Part shown: positions 1-46,332 of the stretch, one piece after another
Layout of the letters: each line of letters begins with the position of its first letter
How positions within the stretch are numbered: the stretch's first letter is position 1
Assembly: GCA_900197605.1 (NCBI GenBank)
Contig: FZLQ01000002.1
Coordinates: forward strand, 1 to 46,332
DNA length: 46,332 bases
From: Phyllobacteriaceae bacterium Water-Bin73
Lineage (GTDB): Bacteria; Pseudomonadota; Alphaproteobacteria; RS24
Direction: 5' to 3'
Position numbers and translations under genes: made by a program
The notes under the pieces: generated by a model
Databases searched by the model: none
Seen by the model: only the letters and a program-made list of their open reading frames with translations
What the model was told of the DNA's origin: nothing

Positions 1-301
1 CGAAAAAATAAGGTGCCGGAAAAAGTGGCTTACCCGCCGCAACGCCACGGCTTTCAGCAAAATCAAATTGCGGTTCAAGACCGCTGGCACCGGGATAACG
101 CCAATAAGTATGCCAGCCCGGCTTCAGCTCGACTTCCAGAGCGGCATAGGCTTGGCCGTCAACTTCTGCGGCAATCATGCGGTAACGCGCCGGTTCCATA
201 TCAATCCACGGCCCGTCCACCAATGCCTGAGCCGGCACAAAAACGGCCGGCAGCGCGAGCCATAGAGCGGCGGCGGTCATCATGTTACGCAAAGCAATCA
301 T
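1..301 (-). CDS. DsbD N-terminal-domain-like periplasmic protein, 5' part only
   Basis: Reading leftward from an ATG at 301 gives 100 open codons that run off the window edge. The product begins with a signal peptide (positively charged start, then AAALWLALPAVFVPAQA). It continues with a segment containing PGWHTYWRYPG near residues 63-73 and FPAPYFF at the edge. This pattern is typical of the DsbD N-terminal / ScsB-like periplasmic domain (PF11412 type), which in this group is involved in thiol-disulfide reduction. Alphaproteobacterial homologues often lie beside a YqgE gene, as here (divergent, 91 bases apart). Only the N-terminus is visible, so whether a membrane DsbD core and a thioredoxin domain follow is unknown. 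A start at codon 7 or 8 is also possible. Confidence 0.7.
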   Translation of the reverse strand, partial: MIALRNMMTAAALWLALPAVFVPAQALVDGPWIDMEPARYRMIAAEVDGQAYAALEVELKPGWHTYWRYPGASGLEPQFDFAESRGVAAGKPLFPAPYFF

Positions 302-357
302 GCCCTCTTATAGCCGCTTCGTTTGTGCAAGACGAGTGAGATTCGCGTGAAAGGCGA

Positions 358-386
358 TTGTTTCAGCCTGCTGTGATGCCTAAACT
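358..386 (+). promoter_or_regulatory. Predicted promoter of yqgE, leaderless layout
   Basis: A -35-like TTGTTT (358-363) is followed by a 17-base spacer and a -10-like TAAACT (381-386). The ATG of the YqgE gene is only 6 bases further on, at 393. No Shine-Dalgarno sequence is visible before that ATG. Transcription would begin at or next to the start codon. Inferred from spacing and consensus only. Confidence 0.45.
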
Positions 387-392
387 CATCTG

Positions 393-974
393 ATGAGTGA
401 CACGCCGACACATATCAGTCTCGCCGGAAGGTTTTTGATAGCCATGCCGGGCATGGGCGATGCGCGCTTCGACCGCAGCGTCATCTATATGTTTGCCCAT
501 GATGATGAGGGCGCGATGGGTTTCACTGTCAACCGCCCGACAGACGGGCTGACCTTGGGCGAGATTGCCAGTAATTTACCCGCCAGCGTGTCAGAGACGG
601 GTTTGCGGAATCTGCCGGTCTTTGTCGGCGGGCCGGTGCAACCCGAAAGCGGCTTTGTGCTGCACTCGATTGAGCCTCATGCGGACAATACCGACCAAAA
701 TACAAATCAAGGACAAGTCGGGGTGACCCAAAGCCTCGATATTCTGGTGCAGGCCGCCGAAGGCAAGGGGCCGGAATATATGCGGCTGGTGCTCGGCTAT
801 GCGGGCTGGGGGCCGGGCCAGTTGGAAAATGAAATTCAAGAAAATGCCTGGCTGATTATCGAAGCCGATGTGAAAGATGTCTTCGATGTCGATGTTGAAG
901 GGCTTTACAAGCGACTGATTGGCAGGCTGGGCATTGATTTGGCCAAGCTCAGCCAAAGTGGCGGAGAAGCCTGA
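393..974 (+). CDS. YqgE/AlgH family protein (DUF179)
   Basis: The 193-residue product has the usual length and motifs of the UPF0301/YqgE family: an N-terminal GRFLIAMPGMGDARFDRSVIY segment, then GAMGFTVNRP, a VFVGGPV segment around residues 75-81, and LGYAGWGPGQLENEI near 133-147. The family is widespread and cytosolic and has no settled biochemical role; the AlgH name comes from alginate regulation in Pseudomonas. The start is the first ATG after a promoter-like sequence, with no ribosome binding site. It converges on the next gene, with 14 bases between the two stop codons. Identity as a family member is secure; function is not. Confidence 0.9.
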   Translation: MSDTPTHISLAGRFLIAMPGMGDARFDRSVIYMFAHDDEGAMGFTVNRPTDGLTLGEIASNLPASVSETGLRNLPVFVGGPVQPESGFVLHSIEPHADNTDQNTNQGQVGVTQSLDILVQAAEGKGPEYMRLVLGYAGWGPGQLENEIQENAWLIIEADVKDVFDVDVEGLYKRLIGRLGIDLAKLSQSGGEA

Positions 975-988
975 CGGCTAAGACCCGC

Positions 989-1909
989 TCATGCGCGGCG
1001 GCGGTCGGGCACAAAAATCGCGCCCATCAACACCGTGCCGCAGGTCATGGCGAGGGCTATCTCGTTCAATTCAGCCGAGATTAGACCGGCGAAATCCGGC
1101 GCATAAATCTGCCAGATCCAAAATACGCCAAACGCCACCAACACCATATCGCTGACAATAATCACCCGCGTCCAGTAATTGCGATTGACGATTTGCTGCG
1201 CCATTAAATTCAGATGCGCCACCAAACTCATCGCCACGCCAATGGCCAATGCGGCGCGAATGCTGTCGAGCCGATTGACCAGCAGCCATTCAAATTGCGG
1301 ATTATCGGGCAGAATATCCCGCATCCATAGACTGCTGAGCAGCACCATCAGGCCGACAGCCATCACCACAGCATAAGCGGCGCGGCGCGACCGCCGCATA
1401 ATGCCGACGCCAATGGCCAGCAATAAAAGCAGCATTAAAAGCAGCAACACAGTGCTGTGAAAAGTCTGTCGATTGCTCTCATGCGACGCCAACGCCTCGG
1501 GCGACCAGAGGTAAAAATCAACCGATGCGACATCGGCCGATTGCGGCAGGAAGAAAGTCTGCACTTGTTCCGCCGGAATGTTGAACCGCAATTTCTCCGA
1601 TGCGCCGGGCGCACTGGCGAATTCGCGGTCATCAGACGAAAACAGCCGCAAGACCGGGCCACTGGCAGGCTGCAAGCCTAATGCTATCGCCAAATCATTT
1701 TGCGGCGGTCGATGCAAAACCAAGTGTAAATCTTGCGAGCTGCCATTTTGCACGGCAAACACATGGCCACCGCTCTCAAGCGCGCGCATATAAGGCGTTA
1801 ATTTTAACAGGCGAAAACCCTCTTTGAGGCGCAACGGGTCAGAGGCCGAGGCCGGACCACCCGTCATCATGGCCATCATCACGGCCAGCACCAAACCAAC
1901 CAGCGGCAT
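989..1909 (-). CDS. Membrane protein resembling a 7TM-DISM sensor without an output domain
   Basis: About 306 residues from an ATG at 1909, with a signal peptide (MPLVGLVLAVMMAMMTGGPASAS). The soluble part of about 135 residues has a FYLWSPEAL motif near its end. Several hydrophobic helices follow: TVLLLLMLLLLLAIGVGIM, then AYAVVMAVGLMVLLSSLW, then further segments with RLDSIRAALAIGVAMSL and IIVSDMVLVAFGVFWIW. This periplasmic-domain-plus-membrane-bundle layout resembles 7TMR-DISM receptors, which normally carry a GGDEF, kinase or EAL domain after the last helix. Here the protein stops at VPDRRRA straight after the last helix. It lies 22 bases after thrC and is probably co-transcribed with it. 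A TTG start at 1936, overlapping the thrC stop, is an alternative. The family assignment is tentative. Confidence 0.55.
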   Translation of the reverse strand: MPLVGLVLAVMMAMMTGGPASASDPLRLKEGFRLLKLTPYMRALESGGHVFAVQNGSSQDLHLVLHRPPQNDLAIALGLQPASGPVLRLFSSDDREFASAPGASEKLRFNIPAEQVQTFFLPQSADVASVDFYLWSPEALASHESNRQTFHSTVLLLLMLLLLLAIGVGIMRRSRRAAYAVVMAVGLMVLLSSLWMRDILPDNPQFEWLLVNRLDSIRAALAIGVAMSLVAHLNLMAQQIVNRNYWTRVIIVSDMVLVAFGVFWIWQIYAPDFAGLISAELNEIALAMTCGTVLMGAIFVPDRRRA

Positions 1910-1931
1910 GACGCGCCGCAATGCAGTGAGC

Positions 1932-3329
1932 CTAGACAAGGCGCGCCTTTTCCCGAATGGCGTTTTCAACCGCCACCAGTTCATTGGCGATGGGCGTGAG
2001 ACGCTCTTCTTTTTCAAGCATATCCAACACGCGCTGCGGCGTGTCGGGCGCGGCATCATATGCCGCCATAACGGCTTTGGGAAACTTCGCCGGATGCGCT
2101 GTCGCCAGCGTGACCATTGGCACATTATCGGGCAGCACGGCGCGGGCCGCCGCGCCAATACCGACCGCGCTATGCGGATCAATTTGAAAACCATGCGCCG
2201 CTTCAAAATCGCGCATAACCTCAATCGTCGCATCCTCATCGACGCGCGCCGCAGCAAATAAAGCGCGGGTCAGCGCCAATTCTTTTTCCTGCATTTCAAA
2301 ACGCCCCGATTGCGCCAACGCGCCCATCATGGCGCGAACGCGGGCCGCATCGCGCCCCACCACTTCAAACAGCAGACGCTCAAAATTGCTCGATACTTGA
2401 ATATCCATGCTCGGGCTTTGCGTGGCGATGACCTTATCGGTTTGATAAATGCCGGTCTCTAATGTGCGCGCCAAAATATCATTCACATTTGTCGCAATCA
2501 TCAATTGCGCGATGGGCAAGCCCATTTGCGCCGCCACATAGCCTGCGAAAATATCACCGAAATTACCGGTCGGCACAGAAAAGGCGACGGGTTTTTCCGG
2601 CGCGCCAAGACGCGACGCGGCGACAAAATAATAGGTGATTTGCGCCATCACCCGCGCCCAATTGATTGAATTGACACCGGCCAGCGCCATTTCTTTGCGA
2701 AACGGCGCATCGTTAAACATGCCCTTCACCAGCGCTTGGCAATCATCAAATGTGCCGGCCACAGACAGCGTATGCACATTGGCGTCGGTCGGCGTGGTCA
2801 TTTGCTTTCTTTGCACATCGGACACACGACCGTCGGGGAAGAGAATGAAAATATCGACGGCTTCGCGATTGCGAAATGCTTCAATCGCTGCGCCACCCGT
2901 ATCGCCTGAGGTCGCGCCGATAATCGTTGCGCGCGCCCCGCGCCGTATCAGCGCGTCATCCATCAGCCGCGCCAGCAATTGCATGGCGACATCTTTGAAT
3001 GCCAAAGTCGGTCCGTGATAAAGCTCCAGAAAATACTGCCCGTCGCCCAAATCAGTGAGCGGCGTCACCTCATCATGGGCGAAACCGGCATAGGCTTCCT
3101 CGACCATTTGCTGCAAACGCGCGCGTGGCACATCATCGCCCATAAACGGGTGCAATACATCAACGGCAATCTCAGCAAAACTTTTATCGGCAAAACCGGC
3201 AATCATCGCCTCCGACAGGCGCGGCCAGCTTTCCGGCACGTAAAGACCGCCATCATCGGCCAGTCCGGCCAATAATGCGTCTTCAAAGCCCAAAACCGGG
3301 GCTTTGCCTCGGGTCGAAATATATTTCAC
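1932..3329 (-). CDS. thrC: Threonine synthase
   Basis: A 465-residue pyridoxal-phosphate enzyme that converts O-phosphohomoserine to threonine in the cytosol. The N-terminus MKYISTRG and the segment GPTLAFKDVAMQLLARL (PLP lysine about residue 112) are characteristic, as is GATSGDTGGAA (about 138-148), which binds the PLP phosphate. The length matches the long proteobacterial form. The start codon is GTG and overlaps the SURF1 stop (GTGA), with an AGAGGTG ribosome binding site about 8 bases upstream. thrC at the end of the oxidase cluster is a common alphaproteobacterial arrangement. The M16-type peptidase gene that often follows thrC in this clade is not present. Confidence 0.97.
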   Translation of the reverse strand: MKYISTRGKAPVLGFEDALLAGLADDGGLYVPESWPRLSEAMIAGFADKSFAEIAVDVLHPFMGDDVPRARLQQMVEEAYAGFAHDEVTPLTDLGDGQYFLELYHGPTLAFKDVAMQLLARLMDDALIRRGARATIIGATSGDTGGAAIEAFRNREAVDIFILFPDGRVSDVQRKQMTTPTDANVHTLSVAGTFDDCQALVKGMFNDAPFRKEMALAGVNSINWARVMAQITYYFVAASRLGAPEKPVAFSVPTGNFGDIFAGYVAAQMGLPIAQLMIATNVNDILARTLETGIYQTDKVIATQSPSMDIQVSSNFERLLFEVVGRDAARVRAMMGALAQSGRFEMQEKELALTRALFAAARVDEDATIEVMRDFEAAHGFQIDPHSAVGIGAAARAVLPDNVPMVTLATAHPAKFPKAVMAAYDAAPDTPQRVLDMLEKEERLTPIANELVAVENAIREKARLV

Positions 3330-4087
3330 CGTGTCTCACCTCTTGGCGCTTGCGCGCGCTGCGATTTCAGAAAACGGATGTGCCACAGTCCTGAAACAAT
3401 CACAAGCACTATGGCCAAGCCAAACCATGTGACGGCATATTGTAAATGATTATTCGGCATGGAAAACCGCGTTTGCCCACCCCGCGGCCAACTATCATTG
3501 GCGCGCGCCGCCTCGCCCAACATGGGCGGCAAGGCAAATTGCCAATGCGCCCCAATGGCTTTGGGGTCGCGCACATAAAACAAATTGCGCGACGGGTCAT
3601 CTTCATTGTCAAAGGCGCCCCGCCCGTCCGGCCAACGCAATATCACGGCAAGATTTTGCAAACCCTGCGGCGGCGGGGGCGCGGTAATATCCAACAGCCG
3701 CGCCGGTATAAAGCCACGGTCAACCAAAATGGCGCTGCCATCTTCCAGCATAAACGGCACCAGCATGTGATAGCCCGCCGCATCGAGCCGGTCGAGACCG
3801 GTCGGCTTGTTTTCAATTTGGGTGAACCAAAACACAATATCATCGCCAAACCGGCCGTTAAAAATGGCCGGATAAAAATCATGGGCATCGCGCTTGAGCG
3901 CGGCAATATCGGCTTGGCCGGAGATGGATAAGGGCGGCGCATCACGACGCGCTTCCATGCGCCCCAGCAAGTCGGTTTTCCACGCCAATCGCTCGACTTG
4001 CCAAGCCCCCAAAGAGAGCAACACAGCCAGCATGACCAGCGTCAAAACAGCCGGAAAAAGAGAACGCAGGGAATGTCTCAATGCCAT
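3326..4087 (-). CDS. SURF1 family cytochrome oxidase assembly protein
   Basis: The 253-residue protein has the SURF1 topology: one N-terminal membrane helix (about residues 11-30), a long periplasmic loop and one C-terminal helix (YAVTWFGLAIVLVIVSGLW). The family signature LGAWQVERLAWK follows the first helix, and a VDRGFIP segment lies mid-loop. SURF1 proteins help insert haem a into subunit I of aa3 oxidases. It sits between ctaE and thrC, overlaps thrC by 4 bases, and belongs to the same operon. The ATG at 4087 has a GGAG/AGGGA region just upstream. Confidence 0.93.
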   Translation of the reverse strand: MALRHSLRSLFPAVLTLVMLAVLLSLGAWQVERLAWKTDLLGRMEARRDAPPLSISGQADIAALKRDAHDFYPAIFNGRFGDDIVFWFTQIENKPTGLDRLDAAGYHMLVPFMLEDGSAILVDRGFIPARLLDITAPPPPQGLQNLAVILRWPDGRGAFDNEDDPSRNLFYVRDPKAIGAHWQFALPPMLGEAARANDSWPRGGQTRFSMPNNHLQYAVTWFGLAIVLVIVSGLWHIRFLKSQRAQAPRGETR

Positions 4088-4123
4088 TCCCTGCGCTCCA
4101 AACTCAACAGACCCGAGACGGGC

Positions 4124-4957
4124 TTAATGGGCGGCTGGCGCACCAGCACCCAAAATGTAAATAACGATGAACAAAAACAGCCAAACAACATCGACAAAGT
4201 GCCAATACCAAGCGGCGGCCTCAAAGCCGAAATGCTGTTTCGAGGAGAACTGTCCGTCCAGCGCGCGCAATAAGCATACGGCGAGGAAAATCGTTCCGAC
4301 CAAAACATGGAAGCCGTGAAAGCCGGTCGCCATGAAGAAAGTCGCGCCATAAATATGGCCGGAGAAACCAAAGGCGGCATGCTGATATTCGTAAACCTGA
4401 AAGACGGTGAACAAAGCACCCAATGCGACAGTCAAAATCAGACCCCATTTCAAACCCTCCCGGTCATCATGTTGCAGCGCATGATGCGCCCATGTCACTG
4501 TCGTGCCTGAGGTCAGCAGAACCAGCGTATTGATGAGCGGCAAGTGCCACGGGTCAAATGTTTCAATGCCTTGCGGCGGCCAAACGCCGCCGGTCAATTC
4601 GGTGCGCGCGGCTTGAATGGCCTCGCCCGGATACAGGCTGGCATCAAAATAAGCCCAAAACCAAGCGACAAAGAACATGACCTCGGAGGCGATGAATAAA
4701 ATCATGCCATAGCGATGGTGCAGTTGCACAACCGGTGTGTGGTCGCCCGTATTGGCTTCCTTCACCACATCGCGCCACCAAGCCAGCATGGTATAGAGGA
4801 CACCGGCAAAGCCGATAAGCATTACCCAAGGCGTGCTGTCATGCAGCATTTGCACCGCGCCAATGGCCAAAATCAGAACACTGATTGAGCCGACAACCGG
4901 CCACGGGCTTGGGTCTACCAGATGATAGTCGTGATGTTTTGCGTGACTGTCAGCCAT
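4124..4957 (-). CDS. ctaE: Cytochrome c oxidase subunit III
   Basis: 277 residues, matching seven-helix CoxC/CtaE proteins. It starts [20 protein letters not shown], the usual N-terminus. It contains [23 protein letters not shown], with the helix III glutamate of the family, then a [23 protein letters not shown] segment and the C-terminal [16 protein letters not shown] motif. It is an inner-membrane subunit that stabilises the oxidase core. It lies 6 bases after ctaG and 36 bases before SURF1. A small DUF983 gene often found between ctaE and SURF1 in related genomes is absent. Confidence 0.97.
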
Positions 4958-4963
4958 AATATT

Positions 4964-5578
4964 CTATCCCCTCGGACTTGCAGGCTCTTGCTGCGTATTA
5001 TTTTGCGCCGTGTTTGGCGCTTCAAAGAATGTATAAGACAAAGTGATGGTTTTGACATCATCCATTTCAGGGTCTGTCAGAATTTCCGGATCAACAAAAA
5101 AACTGACCGGCATATCGACGCTTTGTCCCGGTTCCAAAACTTGCTCGGTAAAGCAGAAACAATCAATTTTTGAGAAATAATAACCGGCCTTATCGGGCGA
5201 CACATTATAGGTCGCCGTGCCGGTAATTTGGCGGTCGGTCAGATTTTTGGCGCTGTAAAAAGCCAGCCCCGATTCGCCAATCGGCAATTCAACCGCGCTG
5301 TCAGGGGCTTCAAACGCCCAGGGCAATTGGCGGTTCAAGCTGGCATCAAAACGCACCGTAATCATACGCGCCGCCTCCCCATTAACCGCCCCTGGGGCGA
5401 TGTCGGCCACTTGCGTTGTGCCGCCATAACCGGTGACGCGGCAGAATAAATCGTAAAGCGGCACAGACGCATAGGCCGCGCCAATCATCAGCAACGCCAT
5501 CAGCGCAGCACCGGACGCGACACGGGCGTTTGCCTTGCTGTCGGTCTTGGCGGTTTCGATGGTTGGCGTGTCGGTCAT
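4964..5578 (-). CDS. ctaG: Cytochrome c oxidase assembly protein CtaG (Cox11-type copper chaperone)
   Basis: The 204-residue protein has one N-terminal membrane anchor (about residues 22-40) and a periplasmic Cox11 domain. The copper-binding CFCF motif is at about 140-143 within FSKIDCFCFTEQVLEPGQ, and a further cysteine follows the anchor (LYDLFCRVTGYGG). Cox11/CtaG delivers copper to the CuB site of subunit I. The position between coxF and ctaE is the standard order. The extreme C-terminus (NTAQNNTQQEPASPRG) is low-complexity and probably disordered. Confidence 0.95.
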   Translation of the reverse strand: MTDTPTIETAKTDSKANARVASGAALMALLMIGAAYASVPLYDLFCRVTGYGGTTQVADIAPGAVNGEAARMITVRFDASLNRQLPWAFEAPDSAVELPIGESGLAFYSAKNLTDRQITGTATYNVSPDKAGYYFSKIDCFCFTEQVLEPGQSVDMPVSFFVDPEILTDPEMDDVKTITLSYTFFEAPNTAQNNTQQEPASPRG

Positions 5579-5596
5579 GCTATCTCTGAAATCTCT

Positions 5597-5767
5597 CTAA
5601 AGCGGACGATTGGCGACATTCGCGCCCAATTTAACCAGCGTGACCCAAAAGAACAACGCGATGAAAGCCAGCAAAGCAATCGCCATAATGGTCGCCCGCT
5701 TGCGGCGTTCGCGCAGCAATTCTTCGGTCCAGACGACCTCTTCTTTCGGTTTATTGTCTTCGCTCAT
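5597..5767 (-). CDS. CoxF-like small membrane protein of the oxidase operon
   Basis: A 56-residue frame that begins MSEDNKPKEEVVWTEEL, has one membrane helix (about residues 27-44) and ends in LGANVANRPL. Its ATG overlaps the ctaB stop codon (ATGA), and it ends 18 bases before the ctaG start, so it is translationally coupled. A short single-helix protein between ctaB and ctaG, with a C-terminal NRPL-like ending, is a familiar part of alphaproteobacterial oxidase operons (CoxF). Its exact role is not established. The tight overlap and conserved context make it a real gene despite its size. Confidence 0.82.
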   Translation of the reverse strand: MSEDNKPKEEVVWTEELLRERRKRATIMAIALLAFIALFFWVTLVKLGANVANRPL

Positions 5768-6690
5768 AATCCCATCACCTTATCTGTCGGCAACAGCACG
5801 AACAGCAGAAATAAATAGAAAATCGAATAGGCAAACGTCATGCCCGCCACGCGATTGCGGTGTTTTTCGCCGGTAAAGGCCAAAACCAAACACAGAGCGA
5901 CAAAAATGCCGCCCAGCACCGCCGCGCCACTGGCATAAAACAAGCCGCTAAAGCCCAAGCCATAGGGCAGCATGGTGACACCAAACAGCACAAAAGCGTA
6001 AAGCACGATTTGCGATAGGGTTGATTTAACCCCCGCCGTTACCGGCAACATCGGCACATTGGCGGCTTGGTAATCATCATTTTTAATCAAGGCCAGCGCC
6101 CAAAAATGCGGCGGCGTCCAGAAAAAGATAATGGCGAAATAAATCAACGGCTCGATGGAAACCGAATTGGTTGCCGCTGCCCAACCGATAACCGGCGGCA
6201 AAGCCCCTGCCGCGCCACCAATAACAATGTTTTGCGCCGTGCGGCGTTTCAAATACATGGTGTAAATCACAGCGTAAAAGAAAATCGTGAACGCCAGCAG
6301 AGCGGCGCTCAGATAATTAATCATCACCGCCATTGAGAGCACGGAAAGTCCCGATACCCATAGGCCAAAGGTCAAAGCTCCGTCTGCCGTCACGCGCCCT
6401 GATGGGACGGGCCGGTCTTGCGTCCGGCTCATCACCGCGTCAATGTCGGCGTCATACCACATATTCAACGCCGCCGATGCACCGGCTCCGACCGCGATGA
6501 GCAAAATCGCTGCAATCGCCATCACCGGATGCATGGCGCCCGGTGCCATCACCAAGCCGACCAAAGCGGTGAAGACGACCAGCGACATGACGCGCGGTTT
6601 CATCAACGCAATATAATCGGCAGCCGAGCCGACATCGGTCGATGCCGGCTCCTGCATTTTCAGCAATGCCTCTTTATGGGTCTGAGACAT
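5764..6690 (-). CDS. ctaB: Protohaem IX farnesyltransferase (haem O synthase)
   Basis: The 308-residue polytopic membrane protein transfers a farnesyl group to haem b to make haem O, the precursor of haem a. The UbiA-superfamily motifs are clear: NMWYDADIDAVMSRTQDRPVPSGR (about residues 76-99, with the aspartate-rich substrate motif) and the YLKRRTAQNIVIGGAAGALPPVIGW loop. The C-terminus has the expected helices. It starts 9 bases after ctaD and overlaps the small coxF-like gene, so it is part of the oxidase operon. Confidence 0.97.
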   Translation of the reverse strand: MSQTHKEALLKMQEPASTDVGSAADYIALMKPRVMSLVVFTALVGLVMAPGAMHPVMAIAAILLIAVGAGASAALNMWYDADIDAVMSRTQDRPVPSGRVTADGALTFGLWVSGLSVLSMAVMINYLSAALLAFTIFFYAVIYTMYLKRRTAQNIVIGGAAGALPPVIGWAAATNSVSIEPLIYFAIIFFWTPPHFWALALIKNDDYQAANVPMLPVTAGVKSTLSQIVLYAFVLFGVTMLPYGLGFSGLFYASGAAVLGGIFVALCLVLAFTGEKHRNRVAGMTFAYSIFYLFLLFVLLPTDKVMGL

Positions 6691-6699
6691 TATCTTTGC

Positions 6700-8319
<1,620 letters not shown>

Positions 8320-9171
8320 TTACTGACGCGCTGCGTCTTCAAGTTCAGCCGAAGCCACCATGGCGTCAGCATTGTCAATTTCTGCATATTCGTTTTTCGC
8401 CTCTTCCACCCAAGCGGCGAATTCGGCTTTCTCGACCACTTCAATGCGAATAGGCATAAAGGCGTGGCGAATACCGCAAAGCTCTGAACACTGGCCATAA
8501 AATGTGCCGGTTTTCTCAGCCTTGAACCAAGTCTCATTCAAGCGACCGGGCACGGCATCCATTTTCAGGCCAAAGGCCGGCATGGCAAATGCGTGCAGCA
8601 CATCAGCCGCCGTTACAATAACGCGCACCGTCGTATCAACCGGCACAACCATCGCCGTGTCGGTTGCCAAAAGGCGGGGCTGGTCGCCGCGCTCTTCGTC
8701 AGTCAGCATCAGCGAGTCAAAAGCAAAATCGCCATGGTCGGGATATTCATAACCCCAATACCACTGATAACCGACCGCTTTGACAGTCATCTCGGCTTGT
8801 GGAATTTCGCGTTGGAAATATAAAAGGCGGAAAGACGGAATGGCAATCACCACCAAAATGACAATCGGCACCACCGTCCAAATCACTTCGACCAAAGTAT
8901 TATGGGTCGTCTTGCTGGGCTCCGGATTGGCTTTCGCGTTAAAGCGCACCATCACATAAAGCATCAGGCCAAGCACAAGAACGCTGATGGCGGCCATTAA
9001 AATCAACAGAAAATCGTTGAAATCCGTAATCAGTGTCATGTTTTCAGTGGCGGCCTCTTGAAAACCGATTTGCCATTCTTTCGGCTGCGATGCCGAAGCG
9101 GCGGCCAGACCCATAGCGAAAAAAGCTGTCAGGCTTACACTTAATTTACTGAGTTTGCTGTAAAGACCCAT
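8320..9171 (-). CDS. ctaC: Cytochrome c oxidase subunit II
   Basis: The 283-residue protein has a signal peptide (cleavage probably near SASQ, residue 29), two membrane helices (about 53-75 and 94-113) and a periplasmic cupredoxin domain. The CuA site is intact: H193, then GQCSELCGIRHAFMPI with C228, E230, C232, H236 and M239. The aromatic electron-entry motif GYQWYWGYEYP is at about 134-144. No cytochrome c domain is fused. It is the first gene of the minus-strand oxidase operon, with a short hairpin in its leader about 20 bases before the ATG. Confidence 0.98.
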   Translation of the reverse strand: MGLYSKLSKLSVSLTAFFAMGLAAASASQPKEWQIGFQEAATENMTLITDFNDFLLILMAAISVLVLGLMLYVMVRFNAKANPEPSKTTHNTLVEVIWTVVPIVILVVIAIPSFRLLYFQREIPQAEMTVKAVGYQWYWGYEYPDHGDFAFDSLMLTDEERGDQPRLLATDTAMVVPVDTTVRVIVTAADVLHAFAMPAFGLKMDAVPGRLNETWFKAEKTGTFYGQCSELCGIRHAFMPIRIEVVEKAEFAAWVEEAKNEYAEIDNADAMVASAELEDAARQ

Positions 9172-9192
9172 CTGCTGTCCCCATTCGTGTTG

Positions 9193-9213
9193 AGGCAGGG
9201 ACTCACCCTGCCT
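9193..9213 (-). promoter_or_regulatory. Hairpin in the ctaC leader
   Basis: AGGCAGGG (9193-9200), loop ACTCA, CCCTGCCT (9206-9213): a perfect 8-base-pair stem with a 5-base loop. It lies 22 bases before the ctaC start in the divergent region shared with tldD. On the plus strand it is followed by TTTT and resembles a small terminator, but no plus-strand gene ends there. On the minus strand it would fold in the oxidase mRNA leader. Role unknown. Confidence 0.45.
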
Positions 9214-9379
9214 TTTCCCATGCTTCCCTATACAAAATTATGTGAGGATTGAACACTGCAAGTCTCATCTGTGCGACTTTATGACCATTGCCGATAAAGC
9301 GCCCTTTCAAGACTTGCCTCTGCCCCCATCAGACGACATATTGAGCTTAACCGAAATGGTCAGCCATAGGGAGAGTGCC

Positions 9380-10804
9380 GTGAGCCGCAATCCACAGCAA
9401 TTGTTTTTTAATCAAGCTGGTCTCGACTTGGACCAAACGCATCAATTCACCGAAAAAGCGTTGCACGGCGCTGATGATGGCGAATTATTTTTGGAATATA
9501 CGCTGTCGGAAGCCTTTTCTTTTGACGATAATCGTTTGAAGGCCGCCAGCTTCGACACGACGCATGGCTTTGGCCTGCGCGCCGTTAATGGCGAAGCAGT
9601 GGGTTTCGCCCATGCCACGGATTTATCAATGGACGCGCTCAACCGCGCCGCTGCCAGCCTGTCGCCCGTGCTTTCGGGTCATTCAGGCACTTGGGCAGGC
9701 GGCCCGATGGCGGCCGGCAAGGCTCTTTATATGGACGCCAATCCGCTCGATGGCGCTGAATTTACCGATAAGGTCAAATTGCTCGAGGAGATTAATGCCT
9801 ATGCGCGCGCCAAAGACAATCGTGTGCGGCAAGTATCGGTATCGCTGGCCGGTGAATGGCAAGCCGTCAGCATTATTCGCCCCGATAGCGCGCCGCTGTT
9901 CGATGTGCGGCCTTTGGTGCGCCTCGATGTCTCCGTCGTTGTCGGCGAAGGCGAGCGGCAAGAAACCGGCCATTCAGGGCGCGGTGGACGCGCCAATTAC
10001 GCGCAATGGCTGGCCCCTGAAAACTGGCAGGAACAAGTCCATAATGCGCTCAAACAAGCGGTCACCAATCTCGACTCCATTCCTGCACCGGCCGGTGAAA
10101 TGGATGTGGTGCTTGGCCCAGGCTGGCCCGGGATTTTGCTGCATGAAGCCGTCGGGCATGGTCTTGAGGGCGATTTCAATCGCAAAAAGACCTCAGCCTT
10201 TTCCGACCGCATTGGCGAACGCGTTGCCTCGCCGGGGGTGACCGTGATTGATGACGGCACAATTCCCGACCGGCGCGGCTCGCTGACCATTGATGATGAA
10301 GGCACGCCGACCTCGAAAACCGTGCTTATCGAAGACGGGCTTTTGAAAGGCTATATGCAAGACCGACAAAATGCACGCCTGATGGGCATGGACCCGACCG
10401 GCAATGGGCGGCGCGAAAGCTATAATTGCCAGCCCATGCCCCGCATGACCAATACCTATATGTTGGGTGGCAATCACGCGCCGGAAGACATTCTGGCCAG
10501 CGTCAAAGACGGCATTTACGCCGTGTCGTTTGGCGGCGGCCAAGTCGATATCACCTCCGGCAAATTCGTGTTTTCTTGCACCGAAGCCTATGAAGTCAAA
10601 AACGGCAAGCTGGGCGCGCCCTTAAAAGGGGCGACGCTGATCGGCACCGGCCCTGAATCAATGCAACGCATTTCCATGATCGGCAATGACATGGCGCTTG
10701 ATGAAGGCATTGGCACATGCGGCAAGGCCGGACAAGGCGTGCCCGTAGGGGTCGGTCAACCGACGCTGCGCCTTGAGGGCTTGACTGTCGGTGGCACGGC
10801 CTGA
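9380..10804 (+). CDS. tldD: TldD, metalloprotease-like subunit of the TldD/TldE protease
   Basis: The reading frame is open from 9242, but the GTG at 9380 is preferred. It has a clear AGGGAGAG ribosome binding site (9368-9375) and gives 474 residues, close to the roughly 480 usual for TldD. Upstream ATGs would add an atypical tail. The zinc motif HEAVGH is at about residues 255-260 (H255, E256, H260) within GILLHEAVGHGLEGDFNRK. The C-terminal GTCGKAGQGVPVGVGQPTLRL is also typical. TldD pairs with TldE/PmbA in the cytosol to process peptides and to degrade unfolded short proteins. The partner gene is at 15330. tldD divergent from the oxidase operon is a common alphaproteobacterial order. Confidence 0.93.
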   Translation: MSRNPQQLFFNQAGLDLDQTHQFTEKALHGADDGELFLEYTLSEAFSFDDNRLKAASFDTTHGFGLRAVNGEAVGFAHATDLSMDALNRAAASLSPVLSGHSGTWAGGPMAAGKALYMDANPLDGAEFTDKVKLLEEINAYARAKDNRVRQVSVSLAGEWQAVSIIRPDSAPLFDVRPLVRLDVSVVVGEGERQETGHSGRGGRANYAQWLAPENWQEQVHNALKQAVTNLDSIPAPAGEMDVVLGPGWPGILLHEAVGHGLEGDFNRKKTSAFSDRIGERVASPGVTVIDDGTIPDRRGSLTIDDEGTPTSKTVLIEDGLLKGYMQDRQNARLMGMDPTGNGRRESYNCQPMPRMTNTYMLGGNHAPEDILASVKDGIYAVSFGGGQVDITSGKFVFSCTEAYEVKNGKLGAPLKGATLIGTGPESMQRISMIGNDMALDEGIGTCGKAGQGVPVGVGQPTLRLEGLTVGGTA

Positions 10805-10983
10805 TTGCTCTAACAAGCCTGACTTTTACAATAAGTCCGGTGTCGCCCCGAAGAAATCGTCAATGACCTCTTGGTCATCGACAAACGGGCCATCAGTCGC
10901 GTAGATTCATATTTTTATATTGTGACTCAGTAGCTTAAGCCTGTTGAAAAAAATTGAGTATTTTCAAAATTATTCACTGGCGG
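10805..10983 (+). other. Spacer between converging tldD and gshA, AT-rich at one end
   Basis: No convincing gene. It holds an imperfect hairpin (GTCAATGACC at 10859-10868 against GGTCATCGAC at 10873-10882, one mismatch). It also holds an AT-rich inverted repeat TTGAAAA/TTTTCAA (10944-10967) just after the gshA stop. Either could end transcription, but neither has a proper T-run. On the minus strand, 10906-10826 is a 26-codon acidic frame without a start codon. Confidence 0.3.
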
Positions 10984-12351
10984 TTATAGCGTCAGGGCGT
11001 CATAGGCTTTTTGAATGTCGCCGCCCCACGCGCCATGATAGCTATCGAGCAGTTTTTCAGCCGATGATTTTCCGCTTTCAGTGATCTCCTCGAGATAGGC
11101 GAGAAACAGACTTTCATCGGCGCCGGTGCCGTCACCACGGCCGCGATTTTTCAACCCCTGCGCCGCCATTGGCACAATTTCCCGCGCCATATCCAAAAGC
11201 GTGCCGCCCCGAAACGGCGTTTGAAGGCCGGTTTGCGGCGCACCGAGGCGCAGCGCATCGCGCTCTTCTTGCGTCCAATCGGCAATATAATCGACCAATT
11301 GGCTTTGCGTTTGCGCGTCATAAAGCAGCCCGACCCAAAAAGCCGGAAGCGCGCAAAGCGATGGCCAGGGCCCACTATCCGCGCCGCGCATTTCAATAAA
11401 ACGTTTCACCCGCGCCTCAGGAAAAAGCACGGTCAAATGGTTTTCCCAATCCTCAGCCGTCGGCTTTTCGCCCGGCAAAGCAGGCAGCTCGCCATTCAGA
11501 AAATCACGGAAATTCATGCCCAGCGTATTGATGAATTCACCATTGCGGACGACAAAATACATCGGCACATCGAGCGCATAATCGACATATTGCTCAAAGC
11601 CGAAACCCTCTTCAAATGCAAAAGGCAACATGCCGGTGCGTTTGGGGTCCGTATCAGTCCAGACCAGCGAGCGTTCCGACATATTGCCGGTCGGCTTGCC
11701 GTTAATAAACGGCGAATTGGCAAATAAAGCCGTCGCCAGCGGTTGCAATGCCAGCGCGATACGCAGCTTCTCAACCATGTCAGCTTCGGAGGCGAAGTCG
11801 AGATTGACCTGCACAGTCGCTGTCAAATACATCATCTCAGTGCCGCGCCCGCCCTGTTTGGGCATGTAATCGGTCATCAGGCGATAGCGCCCTTTCGGCA
11901 TGCGCGGGGCCGTGTCAAAATTCCAAAACGGCGTATAGCCAACGCCGAAATAGCCCTGCCCCAAACGCGCGGCGACGTCATGCACTTGACTCATATGCGC
12001 CGAGATTTCGGCGCATGTCTGGTGAATGGTTTCCAGCGGCGCGCCCGAAAGCTCAAGCTGTCCGGCGGGTTCCAGCGTCACCGAGCCGCCACCGGCTTCA
12101 GCAGAACGCCCCAGCCCGACCAGCGTGTCACCCTCATATTTGCCTTCCCAGCCAAATTGCATCAGCCCTTCCAGCATGGCTTTAATACCGTCCGGCCCGT
12201 CGTAAGGCAGCGGCGCGAAATCGGATTTCCGATAGCCGAATTTTTCATGCTCCGTGCCGATGCGCCAAGCCTCGCGGGGTTTGCAACCGGCGGCCATCCA
12301 CTCTTTCAACTGGGTTGTATTTTCAAGCACGGGTGAGGCCGCTTCGGACAT
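10984..12351 (-). CDS. gshA: Glutamate-cysteine ligase
   Basis: The 455-residue protein belongs to the plant/alphaproteobacterial GCS class. It catalyses the first step of glutathione synthesis: ATP-dependent joining of glutamate and cysteine. The signature RIGTEHEKFGYR is at about residues 30-41. Also visible are GGSVTLEPAGQLELSGAPL, YMPKQGGRGTEMMYLTATVQVNLDF and FIEMRGADSGPW, all conserved in this class. An AGGAGA ribosome binding site precedes the ATG, and a promoter-like pair lies 52-80 bases upstream. It follows rsmE on the same strand with a 105-base gap, an arrangement seen in many alphaproteobacteria. Confidence 0.96.
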   Translation of the reverse strand: MSEAASPVLENTTQLKEWMAAGCKPREAWRIGTEHEKFGYRKSDFAPLPYDGPDGIKAMLEGLMQFGWEGKYEGDTLVGLGRSAEAGGGSVTLEPAGQLELSGAPLETIHQTCAEISAHMSQVHDVAARLGQGYFGVGYTPFWNFDTAPRMPKGRYRLMTDYMPKQGGRGTEMMYLTATVQVNLDFASEADMVEKLRIALALQPLATALFANSPFINGKPTGNMSERSLVWTDTDPKRTGMLPFAFEEGFGFEQYVDYALDVPMYFVVRNGEFINTLGMNFRDFLNGELPALPGEKPTAEDWENHLTVLFPEARVKRFIEMRGADSGPWPSLCALPAFWVGLLYDAQTQSQLVDYIADWTQEERDALRLGAPQTGLQTPFRGGTLLDMAREIVPMAAQGLKNRGRGDGTGADESLFLAYLEEITESGKSSAEKLLDSYHGAWGGDIQKAYDALTL

Positions 12352-12402
12352 CGATGTTCTCCTGCACGCGCAATGGCATGATTGCGTTGGCGGCGTGGTA
12401 TT

Positions 12403-12431
12403 AGCTTATATTTAGGCTCGTTTGCGACCAA
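12403..12431 (-). promoter_or_regulatory. Predicted gshA promoter
   Basis: On the minus strand, TTGGTC (12431-12426) is separated by 17 bases from TAAGCT (12408-12403). This is a plausible sigma-70-type pair in the gap between rsmE and gshA. It would give a leader of about 45 bases. Based on consensus and spacing only. Confidence 0.35.
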
Positions 12432-12456
12432 GAACAAGTTAGCGCGTGCTTGGCCG

Positions 12457-13212
12457 TCACGCCTGCCAATCGCCGAGGCGGGCTTGCACCAATGCCAGCG
12501 CGGCAACCACTGCCGTATCGGTGCGTAAAATGCGCGGCCCCAATGACAGCGAAAAACTATCGGCCCGCGCCTGTAACATGGCGCGTTCCGCTGCATCAAA
12601 ACCGCCCTCCGGCCCAATCAGCAAAGCCAATTTGCGGCCTTTCAATTCATCAAGCGCGGCCAGCCCCTCGCCTGCTTGCGCCGCCTCGTCGCAAAAAATC
12701 ATCACGCGGTCTTGCGGCCAATCGGCCAACGCATCTTGCATCGGCGTGAGCTCGGCAATTTCCGGCACGCTGAGAATATTGCATTGCTCCGCCGCCTCAA
12801 TCGCATTGGCCCGCAAACGCTCATGCTTGAGCTGACCGCCTTGCGTGCGCGCCGTGACAATCGGCCATAATTTGCCGACCCCCATTTCAGTGGCTTTTTG
12901 CGCCAAATAATCAAGGCGGTCTTTTTTCACCGGCGCGACCAGCAGCCAAATATCAGCCGGTGTTTCTTGCGGGCGGGTTTGTTCTTCCGGCTCAATCACC
13001 AGTCGCTTTTTATCGAGCGTGGCAATGCGTCCGCGCCATTCGCCATCGCGGCCATTAAATAAAAATATCTGCGCGCCAAGCTCGAGGCGCAATACATTGC
13101 GTAAATAATGGGCTTTTTTATCGTCCAATGTCACCGCACCGCCGAGACGCAAATCTTGTGTGACATGCAGTCGCTGACTTATCTTCTGGACGGGTGGTGA
13201 GATGCGTGGCAT
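12457..13212 (-). CDS. rsmE: 16S rRNA (uracil1498-N3)-methyltransferase
   Basis: 251 residues from an ATG at 13212 with a strong AAGGAG site 6 bases upstream. The frame is open further upstream but lacks homology there. The N-terminal PUA-like part contains HYLRNVLRLELGAQIFLFNGRDGEW. The C-terminal SPOUT methyltransferase knot has LIGPEGGF (about 198-205) and LGPRILRTDTAVV (about 224-236), the two SAM-binding loops of RsmE. It methylates U1498 of 16S rRNA in the 30S subunit. It is divergent from ubiA and upstream of gshA. Confidence 0.95.
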   Translation of the reverse strand: MPRISPPVQKISQRLHVTQDLRLGGAVTLDDKKAHYLRNVLRLELGAQIFLFNGRDGEWRGRIATLDKKRLVIEPEEQTRPQETPADIWLLVAPVKKDRLDYLAQKATEMGVGKLWPIVTARTQGGQLKHERLRANAIEAAEQCNILSVPEIAELTPMQDALADWPQDRVMIFCDEAAQAGEGLAALDELKGRKLALLIGPEGGFDAAERAMLQARADSFSLSLGPRILRTDTAVVAALALVQARLGDWQA

Positions 13213-13248
13213 GAAAAACTCCTTAAATATATGTGCCATAAATGAACG

Positions 13249-13260
13249 GATTGGCCAATC
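13249..13260. repeat. 12-base palindrome at the ubiA start
   Basis: GATTGGCCAATC is a perfect palindrome that directly abuts the ubiA ATG at 13261. It lies 36 bases from the divergent rsmE start. It could be an operator for either gene; nothing else supports this. Confidence 0.3.
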
Positions 13261-14187
13261 ATGTCGCCACAAGAAAAGCAAATCGCGCCCGCGGATACGC
13301 AAACAGGCTGGCTGCTGTCGCGGCTGTCGCCGCGTGGGCAGGCGATTGCCCAACTGGCGCGCTATGACCGCCCGATTGGCGCATGGTTGTTATTCTGGCC
13401 TTGCTTTTGGGGAACGGCGCTGGCCTCTGCCGAGCTGCGCAGCCTGCCGCCCTTGATGCCGCTTCTGGCTTTTGCCATTGGCGCATTGGCGATGCGCGGC
13501 GCGGGCTGCACTTATAATGATATTATCGACCGCAATCTTGATGGACAGGTCGCGCGCACGGCCTTGCGACCGCTGCCCTCAGGGCGGGTCAACCTACGCG
13601 CCGCTTGGGTGTTTTTCGGCGCGCAAATTTTTGTCGGCTTTTTGGTATTGGTCTCGTTTCAATCTTTATTCATGCTCGCGCTGGGCATTGCCGCGCTGGG
13701 TCTGGTCGCCACCTATCCGTTTATGAAGCGCATCACCTATTGGCCGCAAGCATGGCTTGGCCTGACCTTTAATTGGGGCGCATTAATGGGCTATGCCGCC
13801 ATCACCGACACGCTGCCGCCGGCCGCTTTTGCGCTTTATGCGGCAGGCGTTTTTTGGACGCTGGGCTATGACACGATTTATGCCCATCAAGACAAAGAAG
13901 ACGACGCGCTTATCGGCGTTAAAAGCACGGCGCTGCTATTGGGCGCGCGCACCAAGCCGGTTTTGACCCTGTTTTACGGCGCGTCATTGGCGTGTTTGGC
14001 ACTGGCCGCTTATGCGGCGCAAATCGGCCCGCTATTTTGGGCGGCACTGCCGATTGTCGGCTGGCATTTGCTGGTGCAAATCACCCGCCTCGACATCAAT
14101 AAGCCCGAAGTCTGCCTGCAAATCTTTCGCGCCAATCGCAATACCGGCCTGATTATTGCGATTGCCTTTGTGCTTGGCGGATTTTAG
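13261..14187 (+). CDS. ubiA: 4-hydroxybenzoate polyprenyltransferase
   Basis: The 308-residue integral membrane prenyltransferase attaches the polyprenyl tail to 4-hydroxybenzoate in ubiquinone synthesis. Two aspartate-rich motifs are visible: NDIIDRNLDGQVARTALRPL (N86, D87, D90, D94) and YDTIYAHQDKEDD (about 203-215). About eight hydrophobic helices are present. The DxxxD spacing and the RTALRPLPSG segment favour UbiA over CtaB. The start is the ATG after a 12-base palindrome; no good ribosome binding site is seen. Its neighbours rsmE and gshA are the usual ones. Confidence 0.95.
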   Translation: MSPQEKQIAPADTQTGWLLSRLSPRGQAIAQLARYDRPIGAWLLFWPCFWGTALASAELRSLPPLMPLLAFAIGALAMRGAGCTYNDIIDRNLDGQVARTALRPLPSGRVNLRAAWVFFGAQIFVGFLVLVSFQSLFMLALGIAALGLVATYPFMKRITYWPQAWLGLTFNWGALMGYAAITDTLPPAAFALYAAGVFWTLGYDTIYAHQDKEDDALIGVKSTALLLGARTKPVLTLFYGASLACLALAAYAAQIGPLFWAALPIVGWHLLVQITRLDINKPEVCLQIFRANRNTGLIIAIAFVLGGF

Positions 14188-14281
14188 ACTTATCGCAACA
14201 ACAAAATGCCGCAGCATCGGGCGCGCCTTGCTATGACCATGAGGGGTGCAAAATATCGGCGAGAAGGTCTATATTAAGGCA

Positions 14282-15316
14282 ATGAGCATGACACAAACAT
14301 CGCAATTGCGACTGCCCGCCAGCGCGCTGGTGGCTCCGGCTGTTTTGAAGAAGCTACAAAGCCGCTCCAATCTGGTCGGCTTGGCTTTGGTCGCCCATGC
14401 TTGGGGCACGGTATTTGCCGCGATGGCGTTGTTTTATGTGTTTCCCAATCCGCTGACTTTTATTCTGGCCGTGATGATTATCGGCGCGCGCCAGCTTGGC
14501 ATTGCGGTGCTGATGCATGACGCGGCGCATAATGCGCTGTTTCGCACGACCCATTGGAATAATGGGCTGTCCGATTGGCTGTGCGGCTATCCGATGATGG
14601 CGCGCACAGATGCCTATCGCCGCTATCATTTGCAGCACCATATGCGCACCCAGCAAGATGACGACCCCGACCTGATTTTATCAAAGCCATTTCCCATTAC
14701 CCGCAAAAGCCTGCGCCGCAAAATTTGGCGCGACCTCAGCGGTCAGACCGGCTATCAGCAAAGAAAAGCGCAAATTCTCAATGCTTTCGGCGCAAAGGAA
14801 TTGGGCTTATTCGGGCGGCTGGCGCATTTTTGGCGCAAGCTGGGCGGCGCTTTGGTGGCGCATTTGGTTATATTGGCCATGTGCAGCGCGCTGTTTCATT
14901 GGAGCTATTATCTGATGTTCTGGCTGCTGCCCTTTTTGACTTATCATATGGCGATTACGCGGCTCAGAAATATCGCTGAACATGCCATTGTGCCCGATAA
15001 TAATGACCCGTTTCGCAATGCCCGCACCACCAAAACCAACTGGTTGACGCGGCTGTTTTTTGCGCCCTATTGGGTCAATTATCATGTCGAGCATCATTTG
15101 ATGATGCATGTGCCGTGCTGGCATTTGCCGCTGATGCACAAAACCCTCTTGGCCGATGGCTATGGCGCGCGCATGGAACTGGCACCCGGCTATTTCGATG
15201 TGCTGAAACGCGCCAGCGCGCGTTCAAATGATGAAGACACACCGGGCACGATTGTGCATGATGGCCGCAACCGCCTGAAAGGCAATTTCTCCGAAGGCTT
15301 TTCCGAAACCGCGTAA
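14282..15316 (+). CDS. Membrane fatty acid desaturase family protein
   Basis: About 344 residues with the three histidine boxes of membrane di-iron desaturases: HDAAH (79-83), HLQHH (116-120) and HVEHH (268-272). An additional NIAEHA segment follows the last membrane hairpin. Hydrophobic segments at about 33-72 and 187-225 fit the usual two-hairpin topology. The substrate cannot be told from sequence; an acyl lipid is most likely. The start is uncertain: ATG at 14282 or 14288, or a GTG at 14246. TATATT lies 6 bases before 14282, so transcription may start at the gene start. It lies 13 bases before pmbA/tldE and may be co-transcribed with it. Confidence 0.85.
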   Translation: MSMTQTSQLRLPASALVAPAVLKKLQSRSNLVGLALVAHAWGTVFAAMALFYVFPNPLTFILAVMIIGARQLGIAVLMHDAAHNALFRTTHWNNGLSDWLCGYPMMARTDAYRRYHLQHHMRTQQDDDPDLILSKPFPITRKSLRRKIWRDLSGQTGYQQRKAQILNAFGAKELGLFGRLAHFWRKLGGALVAHLVILAMCSALFHWSYYLMFWLLPFLTYHMAITRLRNIAEHAIVPDNNDPFRNARTTKTNWLTRLFFAPYWVNYHVEHHLMMHVPCWHLPLMHKTLLADGYGARMELAPGYFDVLKRASARSNDEDTPGTIVHDGRNRLKGNFSEGFSETA

Positions 15317-15329
15317 CGCAGGTAATTTT

Positions 15330-16694
15330 ATGTCCCCCTCTTCCCAATTGGCTGACAATGAAGCCGCCAATATCGCTTTGGCTCAAAAACTGATTGATTT
15401 GACCCGCGCCGCCGGTGCCGATGCAGTTGATGTATTGGTCAGTGACAGCGCCTCGCTTTCCGTATCGTGCCGCATGGGCGTGTTGGAAGACACTGAGCGC
15501 GCCGAAAGCCGCGATATTGGCTTGCGCGCCATGATCGGGCAAAAACAGGCTTTTGTCTCCGGCTCAGCCATTGATGACACGGCCCTGCAACAATTGGCGC
15601 AACGCGCCGTTGATATGGCGCAGGCAACACCGGAAGACCGCTATTGCGGTTTCGCCCCCGAAGACCGATTGACCGACCATATTCCGGCGCTAGATATTGC
15701 CGATGCGTATGAGCCCGATGCCGATAAATTATTGGCAATGGCGGTGGCGTGCGAAGAGGCCGCGCGAGGCGTTACCGGCATCACCAATTCAGAAGGCGCA
15801 GGCACAGGCTGGGGTCGCGCCACCACCGCGCTGGTGACCAGCCACGGATTTGAAGGCGCTTATACCAGCACCAGTTTTTCCGCCAGTTGCGCCGTTATTG
15901 GCGGCGAAGGCGATGCGATGGAGCGCGATTATGCCAGCCATTCCGCCCGTCATTTGGAAGATTTGGACGCGCCGGAAGATATTGGCTTGCGCGCCGGTGA
16001 GCGCACGATTGAGCGGCTGAACCCGCGCAAAATTGAAAGCACCAAAACCAATGTGGTTTATGCACCGCGCGTCTCGGCCTCTCTTTTGGGGCATTTATCC
16101 GGCGCGATTTCGGGCAGCGCGATTGCCCGTGGCACCTCGTTTTTGCGCGACCAAATGGGCCAGCAAATTATGAGCGCGAGCATCACCATTGAGGACGACC
16201 CTTTGCGCCCGCGCGGCTTGCGCTCGGCCGGTTTTGACGGTGAAGGCGTGGCGACCGAAAAACTGACGCCGATTGATAAGGGTGTTTTGCAAAATTGGTG
16301 GCTCGACAGCGCCTCGGCGCGCCAGCTTGAGCTTGAAACCAATGGCCGCGCCGCGCGTGGCATTGGCGGCCCGCCCGGCCCGTCTGCCACCAATCTTTAT
16401 ATGCTGGCGGGTGAGGACAGCGTCGATACCATGCTGAAAAATATCGGCACCGGCCTTTATGTCACCGAGCTTATCGGCATGGGCGTCAACGGCGTCACCG
16501 GCGATTACAGTCGCGGCGCGTCGGGTTTTTGGATTGAGAATGGCGAGCTGGCTTATCCGGTAAGCGAGGTGACGATTGCGAGTAATTTGAAGGAAATGTT
16601 CTTGAACATGACCCCGGCCGATGATTTGGTTTTCCGTCGGGGCGTGAATGCGCCGACCATTTTGGTTGAGGGCATGGCATTGGCGGGCTTATAG
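15330..16694 (+). CDS. pmbA: PmbA/TldE, non-catalytic partner of TldD
   Basis: 454 residues, the expected PmbA/TldE length. It shares the TldD/PmbA fold but lacks the HExxxH zinc motif, as expected for TldE. Typical segments include RMGVLEDTERAESRDIGLRAMIGQKQAFVSGS at the N-terminus, NSEGAGTGWGRAT mid-protein, and the C-terminal GLYVTELIGMGVNGVTGDYSRGASGFWIENGE. It forms a heterodimer with TldD, whose gene lies about 4.5 kb to the left. A GCAGGT site precedes the ATG. In related genomes this gene is followed by an inositol-phosphatase-type gene and DUF4170; here an ABC exporter follows instead. Confidence 0.93.
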   Translation: MSPSSQLADNEAANIALAQKLIDLTRAAGADAVDVLVSDSASLSVSCRMGVLEDTERAESRDIGLRAMIGQKQAFVSGSAIDDTALQQLAQRAVDMAQATPEDRYCGFAPEDRLTDHIPALDIADAYEPDADKLLAMAVACEEAARGVTGITNSEGAGTGWGRATTALVTSHGFEGAYTSTSFSASCAVIGGEGDAMERDYASHSARHLEDLDAPEDIGLRAGERTIERLNPRKIESTKTNVVYAPRVSASLLGHLSGAISGSAIARGTSFLRDQMGQQIMSASITIEDDPLRPRGLRSAGFDGEGVATEKLTPIDKGVLQNWWLDSASARQLELETNGRAARGIGGPPGPSATNLYMLAGEDSVDTMLKNIGTGLYVTELIGMGVNGVTGDYSRGASGFWIENGELAYPVSEVTIASNLKEMFLNMTPADDLVFRRGVNAPTILVEGMALAGL

Positions 16695-16806
16695 CGACGC
16701 GTGACCCGCGTTTATGCAGGCCGTAATCACGCCACAATATGCTATACATTAGCCCATTAGGGGCGAATCAACAGGGCAATGAGGAGCGCGCAAGCGCCGG
16801 GATAAT

Positions 16807-18654
16807 TTGAGTCAGTTGGCCACAGAATTAGACGAAAACACGCGGGATAAAAGCGTCACGCATAATCAACGTGCCGATGTGCAAGCGCGCTATCACAATC
16901 GCCGCTCGCGCTCCATCGCCCTGATTGAGCGCATGCTGCGAAGCTATTTGCGGCCCTATATTTGGCTGCTTGGTATATCAGTTTTATTGAATGTCATTAT
17001 TGCCGCCACCACCGGCGCCTTGCCCTGGTTTATCCAGCTTGCGGTCGATGAGGTGTTTAACAATAAAGACCCGGATATGCTGATATTGGTGCCGGTCGGT
17101 GTGGTCGCCATTTCGTTTATCAAAGGGCTGGCGACTTATGCCTCCAATGTGATTATGAATTTTGTCGGCCAACGCTCGACTTCTAATTTGCAGCGCGATT
17201 TATTTTCGCGCCTTGTGCATGGCGATTTGGCCTATGTCGGGCAAAAACATAGCGGCGCTTATATTTCGATTTTCATGAATGATGCGACGCGCCTGCGCGC
17301 CACTGTTTCAACCATGATTGTTTCGCTCATTCGACATTTGCTGACCGTTGTCGCGCTTATCGCTTTCATGTTCACCATTAATTGGCATTTGGCGATGATT
17401 TATACGGTGATTGTCATTCCGATGGGCATTGCCGCCATGCGCCGCTTGGGGCGCGTCACGCGCTCGGCCTCGCGCGATGGTCTGCAAGAGACCGGCGAGT
17501 TTTCAACCCTGATTGCGGAAACATTGAGCGGCCTGCGTATCGTCAAAGCCTATGGCCAAGAGAACGACCAGATTGACCGCGCCGGTTCGACCATTGACCG
17601 CGTGTTGGAGTTTACCATGCGCGCCATTCGCGCCCGTGCTGCCGCCAGCCCGGCGATTGAGGCTTTGGGCGGCATTGCGGTTGGCGCGATTATTTTTGTC
17701 GGCGGCTATCAATCCATGCAAGGCAATCTGACCGCCGGTGAGTTTATGGGCTTCATCACCGCCTTGCTGGCAGTTTATCAACCGCTGCGCTCGGTCGCCA
17801 ATATGCAAACCGTGCTGCAAGAAGGCGTCGCGGCAGGCACGCGTGTATTCTCCATTCTTGATGCCGAAGACCATATTGTTGACAGCCCTGAGGCCGGTAT
17901 TTTGAAAGTCGATAAGGGCGCGGTGCGTTTCGACAATGTGTCCTTTCAATATGACGGGCGCGAGCATCCGGCACTGAACGGTGTCAGCATTGATGTGCAG
18001 CCCGGCCAAACCGTGGCGCTGGTCGGGGCATCGGGTTCGGGTAAATCGACCCTGCTCAATCTGACTTTGCGGTTTTTCGATGTCAGCGACGGGGTGATTG
18101 AAATTGACGGGCAAAATGTCCGTCACGTTACATTAGACAGTCTGCGCCGCGCCACCGCTTTGGTGACGCAAGACCCGTTTTTGTTTGATGATACGATTGC
18201 CAATAATATCGCTTATGGCTCGCCGCAAGCCGATGCCGAGGCGATTGCCCAAGCCGCCAAGCAAGCGGCGGCGCATGAGTTTATTTCCGACATGCCTGAG
18301 GGCTATGAGACGCGCGTCGGCGAAAGCGGTATTCGTCTGTCCGGCGGTCAAAAGCAGCGCATCGCCATTGCCCGCGCCATGCTGAAAAACGCCCCGATTT
18401 TATTGCTCGATGAAGCCACTTCGGCGCTCGACACCGCGTCTGAACAAAAAGTCCAGACCGCGCTGAACAAGCTGATGCAAGGGCGCACCTCGCTAGTTAT
18501 CGCCCACCGCCTGTCAACCATTATGCATGCTGACCGCATTTATGTGATGGCCGAGGGGCAAGTAGCGGAAAGCGGCACGCATGATGAATTGCTGGCGGCT
18601 GACGGCGTTTATGCCGATCTCTATCACAAACAATTTGAAAATGAGGGCAAGTAA
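16807..18654 (+). CDS. MsbA-like ABC exporter, fused permease and ATPase
   Basis: 615 residues. Six membrane helices lie in about residues 48-320. The ATPase domain has Walker A GASGSGKST (about 407-415), a Q-loop, the signature LSGGQKQRIAIARA (about 511), Walker B LLLDEATSALD (about 533-543) and the switch histidine in VIAHRLS. Its position directly before waaA and lpxK, with TAATG coupling to waaA, supports lipid A flipping across the inner membrane (MsbA role). Drug or other lipid export cannot be excluded. The start is a TTG at 16807 with only a weak GGGA site. No ATG occurs in frame until residue 43, which would cut into the N-terminal region. Confidence 0.88.
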   Translation: MSQLATELDENTRDKSVTHNQRADVQARYHNRRSRSIALIERMLRSYLRPYIWLLGISVLLNVIIAATTGALPWFIQLAVDEVFNNKDPDMLILVPVGVVAISFIKGLATYASNVIMNFVGQRSTSNLQRDLFSRLVHGDLAYVGQKHSGAYISIFMNDATRLRATVSTMIVSLIRHLLTVVALIAFMFTINWHLAMIYTVIVIPMGIAAMRRLGRVTRSASRDGLQETGEFSTLIAETLSGLRIVKAYGQENDQIDRAGSTIDRVLEFTMRAIRARAAASPAIEALGGIAVGAIIFVGGYQSMQGNLTAGEFMGFITALLAVYQPLRSVANMQTVLQEGVAAGTRVFSILDAEDHIVDSPEAGILKVDKGAVRFDNVSFQYDGREHPALNGVSIDVQPGQTVALVGASGSGKSTLLNLTLRFFDVSDGVIEIDGQNVRHVTLDSLRRATALVTQDPFLFDDTIANNIAYGSPQADAEAIAQAAKQAAAHEFISDMPEGYETRVGESGIRLSGGQKQRIAIARAMLKNAPILLLDEATSALDTASEQKVQTALNKLMQGRTSLVIAHRLSTIMHADRIYVMAEGQVAESGTHDELLAADGVYADLYHKQFENEGK

Positions 18655-19970
18655 TGGCCGTTTTGCGGCTGTATCTCTGCTTCGCATTTTTAGCCGCGCC
18701 GCTGCTTCGGTTTCAACTGCGCCAACGCGCCGAGGCCGGACGCGAAGAACCGCACCGCTTGCCGGAACGCATCGGCCATGCCTCACACCAACGCCCCAGC
18801 GGCGCGTTGATTTGGGTGCATGCCGCATCAGTCGGTGAAACCAATTCCGTGCTGCCGCTCATCAGCGATATGCTGGCGGCAGATGAGGCGTTACATATTT
18901 TGCTGACCACCGGCACTGTCACCTCGGCTGAAATTGTGGCGAGCTACCAAGCGCGCGACAAAGCTGCGGGGCAGCGTCTTATTCATCAATATGCGCCGCT
19001 CGACCGCCGCAAATGGGTGATGCGCTTTCTCTCGCATTGGCGCCCGCAAGCCGCGCTTTGGGTCGAGAGCGAAATTTGGCCGAATACGGTGTTGGCCTGC
19101 GAAGCGCATGGGCTGAAGCCGATTATGCTGAACGGGCGCATGTCGCCGCGCTCTTTCAAATACTGGCAACGCTTTGGCAAAGCGGCACGATTTCTGCTCG
19201 GCAAATTCGCGTTATTGACCGCGCAAGATGATATGAGCGCGACGCGCTTACGCGAATTGGGACTGGCCGAGGTCGCCACGCCTGGCAATTTGAAACTCGA
19301 CGCGCCGGCGCTTGTTGCTGATGAAAAACAATTGGCAGACTTACATACCGCCATCGGCACGCGGCCCCATTGGCTGGCAGCCAGCACGCATCAGGGCGAG
19401 GAAGAGCAATTGCTCATGGCGCATCAAATGATTGGCGAAACAATTGGCGCACAGATGGATAAGCTGCTGACCATTATTGTGCCGCGTCACCCGAACCGTG
19501 GCGCGGCGATTGCCGAGGCGCTGGGCAAGCATGGCGTCAATATTGCCCAACGTTCCAAAGGCGAGATGCCCAATGCCGATACTGATATTTATGTGATGGA
19601 TACGCTGGGCGAGATGGGGCTGGCCTATCGGCTGGCCGATATTGCCTTTATCGGCGGCACATTGGTGCCGCATGGGGGGCAAAATCCGTTTGAAGCGGCG
19701 CAACTCGATTGCGCTATTTTGCACGGGCCGCATATCGAGAATTTTGAAAGCCTGTTCACGGATTTGGCGAGCAAAGGCGCGACTGCCGAAGCAACTGATG
19801 CGGCGACGCTGGCGGCACAAGTCACCGCGCTGCTGAATACGCCGACCACCATCGCGCAAATGCAAAAGGCCGCCAAAGATTATAGCGCGGCGATGGGCGG
19901 GGCGCGGGCGCGCATGGCCGCGCTTTTGCGTCCATTTATCGGACAAGCAAACGAGGCGCGACATGGCTGA
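18654..19970 (+). CDS. waaA: 3-deoxy-D-manno-octulosonic acid (Kdo) transferase
   Basis: The 438-residue GT30 family enzyme transfers Kdo from CMP-Kdo to lipid IVA at the cytoplasmic face of the inner membrane. Conserved segments are WVHAASVGETNSVLPL (N-terminal), WVESEIWPNTVLACEAHGLKPIMLNGRMSPRSF, PGNLKLDAPA and FIGGTLVPHGGQNPFEAAQLDCAILHGPHIENF. The start ATG overlaps the stop of the exporter (TAATG), and its end overlaps lpxK by 8 bases, so the three genes form a tight operon. Confidence 0.96.
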   Translation: MAVLRLYLCFAFLAAPLLRFQLRQRAEAGREEPHRLPERIGHASHQRPSGALIWVHAASVGETNSVLPLISDMLAADEALHILLTTGTVTSAEIVASYQARDKAAGQRLIHQYAPLDRRKWVMRFLSHWRPQAALWVESEIWPNTVLACEAHGLKPIMLNGRMSPRSFKYWQRFGKAARFLLGKFALLTAQDDMSATRLRELGLAEVATPGNLKLDAPALVADEKQLADLHTAIGTRPHWLAASTHQGEEEQLLMAHQMIGETIGAQMDKLLTIIVPRHPNRGAAIAEALGKHGVNIAQRSKGEMPNADTDIYVMDTLGEMGLAYRLADIAFIGGTLVPHGGQNPFEAAQLDCAILHGPHIENFESLFTDLASKGATAEATDAATLAAQVTALLNTPTTIAQMQKAAKDYSAAMGGARARMAALLRPFIGQANEARHG

Positions 19971-20994
19971 ACCGCGCTTTTGGCAATCACGCCTGCATCC
20001 CATCGCTTTGGCACTGACGCCGCTATCCCTTATCTATCGCGGGCTGGAGGCCGCCAATCGCAAATTGGCGCATACCCAACATCCGGGCAAGCCGGTGATT
20101 TGCGTCGGCAATCTGACCGCCGGTGGTGCGGGTAAAACGCCGACAGTGCAATGGCTGGCCGAACAATTAACCGCGCAAAATAAACGCCCCGCCATTTTGT
20201 CGCGTGGCTATGGGGGGCGTGAAAAAGGCCCATTGAAAGTCGATGTCGGCCGCCATGACGCCACACAAGTTGGTGATGAGCCGCTCATGCTGGCGGCGGA
20301 TTGGCTGGTTTATATAGGCGCTGACCGCATGCAGAGCCTGCGTCTGGCTGTGCAAGACGGGGCTGATGTGATGATAAAAGATGACGGTTTTCAAAACCCG
20401 TTACTGGCGCATCATTTCAATCTGATTGTTGTCGATGGCAAGACCGGTCTTGGCAATCAACGCTTGCTGCCAAGCGGGCCGCTGCGCCAACCGCTTGACG
20501 CGGCGCTTCAAAAACTCGATGCGCTTTTGGTGTTGGGCGCGCCGACGCATGACAGTCTCGGCTTTTTGATGGATGCGGTGGAAGCCTTTGGCAAGCCGGT
20601 TTTTCATGGGCAGATTACCGCCGCGCAAATAGAAACCGATATAAAGACCGGCAAAGTCCACGGCTTTTGCGGCATCGCCAAGCCGGAGAAATTCCGCGCC
20701 AGCCTTGAGGCGCAGGGCGTTGAGATTGTCGGTTTCACAACTTTTGCTGACCACCATAATTTTACCGATAGCGACGCTCAAAAATTGCTCGATACAGGCG
20801 AGGCGCTGATGACCACGCAAAAAGATATGGCGCGGTTGCGCGGCGCGCCCTCCGGCAGCGCGCGAGCCATATTGGCCGCCACGGCTCAGGTTTTGTCGGT
20901 TAAGCTGGTCGTCGATAATGCCGCCGCCTTAATGCATGCGATTGACACCGCGCTGGCCAATGGCCAAGCCAATCAGCTTTATAAATCTTATTAA
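19963..20994 (+). CDS. lpxK: Tetraacyldisaccharide 4'-kinase
   Basis: 343 residues. LpxK phosphorylates the 4' position of the lipid A disaccharide, a step before Kdo transfer. The N-terminus has a membrane-associated helix and an ATP-binding P-loop VGNLTAGGAGKTPTVQWLAE (about 48-67). These are followed by the typical LSRGYGGREKGPLKVD and the DDGFQNPLLAHHFNLIVVDG motif. The GTLVLPAGPLRE-like segment reads LLPSGPLRQPL. It overlaps waaA by 8 bases. It converges on the M23-like gene, with only 6 bases between their stops and no obvious terminator. Confidence 0.96.
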   Translation: MAEPRFWQSRLHPIALALTPLSLIYRGLEAANRKLAHTQHPGKPVICVGNLTAGGAGKTPTVQWLAEQLTAQNKRPAILSRGYGGREKGPLKVDVGRHDATQVGDEPLMLAADWLVYIGADRMQSLRLAVQDGADVMIKDDGFQNPLLAHHFNLIVVDGKTGLGNQRLLPSGPLRQPLDAALQKLDALLVLGAPTHDSLGFLMDAVEAFGKPVFHGQITAAQIETDIKTGKVHGFCGIAKPEKFRASLEAQGVEIVGFTTFADHHNFTDSDAQKLLDTGEALMTTQKDMARLRGAPSGSARAILAATAQVLSVKLVVDNAAALMHAIDTALANGQANQLYKSY

Positions 20995-21000
20995 TCAGGT

Positions 21001-21828
21001 TTAGTTTGGCGGCCCGTCTGTTAGCAAAGCCGGGTCGATGCGCGCACCGCGCCAAAACATGCGCCAATCGAGATGCGGGCCGGTAGAGCGTCCGGTCGAG
21101 CCGACGGTCGCAATCACGTCGCCGCGCTTCACCTTATCGCCGACTTTCACCTTCAGACTGTCGAGATGCATATAGGCCGAGGTGACAGACAGCCCGTGAT
21201 CGATGAACACCAGACCGCCCTCAAAATACATATCCGGCTCGGCCAGCGTCACGGTGCCGGAAGCCGGCGCCTTGACCGGCGTGCCGCGCGGCGCGGCAAT
21301 ATCAATTCCGAAATGCGGGCGACGTGGCTCGCCATTGTAAAAACGCTGGCTGCCATAAACCCCGGTCACTCGGCCTTTAGTCGGCCAGACAAAGCCTTCG
21401 GTGAAACCATTATGGCGGCTGGTGGTGGCGCGGGCGGCTTTTTTTAATTTGCTGCCACGGGCAATGCGCGGCCATGCTTCTTCGGGCGGCGTGACCATTG
21501 CCGGTGGCAAGCCATCAATGCGTTGGATTTTATAGCGGCGCTTTTTCAGGCTCAGCGAAATTGTTGCGCGCTTGCCCTTGCGTTGAAATTCCAATTTTTG
21601 CGTCAGCTTGGCATCGCGCCCAAAGCCCAACACAGTGCGGCCATCGACTTGCGGCAATGGCGCGCCATTCAACTTCACTTTCGTTTTATCGGTGAGATGC
21701 AGCACCACCATGCCGCCTTGCGAGAAAGCCCCGCTATGCGCGTGCACAAAATCGCGCGGCAATTCCACCGCCGCCGCGACGAAAGGCATGAGAGCAATAA
21801 AAAAGAAGAGACTAGCTGCGCGCCGCAT
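21001..21828 (-). CDS. LytM/M23-family peptidoglycan hydrolase-like protein
   Basis: 275 residues from an ATG at 21828, beginning with a signal peptide (RRAASLFFFIALMPFVAAAV). The C-terminal M23 domain starts near residue 140. HFGIDIAAP supplies H172 and D176 (HxxxD), and SAYMHLD supplies H221. The usual HxH near the end reads PHLDW, with H252 present and aspartate in place of the second histidine. That substitution may alter zinc binding or make it a non-catalytic LytM factor, although PHLDW-type members are known in proteobacteria. The start overlaps the end of the DUF2093 gene by 17 bases, so the two are coupled. It acts in the periplasm. Confidence 0.88.
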   Translation of the reverse strand: MRRAASLFFFIALMPFVAAAVELPRDFVHAHSGAFSQGGMVVLHLTDKTKVKLNGAPLPQVDGRTVLGFGRDAKLTQKLEFQRKGKRATISLSLKKRRYKIQRIDGLPPAMVTPPEEAWPRIARGSKLKKAARATTSRHNGFTEGFVWPTKGRVTGVYGSQRFYNGEPRRPHFGIDIAAPRGTPVKAPASGTVTLAEPDMYFEGGLVFIDHGLSVTSAYMHLDSLKVKVGDKVKRGDVIATVGSTGRSTGPHLDWRMFWRGARIDPALLTDGPPN

Positions 21829-22012
21829 TATCCAATTCCGCCTGCATGGAAGCATCGGCATCAAGATAGGCTTCTTGGCGCGCCACGCTCCAATAGCGCA
21901 AATCCTCAAGCGCGATTTGCTTGCCGGTCACCGCGCAAAGCACATAAGCGCCGGGCATGATGACGTCGAAATCGCCATCGAGATATTTGATTTGTGCTTC
22001 GCCACCGGCCAT
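21812..22012 (-). CDS. DUF2093 domain small protein
   Basis: 66 residues starting MAGGEAQIKYLDGDFDVI, with a good AGGAG site 5 bases before the ATG. The core GAYVLCAVTGKQIALEDLRYWSVARQEAYLDA is the conserved DUF2093 signature: a CAVTG turn followed by LRYWSV-RQEAY. The family is largely confined to Alphaproteobacteria and is found next to xseA, as here (19 bases after the xseA stop). Function unknown. It lies between xseA and the M23-like gene on the same strand, suggesting one transcript. Confidence 0.88.
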   Translation of the reverse strand: MAGGEAQIKYLDGDFDVIMPGAYVLCAVTGKQIALEDLRYWSVARQEAYLDADASMQAELDNAARS

Positions 22013-22031
22013 AAGCTCTCCTATTGCGCGC

Positions 22032-23498
22032 TCATAATAGCTGACCCTGCCCGCCATCGCCAGACGGTTTGGGTTTTGCTTTGGGTTTGGATTTGGGTTT
22101 TGCTTTGGGTTTGGATTTGGGTTGGGCCTTGTGCTTAACCGACGCCTCGCCCGCCTCCACCCGCGCCGCCACGCTTTGCGCATGTGCCAGACGAATATCC
22201 AGCAAGCTGCCGGTTTTGGCTTGCGCCGCATCGCGCAAGGGCGCGCCGGTTTCATCGAGCACCAGCGCAAAGCCGCGCTCCAACACGCTTTCATGACTCA
22301 ATAAACGCAATTGGCGGCTCAGTGCCTCTAAAGCCGATTGGTAACGCGCCAAACCGGTCTGCATTTGTCGCGCCGCGCGGGCCGTCAGCGCCTGCACCCG
22401 CTCATCTAAGAACTGCAATCTTGCCTTCAACGCTGCCGGGGTGAGCCGCGCCGTGCTTTGTGCCAGCCGTGCCGCCTGTTTGGCGATATTGGCCTGCAAG
22501 CCACCGCCCAGCCTTTGCGCCACCGCATCGAGCCGTTGCGCGGGCAGGGCCAATATATCCTCCAGCTTGGGCAGACCCCGCGCCAAGCCGTCCATATGAT
22601 GGCGCGCCTGCGTCAAGCGGCGCGTTTGCGCGCGCAAGAGCCGCGTTTCAAAATCATTTATCTGTGCCGCCAAATCGGCCCGCACCGGCACGGCCATTTC
22701 CGCCGCCGCTGTTGGAGTTGGGGCGCGACGGTCAGCGGCATAATCAATCAGCGTTGTGTCGGTCTCATGGCCAACGGCTGAGATGAGTGGAATATCGGAT
22801 TGCGCCGCCGTGCGCGCGACAATCTCTTCATTAAAGCCCCACAGGTCTTCCAGACTGCCGCCGCCGCGCGCCACAATCAGCACATCGGGACGCGCAATCG
22901 GCCCGTCTTTGGCCAGCGCGTTAAATCCGGCAATCGCTTTGGCGACTTCTTCGGCGCAAGTGTCGCCCTGCACGCGCACCGGCCAGACCAGCACATGACG
23001 TGGAAACCGATCGTCCAGACGATGCAGAATATCGCGAATAACGGCACCTGACGGGCTGGTAATCACGCCAATGGTTTCCGGCAGATAAGGCAAAGCCTGT
23101 TTGTGAGCCTCATCAAACAGCCCCTCGGCGGCGAGTTGTCTTTTGCGCGCTTCGAGCAGTGCCATCAGCGCGCCCTCACCCGCCGGTTCCATTGCTTCGA
23201 CAATCATTTGATAACGCGATTGACCGGCAAACGTCGTCAGCTTGCCGGTGACGATAACCTCAAGCCCTTGTTCGGGTTGCATGGTCAGCTTTTGCGCTGT
23301 GCCCTTCCACATCACGCCCGACAACACGGCTTTGTCATCTTTCACATCGAAATAAACATGACCCGAGGCCGGTCGCGACACGCGCCCCAATTCACCGCGC
23401 ACCCGTACCCGTCCAAAACTGTCCTCAACCAGCCTTTTGACCTGTCCCGACAGTTCCGAAACCGTAAGTTCCACAAGATTATCGCCGTGTTCGCTCAC
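22032..23498 (-). CDS. xseA: Exodeoxyribonuclease VII large subunit
   Basis: 488 residues from a GTG start at 23498. The N-terminal OB-fold contains GRVRVRGELGRVSRPASGHVYFDVKDD. The catalytic core has VITSPSGAVIRDILHRLDDRFPRHVLVWPVRVQG, ARGGGSLEDLWGFNEE and SAVGHETDTTLIDYAADRRAPTPTAAAE. Long coiled-coil helices fill residues 270-430. ExoVII digests single-stranded DNA with the XseB small subunit, which is not encoded here. The last 30 residues are a Lys/Pro/Ser repeat tail encoded by a 24-base tandem repeat, not typical of E. coli XseA. It is divergent from purD. Confidence 0.96.
   Translation of the reverse strand: MSEHGDNLVELTVSELSGQVKRLVEDSFGRVRVRGELGRVSRPASGHVYFDVKDDKAVLSGVMWKGTAQKLTMQPEQGLEVIVTGKLTTFAGQSRYQMIVEAMEPAGEGALMALLEARKRQLAAEGLFDEAHKQALPYLPETIGVITSPSGAVIRDILHRLDDRFPRHVLVWPVRVQGDTCAEEVAKAIAGFNALAKDGPIARPDVLIVARGGGSLEDLWGFNEEIVARTAAQSDIPLISAVGHETDTTLIDYAADRRAPTPTAAAEMAVPVRADLAAQINDFETRLLRAQTRRLTQARHHMDGLARGLPKLEDILALPAQRLDAVAQRLGGGLQANIAKQAARLAQSTARLTPAALKARLQFLDERVQALTARAARQMQTGLARYQSALEALSRQLRLLSHESVLERGFALVLDETGAPLRDAAQAKTGSLLDIRLAHAQSVAARVEAGEASVKHKAQPKSKPKAKPKSKPKAKPKPSGDGGQGQLL
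22068..22123. repeat. 24-base tandem repeat inside the 3' end of xseA
   Basis: Two identical 24-base units (22068-22091 and 22092-22115) and the start of a third (to about 22123). On the minus strand each encodes PKSKPKAK, giving a basic, proline-rich tail on ExoVII. Multiples of three keep the frame, so copy-number change would lengthen or shorten the tail without frameshift. Confidence 0.9.
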
Positions 23499-23570
23499 TC
23501 TATGCCGCTTTTTCCTGTTCTCGTGTTATGAATCGTCGCCATCATGGCACGGTTTGCAAAAGAGACAAAT

Positions 23571-24878
23571 ATGATGAGTGAAAAACGCAATATTTTGGTT
23601 CTAGGGTCGGGCGGGCGCGAGCATGCGCTGGCTTGGAAAATCGTCCAAAGCCCGCTGCTCGGTAAGCTGTATTGCGCGCCGGGCAATGGCGGCATGGCGA
23701 CACTGGCCGAGAATGTGGCGCTTGATATGGCCGACCATCAGGCGGTTATTCAATTCTGCCAAGACAAGGCGATTGACCTTGTGGTCATCGGGCCGGAAGC
23801 GCCTTTGGTTGCCGGACTGGCTGATGATTTAACCGCCGCCGGTATCGCTGCTTTCGGGCCGGGCAAAATCGCCGCGCAATTGGAGGGGTCGAAAGGCTAC
23901 ACCAAAGACATGTGCGCCGAGGCTGATATTCCGACCGCCGCTTATGGCCGTTTCGACAATGCTTGCGATGCGCTGGCCTATCTCGACACGCTTCCGATTG
24001 CACAAGGGCGCGCGCCGATTGTTGTCAAAGCTGATGGGCTGGCCGCCGGTAAGGGCGTGATTATTGCTGAGGATATACAGACCGCGCGCGATGCGGTGGA
24101 GGATATTTTTGACGGCGCGTTTGGTGAAGCGGGCGCGGAATTGGTGGTCGAAGAATTCATGACCGGCGAGGAAGCCAGTTTCTTCGTGCTGTGCGATGGT
24201 GAAAACGCCCTGCCGCTGGCCACGGCGCAAGACCATAAGCGCGTCGGTGATGGCGATACCGGCCCGAATACGGGCGGCATGGGGGCTTATTCCCCCGCTT
24301 CGATTATGACGCAAGCCCTGATTGACGAAGCCATGAGCAAAATCATCGCCCCGACTTTGGCGACCATGGCGCGGCGCGGCGCGCCTTATCGCGGCGTGCT
24401 TTATGCCGGTTTAATGCTGACACCGGACGGGCCGAAACTGGTCGAATATAATGCGCGCTTTGGCGACCCTGAATGTCAGGTGCTGATGCGCTTGTTGAAA
24501 TCCGACCTTGTGCCCGCACTCGAAGCGGCGGCCATTGGTTCGGTTAAAGATATGACGCTGGACTGGCATGATGATGTCGCCATGACCGTGGTGATGGCGG
24601 CCAATGGCTATCCGGGGTCTTATGATAAAGGCACGGTGATTAACGGCCTCGACGCTGTGAGCGATGACACTGTGGTGTTTCATGCCGGCACGGCGCGGGC
24701 TGAAGACGGCACCATTACCGCCATTGGTGGTCGCGTATTGAACGTGACGGCACGCGGCAAAACAGTGGCGCAAGCCCAAGCAAGCGCCTATGCTGGCGTC
24801 GATGCGATTGATTGGCCGCAAGGTTTTTGCCGCCGCGATATTGGCTATCGGGAAATTGAGCGCGAGAAAAACGACTGA
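23571..24878 (+). CDS. purD: Phosphoribosylamine-glycine ligase
   Basis: About 435 residues from ATG 23571 (ATG 23574 is equally possible). A further upstream ATG at 23544 would add nine unusual residues. PurD joins glycine to phosphoribosylamine using ATP, the second step of purine synthesis. The N-terminus [16 protein letters not shown] is diagnostic, and the ATP-grasp domain has [44 protein letters not shown] and [13 protein letters not shown]. It is divergent from xseA, a typical alphaproteobacterial neighbour. Confidence 0.97.
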
Positions 24879-24909
24879 GACCGGAAGAGACTTTGAGGGG
24901 ACGCATTTC

Positions 24910-25986
24910 ATGAAAGATGAGGGCATCGAAAAATTTGGCGGCACAAAAGATGTGGCCGAGACGCATAAGTTTAATCAGAAAAATCTGGAAGACTATATGG
25001 CCGCGCATGTTGACGGCTTTGAAGGCCCGCTGGAAGTGCGCCAATTTAAGGGCGGGCAATCCAACCCGACTTATCAGCTTGTGACACCAAATAAAAAATA
25101 TGTGATGCGGCGCAAGCCGCCAGGCAAATTGCTGCCCTCTGCCCATGCGGTTGACCGCGAATATAAAGTCATTACCGCGCTGGGCACGACCGGGTTTCCG
25201 GTGCCGCGCACTTATTGCCTATGCGAGGACGAAAGCATTGTCGGCACCATGTTCTATATTATGGACATGATGGATGGCCGGATTTTATGGGACCCGCAAC
25301 TGCCCGATATTCCGAGAGAAGGCCGCCGCCCGATTTTTGAAGCCAAAGTTAAAACTCTGGCTGATCTGCACAATACCGATTACGAAGCCATTGGCTTGGG
25401 TGATTTCGGCAAGCCCGGTGATTATTTCGCCCGTCAGATTTCGCGCTGGACGAAGCAATATCAGCTTTCCGAGACGCAAGAAATTACCAGCATGAACAAG
25501 CTGATTGATTGGCTGCCCGGCAATATTCCGCCCAGCGATGATGTCTCCATCGTGCATGGCGATTATCGCCTCGACAATATGGTGCTGCACAAAGACAAGC
25601 CGGAAGTCATCGCCGTATTGGATTGGGAATTGTCAACGCTGGGTCATCCGCTCGGCGATTTCACCTATCATTTGATGCAATGGTATATGCGTAGCGATGC
25701 CGGCAGCACCAATACGCTTTTGGGCTGCGATTTCGACGCGCTCAACATTCCCAATGCCGATGAATATACCCGCCTTTATTGCGATGCCACGGGGCGCGAC
25801 GGCATTGAAAACATGGATTTCTATATCGCCTATAATATGTTCCGTCTGGCCGGTATTTTGCAGGGCATTGTCGGGCGGGTGCGCGATGGCACAGCCTCCA
25901 ATGCCCACGCCGCAGCAATGGCCGACCGCGTGAAACCGCTCTCCGATATGGGCTGGGAATATGCGTTAAAGGCAGGGGCGGTATAA
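24910..25986 (+). CDS. Aminoglycoside phosphotransferase-fold protein, ACAD10/11-associated type
   Basis: 358 residues from ATG 24910, with GAGGGG about 10 bases upstream. The open frame upstream lies inside purD. The kinase-like fold shows an N-lobe FKGGQSNPTYQLVTPNKKYVMRRKP (about 47-69), the catalytic loop HGDYRLDNMVLH (H216 to H227) and the metal-binding DWELSTLGHPLGDF (D238). This subgroup matches the kinase-like domain fused to acyl-CoA dehydrogenase in eukaryotic ACAD10/11. Those proteins act on 4-hydroxy fatty acids, so a role in hydroxyacyl-CoA breakdown is plausible. A matching acyl-CoA dehydrogenase lies about 2.8 kb downstream at 28747. It is not likely to be an antibiotic resistance gene. 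Confidence 0.85.
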   Translation: MKDEGIEKFGGTKDVAETHKFNQKNLEDYMAAHVDGFEGPLEVRQFKGGQSNPTYQLVTPNKKYVMRRKPPGKLLPSAHAVDREYKVITALGTTGFPVPRTYCLCEDESIVGTMFYIMDMMDGRILWDPQLPDIPREGRRPIFEAKVKTLADLHNTDYEAIGLGDFGKPGDYFARQISRWTKQYQLSETQEITSMNKLIDWLPGNIPPSDDVSIVHGDYRLDNMVLHKDKPEVIAVLDWELSTLGHPLGDFTYHLMQWYMRSDAGSTNTLLGCDFDALNIPNADEYTRLYCDATGRDGIENMDFYIAYNMFRLAGILQGIVGRVRDGTASNAHAAAMADRVKPLSDMGWEYALKAGAV

Positions 25987-26286
25987 GCACCCGTTTGCCC
26001 CATGGGCGAACACGGTGCGCCTTCCGCCAGCGAGCCGCCGATAGGCGGTGAGTCGGCTGGTATAAGCAGCCTCCCCAAAATGACGAAAGCCCTGCGCAAG
26101 CAACACCTTCTCGTTGGCTCTGCTATAACCCAAGAGCAATCAGCAGACGGTTGATTGGAACGAAGAAGAATAAGACCTGCTAAGAAAAGCACTTTGGCAT
26201 GGCTATCACTCTGACCAATTGGTGTTTACGTTTTGGCGGCAGGCTAAAAATATTGAAGCCAAAGCCAAAGAAAAAGGGGGTGTGCT
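25987..26286. other. 300-base gap, possible decayed small gene
   Basis: No clear gene. On the plus strand, a 50-codon frame from ATG 26002 to the stop at 26152-26154 has no recognisable motif. A second frame reads QQTVDWNEEE, then a TAA at 26171-26173, then continues DLLRKALWHGYHSDQLVF and on to IEAKAKEKGGVL, ending at 26290. The composition looks protein-like (acidic start, Trp and Lys-rich helix), suggesting a small gene broken by one stop codon. Its stop overlaps the stop of the converging gene at 26287. No transposon ends seen. Confidence 0.35.
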
Positions 26287-26706
26287 TTAACCCCGAAACA
26301 AAAACGCCATAAAGCCCATAACGGCGAGAATGATCGTGGTGTTGGAAACGGCCAGCACGCTGAATTTCCGATCAATTGTTTGAAAGCCGGTTTTCATCAC
26401 CCCTTCAAGATGCGCCTCGGTTTTGCGCACATCAATTTGCACATCATCAATCAGCAAGCGGGTTTTTTGAATTTGCTCATTCACCTCGCGGCGCACGGCG
26501 CTGGTGGCCTCGTCAATTTTTCCATCAATTTCATGGCTGAGGCCGACTTGCTCGGCGAGAAAGCCGGTGCGCATATCTTCGAGATCTTGCTTGCTGGCCA
26601 ATTGCCCCAACATGACAGCCTGATTTTCGGCCAGCAATTCGGCTTGCGCTTCTTCCATGCCGCTTTCGGTGAAATCGGAAACAAATTTGCCTTTATCAAA
26701 AGGCAT
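26287..26706 (-). CDS. Coiled-coil protein with C-terminal membrane helix (DUF1640-like)
   Basis: 139 residues. The N-terminus MPFDKGKFVSDFTESGMEEAQAELLAE is followed by a long heptad-like coiled coil (about residues 35-110, with SKQDLEDMR and repeated charged residues). A single membrane helix (VSNTTIILAVMGFMAFLF, about 118-136) ends the protein. This resembles bacterial members of the DUF1640/CCDC90 group, tail-anchored coiled coils related to mitochondrial MCUR1. Its role in bacteria is unknown. An AAGGAG site precedes the ATG. It follows rsmD by divergence-free spacing of 35 bases on the same strand, downstream side. Confidence 0.7.
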   Translation of the reverse strand: MPFDKGKFVSDFTESGMEEAQAELLAENQAVMLGQLASKQDLEDMRTGFLAEQVGLSHEIDGKIDEATSAVRREVNEQIQKTRLLIDDVQIDVRKTEAHLEGVMKTGFQTIDRKFSVLAVSNTTIILAVMGFMAFLFRG

Positions 26707-26741
26707 GGGCCGCGCTCCTTATTCTTATTAATTTGAAATTA

Positions 26742-27278
26742 TCATATGGGCGCCAGAAATATCAATTGCGTATCGCCCTTTATTCGCCGTTCATTTTCCG
26801 TGTAATTATCGGGCGCGATAAAGACCGTGCGCTTGTCTTCTTCCAACACCAGCAACGCATCATCAGCCAAAGCGGAGCGCAAAATCGGCAGCAGCGCCTC
26901 AGCCAGAGCTTTGCCATAGGGCGGGTCGAGCAACACCAAATCAAAGGCTGAGTTTGCGAAATCGACCTTGCGGGCATCGCGGCGCAATAGCGTCGTCATA
27001 TCCGTCGCCCCGCAGCTTGCGATATTTTGCTGAATGACCGCACCGGCCGCAGCGTCATTTTCGATAAATGTGCAATGCGCCGCGCCGCGCGATAAGGCCT
27101 CCAGCCCCAGCGCGCCCGAACCGGCAAATGCGTCCAGCACATTGAGGCCATCAAAATCGAGGCGCGCGCCCAGCATGGAAAATAAAGCCTCGCGATTGCG
27201 GTCCGTGGTTGGCCGTGTGCCGCGCCCTTTGGGCGCCAGCAAACGCGTGCCGCCCCATTTACCGCTTATGACGCGCAT
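26742..27278 (-). CDS. rsmD: 16S rRNA (guanine966-N2)-methyltransferase
   Basis: 178 residues from ATG 27278, with AGGGGC about 9 bases upstream. The upstream extension of the frame overlaps rluB and is not homologous. It starts with MRVISGKWGGTRL, followed by RPTTDRNREALFSML, the SAM-binding motif VLDAFAGSGALGLEALSRGA (about 47-66) and the catalytic DPPYG (118-122). It methylates G966 of 16S rRNA. The start overlaps the 3' end of rluB by 20 bases, so the two are one transcript. rluB-rsmD adjacency is typical of alphaproteobacteria. Confidence 0.96.
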   Translation of the reverse strand: MRVISGKWGGTRLLAPKGRGTRPTTDRNREALFSMLGARLDFDGLNVLDAFAGSGALGLEALSRGAAHCTFIENDAAAGAVIQQNIASCGATDMTTLLRRDARKVDFANSAFDLVLLDPPYGKALAEALLPILRSALADDALLVLEEDKRTVFIAPDNYTENERRIKGDTQLIFLAPI

Positions 27279-28173
27279 TTTTTTGAGCCCCTTTTGATTT
27301 CGGCGCGCGCGGTTTATCGCCTCTTGGCTTTCGCCCTTTTGCGTCACCGCCGCTTGGCTTTCCAGAAGGCGGTTCGGCGGCATTGTCATCGCCACCTTTG
27401 GGAATTGTGCCATCGACAATCGCTTGCCAGTTTTTGCCAAGCTGTTGGCGCAATACGCGGCGCGGCACTTCTTCGACGCGGCCGCTATCCAATTGCCCCA
27501 ATTGAAACGGCCCGAAGCTCAATCGAATAAGGCGGTTCACCTTGAGGTCGAGGGCTTCCAGCACTTTTTTAATCTCGCGATTTTTACCCTCGCGCAACGC
27601 CATGGTCAGCCACACATTGCCGCCCTGCACGCGCTCCAATGTCGCCTCAATCGAGCGATAATTAACGCCGTCAATCTCAATGCCTTTTTTCAGTGCCGCC
27701 AGCCGCGCCTCATCAGCCTTGCCGAAAGCGCGCACGCGATAGCGGCGCAGCCAGCCAGTGCTGGGCAATTCCAAAAACCGCTTCATGCCGCCATCATTGG
27801 TCAGCAGCAGCAGGCCTTCAGTATTAATATCCAACCGCCCGACCGCATTTACGCGCGGCAGGCTCGCCGGTAATTTTTGAAACACGGTCTCGCGGCCTTG
27901 CGGGTCGCGATTGGTCGTCACCAGGCCGGCCGGTTTATGATAGCGCCATAGACGCGGCGGGTCGGGCTCGCCAACCGGTTTACCGTCCACCGTGATATTA
28001 TCATTGGGCGTCACATTGAGCGCCGGTGTATCGAGGCGGCGGCCATTTACCGCCACCCGCCCATCGGCAATCATACGCTCGGCATCACGGCGCGAACACA
28101 CGCCCGCGCGCGCCAGCACTTTGGCAATGCGGTCGCCCTCATAATCAGATTTTTTATCGCTCGGTTTATTCAT
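27259..28173 (-). CDS. rluB: Ribosomal large-subunit pseudouridine synthase, RluB type
   Basis: 304 residues from ATG 28173 (28188 is a possible alternative). An N-terminal S4 RNA-binding domain (about 14-60: DRIAKVLARAGVCSRRDAERMI) is followed by the catalytic domain, with GRLDINTEGLLLLTNDG around D115, the nucleophilic aspartate. The KNREIKKVLEALDLKVNRLIRLSFGPFQL segment is typical of the RluB/RsuA family. It ends in a Lys/Arg/Pro-rich tail of about 50 residues, probably disordered and RNA-binding. It is divergent from tadA, with 46 bases between the starts. RluB is favoured over RluE/RsuA by the S4 domain and the basic tail. Confidence 0.92.
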   Translation of the reverse strand: MNKPSDKKSDYEGDRIAKVLARAGVCSRRDAERMIADGRVAVNGRRLDTPALNVTPNDNITVDGKPVGEPDPPRLWRYHKPAGLVTTNRDPQGRETVFQKLPASLPRVNAVGRLDINTEGLLLLTNDGGMKRFLELPSTGWLRRYRVRAFGKADEARLAALKKGIEIDGVNYRSIEATLERVQGGNVWLTMALREGKNREIKKVLEALDLKVNRLIRLSFGPFQLGQLDSGRVEEVPRRVLRQQLGKNWQAIVDGTIPKGGDDNAAEPPSGKPSGGDAKGRKPRGDKPRAPKSKGAQKNARHKR

Positions 28174-28219
28174 GCCCTGCTGTAGCATGCGCCGCGCCCG
28201 CCATGCTAGTCTCGCCTTT

Positions 28220-28672
28220 ATGAGTGATGATTTCATGCAAATGGCGCTCGACGAAGCCCATGCCGCTGCCGCTGCCGGAGAAGTGCCGGTAGGTGCCGTT
28301 TTGGTGAGCGCGCAAGGCGCGGTTTTGGCGCGCACAGGCAATCAAATGCGCGCGCTGAATGACCCGACCGCGCATGCCGAAATAGCCGCTATTCGGCAAG
28401 CATGCGAAACCTTGGGCAATGAGCGGCTGTCGGGCTGCAGTCTTTATGTGACGTTGGAGCCTTGCCCAATGTGCGCCGGGGCGATTGCCGAAGCGCGCAT
28501 CGCCAAATTATTTTATGGCGCAGCCGATGTGAAAGGCGGCGCGGTAGATAATGGCGTCGCGCTGTTTGACCAGAAAAGCTGTCACCACAAGCCGGAGGTT
28601 ATTGGCGGCTTGCGCGAAAGCGATTGCGCCGCCCTGCTGAAAGATTTTTTCGCCCTGCGGCGAAATGGTTAG
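28220..28672 (+). CDS. tadA: tRNA-specific adenosine(34) deaminase
   Basis: 150 residues from ATG 28220; the upstream in-frame ATG at 28172 would overlap the divergent rluB start. TadA converts adenosine 34 to inosine in tRNA-Arg(ACG). The zinc and catalytic residues are HAE (H52, E54) and PCPMC (C82, C85), in the usual order, with the GAVLV strand before them. The start has no clear Shine-Dalgarno site; TAGTCT lies 7 bases upstream. Divergence from rluB is common in this clade. Confidence 0.94.
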
Positions 28673-28692
28673 GCATTAATCTCATTTTTCTC

Positions 28693-28721
28693 TTGGCACT
28701 TGGCCAGCCATTTCCTAGAGT
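28693..28721 (+). promoter_or_regulatory. Predicted promoter of the acyl-CoA dehydrogenase gene
   Basis: TTGGCA (28693-28698), a 17-base spacer and TAGAGT (28716-28721), in the gap between tadA and the dehydrogenase. Two TTGGCCA copies (28700-28706 and 28722-28728), 22 bases apart, flank or overlap the -10 region and could be operator half-sites. Confidence 0.45.
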
Positions 28722-28746
28722 TTGGCCAATCGAGAGGGAGACCAAA

Positions 28747-30015
28747 ATGATTTTTGAACATAATGACCGCACAAAAGAATTGATTGCCCGTGTCGAAGGC
28801 TTCATGGACGCGCATATTTATCCGAATGAAGCGACCTATGCTGAGCAAATGGACGCATTTCGCGCCGACGGAAATCCGTGGCAAGTCGTGCCGATTTTGG
28901 AAGAGCTGAAAGAAAAAGCAAAAGCCGAAGGCCTGTGGAATATGTTCCTGCCCGAAAGCGAACGCGGTTTTGGTCTGTCCAATGTTGAATACGCACCTTT
29001 GTGCGAAATTATGGGCCGCGTCGGTTTCGCGTCTGAAGTGTTTAACTGCTCCGCGCCCGACACCGGCAATATGGAAGTGCTGGAACGTTATGGCAATGAC
29101 CGCCATAAGGAAGAATATATGATGCCGCTGCTGAACGGTGAAATCCGCTCAGCCTTTTTGATGACCGAGCCTGCCGTGGCGTCATCAGATGCCACCAATA
29201 TTGAAACCCGCATTGAACGCGATGGCGATGAATATGTGATTAATGGCCGCAAATGGTGGTCGTCAGGTGTCGGTGACCCGCGCTGTAAAATCGCCATTGT
29301 GATGGGCAAAACCAATCCGGAAGCCCCGCGCCACCAGCAGCAAAGCCAAGTTCTTGTGCCGCTTGATGCCCCGGGCATTGAGATTGTGCGCATGTTACCG
29401 GTCTTTGGTTATGACGATGCCCCGCATGGTCACGCTGAAGTTATTTTGAAAGATGTACGTGTGCCGGCTGAAAATCTGCTGCTCGGCGAAGGTCGCGGTT
29501 TTGAGATTGCACAAGGCCGCCTCGGCCCAGGGCGTATTCACCACTGCATGCGCACCATTGGTGTCGCTGAACGCGCGCTCGAAAAAATGTGCGCCCGTTT
29601 GTTGACCCGCACGGCATTTGGCAAGCGCGTTGCTGATCACAGCATTTGGGAACAGCGCATTGCCGAAGCCCGCACCAATATTGAAATGTCACGCCTATTG
29701 ACCATGAAGGCCGCTTATATGATGGATACGGTCGGCAATAAGGTTGCGAAAAGTGAGATTGCGCAAATTAAAGTTGCCGGTCCGCGCATCGCGCTGCAAA
29801 TCATTGACGACGCCATTCAAGCCCATGGCGGCGGCGGTGTGACCACTGATTTCGGTCTGGCCAAAATGTATGCCGGTATCCGCACGCTGCGTCTGGCCGA
29901 TGGCCCCGATGAAGTGCATAACCGCACCATTGCGCGCCTTGAGATGAAAAAATATGCCGATCTCAGCCAAGCCGGTGACGCAGAAATGCAAACATTGGAT
30001 GTGCCGCGCTCTTAA
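28747..30015 (+). CDS. Acyl-CoA dehydrogenase (ACAD10/11-like)
   Basis: 422 residues from ATG 28747, with GAGGGAGA ahead of it. This flavoenzyme family oxidises acyl-CoA in fatty acid breakdown. Family features are [21 protein letters not shown] (FAD/substrate region), [50 protein letters not shown] and the C-terminal [35 protein letters not shown]. The sequence resembles the dehydrogenase part of ACAD10/11, which pairs with the phosphotransferase-fold protein encoded at 24910. A strong terminator follows, so it is the end of its transcript. The specific acyl substrate is not determined. Confidence 0.93.
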
Positions 30016-30038
30016 AGCCCGACACACTCAAATATCAG

Positions 30039-30070
30039 CCCCGCTATCTAACAAAGATGGCGGGGTTTTT
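30039..30070 (+). terminator. Rho-independent terminator after the acyl-CoA dehydrogenase gene
   Basis: CCCCGCTATC (30039-30048) pairs with GATGGCGGGG (30056-30065), a 10-base-pair stem with one G-T pair and a 7-base loop, followed by TTTTT (30066-30070). It lies 24 bases after the stop codon. Its 3' side also faces the converging mutL end. Confidence 0.9.
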
Positions 30071-30092
30071 ATTTGCCCATTGGAAACTGTCG

Positions 30093-31943
30093 TTACCGCC
30101 GCCCGAATAGCCGCTCAATATCGCTCAGTTTCAATTCCACATAGGTCGGGCGGCCATGATTGCATTGGCCTGAATTGGGTGTCGCTTCCATATCGCGCAA
30201 AAGCGCATTCATCTCATCAATATTGAGGCGGCGACCGGCGCGCACCGAGGTATGGCAGGCCAGCGTTCCGGCAATGTCTTCGAGCTTTTCTTTTAACGCC
30301 AATCCGGCGCCCAATTCGCGCATCTCCTCGGCCATATCGGCCAGCATGGCTTTCAAATCCGCGCCATAAAGCATGGCCGGTACTTCGCGCAACAGCACGG
30401 CTTTGCGACCCGCTTGGGCCGGGCCGAAATCTTCAATCACAAAACCCAAATCGGCCAATTCTCCGGCGCGCGACAACAGCAGCACAGCCGCGTCTTCTTC
30501 AAGCTCGGCGATTTCCGGCACCAGCAAAATCTGACGTTTAATACCGGCTTCGGCAATTTGCGTTTTCATGCGCTCATAAACCAGCCGCTCATGCGCCGCG
30601 TGTTGGTCAACAATCACAAAGCCGTCATGGGTTTGCGCCAAAACATAAGTCTCGTGTAATTGCGCGCGCGCCAAACCCAGCGGCAAGCCTGCCAATGAAG
30701 AGGCCGAAGCCGAAGCCGGGTCGGCCATCGCCGCCGCTTGCGGAGTCGATAGCCATTCCGCCGCCGCCTCTGCCATGCCCTCAGCCGAGGGGGTTATCGG
30801 GGCTTGAAAATTTTGCGCATTGATATTTTGCGCCGCGAAATCGCCCTGTCGGCTCATATCTTGGGCATAGCCCGGGCGAAACGCCGCCATTGTCTGTCCC
30901 GCCACGGTTGTCGATGCGCGGTGGCCTGCCTCAGCCAAAGCGGCGCGCAAGCCGCCGACAATCATCGAGCGAATAAGACCGGCATCTTTGAAGCGCACTT
31001 CGGTTTTGGCCGGATGCACATTGACATCAAGTTCGTCCGGCGGCACCTCGATAAACAGTGCCAAAGCCGGATGACGATTGCCCGCCAAAAAGTCTTGATA
31101 CGCGCCGCGCACCGCGCCGTTGAGCAGCTTATCGCGCACCGGACGGCCATTGACGACGAGATATTGTTTTTGCGCTGTTGCGTGATTAAAAGTCGGCAAT
31201 CCGGCAAAGCCATAAAGACGCACATGGTCGCGCTCGGCCATTACCGGCACGGCGTTGTCGGCAAAGTCGCGACCCAAAATTGCGCCCAGCCGCTTGAGTT
31301 GGGCACCCACACTCGCCTCGCCACCGGTTTCAGCCGGATAGGCAAATGTCTTGCGGCCATCGCTGGTCAGCGAAAAGCCAATTGCCGGATGCGCCATCGC
31401 CAGCCGTTTCAAAATATCGCTCACCGCCGTGGTTTCGGCGCGGTCGGATTTCAAGAATTTAAGCCGCGCCGGTGTGGCGAAAAATAAATCGCGCACCTCA
31501 ACCCGCGTGCCAATGCCCCCGGCTGCCGGTGCAATATCGGAAATTTTGCCGCCATCAACCTTCACCATATGAGCGTTGTCGCTATTGCTGGGGCGACTGG
31601 TCAGGCTGAGATGCGCCACCGCGCCAATGCTGGGCAGCGCCTCGCCGCGAAAGCCGAGACTGGCAATCTGAAACATGCGATTGCCGCCATCGCCTTCGGG
31701 CAATTTCGAGGTGGCGTGACGTTCAATCGCCAGCGCCAATGCCGTGGCGCTCATACCATGCCCATTATCCTCAACCAGAATGAGGCTCTTGCCGCCATTG
31801 CCGAGACTGACATCAATTTGTGTGGCGCCCGCATCAATGGCATTTTCAACAAGCTCTTTCACCGCACTGGCCGGACGCTCCACCACTTCACCGGCGGCGA
31901 TGCGGTTAATCGTTTCCTCACTCAGGCGGCGAATTTCAACCAT
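30093..31943 (-). CDS. mutL: DNA mismatch repair protein MutL
   Basis: 616 residues from ATG 31943, where the conserved N-terminus (IRRLSEETINRIAAGEVVERPASAVKELVENAIDAGA) begins. An open extension upstream overlaps pgi and is excluded. The GHKL ATPase motifs are present: ENAIDAGA, DNGHGMS and SLGFRGEALPSI. The C-terminal dimerisation domain has DQHAAHERLVYERM, the metal-binding motif of endonuclease-competent MutL, plus ACHTSVRAG and QCNHGRPT. These indicate a nicking MutL, as in bacteria without MutH. It follows pgi by 4 bases and is probably co-transcribed with it. Confidence 0.97.
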   Translation of the reverse strand: MVEIRRLSEETINRIAAGEVVERPASAVKELVENAIDAGATQIDVSLGNGGKSLILVEDNGHGMSATALALAIERHATSKLPEGDGGNRMFQIASLGFRGEALPSIGAVAHLSLTSRPSNSDNAHMVKVDGGKISDIAPAAGGIGTRVEVRDLFFATPARLKFLKSDRAETTAVSDILKRLAMAHPAIGFSLTSDGRKTFAYPAETGGEASVGAQLKRLGAILGRDFADNAVPVMAERDHVRLYGFAGLPTFNHATAQKQYLVVNGRPVRDKLLNGAVRGAYQDFLAGNRHPALALFIEVPPDELDVNVHPAKTEVRFKDAGLIRSMIVGGLRAALAEAGHRASTTVAGQTMAAFRPGYAQDMSRQGDFAAQNINAQNFQAPITPSAEGMAEAAAEWLSTPQAAAMADPASASASSLAGLPLGLARAQLHETYVLAQTHDGFVIVDQHAAHERLVYERMKTQIAEAGIKRQILLVPEIAELEEDAAVLLLSRAGELADLGFVIEDFGPAQAGRKAVLLREVPAMLYGADLKAMLADMAEEMRELGAGLALKEKLEDIAGTLACHTSVRAGRRLNIDEMNALLRDMEATPNSGQCNHGRPTYVELKLSDIERLFGRR

Positions 31944-31947
31944 TCTT

Positions 31948-33210
31948 CTAGGCCATTTCCGAGAGATAATGTTTGGCGCGTATTTTACCCGCCTCGACGG
32001 CAGGCTGGTCAAACGCATCAACGCCCAAACCGTCCGCCGCATAAATCGTCTCAAGCTGAAAATGCATCAGCAGCGCGCCAATGCTCTCATCATCAATGCC
32101 GGCGAGCGCCATATGACGCAAGGGTCGCCCCGCCTCAACCAGCGTATCCATTGTGCCGCGCGCTTCTGCGTCCACAAGATTGCCCATTGTGTGACCGGCT
32201 AAAGCGGCCAGCCCTGCATCATCAGCAAAGCTGTCGGGCACGCTGGTGCCGTGACCGCGCGTTGCCTGGGTCAGCACGGTGTAAAATTTATCATCAGGTC
32301 CGGCCATATAGAGTTGCATCTGGCTGTGCTGGTCAACCGGCCCCAGCGCGTTGACCGGCACTGAGCCATTGCCCTGCTTGCCGAGACTTTCTGCCCAAAT
32401 CTGGCGATACCAAAAGGCCAAGCGCTCCAAGCGGTCGGCATAGGCCATCATCACTGAGATATTGCGCCCCGCCGCCATATGAGCAAGCTGCGCCGCTGCG
32501 CCCAAAAGCGGGGGGTAATCGGCGGCTGCGCCCGATAATCCGGCCATGACCGAGGCCGCACCGGCGCGAATTTTCTGCACATTGCCGCCCGCCCAAATGG
32601 CCGGCAAAAGCCCGACATTGGTAAAGACCGAAAACCGCCCGCCAATCTCTTCTTCATGCTCAAGCAAAGAAAATCCATAAGCCGTCGCCAGTCGCCGAAG
32701 CGCATTATCGCCGCGACCGGCAATGCCGCCCATATGTTTGCCAATGGCGAGCCCCTGCGCCTCCAACGCCAAAATCGCGCCGCCCGCCTGCATCATGGTT
32801 TCTGCCGTGCCGCCCGATTTTGAGACGACCAGAAAACGGCTGGTCGATAAATCTCCGGCCAGCAGCCGCGCATAGGTTTCAGCGTCAAGATTATCGACAA
32901 AAATGAGATCCGGGCCGCTTTCCGGCGCGGCTATTTTTCCGGCCGGGGTCAGCGCGCCATGCACTTGCGCCAGCACTTGCGCGCCCAAGCTGGAGCCGCC
33001 CGTGCCGAGAATGAGGATACGCGCCGCGCCATCGCCCAAAGCATCAGCCATAGTTTGCATGGCGGCGATGTCATCGGTTTTGTCACATAGCAGCATATGC
33101 GGCAAAGGCCGGTTTTGATAACGTCCATGCGCGCCGGACAAGGCTTCAACCATGCCATCAAAATGGGGCTGCGCGGCGGCATCAATGGCGTGGGTCAAAA
33201 TTTGCTGCAT
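31948..33210 (-). CDS. pgi: Glucose-6-phosphate isomerase
   Basis: 420 residues from ATG 33210, with AGGAGA ahead. The frame is open further upstream but without homology. Motifs: ILGTGGSSLGAQVL, VVSKSGGTAETMMQ (sugar phosphate binding), the GGRFSVFTNVGLLPA segment, and QGNGSVPVNALGPVDQHSQMQLYMAGPDDKFYTVL (active-site histidine region). It interconverts glucose-6-phosphate and fructose-6-phosphate. It is shorter than E. coli Pgi (549 residues), like many compact bacterial forms. Confidence 0.95.
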   Translation of the reverse strand: MQQILTHAIDAAAQPHFDGMVEALSGAHGRYQNRPLPHMLLCDKTDDIAAMQTMADALGDGAARILILGTGGSSLGAQVLAQVHGALTPAGKIAAPESGPDLIFVDNLDAETYARLLAGDLSTSRFLVVSKSGGTAETMMQAGGAILALEAQGLAIGKHMGGIAGRGDNALRRLATAYGFSLLEHEEEIGGRFSVFTNVGLLPAIWAGGNVQKIRAGAASVMAGLSGAAADYPPLLGAAAQLAHMAAGRNISVMMAYADRLERLAFWYRQIWAESLGKQGNGSVPVNALGPVDQHSQMQLYMAGPDDKFYTVLTQATRGHGTSVPDSFADDAGLAALAGHTMGNLVDAEARGTMDTLVEAGRPLRHMALAGIDDESIGALLMHFQLETIYAADGLGVDAFDQPAVEAGKIRAKHYLSEMA

Positions 33211-33324
33211 TATATCTCCTATCACCTCGACTGGCGAAGCGTGTGTTAATTTGCGGACGACTCGCCCACATAGTAACAGCCCGTGACGCGAAAACCACTC
33301 CGCGACCGGCTTTATGGACAGAAC

Positions 33325-33352
33325 TTGCACAATAATTTTTCATTGCTAGATT
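33325..33352 (+). promoter_or_regulatory. Predicted promoter of the parvulin-like gene, leaderless layout
   Basis: TTGCAC (33325-33330), a 16-base spacer and TAGATT (33347-33352), then only 7 bases to the ATG at 33360. No Shine-Dalgarno sequence is present, so the transcript is predicted to start at or next to the start codon. Confidence 0.45.
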
Positions 33353-33359
33353 AGGCGCG

Positions 33360-34250
33360 ATGAATGGTGATGAGTTATATGAAAAACGGATGCGTCGCGG
33401 CTTGGCCGCTGCCGCCGTGCTTGGCCTGTTAATTGCGTTGGTGGCGGCAACGCCGGCTGACCGAGCGCGCCTGAACGAGGCCGGTGCCATTGCCAAAGTC
33501 AATGAGCGTCATATCGACCGCACCGAATTTGCTTCGGCCTATCAGGCCTTGCTGTCTGATAAAACCAAAGCCCCGACGCAAGGCGACAAAAAACTGGTGC
33601 TGGCCCGTTTGATTGAAGAGGAATTGCTGGTGCAGCGCGGGCTGGAAATCGGTCTGCTCGATGGCGATGCCGCCGTGCGCAAAGCCGTGGCGATGGCGGT
33701 GATTGAATTTGTGCTGGCGCAAGAAGGCTCGGACGCGATGAGCGAAAACCGATTGCGCGCCTTTTACAATAAAAACAAGCAGCGTTTCGCCCCGGCCAGC
33801 CGCTTGCAAGTGGCGCAAATTTTTGTGCCCTATGGCGACAGCCCCGACGATGCGGCGGTGATTAAACGCCTTGATGAGATTCGCAATGCGCTGCGCCGCG
33901 GTGATGATTTTATCGCCACAGCCGACGCGTTGGGCACGGAAATTCTGCCGCCCCTGCCACGCGTTATGCTCACGCCCAATAAAATGACTGATTATCTCGG
34001 CCCCGATTTGACGGCTGCTGCGGCGCGCCTGCCGCAGGGTTCGATTTCTGACGCTTTGGCTGGCGCGACCGGTTGGCATTTTCTGAAAATTACCCGCAAT
34101 CAACCGGGGGCCGCCCCGGCCTTTGACGATATTCGCGGGCAAATTATCGACGCTTTGCGCCGCGAAAATGATGATACGGCCTTGCGCGATTATCTCGATT
34201 GGCTGCACCAACGCGCCGATATTGTTCTCGCCCCTGACGCGCCGCGATAG
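33360..34250 (+). CDS. Parvulin-like peptidyl-prolyl isomerase, membrane-anchored
   Basis: 296 residues. A short cytosolic N-terminus and one membrane helix (RRGLAAAAVLGLLIALVAATP, about 12-32) precede a SurA/PpiD-like chaperone region (AKVNERHIDRTEFASAYQALL, LVLARLIEEELLVQRGLEIGL). A weak parvulin domain follows (about 135-265: RLQVAQIFVPYGDSPDDAAVI and TGWHFLKIT). It is probably periplasmic. It lies 9 bases before the HupE/UreJ-like gene and may help fold or load it. Catalytic activity cannot be judged from the sequence. Confidence 0.75.
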   Translation: MNGDELYEKRMRRGLAAAAVLGLLIALVAATPADRARLNEAGAIAKVNERHIDRTEFASAYQALLSDKTKAPTQGDKKLVLARLIEEELLVQRGLEIGLLDGDAAVRKAVAMAVIEFVLAQEGSDAMSENRLRAFYNKNKQRFAPASRLQVAQIFVPYGDSPDDAAVIKRLDEIRNALRRGDDFIATADALGTEILPPLPRVMLTPNKMTDYLGPDLTAAAARLPQGSISDALAGATGWHFLKITRNQPGAAPAFDDIRGQIIDALRRENDDTALRDYLDWLHQRADIVLAPDAPR

Positions 34251-34259
34251 GGAAGCGTT

Positions 34260-35495
34260 ATGCTGCGGGGTGTATTTGCGTTTCTAGTGCTGGCGATGGT
34301 CGCCCTCACCCCGTCAATGGCGCATAATAAAAGCCTCAGCTTTTCTGATTGGTTTTGGGACGGCAAAACCTTGCAAGTCAGCTTCACCGCACCGGCGCGC
34401 GATGTCACTCTGCTGCCCGAAGTGGTGACCAGCCAAAACCTCGCGCAGGCCTTGTCGATACATGTTGAGAAACATTTAAGACTTGTGCAAGTCAACACGC
34501 CGTGTCGATTGGAGCGCGGCTTTGAGACGGCGCCCGCGCATGACGGCTATGTGCGCGTGACCGGCCGTTTCGGCTGCTTTAACGACACCACGCCGATTGA
34601 GATGCACAATCATGCCTTCTTTAATCTGGCGCGCAGTCATGTGCATTTTGCGCGCCTGTCTTTGCAGGAAAAGCCGGAATTGGGCGGCGCCGAAATTTTG
34701 TTTACCGCAACCCAACGCATGCACCGCATCGCGCCGGGCGAAGAAGGCCGCATTGAAACCGGTGTTCGTTTTGGCGAGATATTTTCCAGCCATTTTTGGC
34801 TCGGCATTGAGCATATCGTCACCGGTTATGACCATTTAGCATTTGTCTTTTGTCTGCTGCTTATCGGCGGCACAAGGCGGCAATCGCTTTTGCTCATCAC
34901 CGGCTTCACCATCGGCCATTCGCTGACTTTGGCACTGGCCGTATTGGACGTGGTGCGCGCTGACCCGCAAATGGTCGAAGCTCTTATCGGCTTTTCCATT
35001 GCGCTGGTGGCCGCCGAACGCATTTTGGCACGCAATCGGCTCATGCCCTTAACCGGCATGGCGGCGGCGGGCGCATTTTTTGTCCTGTCCTTTATCTTCA
35101 CCTTCACCCAGAGCGGGTTCGCCTCTGATATCGGCTTGGGCATTTGGGCGGGTTTGATATTATTCTGCTTGGCCTATGGGCTGGTCATTCGCGATGAGGC
35201 CGATGCGCTGAAACTGGCACCGCTGATGACGCTGGCCTTCGGGCTTATACATGGCTTCGGTTTCGCCGGATTGCTGAGCGATATCGGCCTGCCGCCCGAT
35301 AATGTCGCGGGAGCTTTATTCGGCTTTAATATCGGTATTGAGATCGGGCAATTATTGGTCTTTCTGCCGCTGGTTGTTTTCGGCCCTTATTTGCTGGAAG
35401 AAGTGCCGACACCGCCGATAAAATGGGCCGATATTGCCGCGCTCATGCTGACGGTTTTAGGCGTTTTCTTATTTGTCTCGCGCCTCATTATCTAG
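34260..35495 (+). CDS. HupE/UreJ-type membrane protein
   Basis: 411 residues. A signal peptide (MLRGVFAFLVLAMVALTPSMAHN) precedes a periplasmic domain of about 165 residues, then about seven membrane helices. Histidine-rich motifs match the HupE/UreJ_2 group: FWLGIEHIVTGYDHLAFVFCLLL, TGFTIGHSLTLALAVLDVV and LAFGLIHGFGFAGLLSDIGLP. Related HupE and UreJ proteins are linked to nickel uptake, but no hydrogenase or urease gene is in this window, so the substrate is open. It is co-transcribed with the parvulin-like gene. It converges on rraA, with 6 bases between the stops. Confidence 0.8.
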   Translation: MLRGVFAFLVLAMVALTPSMAHNKSLSFSDWFWDGKTLQVSFTAPARDVTLLPEVVTSQNLAQALSIHVEKHLRLVQVNTPCRLERGFETAPAHDGYVRVTGRFGCFNDTTPIEMHNHAFFNLARSHVHFARLSLQEKPELGGAEILFTATQRMHRIAPGEEGRIETGVRFGEIFSSHFWLGIEHIVTGYDHLAFVFCLLLIGGTRRQSLLLITGFTIGHSLTLALAVLDVVRADPQMVEALIGFSIALVAAERILARNRLMPLTGMAAAGAFFVLSFIFTFTQSGFASDIGLGIWAGLILFCLAYGLVIRDEADALKLAPLMTLAFGLIHGFGFAGLLSDIGLPPDNVAGALFGFNIGIEIGQLLVFLPLVVFGPYLLEEVPTPPIKWADIAALMLTVLGVFLFVSRLII

Positions 35496-35501
35496 GCCGC
35501 G

Positions 35502-35990
35502 CTAAACCGATAATGATTGCTTTGAAATAATCACGCCATCTTCATCGGCATAAACCCAATCGCCCGAGTGAATGGTCACGCCGGAAAATTTGACCGTCAC
35601 ATCATAAGTGCCGAGGTCGCGTTTTTCGCTTTTCTTCGGATGGCTGGCCAGCGCCTTAATGCCGATATTCTCAGCCGCCAGTTCAGCGCGATCGCGCACG
35701 CAGCCATGAATAATGATACCCGCCCAGCCATTTTGCGCCGCCAGCTTGGCAAGATTGCCGCCAAATAGCGCACAATTCATCGAGCCGCCGCCATCAACAA
35801 CCAGCACACGCCCGTCGCCCTTTTGCTCGACAGCGGCGCGGATTTTTGTATTGTCCTCGAAAGTCACCAGCGTTTTAACGACCCCGTGAAAGCGTATGGT
35901 GCCGCCGAAATCTTGATAGCCCGGCGCCAAATAGCGCAAGCCCTGATGCGCGTCGGATAAATCCGTCGTCATAAATTCAGTCTCAGCCAT
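35502..35990 (-). CDS. RraA family protein
   Basis: 162 residues from the second of two adjacent ATGs (35990), better spaced from an AAGGAGG site. The RraA signature is NGWAGIIIHGCVRDRAELAAENIGIKALASHPKKSEKRDLG, with VLVVDGGGSMNCALFGGNLAKLA before it. In E. coli RraA binds and inhibits RNase E; related proteins are 4-hydroxy-4-methyl-2-oxoglutarate aldolases, and sequence alone does not separate them. The ribosome binding site lies directly at the end of the aceA terminator's T-run, so rraA probably depends on read-through of that terminator or on a promoter inside or near aceA. Confidence 0.88.
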   Translation of the reverse strand: MAETEFMTTDLSDAHQGLRYLAPGYQDFGGTIRFHGVVKTLVTFEDNTKIRAAVEQKGDGRVLVVDGGGSMNCALFGGNLAKLAAQNGWAGIIIHGCVRDRAELAAENIGIKALASHPKKSEKRDLGTYDVTVKFSGVTIHSGDWVYADEDGVIISKQSLSV

Positions 35991-36000
35991 CATGCCTCCT

Positions 36001-36039
36001 TAAAAAATAAAAGGGCCTCGCGGCGAAACCGCGAAGCCC
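36001..36039 (-). terminator. Rho-independent terminator after aceA
   Basis: On the minus strand, GGGCTTCGCGG (36039-36029) pairs with CCGCGAGGCCC (36023-36013) with one mismatch and a 5-base loop, followed by TTTTATTTTTT. It begins 21 bases after the aceA stop. The rraA ribosome binding site follows at once. Confidence 0.9.
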
Positions 36040-36059
36040 CAAAATTGTCGTGAACCTGA

Positions 36060-37664
36060 TTAGAATTGGTTCATTGTGTTGTCTTCACCCGATGCCAAAA
36101 GTGCCATGTCACCGGAGAAATATTCTTTATGGTCGTCACCAATATTGGAACCGGCCAAATCTTGGTGCTTAACCGAAGCCATGCCACGGCGGATTTCTTT
36201 CCGCTGCACGTCACGCACATAGGCCAGCATGCCGAGGTCACCAAAGTAACCTTCTGACAGAATATCTGTGCCAAGCGCCGTATCGTGATAGGTCGGCAGG
36301 GTGATGAGGTGGTGGAAGATACCGGCTTCGCGCGCGCCATCGGCTTGGAAGCTTTGCACCAGTCTATCGGCTTCCATAGCCAATTCGCTATCGTCAAATT
36401 TGGTATCCATCAGACCTTGCGGGTCAGATGCGGGGTCGGGATAAGCCGACACATCTTTACCGGCAGCAACCCAATCGCCATGCACTTGGTTGCGGAAGTT
36501 CAACGTCCAGTTAAAGCTCGGTGAGTTGTTGTAAACCAGCTTGGCATTCGGAATGACTTCACGAATACGGCTGACCATGCCACCGATTTGCGCGACATGC
36601 GGCTTCTCGGTTTCAATCCATAACAGGTCGGCACCGTTTTGCAGCGCCGTCACGCAATCCAGCACGCAGCGATCTTCGCCCGAGCCGTCCTTAAACGCAT
36701 ACAGACCGTTGGGCAGACGCACCGGCTTATAAGTTTTGCCGCCTTGCGTGACCACTTGGTCGCCTTGTTTAATGCCGGACAAGTCGGAAACTTCTTCGAG
36801 TTGCAGGAAGGCATTATATTGGTCGGCCAAATCGCCCGGTGTTTGTGAGACCGGAATTTTTTGGGTCAGACCGGCACCGAGGCTATCGGTCCGCGCAACA
36901 ATCACGCCATCATTCACGCCCAATTCGAGGAAGGCATAGCGCACAGCGTTGATTTTTGACAGGAAGTCTTCATGCGGCACGGTAACTTTACCGTCTTGGT
37001 GACCGCATTGTTTGGCGTCCGACACTTGGTTTTCAATCTGAATACAGCAAGCACCGGCTTCAATCATTTGTTTGGCCAGAAGATAAGTCGCTTCTTCATT
37101 ACCGAAACCGGCATCAATATCAGCGATAATCGGCACAATATGCGTCTCGTGATTGTCAATCGCAGCCAGCGCGGCATCGACATCTCCGCCATTGGCGCGG
37201 GCCTCATCGAGGTCAACAAACAAGTGACGCAGCTCGCGCGCATCAGCTTGGCGCAAGAAGGTGTAAATTTCTTCAATCAAGCCGCTGACGGCGGTTTTTT
37301 CGTGCATGGATTGGTCAGGCAGCGGGCCAAAATCAGAGCGCAGCGCGGCAACCATCCAACCGGAGAGATAAACATAAGATTTATCGGTTGTTTTGCGGTG
37401 GCGTTTAACAGCCATCATCATTTGTTGCGCGGTGAAACCGTGCCAGCACCCCAATGATTGGGTGTATTGGCTGCTGTCGCCATCATAATCGGCCATGTCT
37501 TTACGCATAATACCGGCTGTGTAGCGGGCAATATCCAGACCGGTTTTGAAGCGGTTTTGCAGTTCCATGCGGGCTGCATATTCAGGGTTAATGGCGGCCC
37601 AGGGGGCTCCGCCTTGTTTGATGGTGGCGGCTTTTTCAGCAACCAAATCGGTATATTTTGACAT
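36060..37664 (-). CDS. aceA: Isocitrate lyase (long form)
   Basis: 534 residues from ATG 37664 with a GAGAGGA site. It splits isocitrate into glyoxylate and succinate in the glyoxylate shunt, used for growth on acetate and fatty acids. The catalytic cysteine motif is KQCGH (218-222; C220) in the form found in the Pseudomonas aeruginosa-type lyases. SLGCWHGFTAQQM near the N-terminus, IADIDAGFGNE (metal site) and NNSPSFNWTLNF are conserved. No malate synthase gene lies in the window. It is divergent from the ScfR/RamB-like regulator. Confidence 0.97.
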   Translation of the reverse strand: MSKYTDLVAEKAATIKQGGAPWAAINPEYAARMELQNRFKTGLDIARYTAGIMRKDMADYDGDSSQYTQSLGCWHGFTAQQMMMAVKRHRKTTDKSYVYLSGWMVAALRSDFGPLPDQSMHEKTAVSGLIEEIYTFLRQADARELRHLFVDLDEARANGGDVDAALAAIDNHETHIVPIIADIDAGFGNEEATYLLAKQMIEAGACCIQIENQVSDAKQCGHQDGKVTVPHEDFLSKINAVRYAFLELGVNDGVIVARTDSLGAGLTQKIPVSQTPGDLADQYNAFLQLEEVSDLSGIKQGDQVVTQGGKTYKPVRLPNGLYAFKDGSGEDRCVLDCVTALQNGADLLWIETEKPHVAQIGGMVSRIREVIPNAKLVYNNSPSFNWTLNFRNQVHGDWVAAGKDVSAYPDPASDPQGLMDTKFDDSELAMEADRLVQSFQADGAREAGIFHHLITLPTYHDTALGTDILSEGYFGDLGMLAYVRDVQRKEIRRGMASVKHQDLAGSNIGDDHKEYFSGDMALLASGEDNTMNQF

Positions 37665-37755
37665 CAGAGAATCCTCTCGAGGCGTTTCGGATGCCTGCTG
37701 ATACACATATGACAGCTTTATGTCGAGTGAAACTTAAGCTATTGAATATATTAAA

Positions 37756-37815
37756 GTAAAAATTTTTACACAAATGGGCTTATATTTTGTTATATATGTA
37801 AAACTTGTAAACTTT
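37756..37815. promoter_or_regulatory. Palindrome and tandem GTAAA repeats, candidate operator
   Basis: Between the divergent aceA and regulator genes: a perfect 14-base palindrome GTAAAAATTTTTAC (37756-37769) and, 29 bases on, the direct repeat GTAAAACTTGTAAACTT (37799-37815). The second resembles the AAACTTTGCAAA-type sites bound by RamB in Corynebacterium. These are plausible sites for the neighbouring regulator on both promoters. Confidence 0.4.
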
Positions 37816-37875
37816 TAGATTTTGAATAATGCTTAAAGCGTTGATTCATAAGCCTGATTCAAAAAGGAACCGCGC

Positions 37876-39318
37876 GTGGCAGAACAGGGAAAATTGGTTG
37901 AGCGCAAATTATTTGCCGGCGCGCGGGTGCGCCGTTTGCGGCGCGAGCAACGCCTCACCCAAGCCGCGATGGCCGAGGCGCTGGGTATCTCGACCAGCTA
38001 TCTCAATCTGATTGAGCGTGACCAACGTCCGGTCTCGGCGCAAATCCTTTTGCAATTGGTTGAGGTGTTTGACATCGACCCGCGCGGCCTGGCCGGTGAC
38101 GAAGAAGCGCGCGCGCAAACGCAACTTCATGAAGTGTTTTCCGATCCGATGTTTCGCGACACGGCGCTGTCGCGGGCTGAATTAAAAGACCTGGCCGCCG
38201 CCAGTCCGGCTGCGGCTGATGCGGTGGCGCGGCTCTATCAATCGCTGCTGCAAAGCCGCGCCTCCAATGCGCTATTGGCCGAGCAATTGGCCGGTGGCGA
38301 TGCGGTGGATAGCGGCGGCAATGCGCTGGCGCTCGATGAAGTGCGCGATTTTATTTCAGCGCAGAATAATTATTTCGCCGCCCTCGATGAAGAAGCCGAA
38401 GCCGTGCATGAAGAAGCCGTGGCCGGAAATGATGAGCCTTATCTGGCGTTGCGGGCGCGGCTGGAAGAGCGCCATAAGGTCAAAACCCGCATCGCCCCGA
38501 TTGAGGTGATGGAAAACACGCTGCGCCGTTATGACCGCCATCGCCAAACGATTTTCCTGTCGGAATTGCTCGACCAGCCGGGCCGCTCGTTTCAACTGGC
38601 TTATCAGCTTGCCTATTTTGAGCAAATGCCCGCCATTGAAGATATTATTGTCGCCTCGGGCATGGAGAGCGAGGAGACGCGCATTGTGGCGCGCATCTCT
38701 CTGGCCAATTATTTCGCCGCCGCCGTGCTGATGCCCTATTCGGCCTTTTTGAAAACGGCGGAGGTCAATCAATATGACATCACGCTGTTGGGCCGCCGCT
38801 TCGGCACCAGTTTTGAGCAAGTGTGCCATCGCCTGACGACGCTGCAACGGCCGGGCGCGCGCGGTATTCCGTTCTTCCTCATTCGCGTTGATAATGCGGG
38901 CAATATTTCCAAACGTTTTTCAGCCGGCGGGTTTCATTTTGCGCGCTTTGGCGGCACTTGCCCGCGCTGGCATGTGCATGATGCGTTTCGTATCCCCGGC
39001 AAAATCTCGACCCAGACCGTGCAGATGGAGGACGGCACGCGTTATTTCTCCATCGCCCGCACAGTAAGCCGCGATAATTCGGGTTTTGGCGTGCCCGATA
39101 ATCAGTTCGCCATTGCGATGGGCTGCGAGATTAAACACGCCGAAAAACTGGTTTATGCGCGCGGCATGAATCTTGAAAATGATGAAGGCGACACGCCGAT
39201 TGGCGTGAATTGCCGCTTATGCGAACGCCGCGATTGCAATCAACGCGCCACGCCCTCCGTCAATCGCGCATTGCGCCTTGATGAGCATGTGCGCGGCCTT
39301 TCCCCCTTTGATTTTTAG
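37876..39318 (+). CDS. XRE-family regulator of short-chain fatty acid / glyoxylate metabolism (ScfR/RamB type)
   Basis: 480 residues from a GTG start at 37876 with AAGGAA 9 bases upstream. An N-terminal Cro/XRE helix-turn-helix (about 14-70: ARVRRLRREQRLTQAAMAEALGISTSYLNLIERDQRPVS) is followed by an IrrE/DUF955-type and DUF2083-like region. The usual HExxH is missing; the aligned segment reads QLAYQLAYFE, so no protease activity is expected. A conserved C-terminal CRLCERRDCNQRA may bind metal. Members next to aceA control glyoxylate-shunt and propionate/acetate genes (RamB, ScfR). The divergent placement supports control of aceA and of itself. Confidence 0.85.
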   Translation: MAEQGKLVERKLFAGARVRRLRREQRLTQAAMAEALGISTSYLNLIERDQRPVSAQILLQLVEVFDIDPRGLAGDEEARAQTQLHEVFSDPMFRDTALSRAELKDLAAASPAAADAVARLYQSLLQSRASNALLAEQLAGGDAVDSGGNALALDEVRDFISAQNNYFAALDEEAEAVHEEAVAGNDEPYLALRARLEERHKVKTRIAPIEVMENTLRRYDRHRQTIFLSELLDQPGRSFQLAYQLAYFEQMPAIEDIIVASGMESEETRIVARISLANYFAAAVLMPYSAFLKTAEVNQYDITLLGRRFGTSFEQVCHRLTTLQRPGARGIPFFLIRVDNAGNISKRFSAGGFHFARFGGTCPRWHVHDAFRIPGKISTQTVQMEDGTRYFSIARTVSRDNSGFGVPDNQFAIAMGCEIKHAEKLVYARGMNLENDEGDTPIGVNCRLCERRDCNQRATPSVNRALRLDEHVRGLSPFDF

Positions 39319-39358
39319 GCGAGATGCGATAGGAAATCCCCTTAGACAGGTGAACAAA

Positions 39359-40876
39359 ATGACCGAGATGAGTGACCAACCCTCCAAGCGCAAAGCCAAG
39401 AAGCAGAAAAAGTTCAAGCCGAAAGCGCGCACGCCGCGTGGGCTTAGAGATATGGCGGGTGATGAGCTGCACCTGCAAAACCATATGCTGGACACCATCT
39501 CGCGAGTTTATGAGGCTTACGGCTTTGAGGCTTTGGACACATCGGCGTTTGAATATGCCGATGCGCTGGGCAAGTTTTTGCCCGATGATGACCGCCCGAA
39601 TGAGGGCGTGTTCGCGCTGGAAGATGATGACGGGCAATGGATGAGCTTGCGCTATGACCTGACCGCGCCGCTGGCGCGCCATGTCGCGGAGCATTTCGAC
39701 CGTTTGCCCAAGCCCTTGCGGCGTTATCAATTCGGGCCGGTTTGGCGCAATGAAAAACCGGGGCCTGGGCGTTATCGCCAGTTTATGCAAATCGACGCCG
39801 ATACGGTCGGTGCAGGCAATCAGGCGGCTGACGCTGAAATTTGCATGATGGCGGCAGACTGCATGGAAGCTTTGGGGATTGAACGCGGCGATTATGTCGT
39901 GCGTATCAATAATCGCAAAATTATGGACGGACTGCTGGAAGCCATTGGCCTCGACCCCCAGGGGGAAGAGTTTGAAAGCCGTCGTCTGACCATTTTGCGC
40001 GCCATGGATAAATATGACCGGCTCGGTCTCGATGGCGTGACGGCGCTTTTGGGCGATGGTCGCAAAGATGAGAGCGGCGACTTCACCAAAGGGGCCAGTC
40101 TCGATGCGGGTCAAATCGACAAGGTCGCGCAAATGGTTTCCATAGGTGCAGATGATCGCACAAGCGCGCTTGAAAGCATGGCCGAATTGGTTAAGCAAAC
40201 CGAAAGCGGCAAGCAAGGGCTCGATGAATTGGTCGAGATGGCGGCGCTGTTCACCAAGCTTGGCTATGACGCAGACCGGCTGGCCATTGACCCAAGCGTG
40301 GTGCGCGGGCTGGGCTATTACACCGGCCCGGTTTATGAGATTGAACTGACTTTCGAAACCCAAGACGAAAACGGCGAATTGGCGCGCTTCGGCTCGGTTG
40401 GCGGCGGCGGGCGTTATGATGACCTCGTCAAACGCTTTAAGGGCATTGAAATTCCGGCCACCGGCATTTCCATCGGTGTGTCGCGTCTGGCCGCCGCGCT
40501 TATGCTGTTGGGCAAGGGCGCCGCCGCAGCCCCCGCGCCGCTGGTCGTGGTCGCGGTCATGGACAAAGGCACCCGCCCCGATTTAATGGCACTGGTCAGC
40601 GAGTTGCGCGCTGCCGGTATTCGCGCAGAAATGTATATGGGCGACAGCGCGATGAAAGCGCAGTTACGTTATGCCGATGCGCGCGGCGCAAGGCTGGTGG
40701 TGATCGAAGGCGAAGACGAGCGCGCCAAAGGCGAAGTGACGCTAAAGGATTTACAGCTCGGCGCAGAAAAATCGGCAGAAATCGAAGATAATGCCGAATG
40801 GCGCGCCTCTGAACACGCGCAAAAGCAAGTGACGCGCGCCGATTTAGTAGCTGAAATTCAGAAGATTATTTCATAA
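39359..40876 (+). CDS. hisS: Histidine-tRNA ligase
   Basis: 505 residues from ATG 39359, with AGGTGA about 8 bases upstream (ATG 39368 also possible). The class II synthetase motifs are present: RYDLTAPLARHVAEH, RRYQFGPVWRNEKPGPGRYRQFMQIDADTVG (motif 2) and the histidine-specific RGLGYYTGPVYEIEL, then GGGGRYDDLVKRF (motif 3 region). The C-terminal anticodon-binding domain follows. The N-terminus carries an unusual lysine-rich stretch (KRKAKKQKKFKPKA). It charges tRNA-His. It lies upstream of hisZ, a HisS paralogue; the order hisS-hisZ-hisG is frequent in alphaproteobacteria. Confidence 0.97.
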   Translation: MTEMSDQPSKRKAKKQKKFKPKARTPRGLRDMAGDELHLQNHMLDTISRVYEAYGFEALDTSAFEYADALGKFLPDDDRPNEGVFALEDDDGQWMSLRYDLTAPLARHVAEHFDRLPKPLRRYQFGPVWRNEKPGPGRYRQFMQIDADTVGAGNQAADAEICMMAADCMEALGIERGDYVVRINNRKIMDGLLEAIGLDPQGEEFESRRLTILRAMDKYDRLGLDGVTALLGDGRKDESGDFTKGASLDAGQIDKVAQMVSIGADDRTSALESMAELVKQTESGKQGLDELVEMAALFTKLGYDADRLAIDPSVVRGLGYYTGPVYEIELTFETQDENGELARFGSVGGGGRYDDLVKRFKGIEIPATGISIGVSRLAAALMLLGKGAAAAPAPLVVVAVMDKGTRPDLMALVSELRAAGIRAEMYMGDSAMKAQLRYADARGARLVVIEGEDERAKGEVTLKDLQLGAEKSAEIEDNAEWRASEHAQKQVTRADLVAEIQKIIS

Positions 40877-40915
40877 TTTGTGAAATAATTCGTATTTTTA
40901 AGTATATTTTATATA

Positions 40916-40960
40916 ATTGAATTACATTTTTATTAAATATTAGGTTATTGAATTCATTTT
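40916..40960 (+). repeat. Spaced AT-rich repeats before hisZ, candidate operator
   Basis: ATTGAATTACATTTT (40916-40930) and ATTGAATTCATTTT (40947-40960) lie 31 bases apart, about three helical turns. They are followed at once by the predicted promoter, whose ATTGACTTTGAATCACTTT again echoes the motif. Candidate binding sites for the helix-turn-helix domain of the adjacent HisZ fusion. Confidence 0.45.
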
Positions 40961-40962
40961 CA

Positions 40963-40991
40963 TTGACTTTGAATCACTTTCCACCTAGAAA
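40963..40991 (+). promoter_or_regulatory. Predicted hisZ promoter, leaderless layout
   Basis: TTGACT (40963-40968), a 17-base spacer and TAGAAA (40986-40991), with the hisZ ATG only 5 bases later at 40997. There is no clear ribosome binding site, so transcript and coding sequence probably start together. Confidence 0.5.
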
Positions 40992-40996
40992 GCAGT

Positions 40997-42349
40997 ATGG
41001 AAGAACGTCCTCAAGCCGCTCAAGCCTCTCAGGCACAAGTGGCCCCCAGCCGCTTATCCTCTGCCAGCGAGGTGATTGACGCGCTGGGCGGCACAAATAG
41101 CGTCGCGGAAATGCTGGATATTGGCGCCTCTTCGGTTTCAAATTACCGCAAACAGGGTTTTCCCGCCCGCAGCCATTTCATTTTAGCCAAAATATGCGCT
41201 GAGCGCGGCCTCGATGTCGCTGATGCGGTCTTTGGCGGCTATCAGCTGCAAGCGCGCCCCAAGGCCTATCAACGCGCCGCCACCAGCTCGGCTTTGGCTT
41301 CTGCGGCCGCCTCACCGGCTTTGATACAGCTAGAGCAAGCCGGGTTTAAGCGCGTGTCTCTGCCGATTTTGCAACCGGCCGCGCCGTTTATCGACCGCAT
41401 GGGGCCGGAAATGCAGCGTCGCCTCTTTACTTTTACCGATCCGGGCGGCGAGCAACTTTGCCTGCGCCCGGACCTGACCATTCCCACCGCTTTGGCGCAT
41501 ATCGCCTCCGGACAAAGCGGCGAGGCGCGTTATTGCTATCAAGGCACGGCTTTTCGCTATCAGCCGCGCGGCTCTGGCCAGCCGGAAGAATTCACCCAGC
41601 TTGGCATGGAAATTATCGGCGGCGGAAACGGGCTTGATGATGATTTGGCAGTCCTCGAAACCATTATTAATACGCTGCGGCAGGCCGGGCTGAACCGCAA
41701 TCTGCGTTTTGTTTGCGCCGATTTCGACATGATGACGCATTTTCTGACCGCATTGGATATGAGTTCACAAGCGCGCGAAATTGTCTGGCGGCTGATAAAT
41801 CGCGCCCAAGATGCCGATGATTTCAAAAAGCTGGCAAGCCTCCAAACCGGCGATAAAAATGCCGCCGCCGAGGCCGCCAAGCGGGTTGATGCCAATGCCA
41901 TGATTGCCGGTCGCTCGGGCAACGAAATTCTGGCGCGCCTGTCGCGGCTTGATGGCGCGGCGCTTGATGCGGACAGCCTTGATGCGGTTCATAAATTTCT
42001 CGCCTATCTCCCTGCCCCCAATGGATTTGCAGAAATATCGACCGCCTTTCCGCAGATGAAATCTTGGTTTGAGACGCGCACCGCGCAGCTTGGCAGCGTT
42101 ATTTTACCGGCAATGGCCGGCGCGGCAGAGATGAGCGATATTAGCTTTGCGCCGATTATTGCGCGCGGTATGGCCTATTATACCGGCCTATCTTTCGAGA
42201 TTTACGCGCAAGGCATAGACCGACCGATTGCCGCCGGTGGCCGCTATGATGATTTGCTGCAAAGCCTCGGCGCGCCCCAACCGCTTTCTGCCATTGGCGG
42301 CGCAATTGCGTTGGAACGCTTGAACAATGCGGTGGAGATGCAATCATGA
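40997..42349 (+). CDS. hisZ: ATP phosphoribosyltransferase regulatory subunit fused to an N-terminal HTH domain
   Basis: 450 residues. Residues about 105-450 form a HisZ: a HisS-like domain with PILQPAAPFIDRMG, RRLFTFTDPGGEQLCLRPDLTIP, FRYQPRGSGQPEEFTQLGMEIIGG and ARGMAYYTGLSFEIYA followed by GGRYDDLL. HisZ activates the short form of HisG and senses histidine. Residues about 22-80 (SASEVIDALGGTNSVAEMLDIGASSVSNYRKQGFPARSHFILAKICAERGLDV region, in two parts) look like a small YdaS/Cro-type helix-turn-helix, normally a separate protein. An Ala/Gln-rich linker joins them in one uninterrupted frame, with no internal ATG before the HisZ part. Its end overlaps hisG by 4 bases. Confidence 0.88.
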   Translation: MEERPQAAQASQAQVAPSRLSSASEVIDALGGTNSVAEMLDIGASSVSNYRKQGFPARSHFILAKICAERGLDVADAVFGGYQLQARPKAYQRAATSSALASAAASPALIQLEQAGFKRVSLPILQPAAPFIDRMGPEMQRRLFTFTDPGGEQLCLRPDLTIPTALAHIASGQSGEARYCYQGTAFRYQPRGSGQPEEFTQLGMEIIGGGNGLDDDLAVLETIINTLRQAGLNRNLRFVCADFDMMTHFLTALDMSSQAREIVWRLINRAQDADDFKKLASLQTGDKNAAAEAAKRVDANAMIAGRSGNEILARLSRLDGAALDADSLDAVHKFLAYLPAPNGFAEISTAFPQMKSWFETRTAQLGSVILPAMAGAAEMSDISFAPIIARGMAYYTGLSFEIYAQGIDRPIAAGGRYDDLLQSLGAPQPLSAIGGAIALERLNNAVEMQS

Positions 42350-43302
42350 GCAAGCTTATTCTCGCCATTCCGTCAAAAGGCCGCCTCGAAGAAGCGGCGG
42401 CTGAGATTTTCGCCAAAGCCGGATTGACCTTAAAACGCGATGGCGCGCGCGGTTATACCGGCAGCCTGCCCGACCTTGATGAGGTGCTGGTTGAATATGT
42501 GTCCGCCGGCGATATTGCGGCGCGGCTGGCCGAAGGCTCTGTGCATATGGGCATTACCGGCGAGGATTTATTGCGCGAAGAAATTCCCGATATGGAAAGC
42601 GCGGTTCAGCTTTGCCTGCCGTTGGGCTTCGGCCAAGCCGATGTGATTGTCGCCATTCCCGATGGCTGGGTCGATGTCACCACCATGTTTGATCTGGCCG
42701 ATGTGGCTGCTGAATATCGCGCCCGCCACGGTCGCCTGATGCGGGTGGCATCGAAATATGAGCATCTGACCTATGATTATTTTATCCGCCACGGCGTTGA
42801 ATTTCAGTGGCTGCCAAGTTTCGGCGCGACCGAAGCCGCCCCCAATTCCGGCGCAGCGGAGGCGATTGTCGATATCACCTCAACCGGCGCAACACTGAAG
42901 GCCAATAATTTGCGGGTGCTCGAAGACGGGGTGATTTTGAAAAGCCAAGCCAATCTCGCCGCCGCCCTCAAAGCCGATTGGTCGGCTGAAGTGCGCCGCG
43001 TTGCCAAGCGCATACTGGCGCAAATCTCGGCCATGCAAGCGGGCGAGAAGATGATGGAATTGAAATTCACCGCCCCCGCCCCGCCGGATCAGATGGTCGA
43101 TGTCTCTGACGCGCTGATGCAGTCATCTGTGCCAAGTGGTGGCGATTATGCCTGCTCGATGATTATTGAGCGCAGTCGCTTTTCGACTTTGCGCGATGCG
43201 CTGGGTCAACGCGGCATTGCGGTGATTGCCGACACGCCGAAATTTATTTTCGGGCCGGATAATAACCGCGCTTTTGAAAGGCTCACCGGCGCGTTAAGCT
43301 AA
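42346..43302 (+). CDS. hisG: ATP phosphoribosyltransferase catalytic subunit
   Basis: 318 residues; catalyses the first step of histidine synthesis. The N-terminal SKLILAIPSKGRLEEAA, YVSAGDIAARLAEGSVHMGITGEDLL and the PRPP-binding loop EAIVDITSTGATLKANNLRVLEDG are diagnostic. It is about 90 residues longer than the short HisG that pairs with HisZ. Residues about 235-318 could form an ACT-like domain, as in long HisG (compare MELKFTAPAPPDQMVDVSDAL and YACSMIIERSRFSTLRDALGQRGIAVIA). It overlaps hisZ by 4 bases (ATGA), so translational coupling and one complex are likely. Confidence 0.95.
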   Translation: MSKLILAIPSKGRLEEAAAEIFAKAGLTLKRDGARGYTGSLPDLDEVLVEYVSAGDIAARLAEGSVHMGITGEDLLREEIPDMESAVQLCLPLGFGQADVIVAIPDGWVDVTTMFDLADVAAEYRARHGRLMRVASKYEHLTYDYFIRHGVEFQWLPSFGATEAAPNSGAAEAIVDITSTGATLKANNLRVLEDGVILKSQANLAAALKADWSAEVRRVAKRILAQISAMQAGEKMMELKFTAPAPPDQMVDVSDALMQSSVPSGGDYACSMIIERSRFSTLRDALGQRGIAVIADTPKFIFGPDNNRAFERLTGALS

Positions 43303-43306
43303 GCGC

Positions 43307-44056
43307 ATGAGCGTCATAATCACCGCCATTATTCTGCTCGCCACTTTGGCGACGGCATTTTTATCGTCCATATTCGGCATGTTGGGCGGGCTTATTTTGA
43401 TGGGGCTGCTGGCCAGTATTTTGCCCATTGCCTCGGCCATGGTGTTGCACGGACTTATTCAGCTGACCTCAAACGGCTATCGCGCTTGGCTCAATCGCGC
43501 AGATATTGTCTGGCCCATCGTTACCACATTATTCATGGGCAATATTGCAGCACTGGCTGCGCTGGTTTGGGTGGCTTTCACACCCGACCGTATCACCGTG
43601 CTGATGGCTTTGGGGCTTCTGCCCTATATCGCTTGGGCCTTGCCGAAGAATATGGTGCTTGATGTCAGTAAAAAACCGATCGGCCTGTTGGCCGGTGCGG
43701 TGGTGGTCGCGACCAATCTTTTGGCCGGTGTCGGTGGGCCGATACTCGATGTATTTTTCCAGCGCGTGCGCCTGACCCGCCATCAAGTCGTCGCCACCAA
43801 AGCGGTGGCACAAGCGCTCGGCCATATATCCAAAATCGTTTTTTATGGCGGGCTGGTTGCGTCTGCCAGCTGCCAAGATTGGCCGTCACTTTATTTACTG
43901 TGCGCCGCCATTATCGCCTCGATTATCGGCACCACATTGGGCAAGCGCGTGCTCGACACCATGCGCGACGTCACTTTCTTCACCTGGACGCAGCGGATTT
44001 TACTGGGCGTTGGCGCGGTGCTGATTGGGCGGGCGATTTATCTTCTGGCTGCCTAG
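43307..44056 (+). CDS. TauE/SafE family membrane transporter
   Basis: 249 residues with about eight hydrophobic segments, beginning MSVIITAIILLATLATAFLSSIFGMLGGLILMGLL, the paired-helix start of the family. GVGGPILDVFFQRVRLTRHQVVATKAVAQALGHISKIVFYG is the conserved mid-protein signature. Members export sulfite, sulfoacetate or related anions, or transport other small acids. No sulfur-metabolism gene is nearby. It starts 4 bases after hisG, so it is probably the last gene of that operon, but no functional link to histidine is known. Confidence 0.88.
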   Translation: MSVIITAIILLATLATAFLSSIFGMLGGLILMGLLASILPIASAMVLHGLIQLTSNGYRAWLNRADIVWPIVTTLFMGNIAALAALVWVAFTPDRITVLMALGLLPYIAWALPKNMVLDVSKKPIGLLAGAVVVATNLLAGVGGPILDVFFQRVRLTRHQVVATKAVAQALGHISKIVFYGGLVASASCQDWPSLYLLCAAIIASIIGTTLGKRVLDTMRDVTFFTWTQRILLGVGAVLIGRAIYLLAA

Positions 44057-44150
44057 CCCGCACGCATCGACGCCGTGCATATTGAATACGCCGCGCGCGC
44101 GCAAACTAACTAAACGAGGCTTCGATTGTCAGTTAAAGGCACATTCTTTC

Positions 44151-44179
44151 AAAAAAAGGCCGCCCCGAAGGACGGCCTT
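44151..44179 (-). terminator. Rho-independent terminator of groEL
   Basis: On the minus strand, AAGGCCGTCC (44179-44170) and GGGCGGCCTT (44165-44156) form a 10-base-pair stem around a TTCG tetraloop, followed by a run of seven T. It begins 29 bases after the groEL stop. Strong and typical. Confidence 0.95.
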
Positions 44180-44207
44180 AAATTACTGATAATAAAACGA
44201 TTTGGGC

Positions 44208-45860
<1,653 letters not shown>

Positions 45861-45881
45861 CTATCAGATAAGGGGTCGGGG

Positions 45882-46169
45882 TTAGCCGATAATTCCCAAA
45901 ATGTCACTTTCCTTCATGATCAACAGCTCTTCGCCATCAATCGTCACTTCGCTGCCGGACCATTTACCGAACAGCACTTTGTCTTTCGGCTTCACGTCCA
46001 ACGGCGTGACAGTGCCGTCATCACCCTGCAAACCATTGCCTACGGCAACGATTTCACCTTGTGACGGCTTTTCCTGCGCCGAATCGGGAATGATAATCCC
46101 ACCGGCTGTTTTTGTGTCTTCATCGACGCGACGTACCAATACGCGGTCATGCAAAGGACGAAATTTCAT
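45882..46169 (-). CDS. groES: Co-chaperonin GroES (10 kDa)
   Basis: 95 residues starting [44 protein letters not shown], the typical N-terminus, and ending [13 protein letters not shown]. The mobile loop is TAGGIIIPD. It caps the GroEL ring. It is the first gene of the groESL operon, with GGGAGA ahead of the ATG and a CIRCE element and promoter upstream. Confidence 0.98.
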
Positions 46170-46208
46170 TGGTCAATCTCCCAGTGATTGAATTTGATTG
46201 AGTTCACT

Positions 46209-46235
46209 TTGGCACTCCCACCAAGAGAGTGACAA
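46209..46235 (-). promoter_or_regulatory. CIRCE element (HrcA operator)
   Basis: TTGGCACTC (46209-46217), 9 bases, GAGTGACAA (46227-46235). This is an imperfect match to the CIRCE consensus TTAGCACTC-N9-GAGTGCTAA, to which HrcA binds to repress groESL. It lies between the predicted transcription start and groES. Confidence 0.85.
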
Positions 46236-46246
46236 AACGCAATTTG

Positions 46247-46275
46247 GAAATAGGGAGAAGGCCCGTTCATGTCAA
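46247..46275 (-). promoter_or_regulatory. groESL promoter
   Basis: On the minus strand, CTTGACA with TTGACA at 46275-46270, a 17-base spacer and TATTTC (46252-46247), preceded by CCC. The CTTGA and CCCTATTT elements fit alphaproteobacterial heat-shock (RpoH) promoters as well as RpoD. The start would fall near 46240, just before CIRCE. Confidence 0.6.
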
Positions 46276-46286
46276 GAGATTGGGTT

Positions 46287-46305
46287 AAAAAAAGCCTAAA
46301 AAGGC
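46287..46305 (-). terminator. Small terminator-like hairpin upstream of the groESL promoter
   Basis: On the minus strand, GCCT (46305-46302), TTTT, AGGC (46297-46294), then seven T. The stem is only 4 base pairs, so this is weak. It could end a minus-strand gene lying beyond the right edge. Confidence 0.3.
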
Positions 46306-46332
46306 GTTGCTGTTTTGGGCGTTTATATGGTT

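Follow-up and report, generated by a model that had tools for sequence, protein, structure and literature searches.

The window analysed here is the 46,332 nt stretch from position 1 to 46,332 of contig FZLQ01000002.1. An uninterrupted open reading frame at 40997–42349 on the forward strand predicts a 450 aa protein made up of a helix-turn-helix (HTH) domain, a linker and HisZ. The frame lies between hisS and hisG, and the 120 bp gap that separates it from hisS (40877–40996) has a GC content of 21%, compared with 55% for the window. The features of this region are listed below in order of position.

39278..40876, forward strand: hisS, histidyl-tRNA synthetase, the upstream neighbour (TIGR00442, E 5.1e-115)
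40870..40884, no strand assigned: operator-like palindrome O1, TTCATAATTTGTGAA, of the form TTCA-N7-TGAA, overlapping the hisS stop codon
40959..40973, no strand assigned: operator-like palindrome O2, TTCATTGACTTTGAA, of the form TTCA-N7-TGAA, enclosing the -35 box
40963..40968, forward strand: -35 box TTGACT of the predicted hisZ promoter (layout conserved in 10 genomes)
40986..40991, forward strand: -10 box TAGAAA, 5 bases before the ATG (conserved layout)
41066..41218, forward strand: HTH domain, YdaS/Cro-like (carph-isopro), residues 24–74 (profile matches, AlphaFold2, Foldseek)
41243..41305, forward strand: linker, variable and disordered, residues 83–103 (20% mean pairwise identity; pLDDT <50)
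41282..42334, forward strand: HisZ domain, residues 96–446 (NF008953, E 3.9e-61; PF13393, E 2.6e-43)
42346..43302, forward strand: hisG, overlapping the hisZ stop codon (ATGA) (TIGR00070, E 1.4e-48; PF01634)

Upstream of these genes, the segment 36060–39318 carries an isocitrate lyase family gene (reverse strand) divergent from a RamB/ScfR-type regulator gene (forward strand), likely a regulator-target pair.

The HisZ part of the predicted protein matches PF13393 over residues 111–442 and the alphaproteobacterial HisZ model NF008953 over residues 96–445. It is identified as HisZ by a score of 207 bits with NF008953 versus 134 bits with the hisS model TIGR00442, the HisZ-model scores themselves being below the strict equivalog cut-offs. 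The genetic setting is that of a HisZ, with a separate, full hisS that includes the anticodon domain and, alongside, a hisG of the short form, in the product of which PF01634 was the single Pfam match and the HisG_C regulatory domain was not found. Residues T161, R187, Q201, E205, Y394 and Y395, which align with the histidine pocket of HisRS, are invariant in the alignment of the fused HisZ family.

When residues 1–100 were used as the query, residues 24–74 matched the NCBIfam model NF046037 (carph-isopro) with an E-value of 7.6e-6, and weaker matches were obtained with YdaS_toxin (E 0.0011) and P22_Cro (E 0.0047). The scores are below the curated cut-offs (26 of 38 bits for NF046037 and 19.2 of 30 for YdaS_toxin), and the domain is therefore described as similar to YdaS, Cro and carph-isopro and not as a filed member of these families. 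AlphaFold2 required a family alignment, reaching a pLDDT of 38 from the single sequence; with an alignment of 21 family members it predicted helices at residues 23–29, 33–40, 44–53 and 57–69 (pLDDT about 63–87), followed by disorder in the linker around residues 80–103. Foldseek comparison with viral models gave local matches to YdaS/Cro-type folds at probabilities up to 1.00 and weak E-values of 0.02–0.4, in agreement with an HTH bundle of four to five helices. A PDB fold search with the whole model, which is uninformative on the HTH, gave only HisZ and HisRS structures among the matches listed, and when the HTH sequence by itself was compared with the PDB, no match was significant (best hit 3bd1, Cro, E 1.2). 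The first-pass annotation had proposed an HTH-like domain at about residues 22–80 joined by a linker to a complete HisZ (about 105–450), and this arrangement is borne out, with the N-terminus predicted to adopt a YdaS/Cro-type fold. Mean pairwise identity across the window's family is 71% for the HTH, 49% for HisZ and 20% for the linker, which indicates that the HTH is the stretch under the strongest constraint.

The window's family, the only one found in its order, is the PS1 clade, and its named relatives, among them Alpha proteobacterium IMCC14465, belong to this clade. A hisZ match was detected in 24 of 28 genomes of this family, covering 6 genera, and every match that extends to the N-terminus carries the HTH. 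Two further families with an HTH-HisZ were found. One (f49), with 15 full-length members, came from searching 289 genomes of the class with the HTH profile, and the other (f121), in which the HTH is divergent, from a carph-isopro search of 385 genomes, where it was present in 4. Unfused hisZ genes of Hyphomicrobiales have no such head, the frame beginning near the HisZ core. An assembly, frameshift or sequencing artefact joining two genes, a concern raised with the original proposal, is ruled out, because the same domain order is kept in independent genomes across the whole PS1-clade family and in the two additional families. In-frame stops flagged in some of the matches were taken as end-of-gene effects, as open frames span the whole protein. 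Three PS1-clade sequences (L008, L020 and L022) have largely lost the middle of HisZ (about residues 240–380) and retain the HTH and the core motifs.

The HisZ cores of the PS1 clade and f49 are 28–29% identical and their HTHs 48–56% identical. In the best tree the HisZ of these two families group together, but support is not strong (92/68); a tree that unites all three fused families is not rejected (p-AU 0.29). A single origin of the PS1-clade and f49 fusions is thus neither proven nor rejected by the trees.

The AT-rich gap had been suggested as a natural target for the HTH on account of its repeats. These are present in the form of O1 and O2, and several sequence comparisons support the suggestion. 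TTCA-N7-TGAA occurs in 38 copies in 23 of the 26 gaps upstream of fused hisZ, where dinucleotide shuffles gave a mean of 0.34 and a maximum of 3, the counts being drawn from relatives that share ancestry and so not representing independent events. Only the spacing of 7 is strongly enriched: the other spacings from 0 to 12 have at most 2 copies each, and a few of 13–18 reach 3–7 copies, apparently from combination of neighbouring half-sites. The commonest 5-base inverted repeat, identified with no prior choice of sequence, is TTCAT-N5-ATGAA, found in 15 of 23 PS1-clade regions and in all 15 f49 regions; as a maximum statistic, shuffles reached no more than 4 and mirror repeats 6–7. Each of the 15 f49 genomes has two copies 39 bp apart, and identity within the family is 98% at one site and 89% at the other, compared with 67% for the 24 bp spacer and 53% for the upstream flank. 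The positions of the palindromes vary between genera, and three PS1-clade genomes (L010–L012) have only sites with one mismatch. GTCCTG/CAGGAC half-sites are found upstream of the f121 hisZ (L243, L244 and L309–L312), but the palindrome statistics for this third HisZ family, and likewise for the ArgB genes described below (4 genomes each), are too weak to stand alone.

The hisZ promoter has the layout TTGACW-N17-TANNNN-(5/6)-ATG in 10 of 10 genomes of the genus examined. A generic promoter scan missed it because the -10 box lacks the final T, and it was conservation that revealed it. As the -10 box ends 5–6 bases before the ATG in these 10 genomes, the hisZ mRNA is probably leaderless. In the window O2 encloses the -35 box, and in f49 one of the two sites ends about 6–8 bases before the ATG.

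The palindrome does not appear to be a general property of hisZ or his promoters. In 58 regions upstream of unfused hisZ, TTCA-N7-TGAA was not the leading palindrome, and the commonest one, which is different, occurs in 6 of 58. In 16 hisS promoters from the same clade the commonest palindrome occurs only once, and no TTCA-N7-TGAA was found in about 100 kb around the hisBHAFE operon in 18 genomes, on which basis a his-wide regulon is rejected. Across the genome TTCAY-N5-RTGAA has ten copies, two of them outside long open reading frames, and the hisZ site is one of these two. This scarcity outside open reading frames, together with the absence from hisBHAFE, suggests that the only target is the gene's own promoter.

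The same type of HTH was found at the N-terminus of other enzymes in Alphaproteobacteria, with the identity of the partner confirmed by Pfam for examples and read from translations for the rest. In f26 a CarA match is present in 58 of 60 genomes and most of these begin in an HTH (L275–L304, L313–L332); some that seemed unfused at first proved fused on closer alignment. Fused carA is preceded by the palindrome TGGGAA-N5-TTCCCA. Its core, GGGAA-N5-TTCCC, is present in 44 of the 48 regions upstream (no shuffle exceeded 3) and is often repeated at a distance of 38–39 bp. Before the sole unfused carA whose upstream sequence is long enough (L321), GGGAA-N5-TTCCC is absent. In f109 the HTH is carried family-wide by CoaBC (Dfp), with a match in 38 of 41 genomes (L349–L378), and TTCAC-N6-GTGAA occurs in 12 of 28 upstream regions (shuffle maximum 2). 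The TTCAC/GTGAA half-sites upstream of these coaBC genes are arranged as inverted and apparently also as direct repeats.

A distinct palindrome accompanies every kind of HTH-enzyme that was examined in depth. The HTHs of CoaBC and HisZ have an SNY stretch in the recognition helix in common, and their half-sites are TTCAC and TTCAT, respectively, whereas CarA differs from HisZ in both the recognition helix (RKW) and the half-site. That helix and half-site vary together supports recognition of the palindrome by the HTH.

Further enzymes headed by an HTH are ArgB in f59 and f118 (L246–L248, L251, L252), PyrB (L042), the NAD(P)HX epimerase/dehydratase NnrDE (L151, L233, L259), SerA (L227), a pyruvate-dehydrogenase-type E1 (L249), GlmU (L255) and prephenate dehydratase PheA (L262), and on these the HTH is of the Cro/YdaS or HTH_3 type. 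Suggestive palindromes precede pyrB, one nnrDE and argB, and none was evident upstream of the genes for SerA, PheA and crotonyl-CoA reductase. L043, L045 and L155 encode a crotonyl-CoA reductase-like dehydrogenase headed by a P22_Cro/YdaS-like HTH, and TorD-like chaperones, identified from sequence, have an N-terminal YdaS-like domain in L250, L253, L254, L257, L263 and L269. Most carph-isopro members with high scores are COG4223/mitofilin-like membrane proteins, in which DNA binding is not evident.

In other bacteria HisZ forms the tetrameric core of a HisZ-HisG hetero-octamer, binds histidine, activates HisG and mediates its inhibition by histidine, and short-form HisG depends on HisZ (PMC10795190). 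The fused protein is probably bifunctional, activating HisG and conveying histidine inhibition as well as repressing hisZ-hisG at TTCA-N7-TGAA, with the repression most likely favoured by histidine. As HisZ, it would join and activate HisG and relay inhibition by histidine. The HTHs of paired subunits in the same HisZ assembly would bind the palindromes in the hisS-hisZ gap and, in doing so, cover the -35 box and repress transcription of both genes; with O2 placed over that box, autorepression of hisZG is the simplest reading. The flexible linker may allow a HisZ tetramer to reach two palindromes simultaneously with its four heads. Histidine held in the conserved HisRS-like pocket would most likely favour the repressing state, and feedback at the level of the enzyme and at that of transcription would then come from a single protein.

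A tentative and rather unlikely alternative retains the protein and its sites but replaces the signal, such that HisZ free of HisG represses, or that the PRPP/ATP state is read. HisZ works only in complex with HisG, the gene of which overlaps hisZ, trigger enzymes often switch on the state of a partner or substrate (PMC8249747), and BirA, which represses once its partner is saturated, is a precedent. However, histidine is the established ligand of HisZ (PMC10795190), and the residues of the histidine pocket do not vary. Repression itself is questioned by an alternative of low probability, in which HTH-HisZ occupies its sites but acts as an activator of hisZG, or serves only to limit fluctuations in its own expression and senses no metabolite. 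The location of O1, upstream of the promoter, would suit activation, and ligand-free autorepression is common, but the placement of O2 around the -35 box and of the f49 site shortly before the ATG is typical of repression.

It is also improbable, to a slightly greater degree, that a different transcription factor reads the palindromes and the HTH of HisZ has another role. In its favour, carph-isopro domains are found on membrane proteins too; against this, the palindrome goes with the fusion in two families that are only distantly related and differ in gap length, is missing from the unfused hisZ, hisS and hisBHAFE promoters, and has counterparts before other HTH-enzymes, where similar recognition helices go with similar half-sites. 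The sub-threshold profile scores would suit an HTH that is a relic, or an appendage for folding or oligomerisation with no part in DNA binding, but this is very improbable for a domain that is better conserved than the rest of the protein and is retained throughout two families. Autorepression by HTH-HisZ, most likely with histidine as the signal, is thus the preferred reading.

Proteins that combine an enzymatic with a regulatory role are already known as trigger enzymes. Those of E. coli named in PMC8249747, which cites Commichau and Stulke 2008, are BirA, NadR, PepA, PutA and PyrH, and such metabolic proteins double as DNA-binding regulators, often of their own gene. HTH-HisZ resembles these in having a predicted DNA-binding domain on a metabolic protein and candidate operators, conserved palindromes that overlap its own promoter; it differs in that the YdaS/Cro-like N-terminal head is attached to a histidine-sensing subunit that is not catalytic. 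With the short-form HisZ-HisG systems (PDB 1z7m, 5m8h and 8oy0) it shares the HisZ fold, the hisZ-hisG pairing, a HisG without the C-terminal regulatory domain and the histidine pocket, but known HisZ has no DNA-binding domain. The head shares the small four-helix Cro-type HTH of carph-isopro (NF046037), YdaS_toxin and P22_Cro, but scores below the cut-offs of those families. In Gram-positive bacteria his genes are likewise controlled at the DNA level by HisR, which is, however, a dedicated transcription factor and not fused to an enzyme subunit (PMC9413887). The open-access literature searched, which leaves most subscription papers outside, contained no description of a HisZ trigger enzyme, of a YdaS/Cro-like head in this role or of its recurrence with matching operators. 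HTH-HisZ is a real fusion, and its proposed autoregulation is well supported by the comparisons made here.

The presence of the same HTH on CarA, CoaBC, ArgB, PyrB and others makes this look like a recurrent kind of trigger enzyme. It seems somewhat more plausible than the contrary that Alphaproteobacteria have repeatedly turned biosynthetic enzymes at committed or feedback-controlled steps into self-contained feedback repressors by means of one small N-terminal YdaS/Cro-like HTH, each with a palindromic operator in its own promoter. This would have occurred up to three times in HisZ and also in CarA, CoaBC, ArgB, PyrB and NnrDE, and perhaps in SerA, PdhA, GlmU and PheA, providing a modular one-protein substitute for attenuators and dedicated repressors.

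If the reading of HTH-HisZ is correct, a histidine sensor in streamlined marine bacteria would act on one pathway at two levels, enzyme and gene, from a single polypeptide. If the wider pattern holds, a small DNA-binding head would make the existing allosteric site of a feedback-regulated enzyme a transcriptional sensor as well, which would suggest a simple design for self-regulating enzymes and allow many operators that lack annotation to be predicted (TTCAT-N5-ATGAA and TGGGAA-N5-TTCCCA among them). It would also help to account for the control of biosynthesis in small genomes that have few dedicated regulators.
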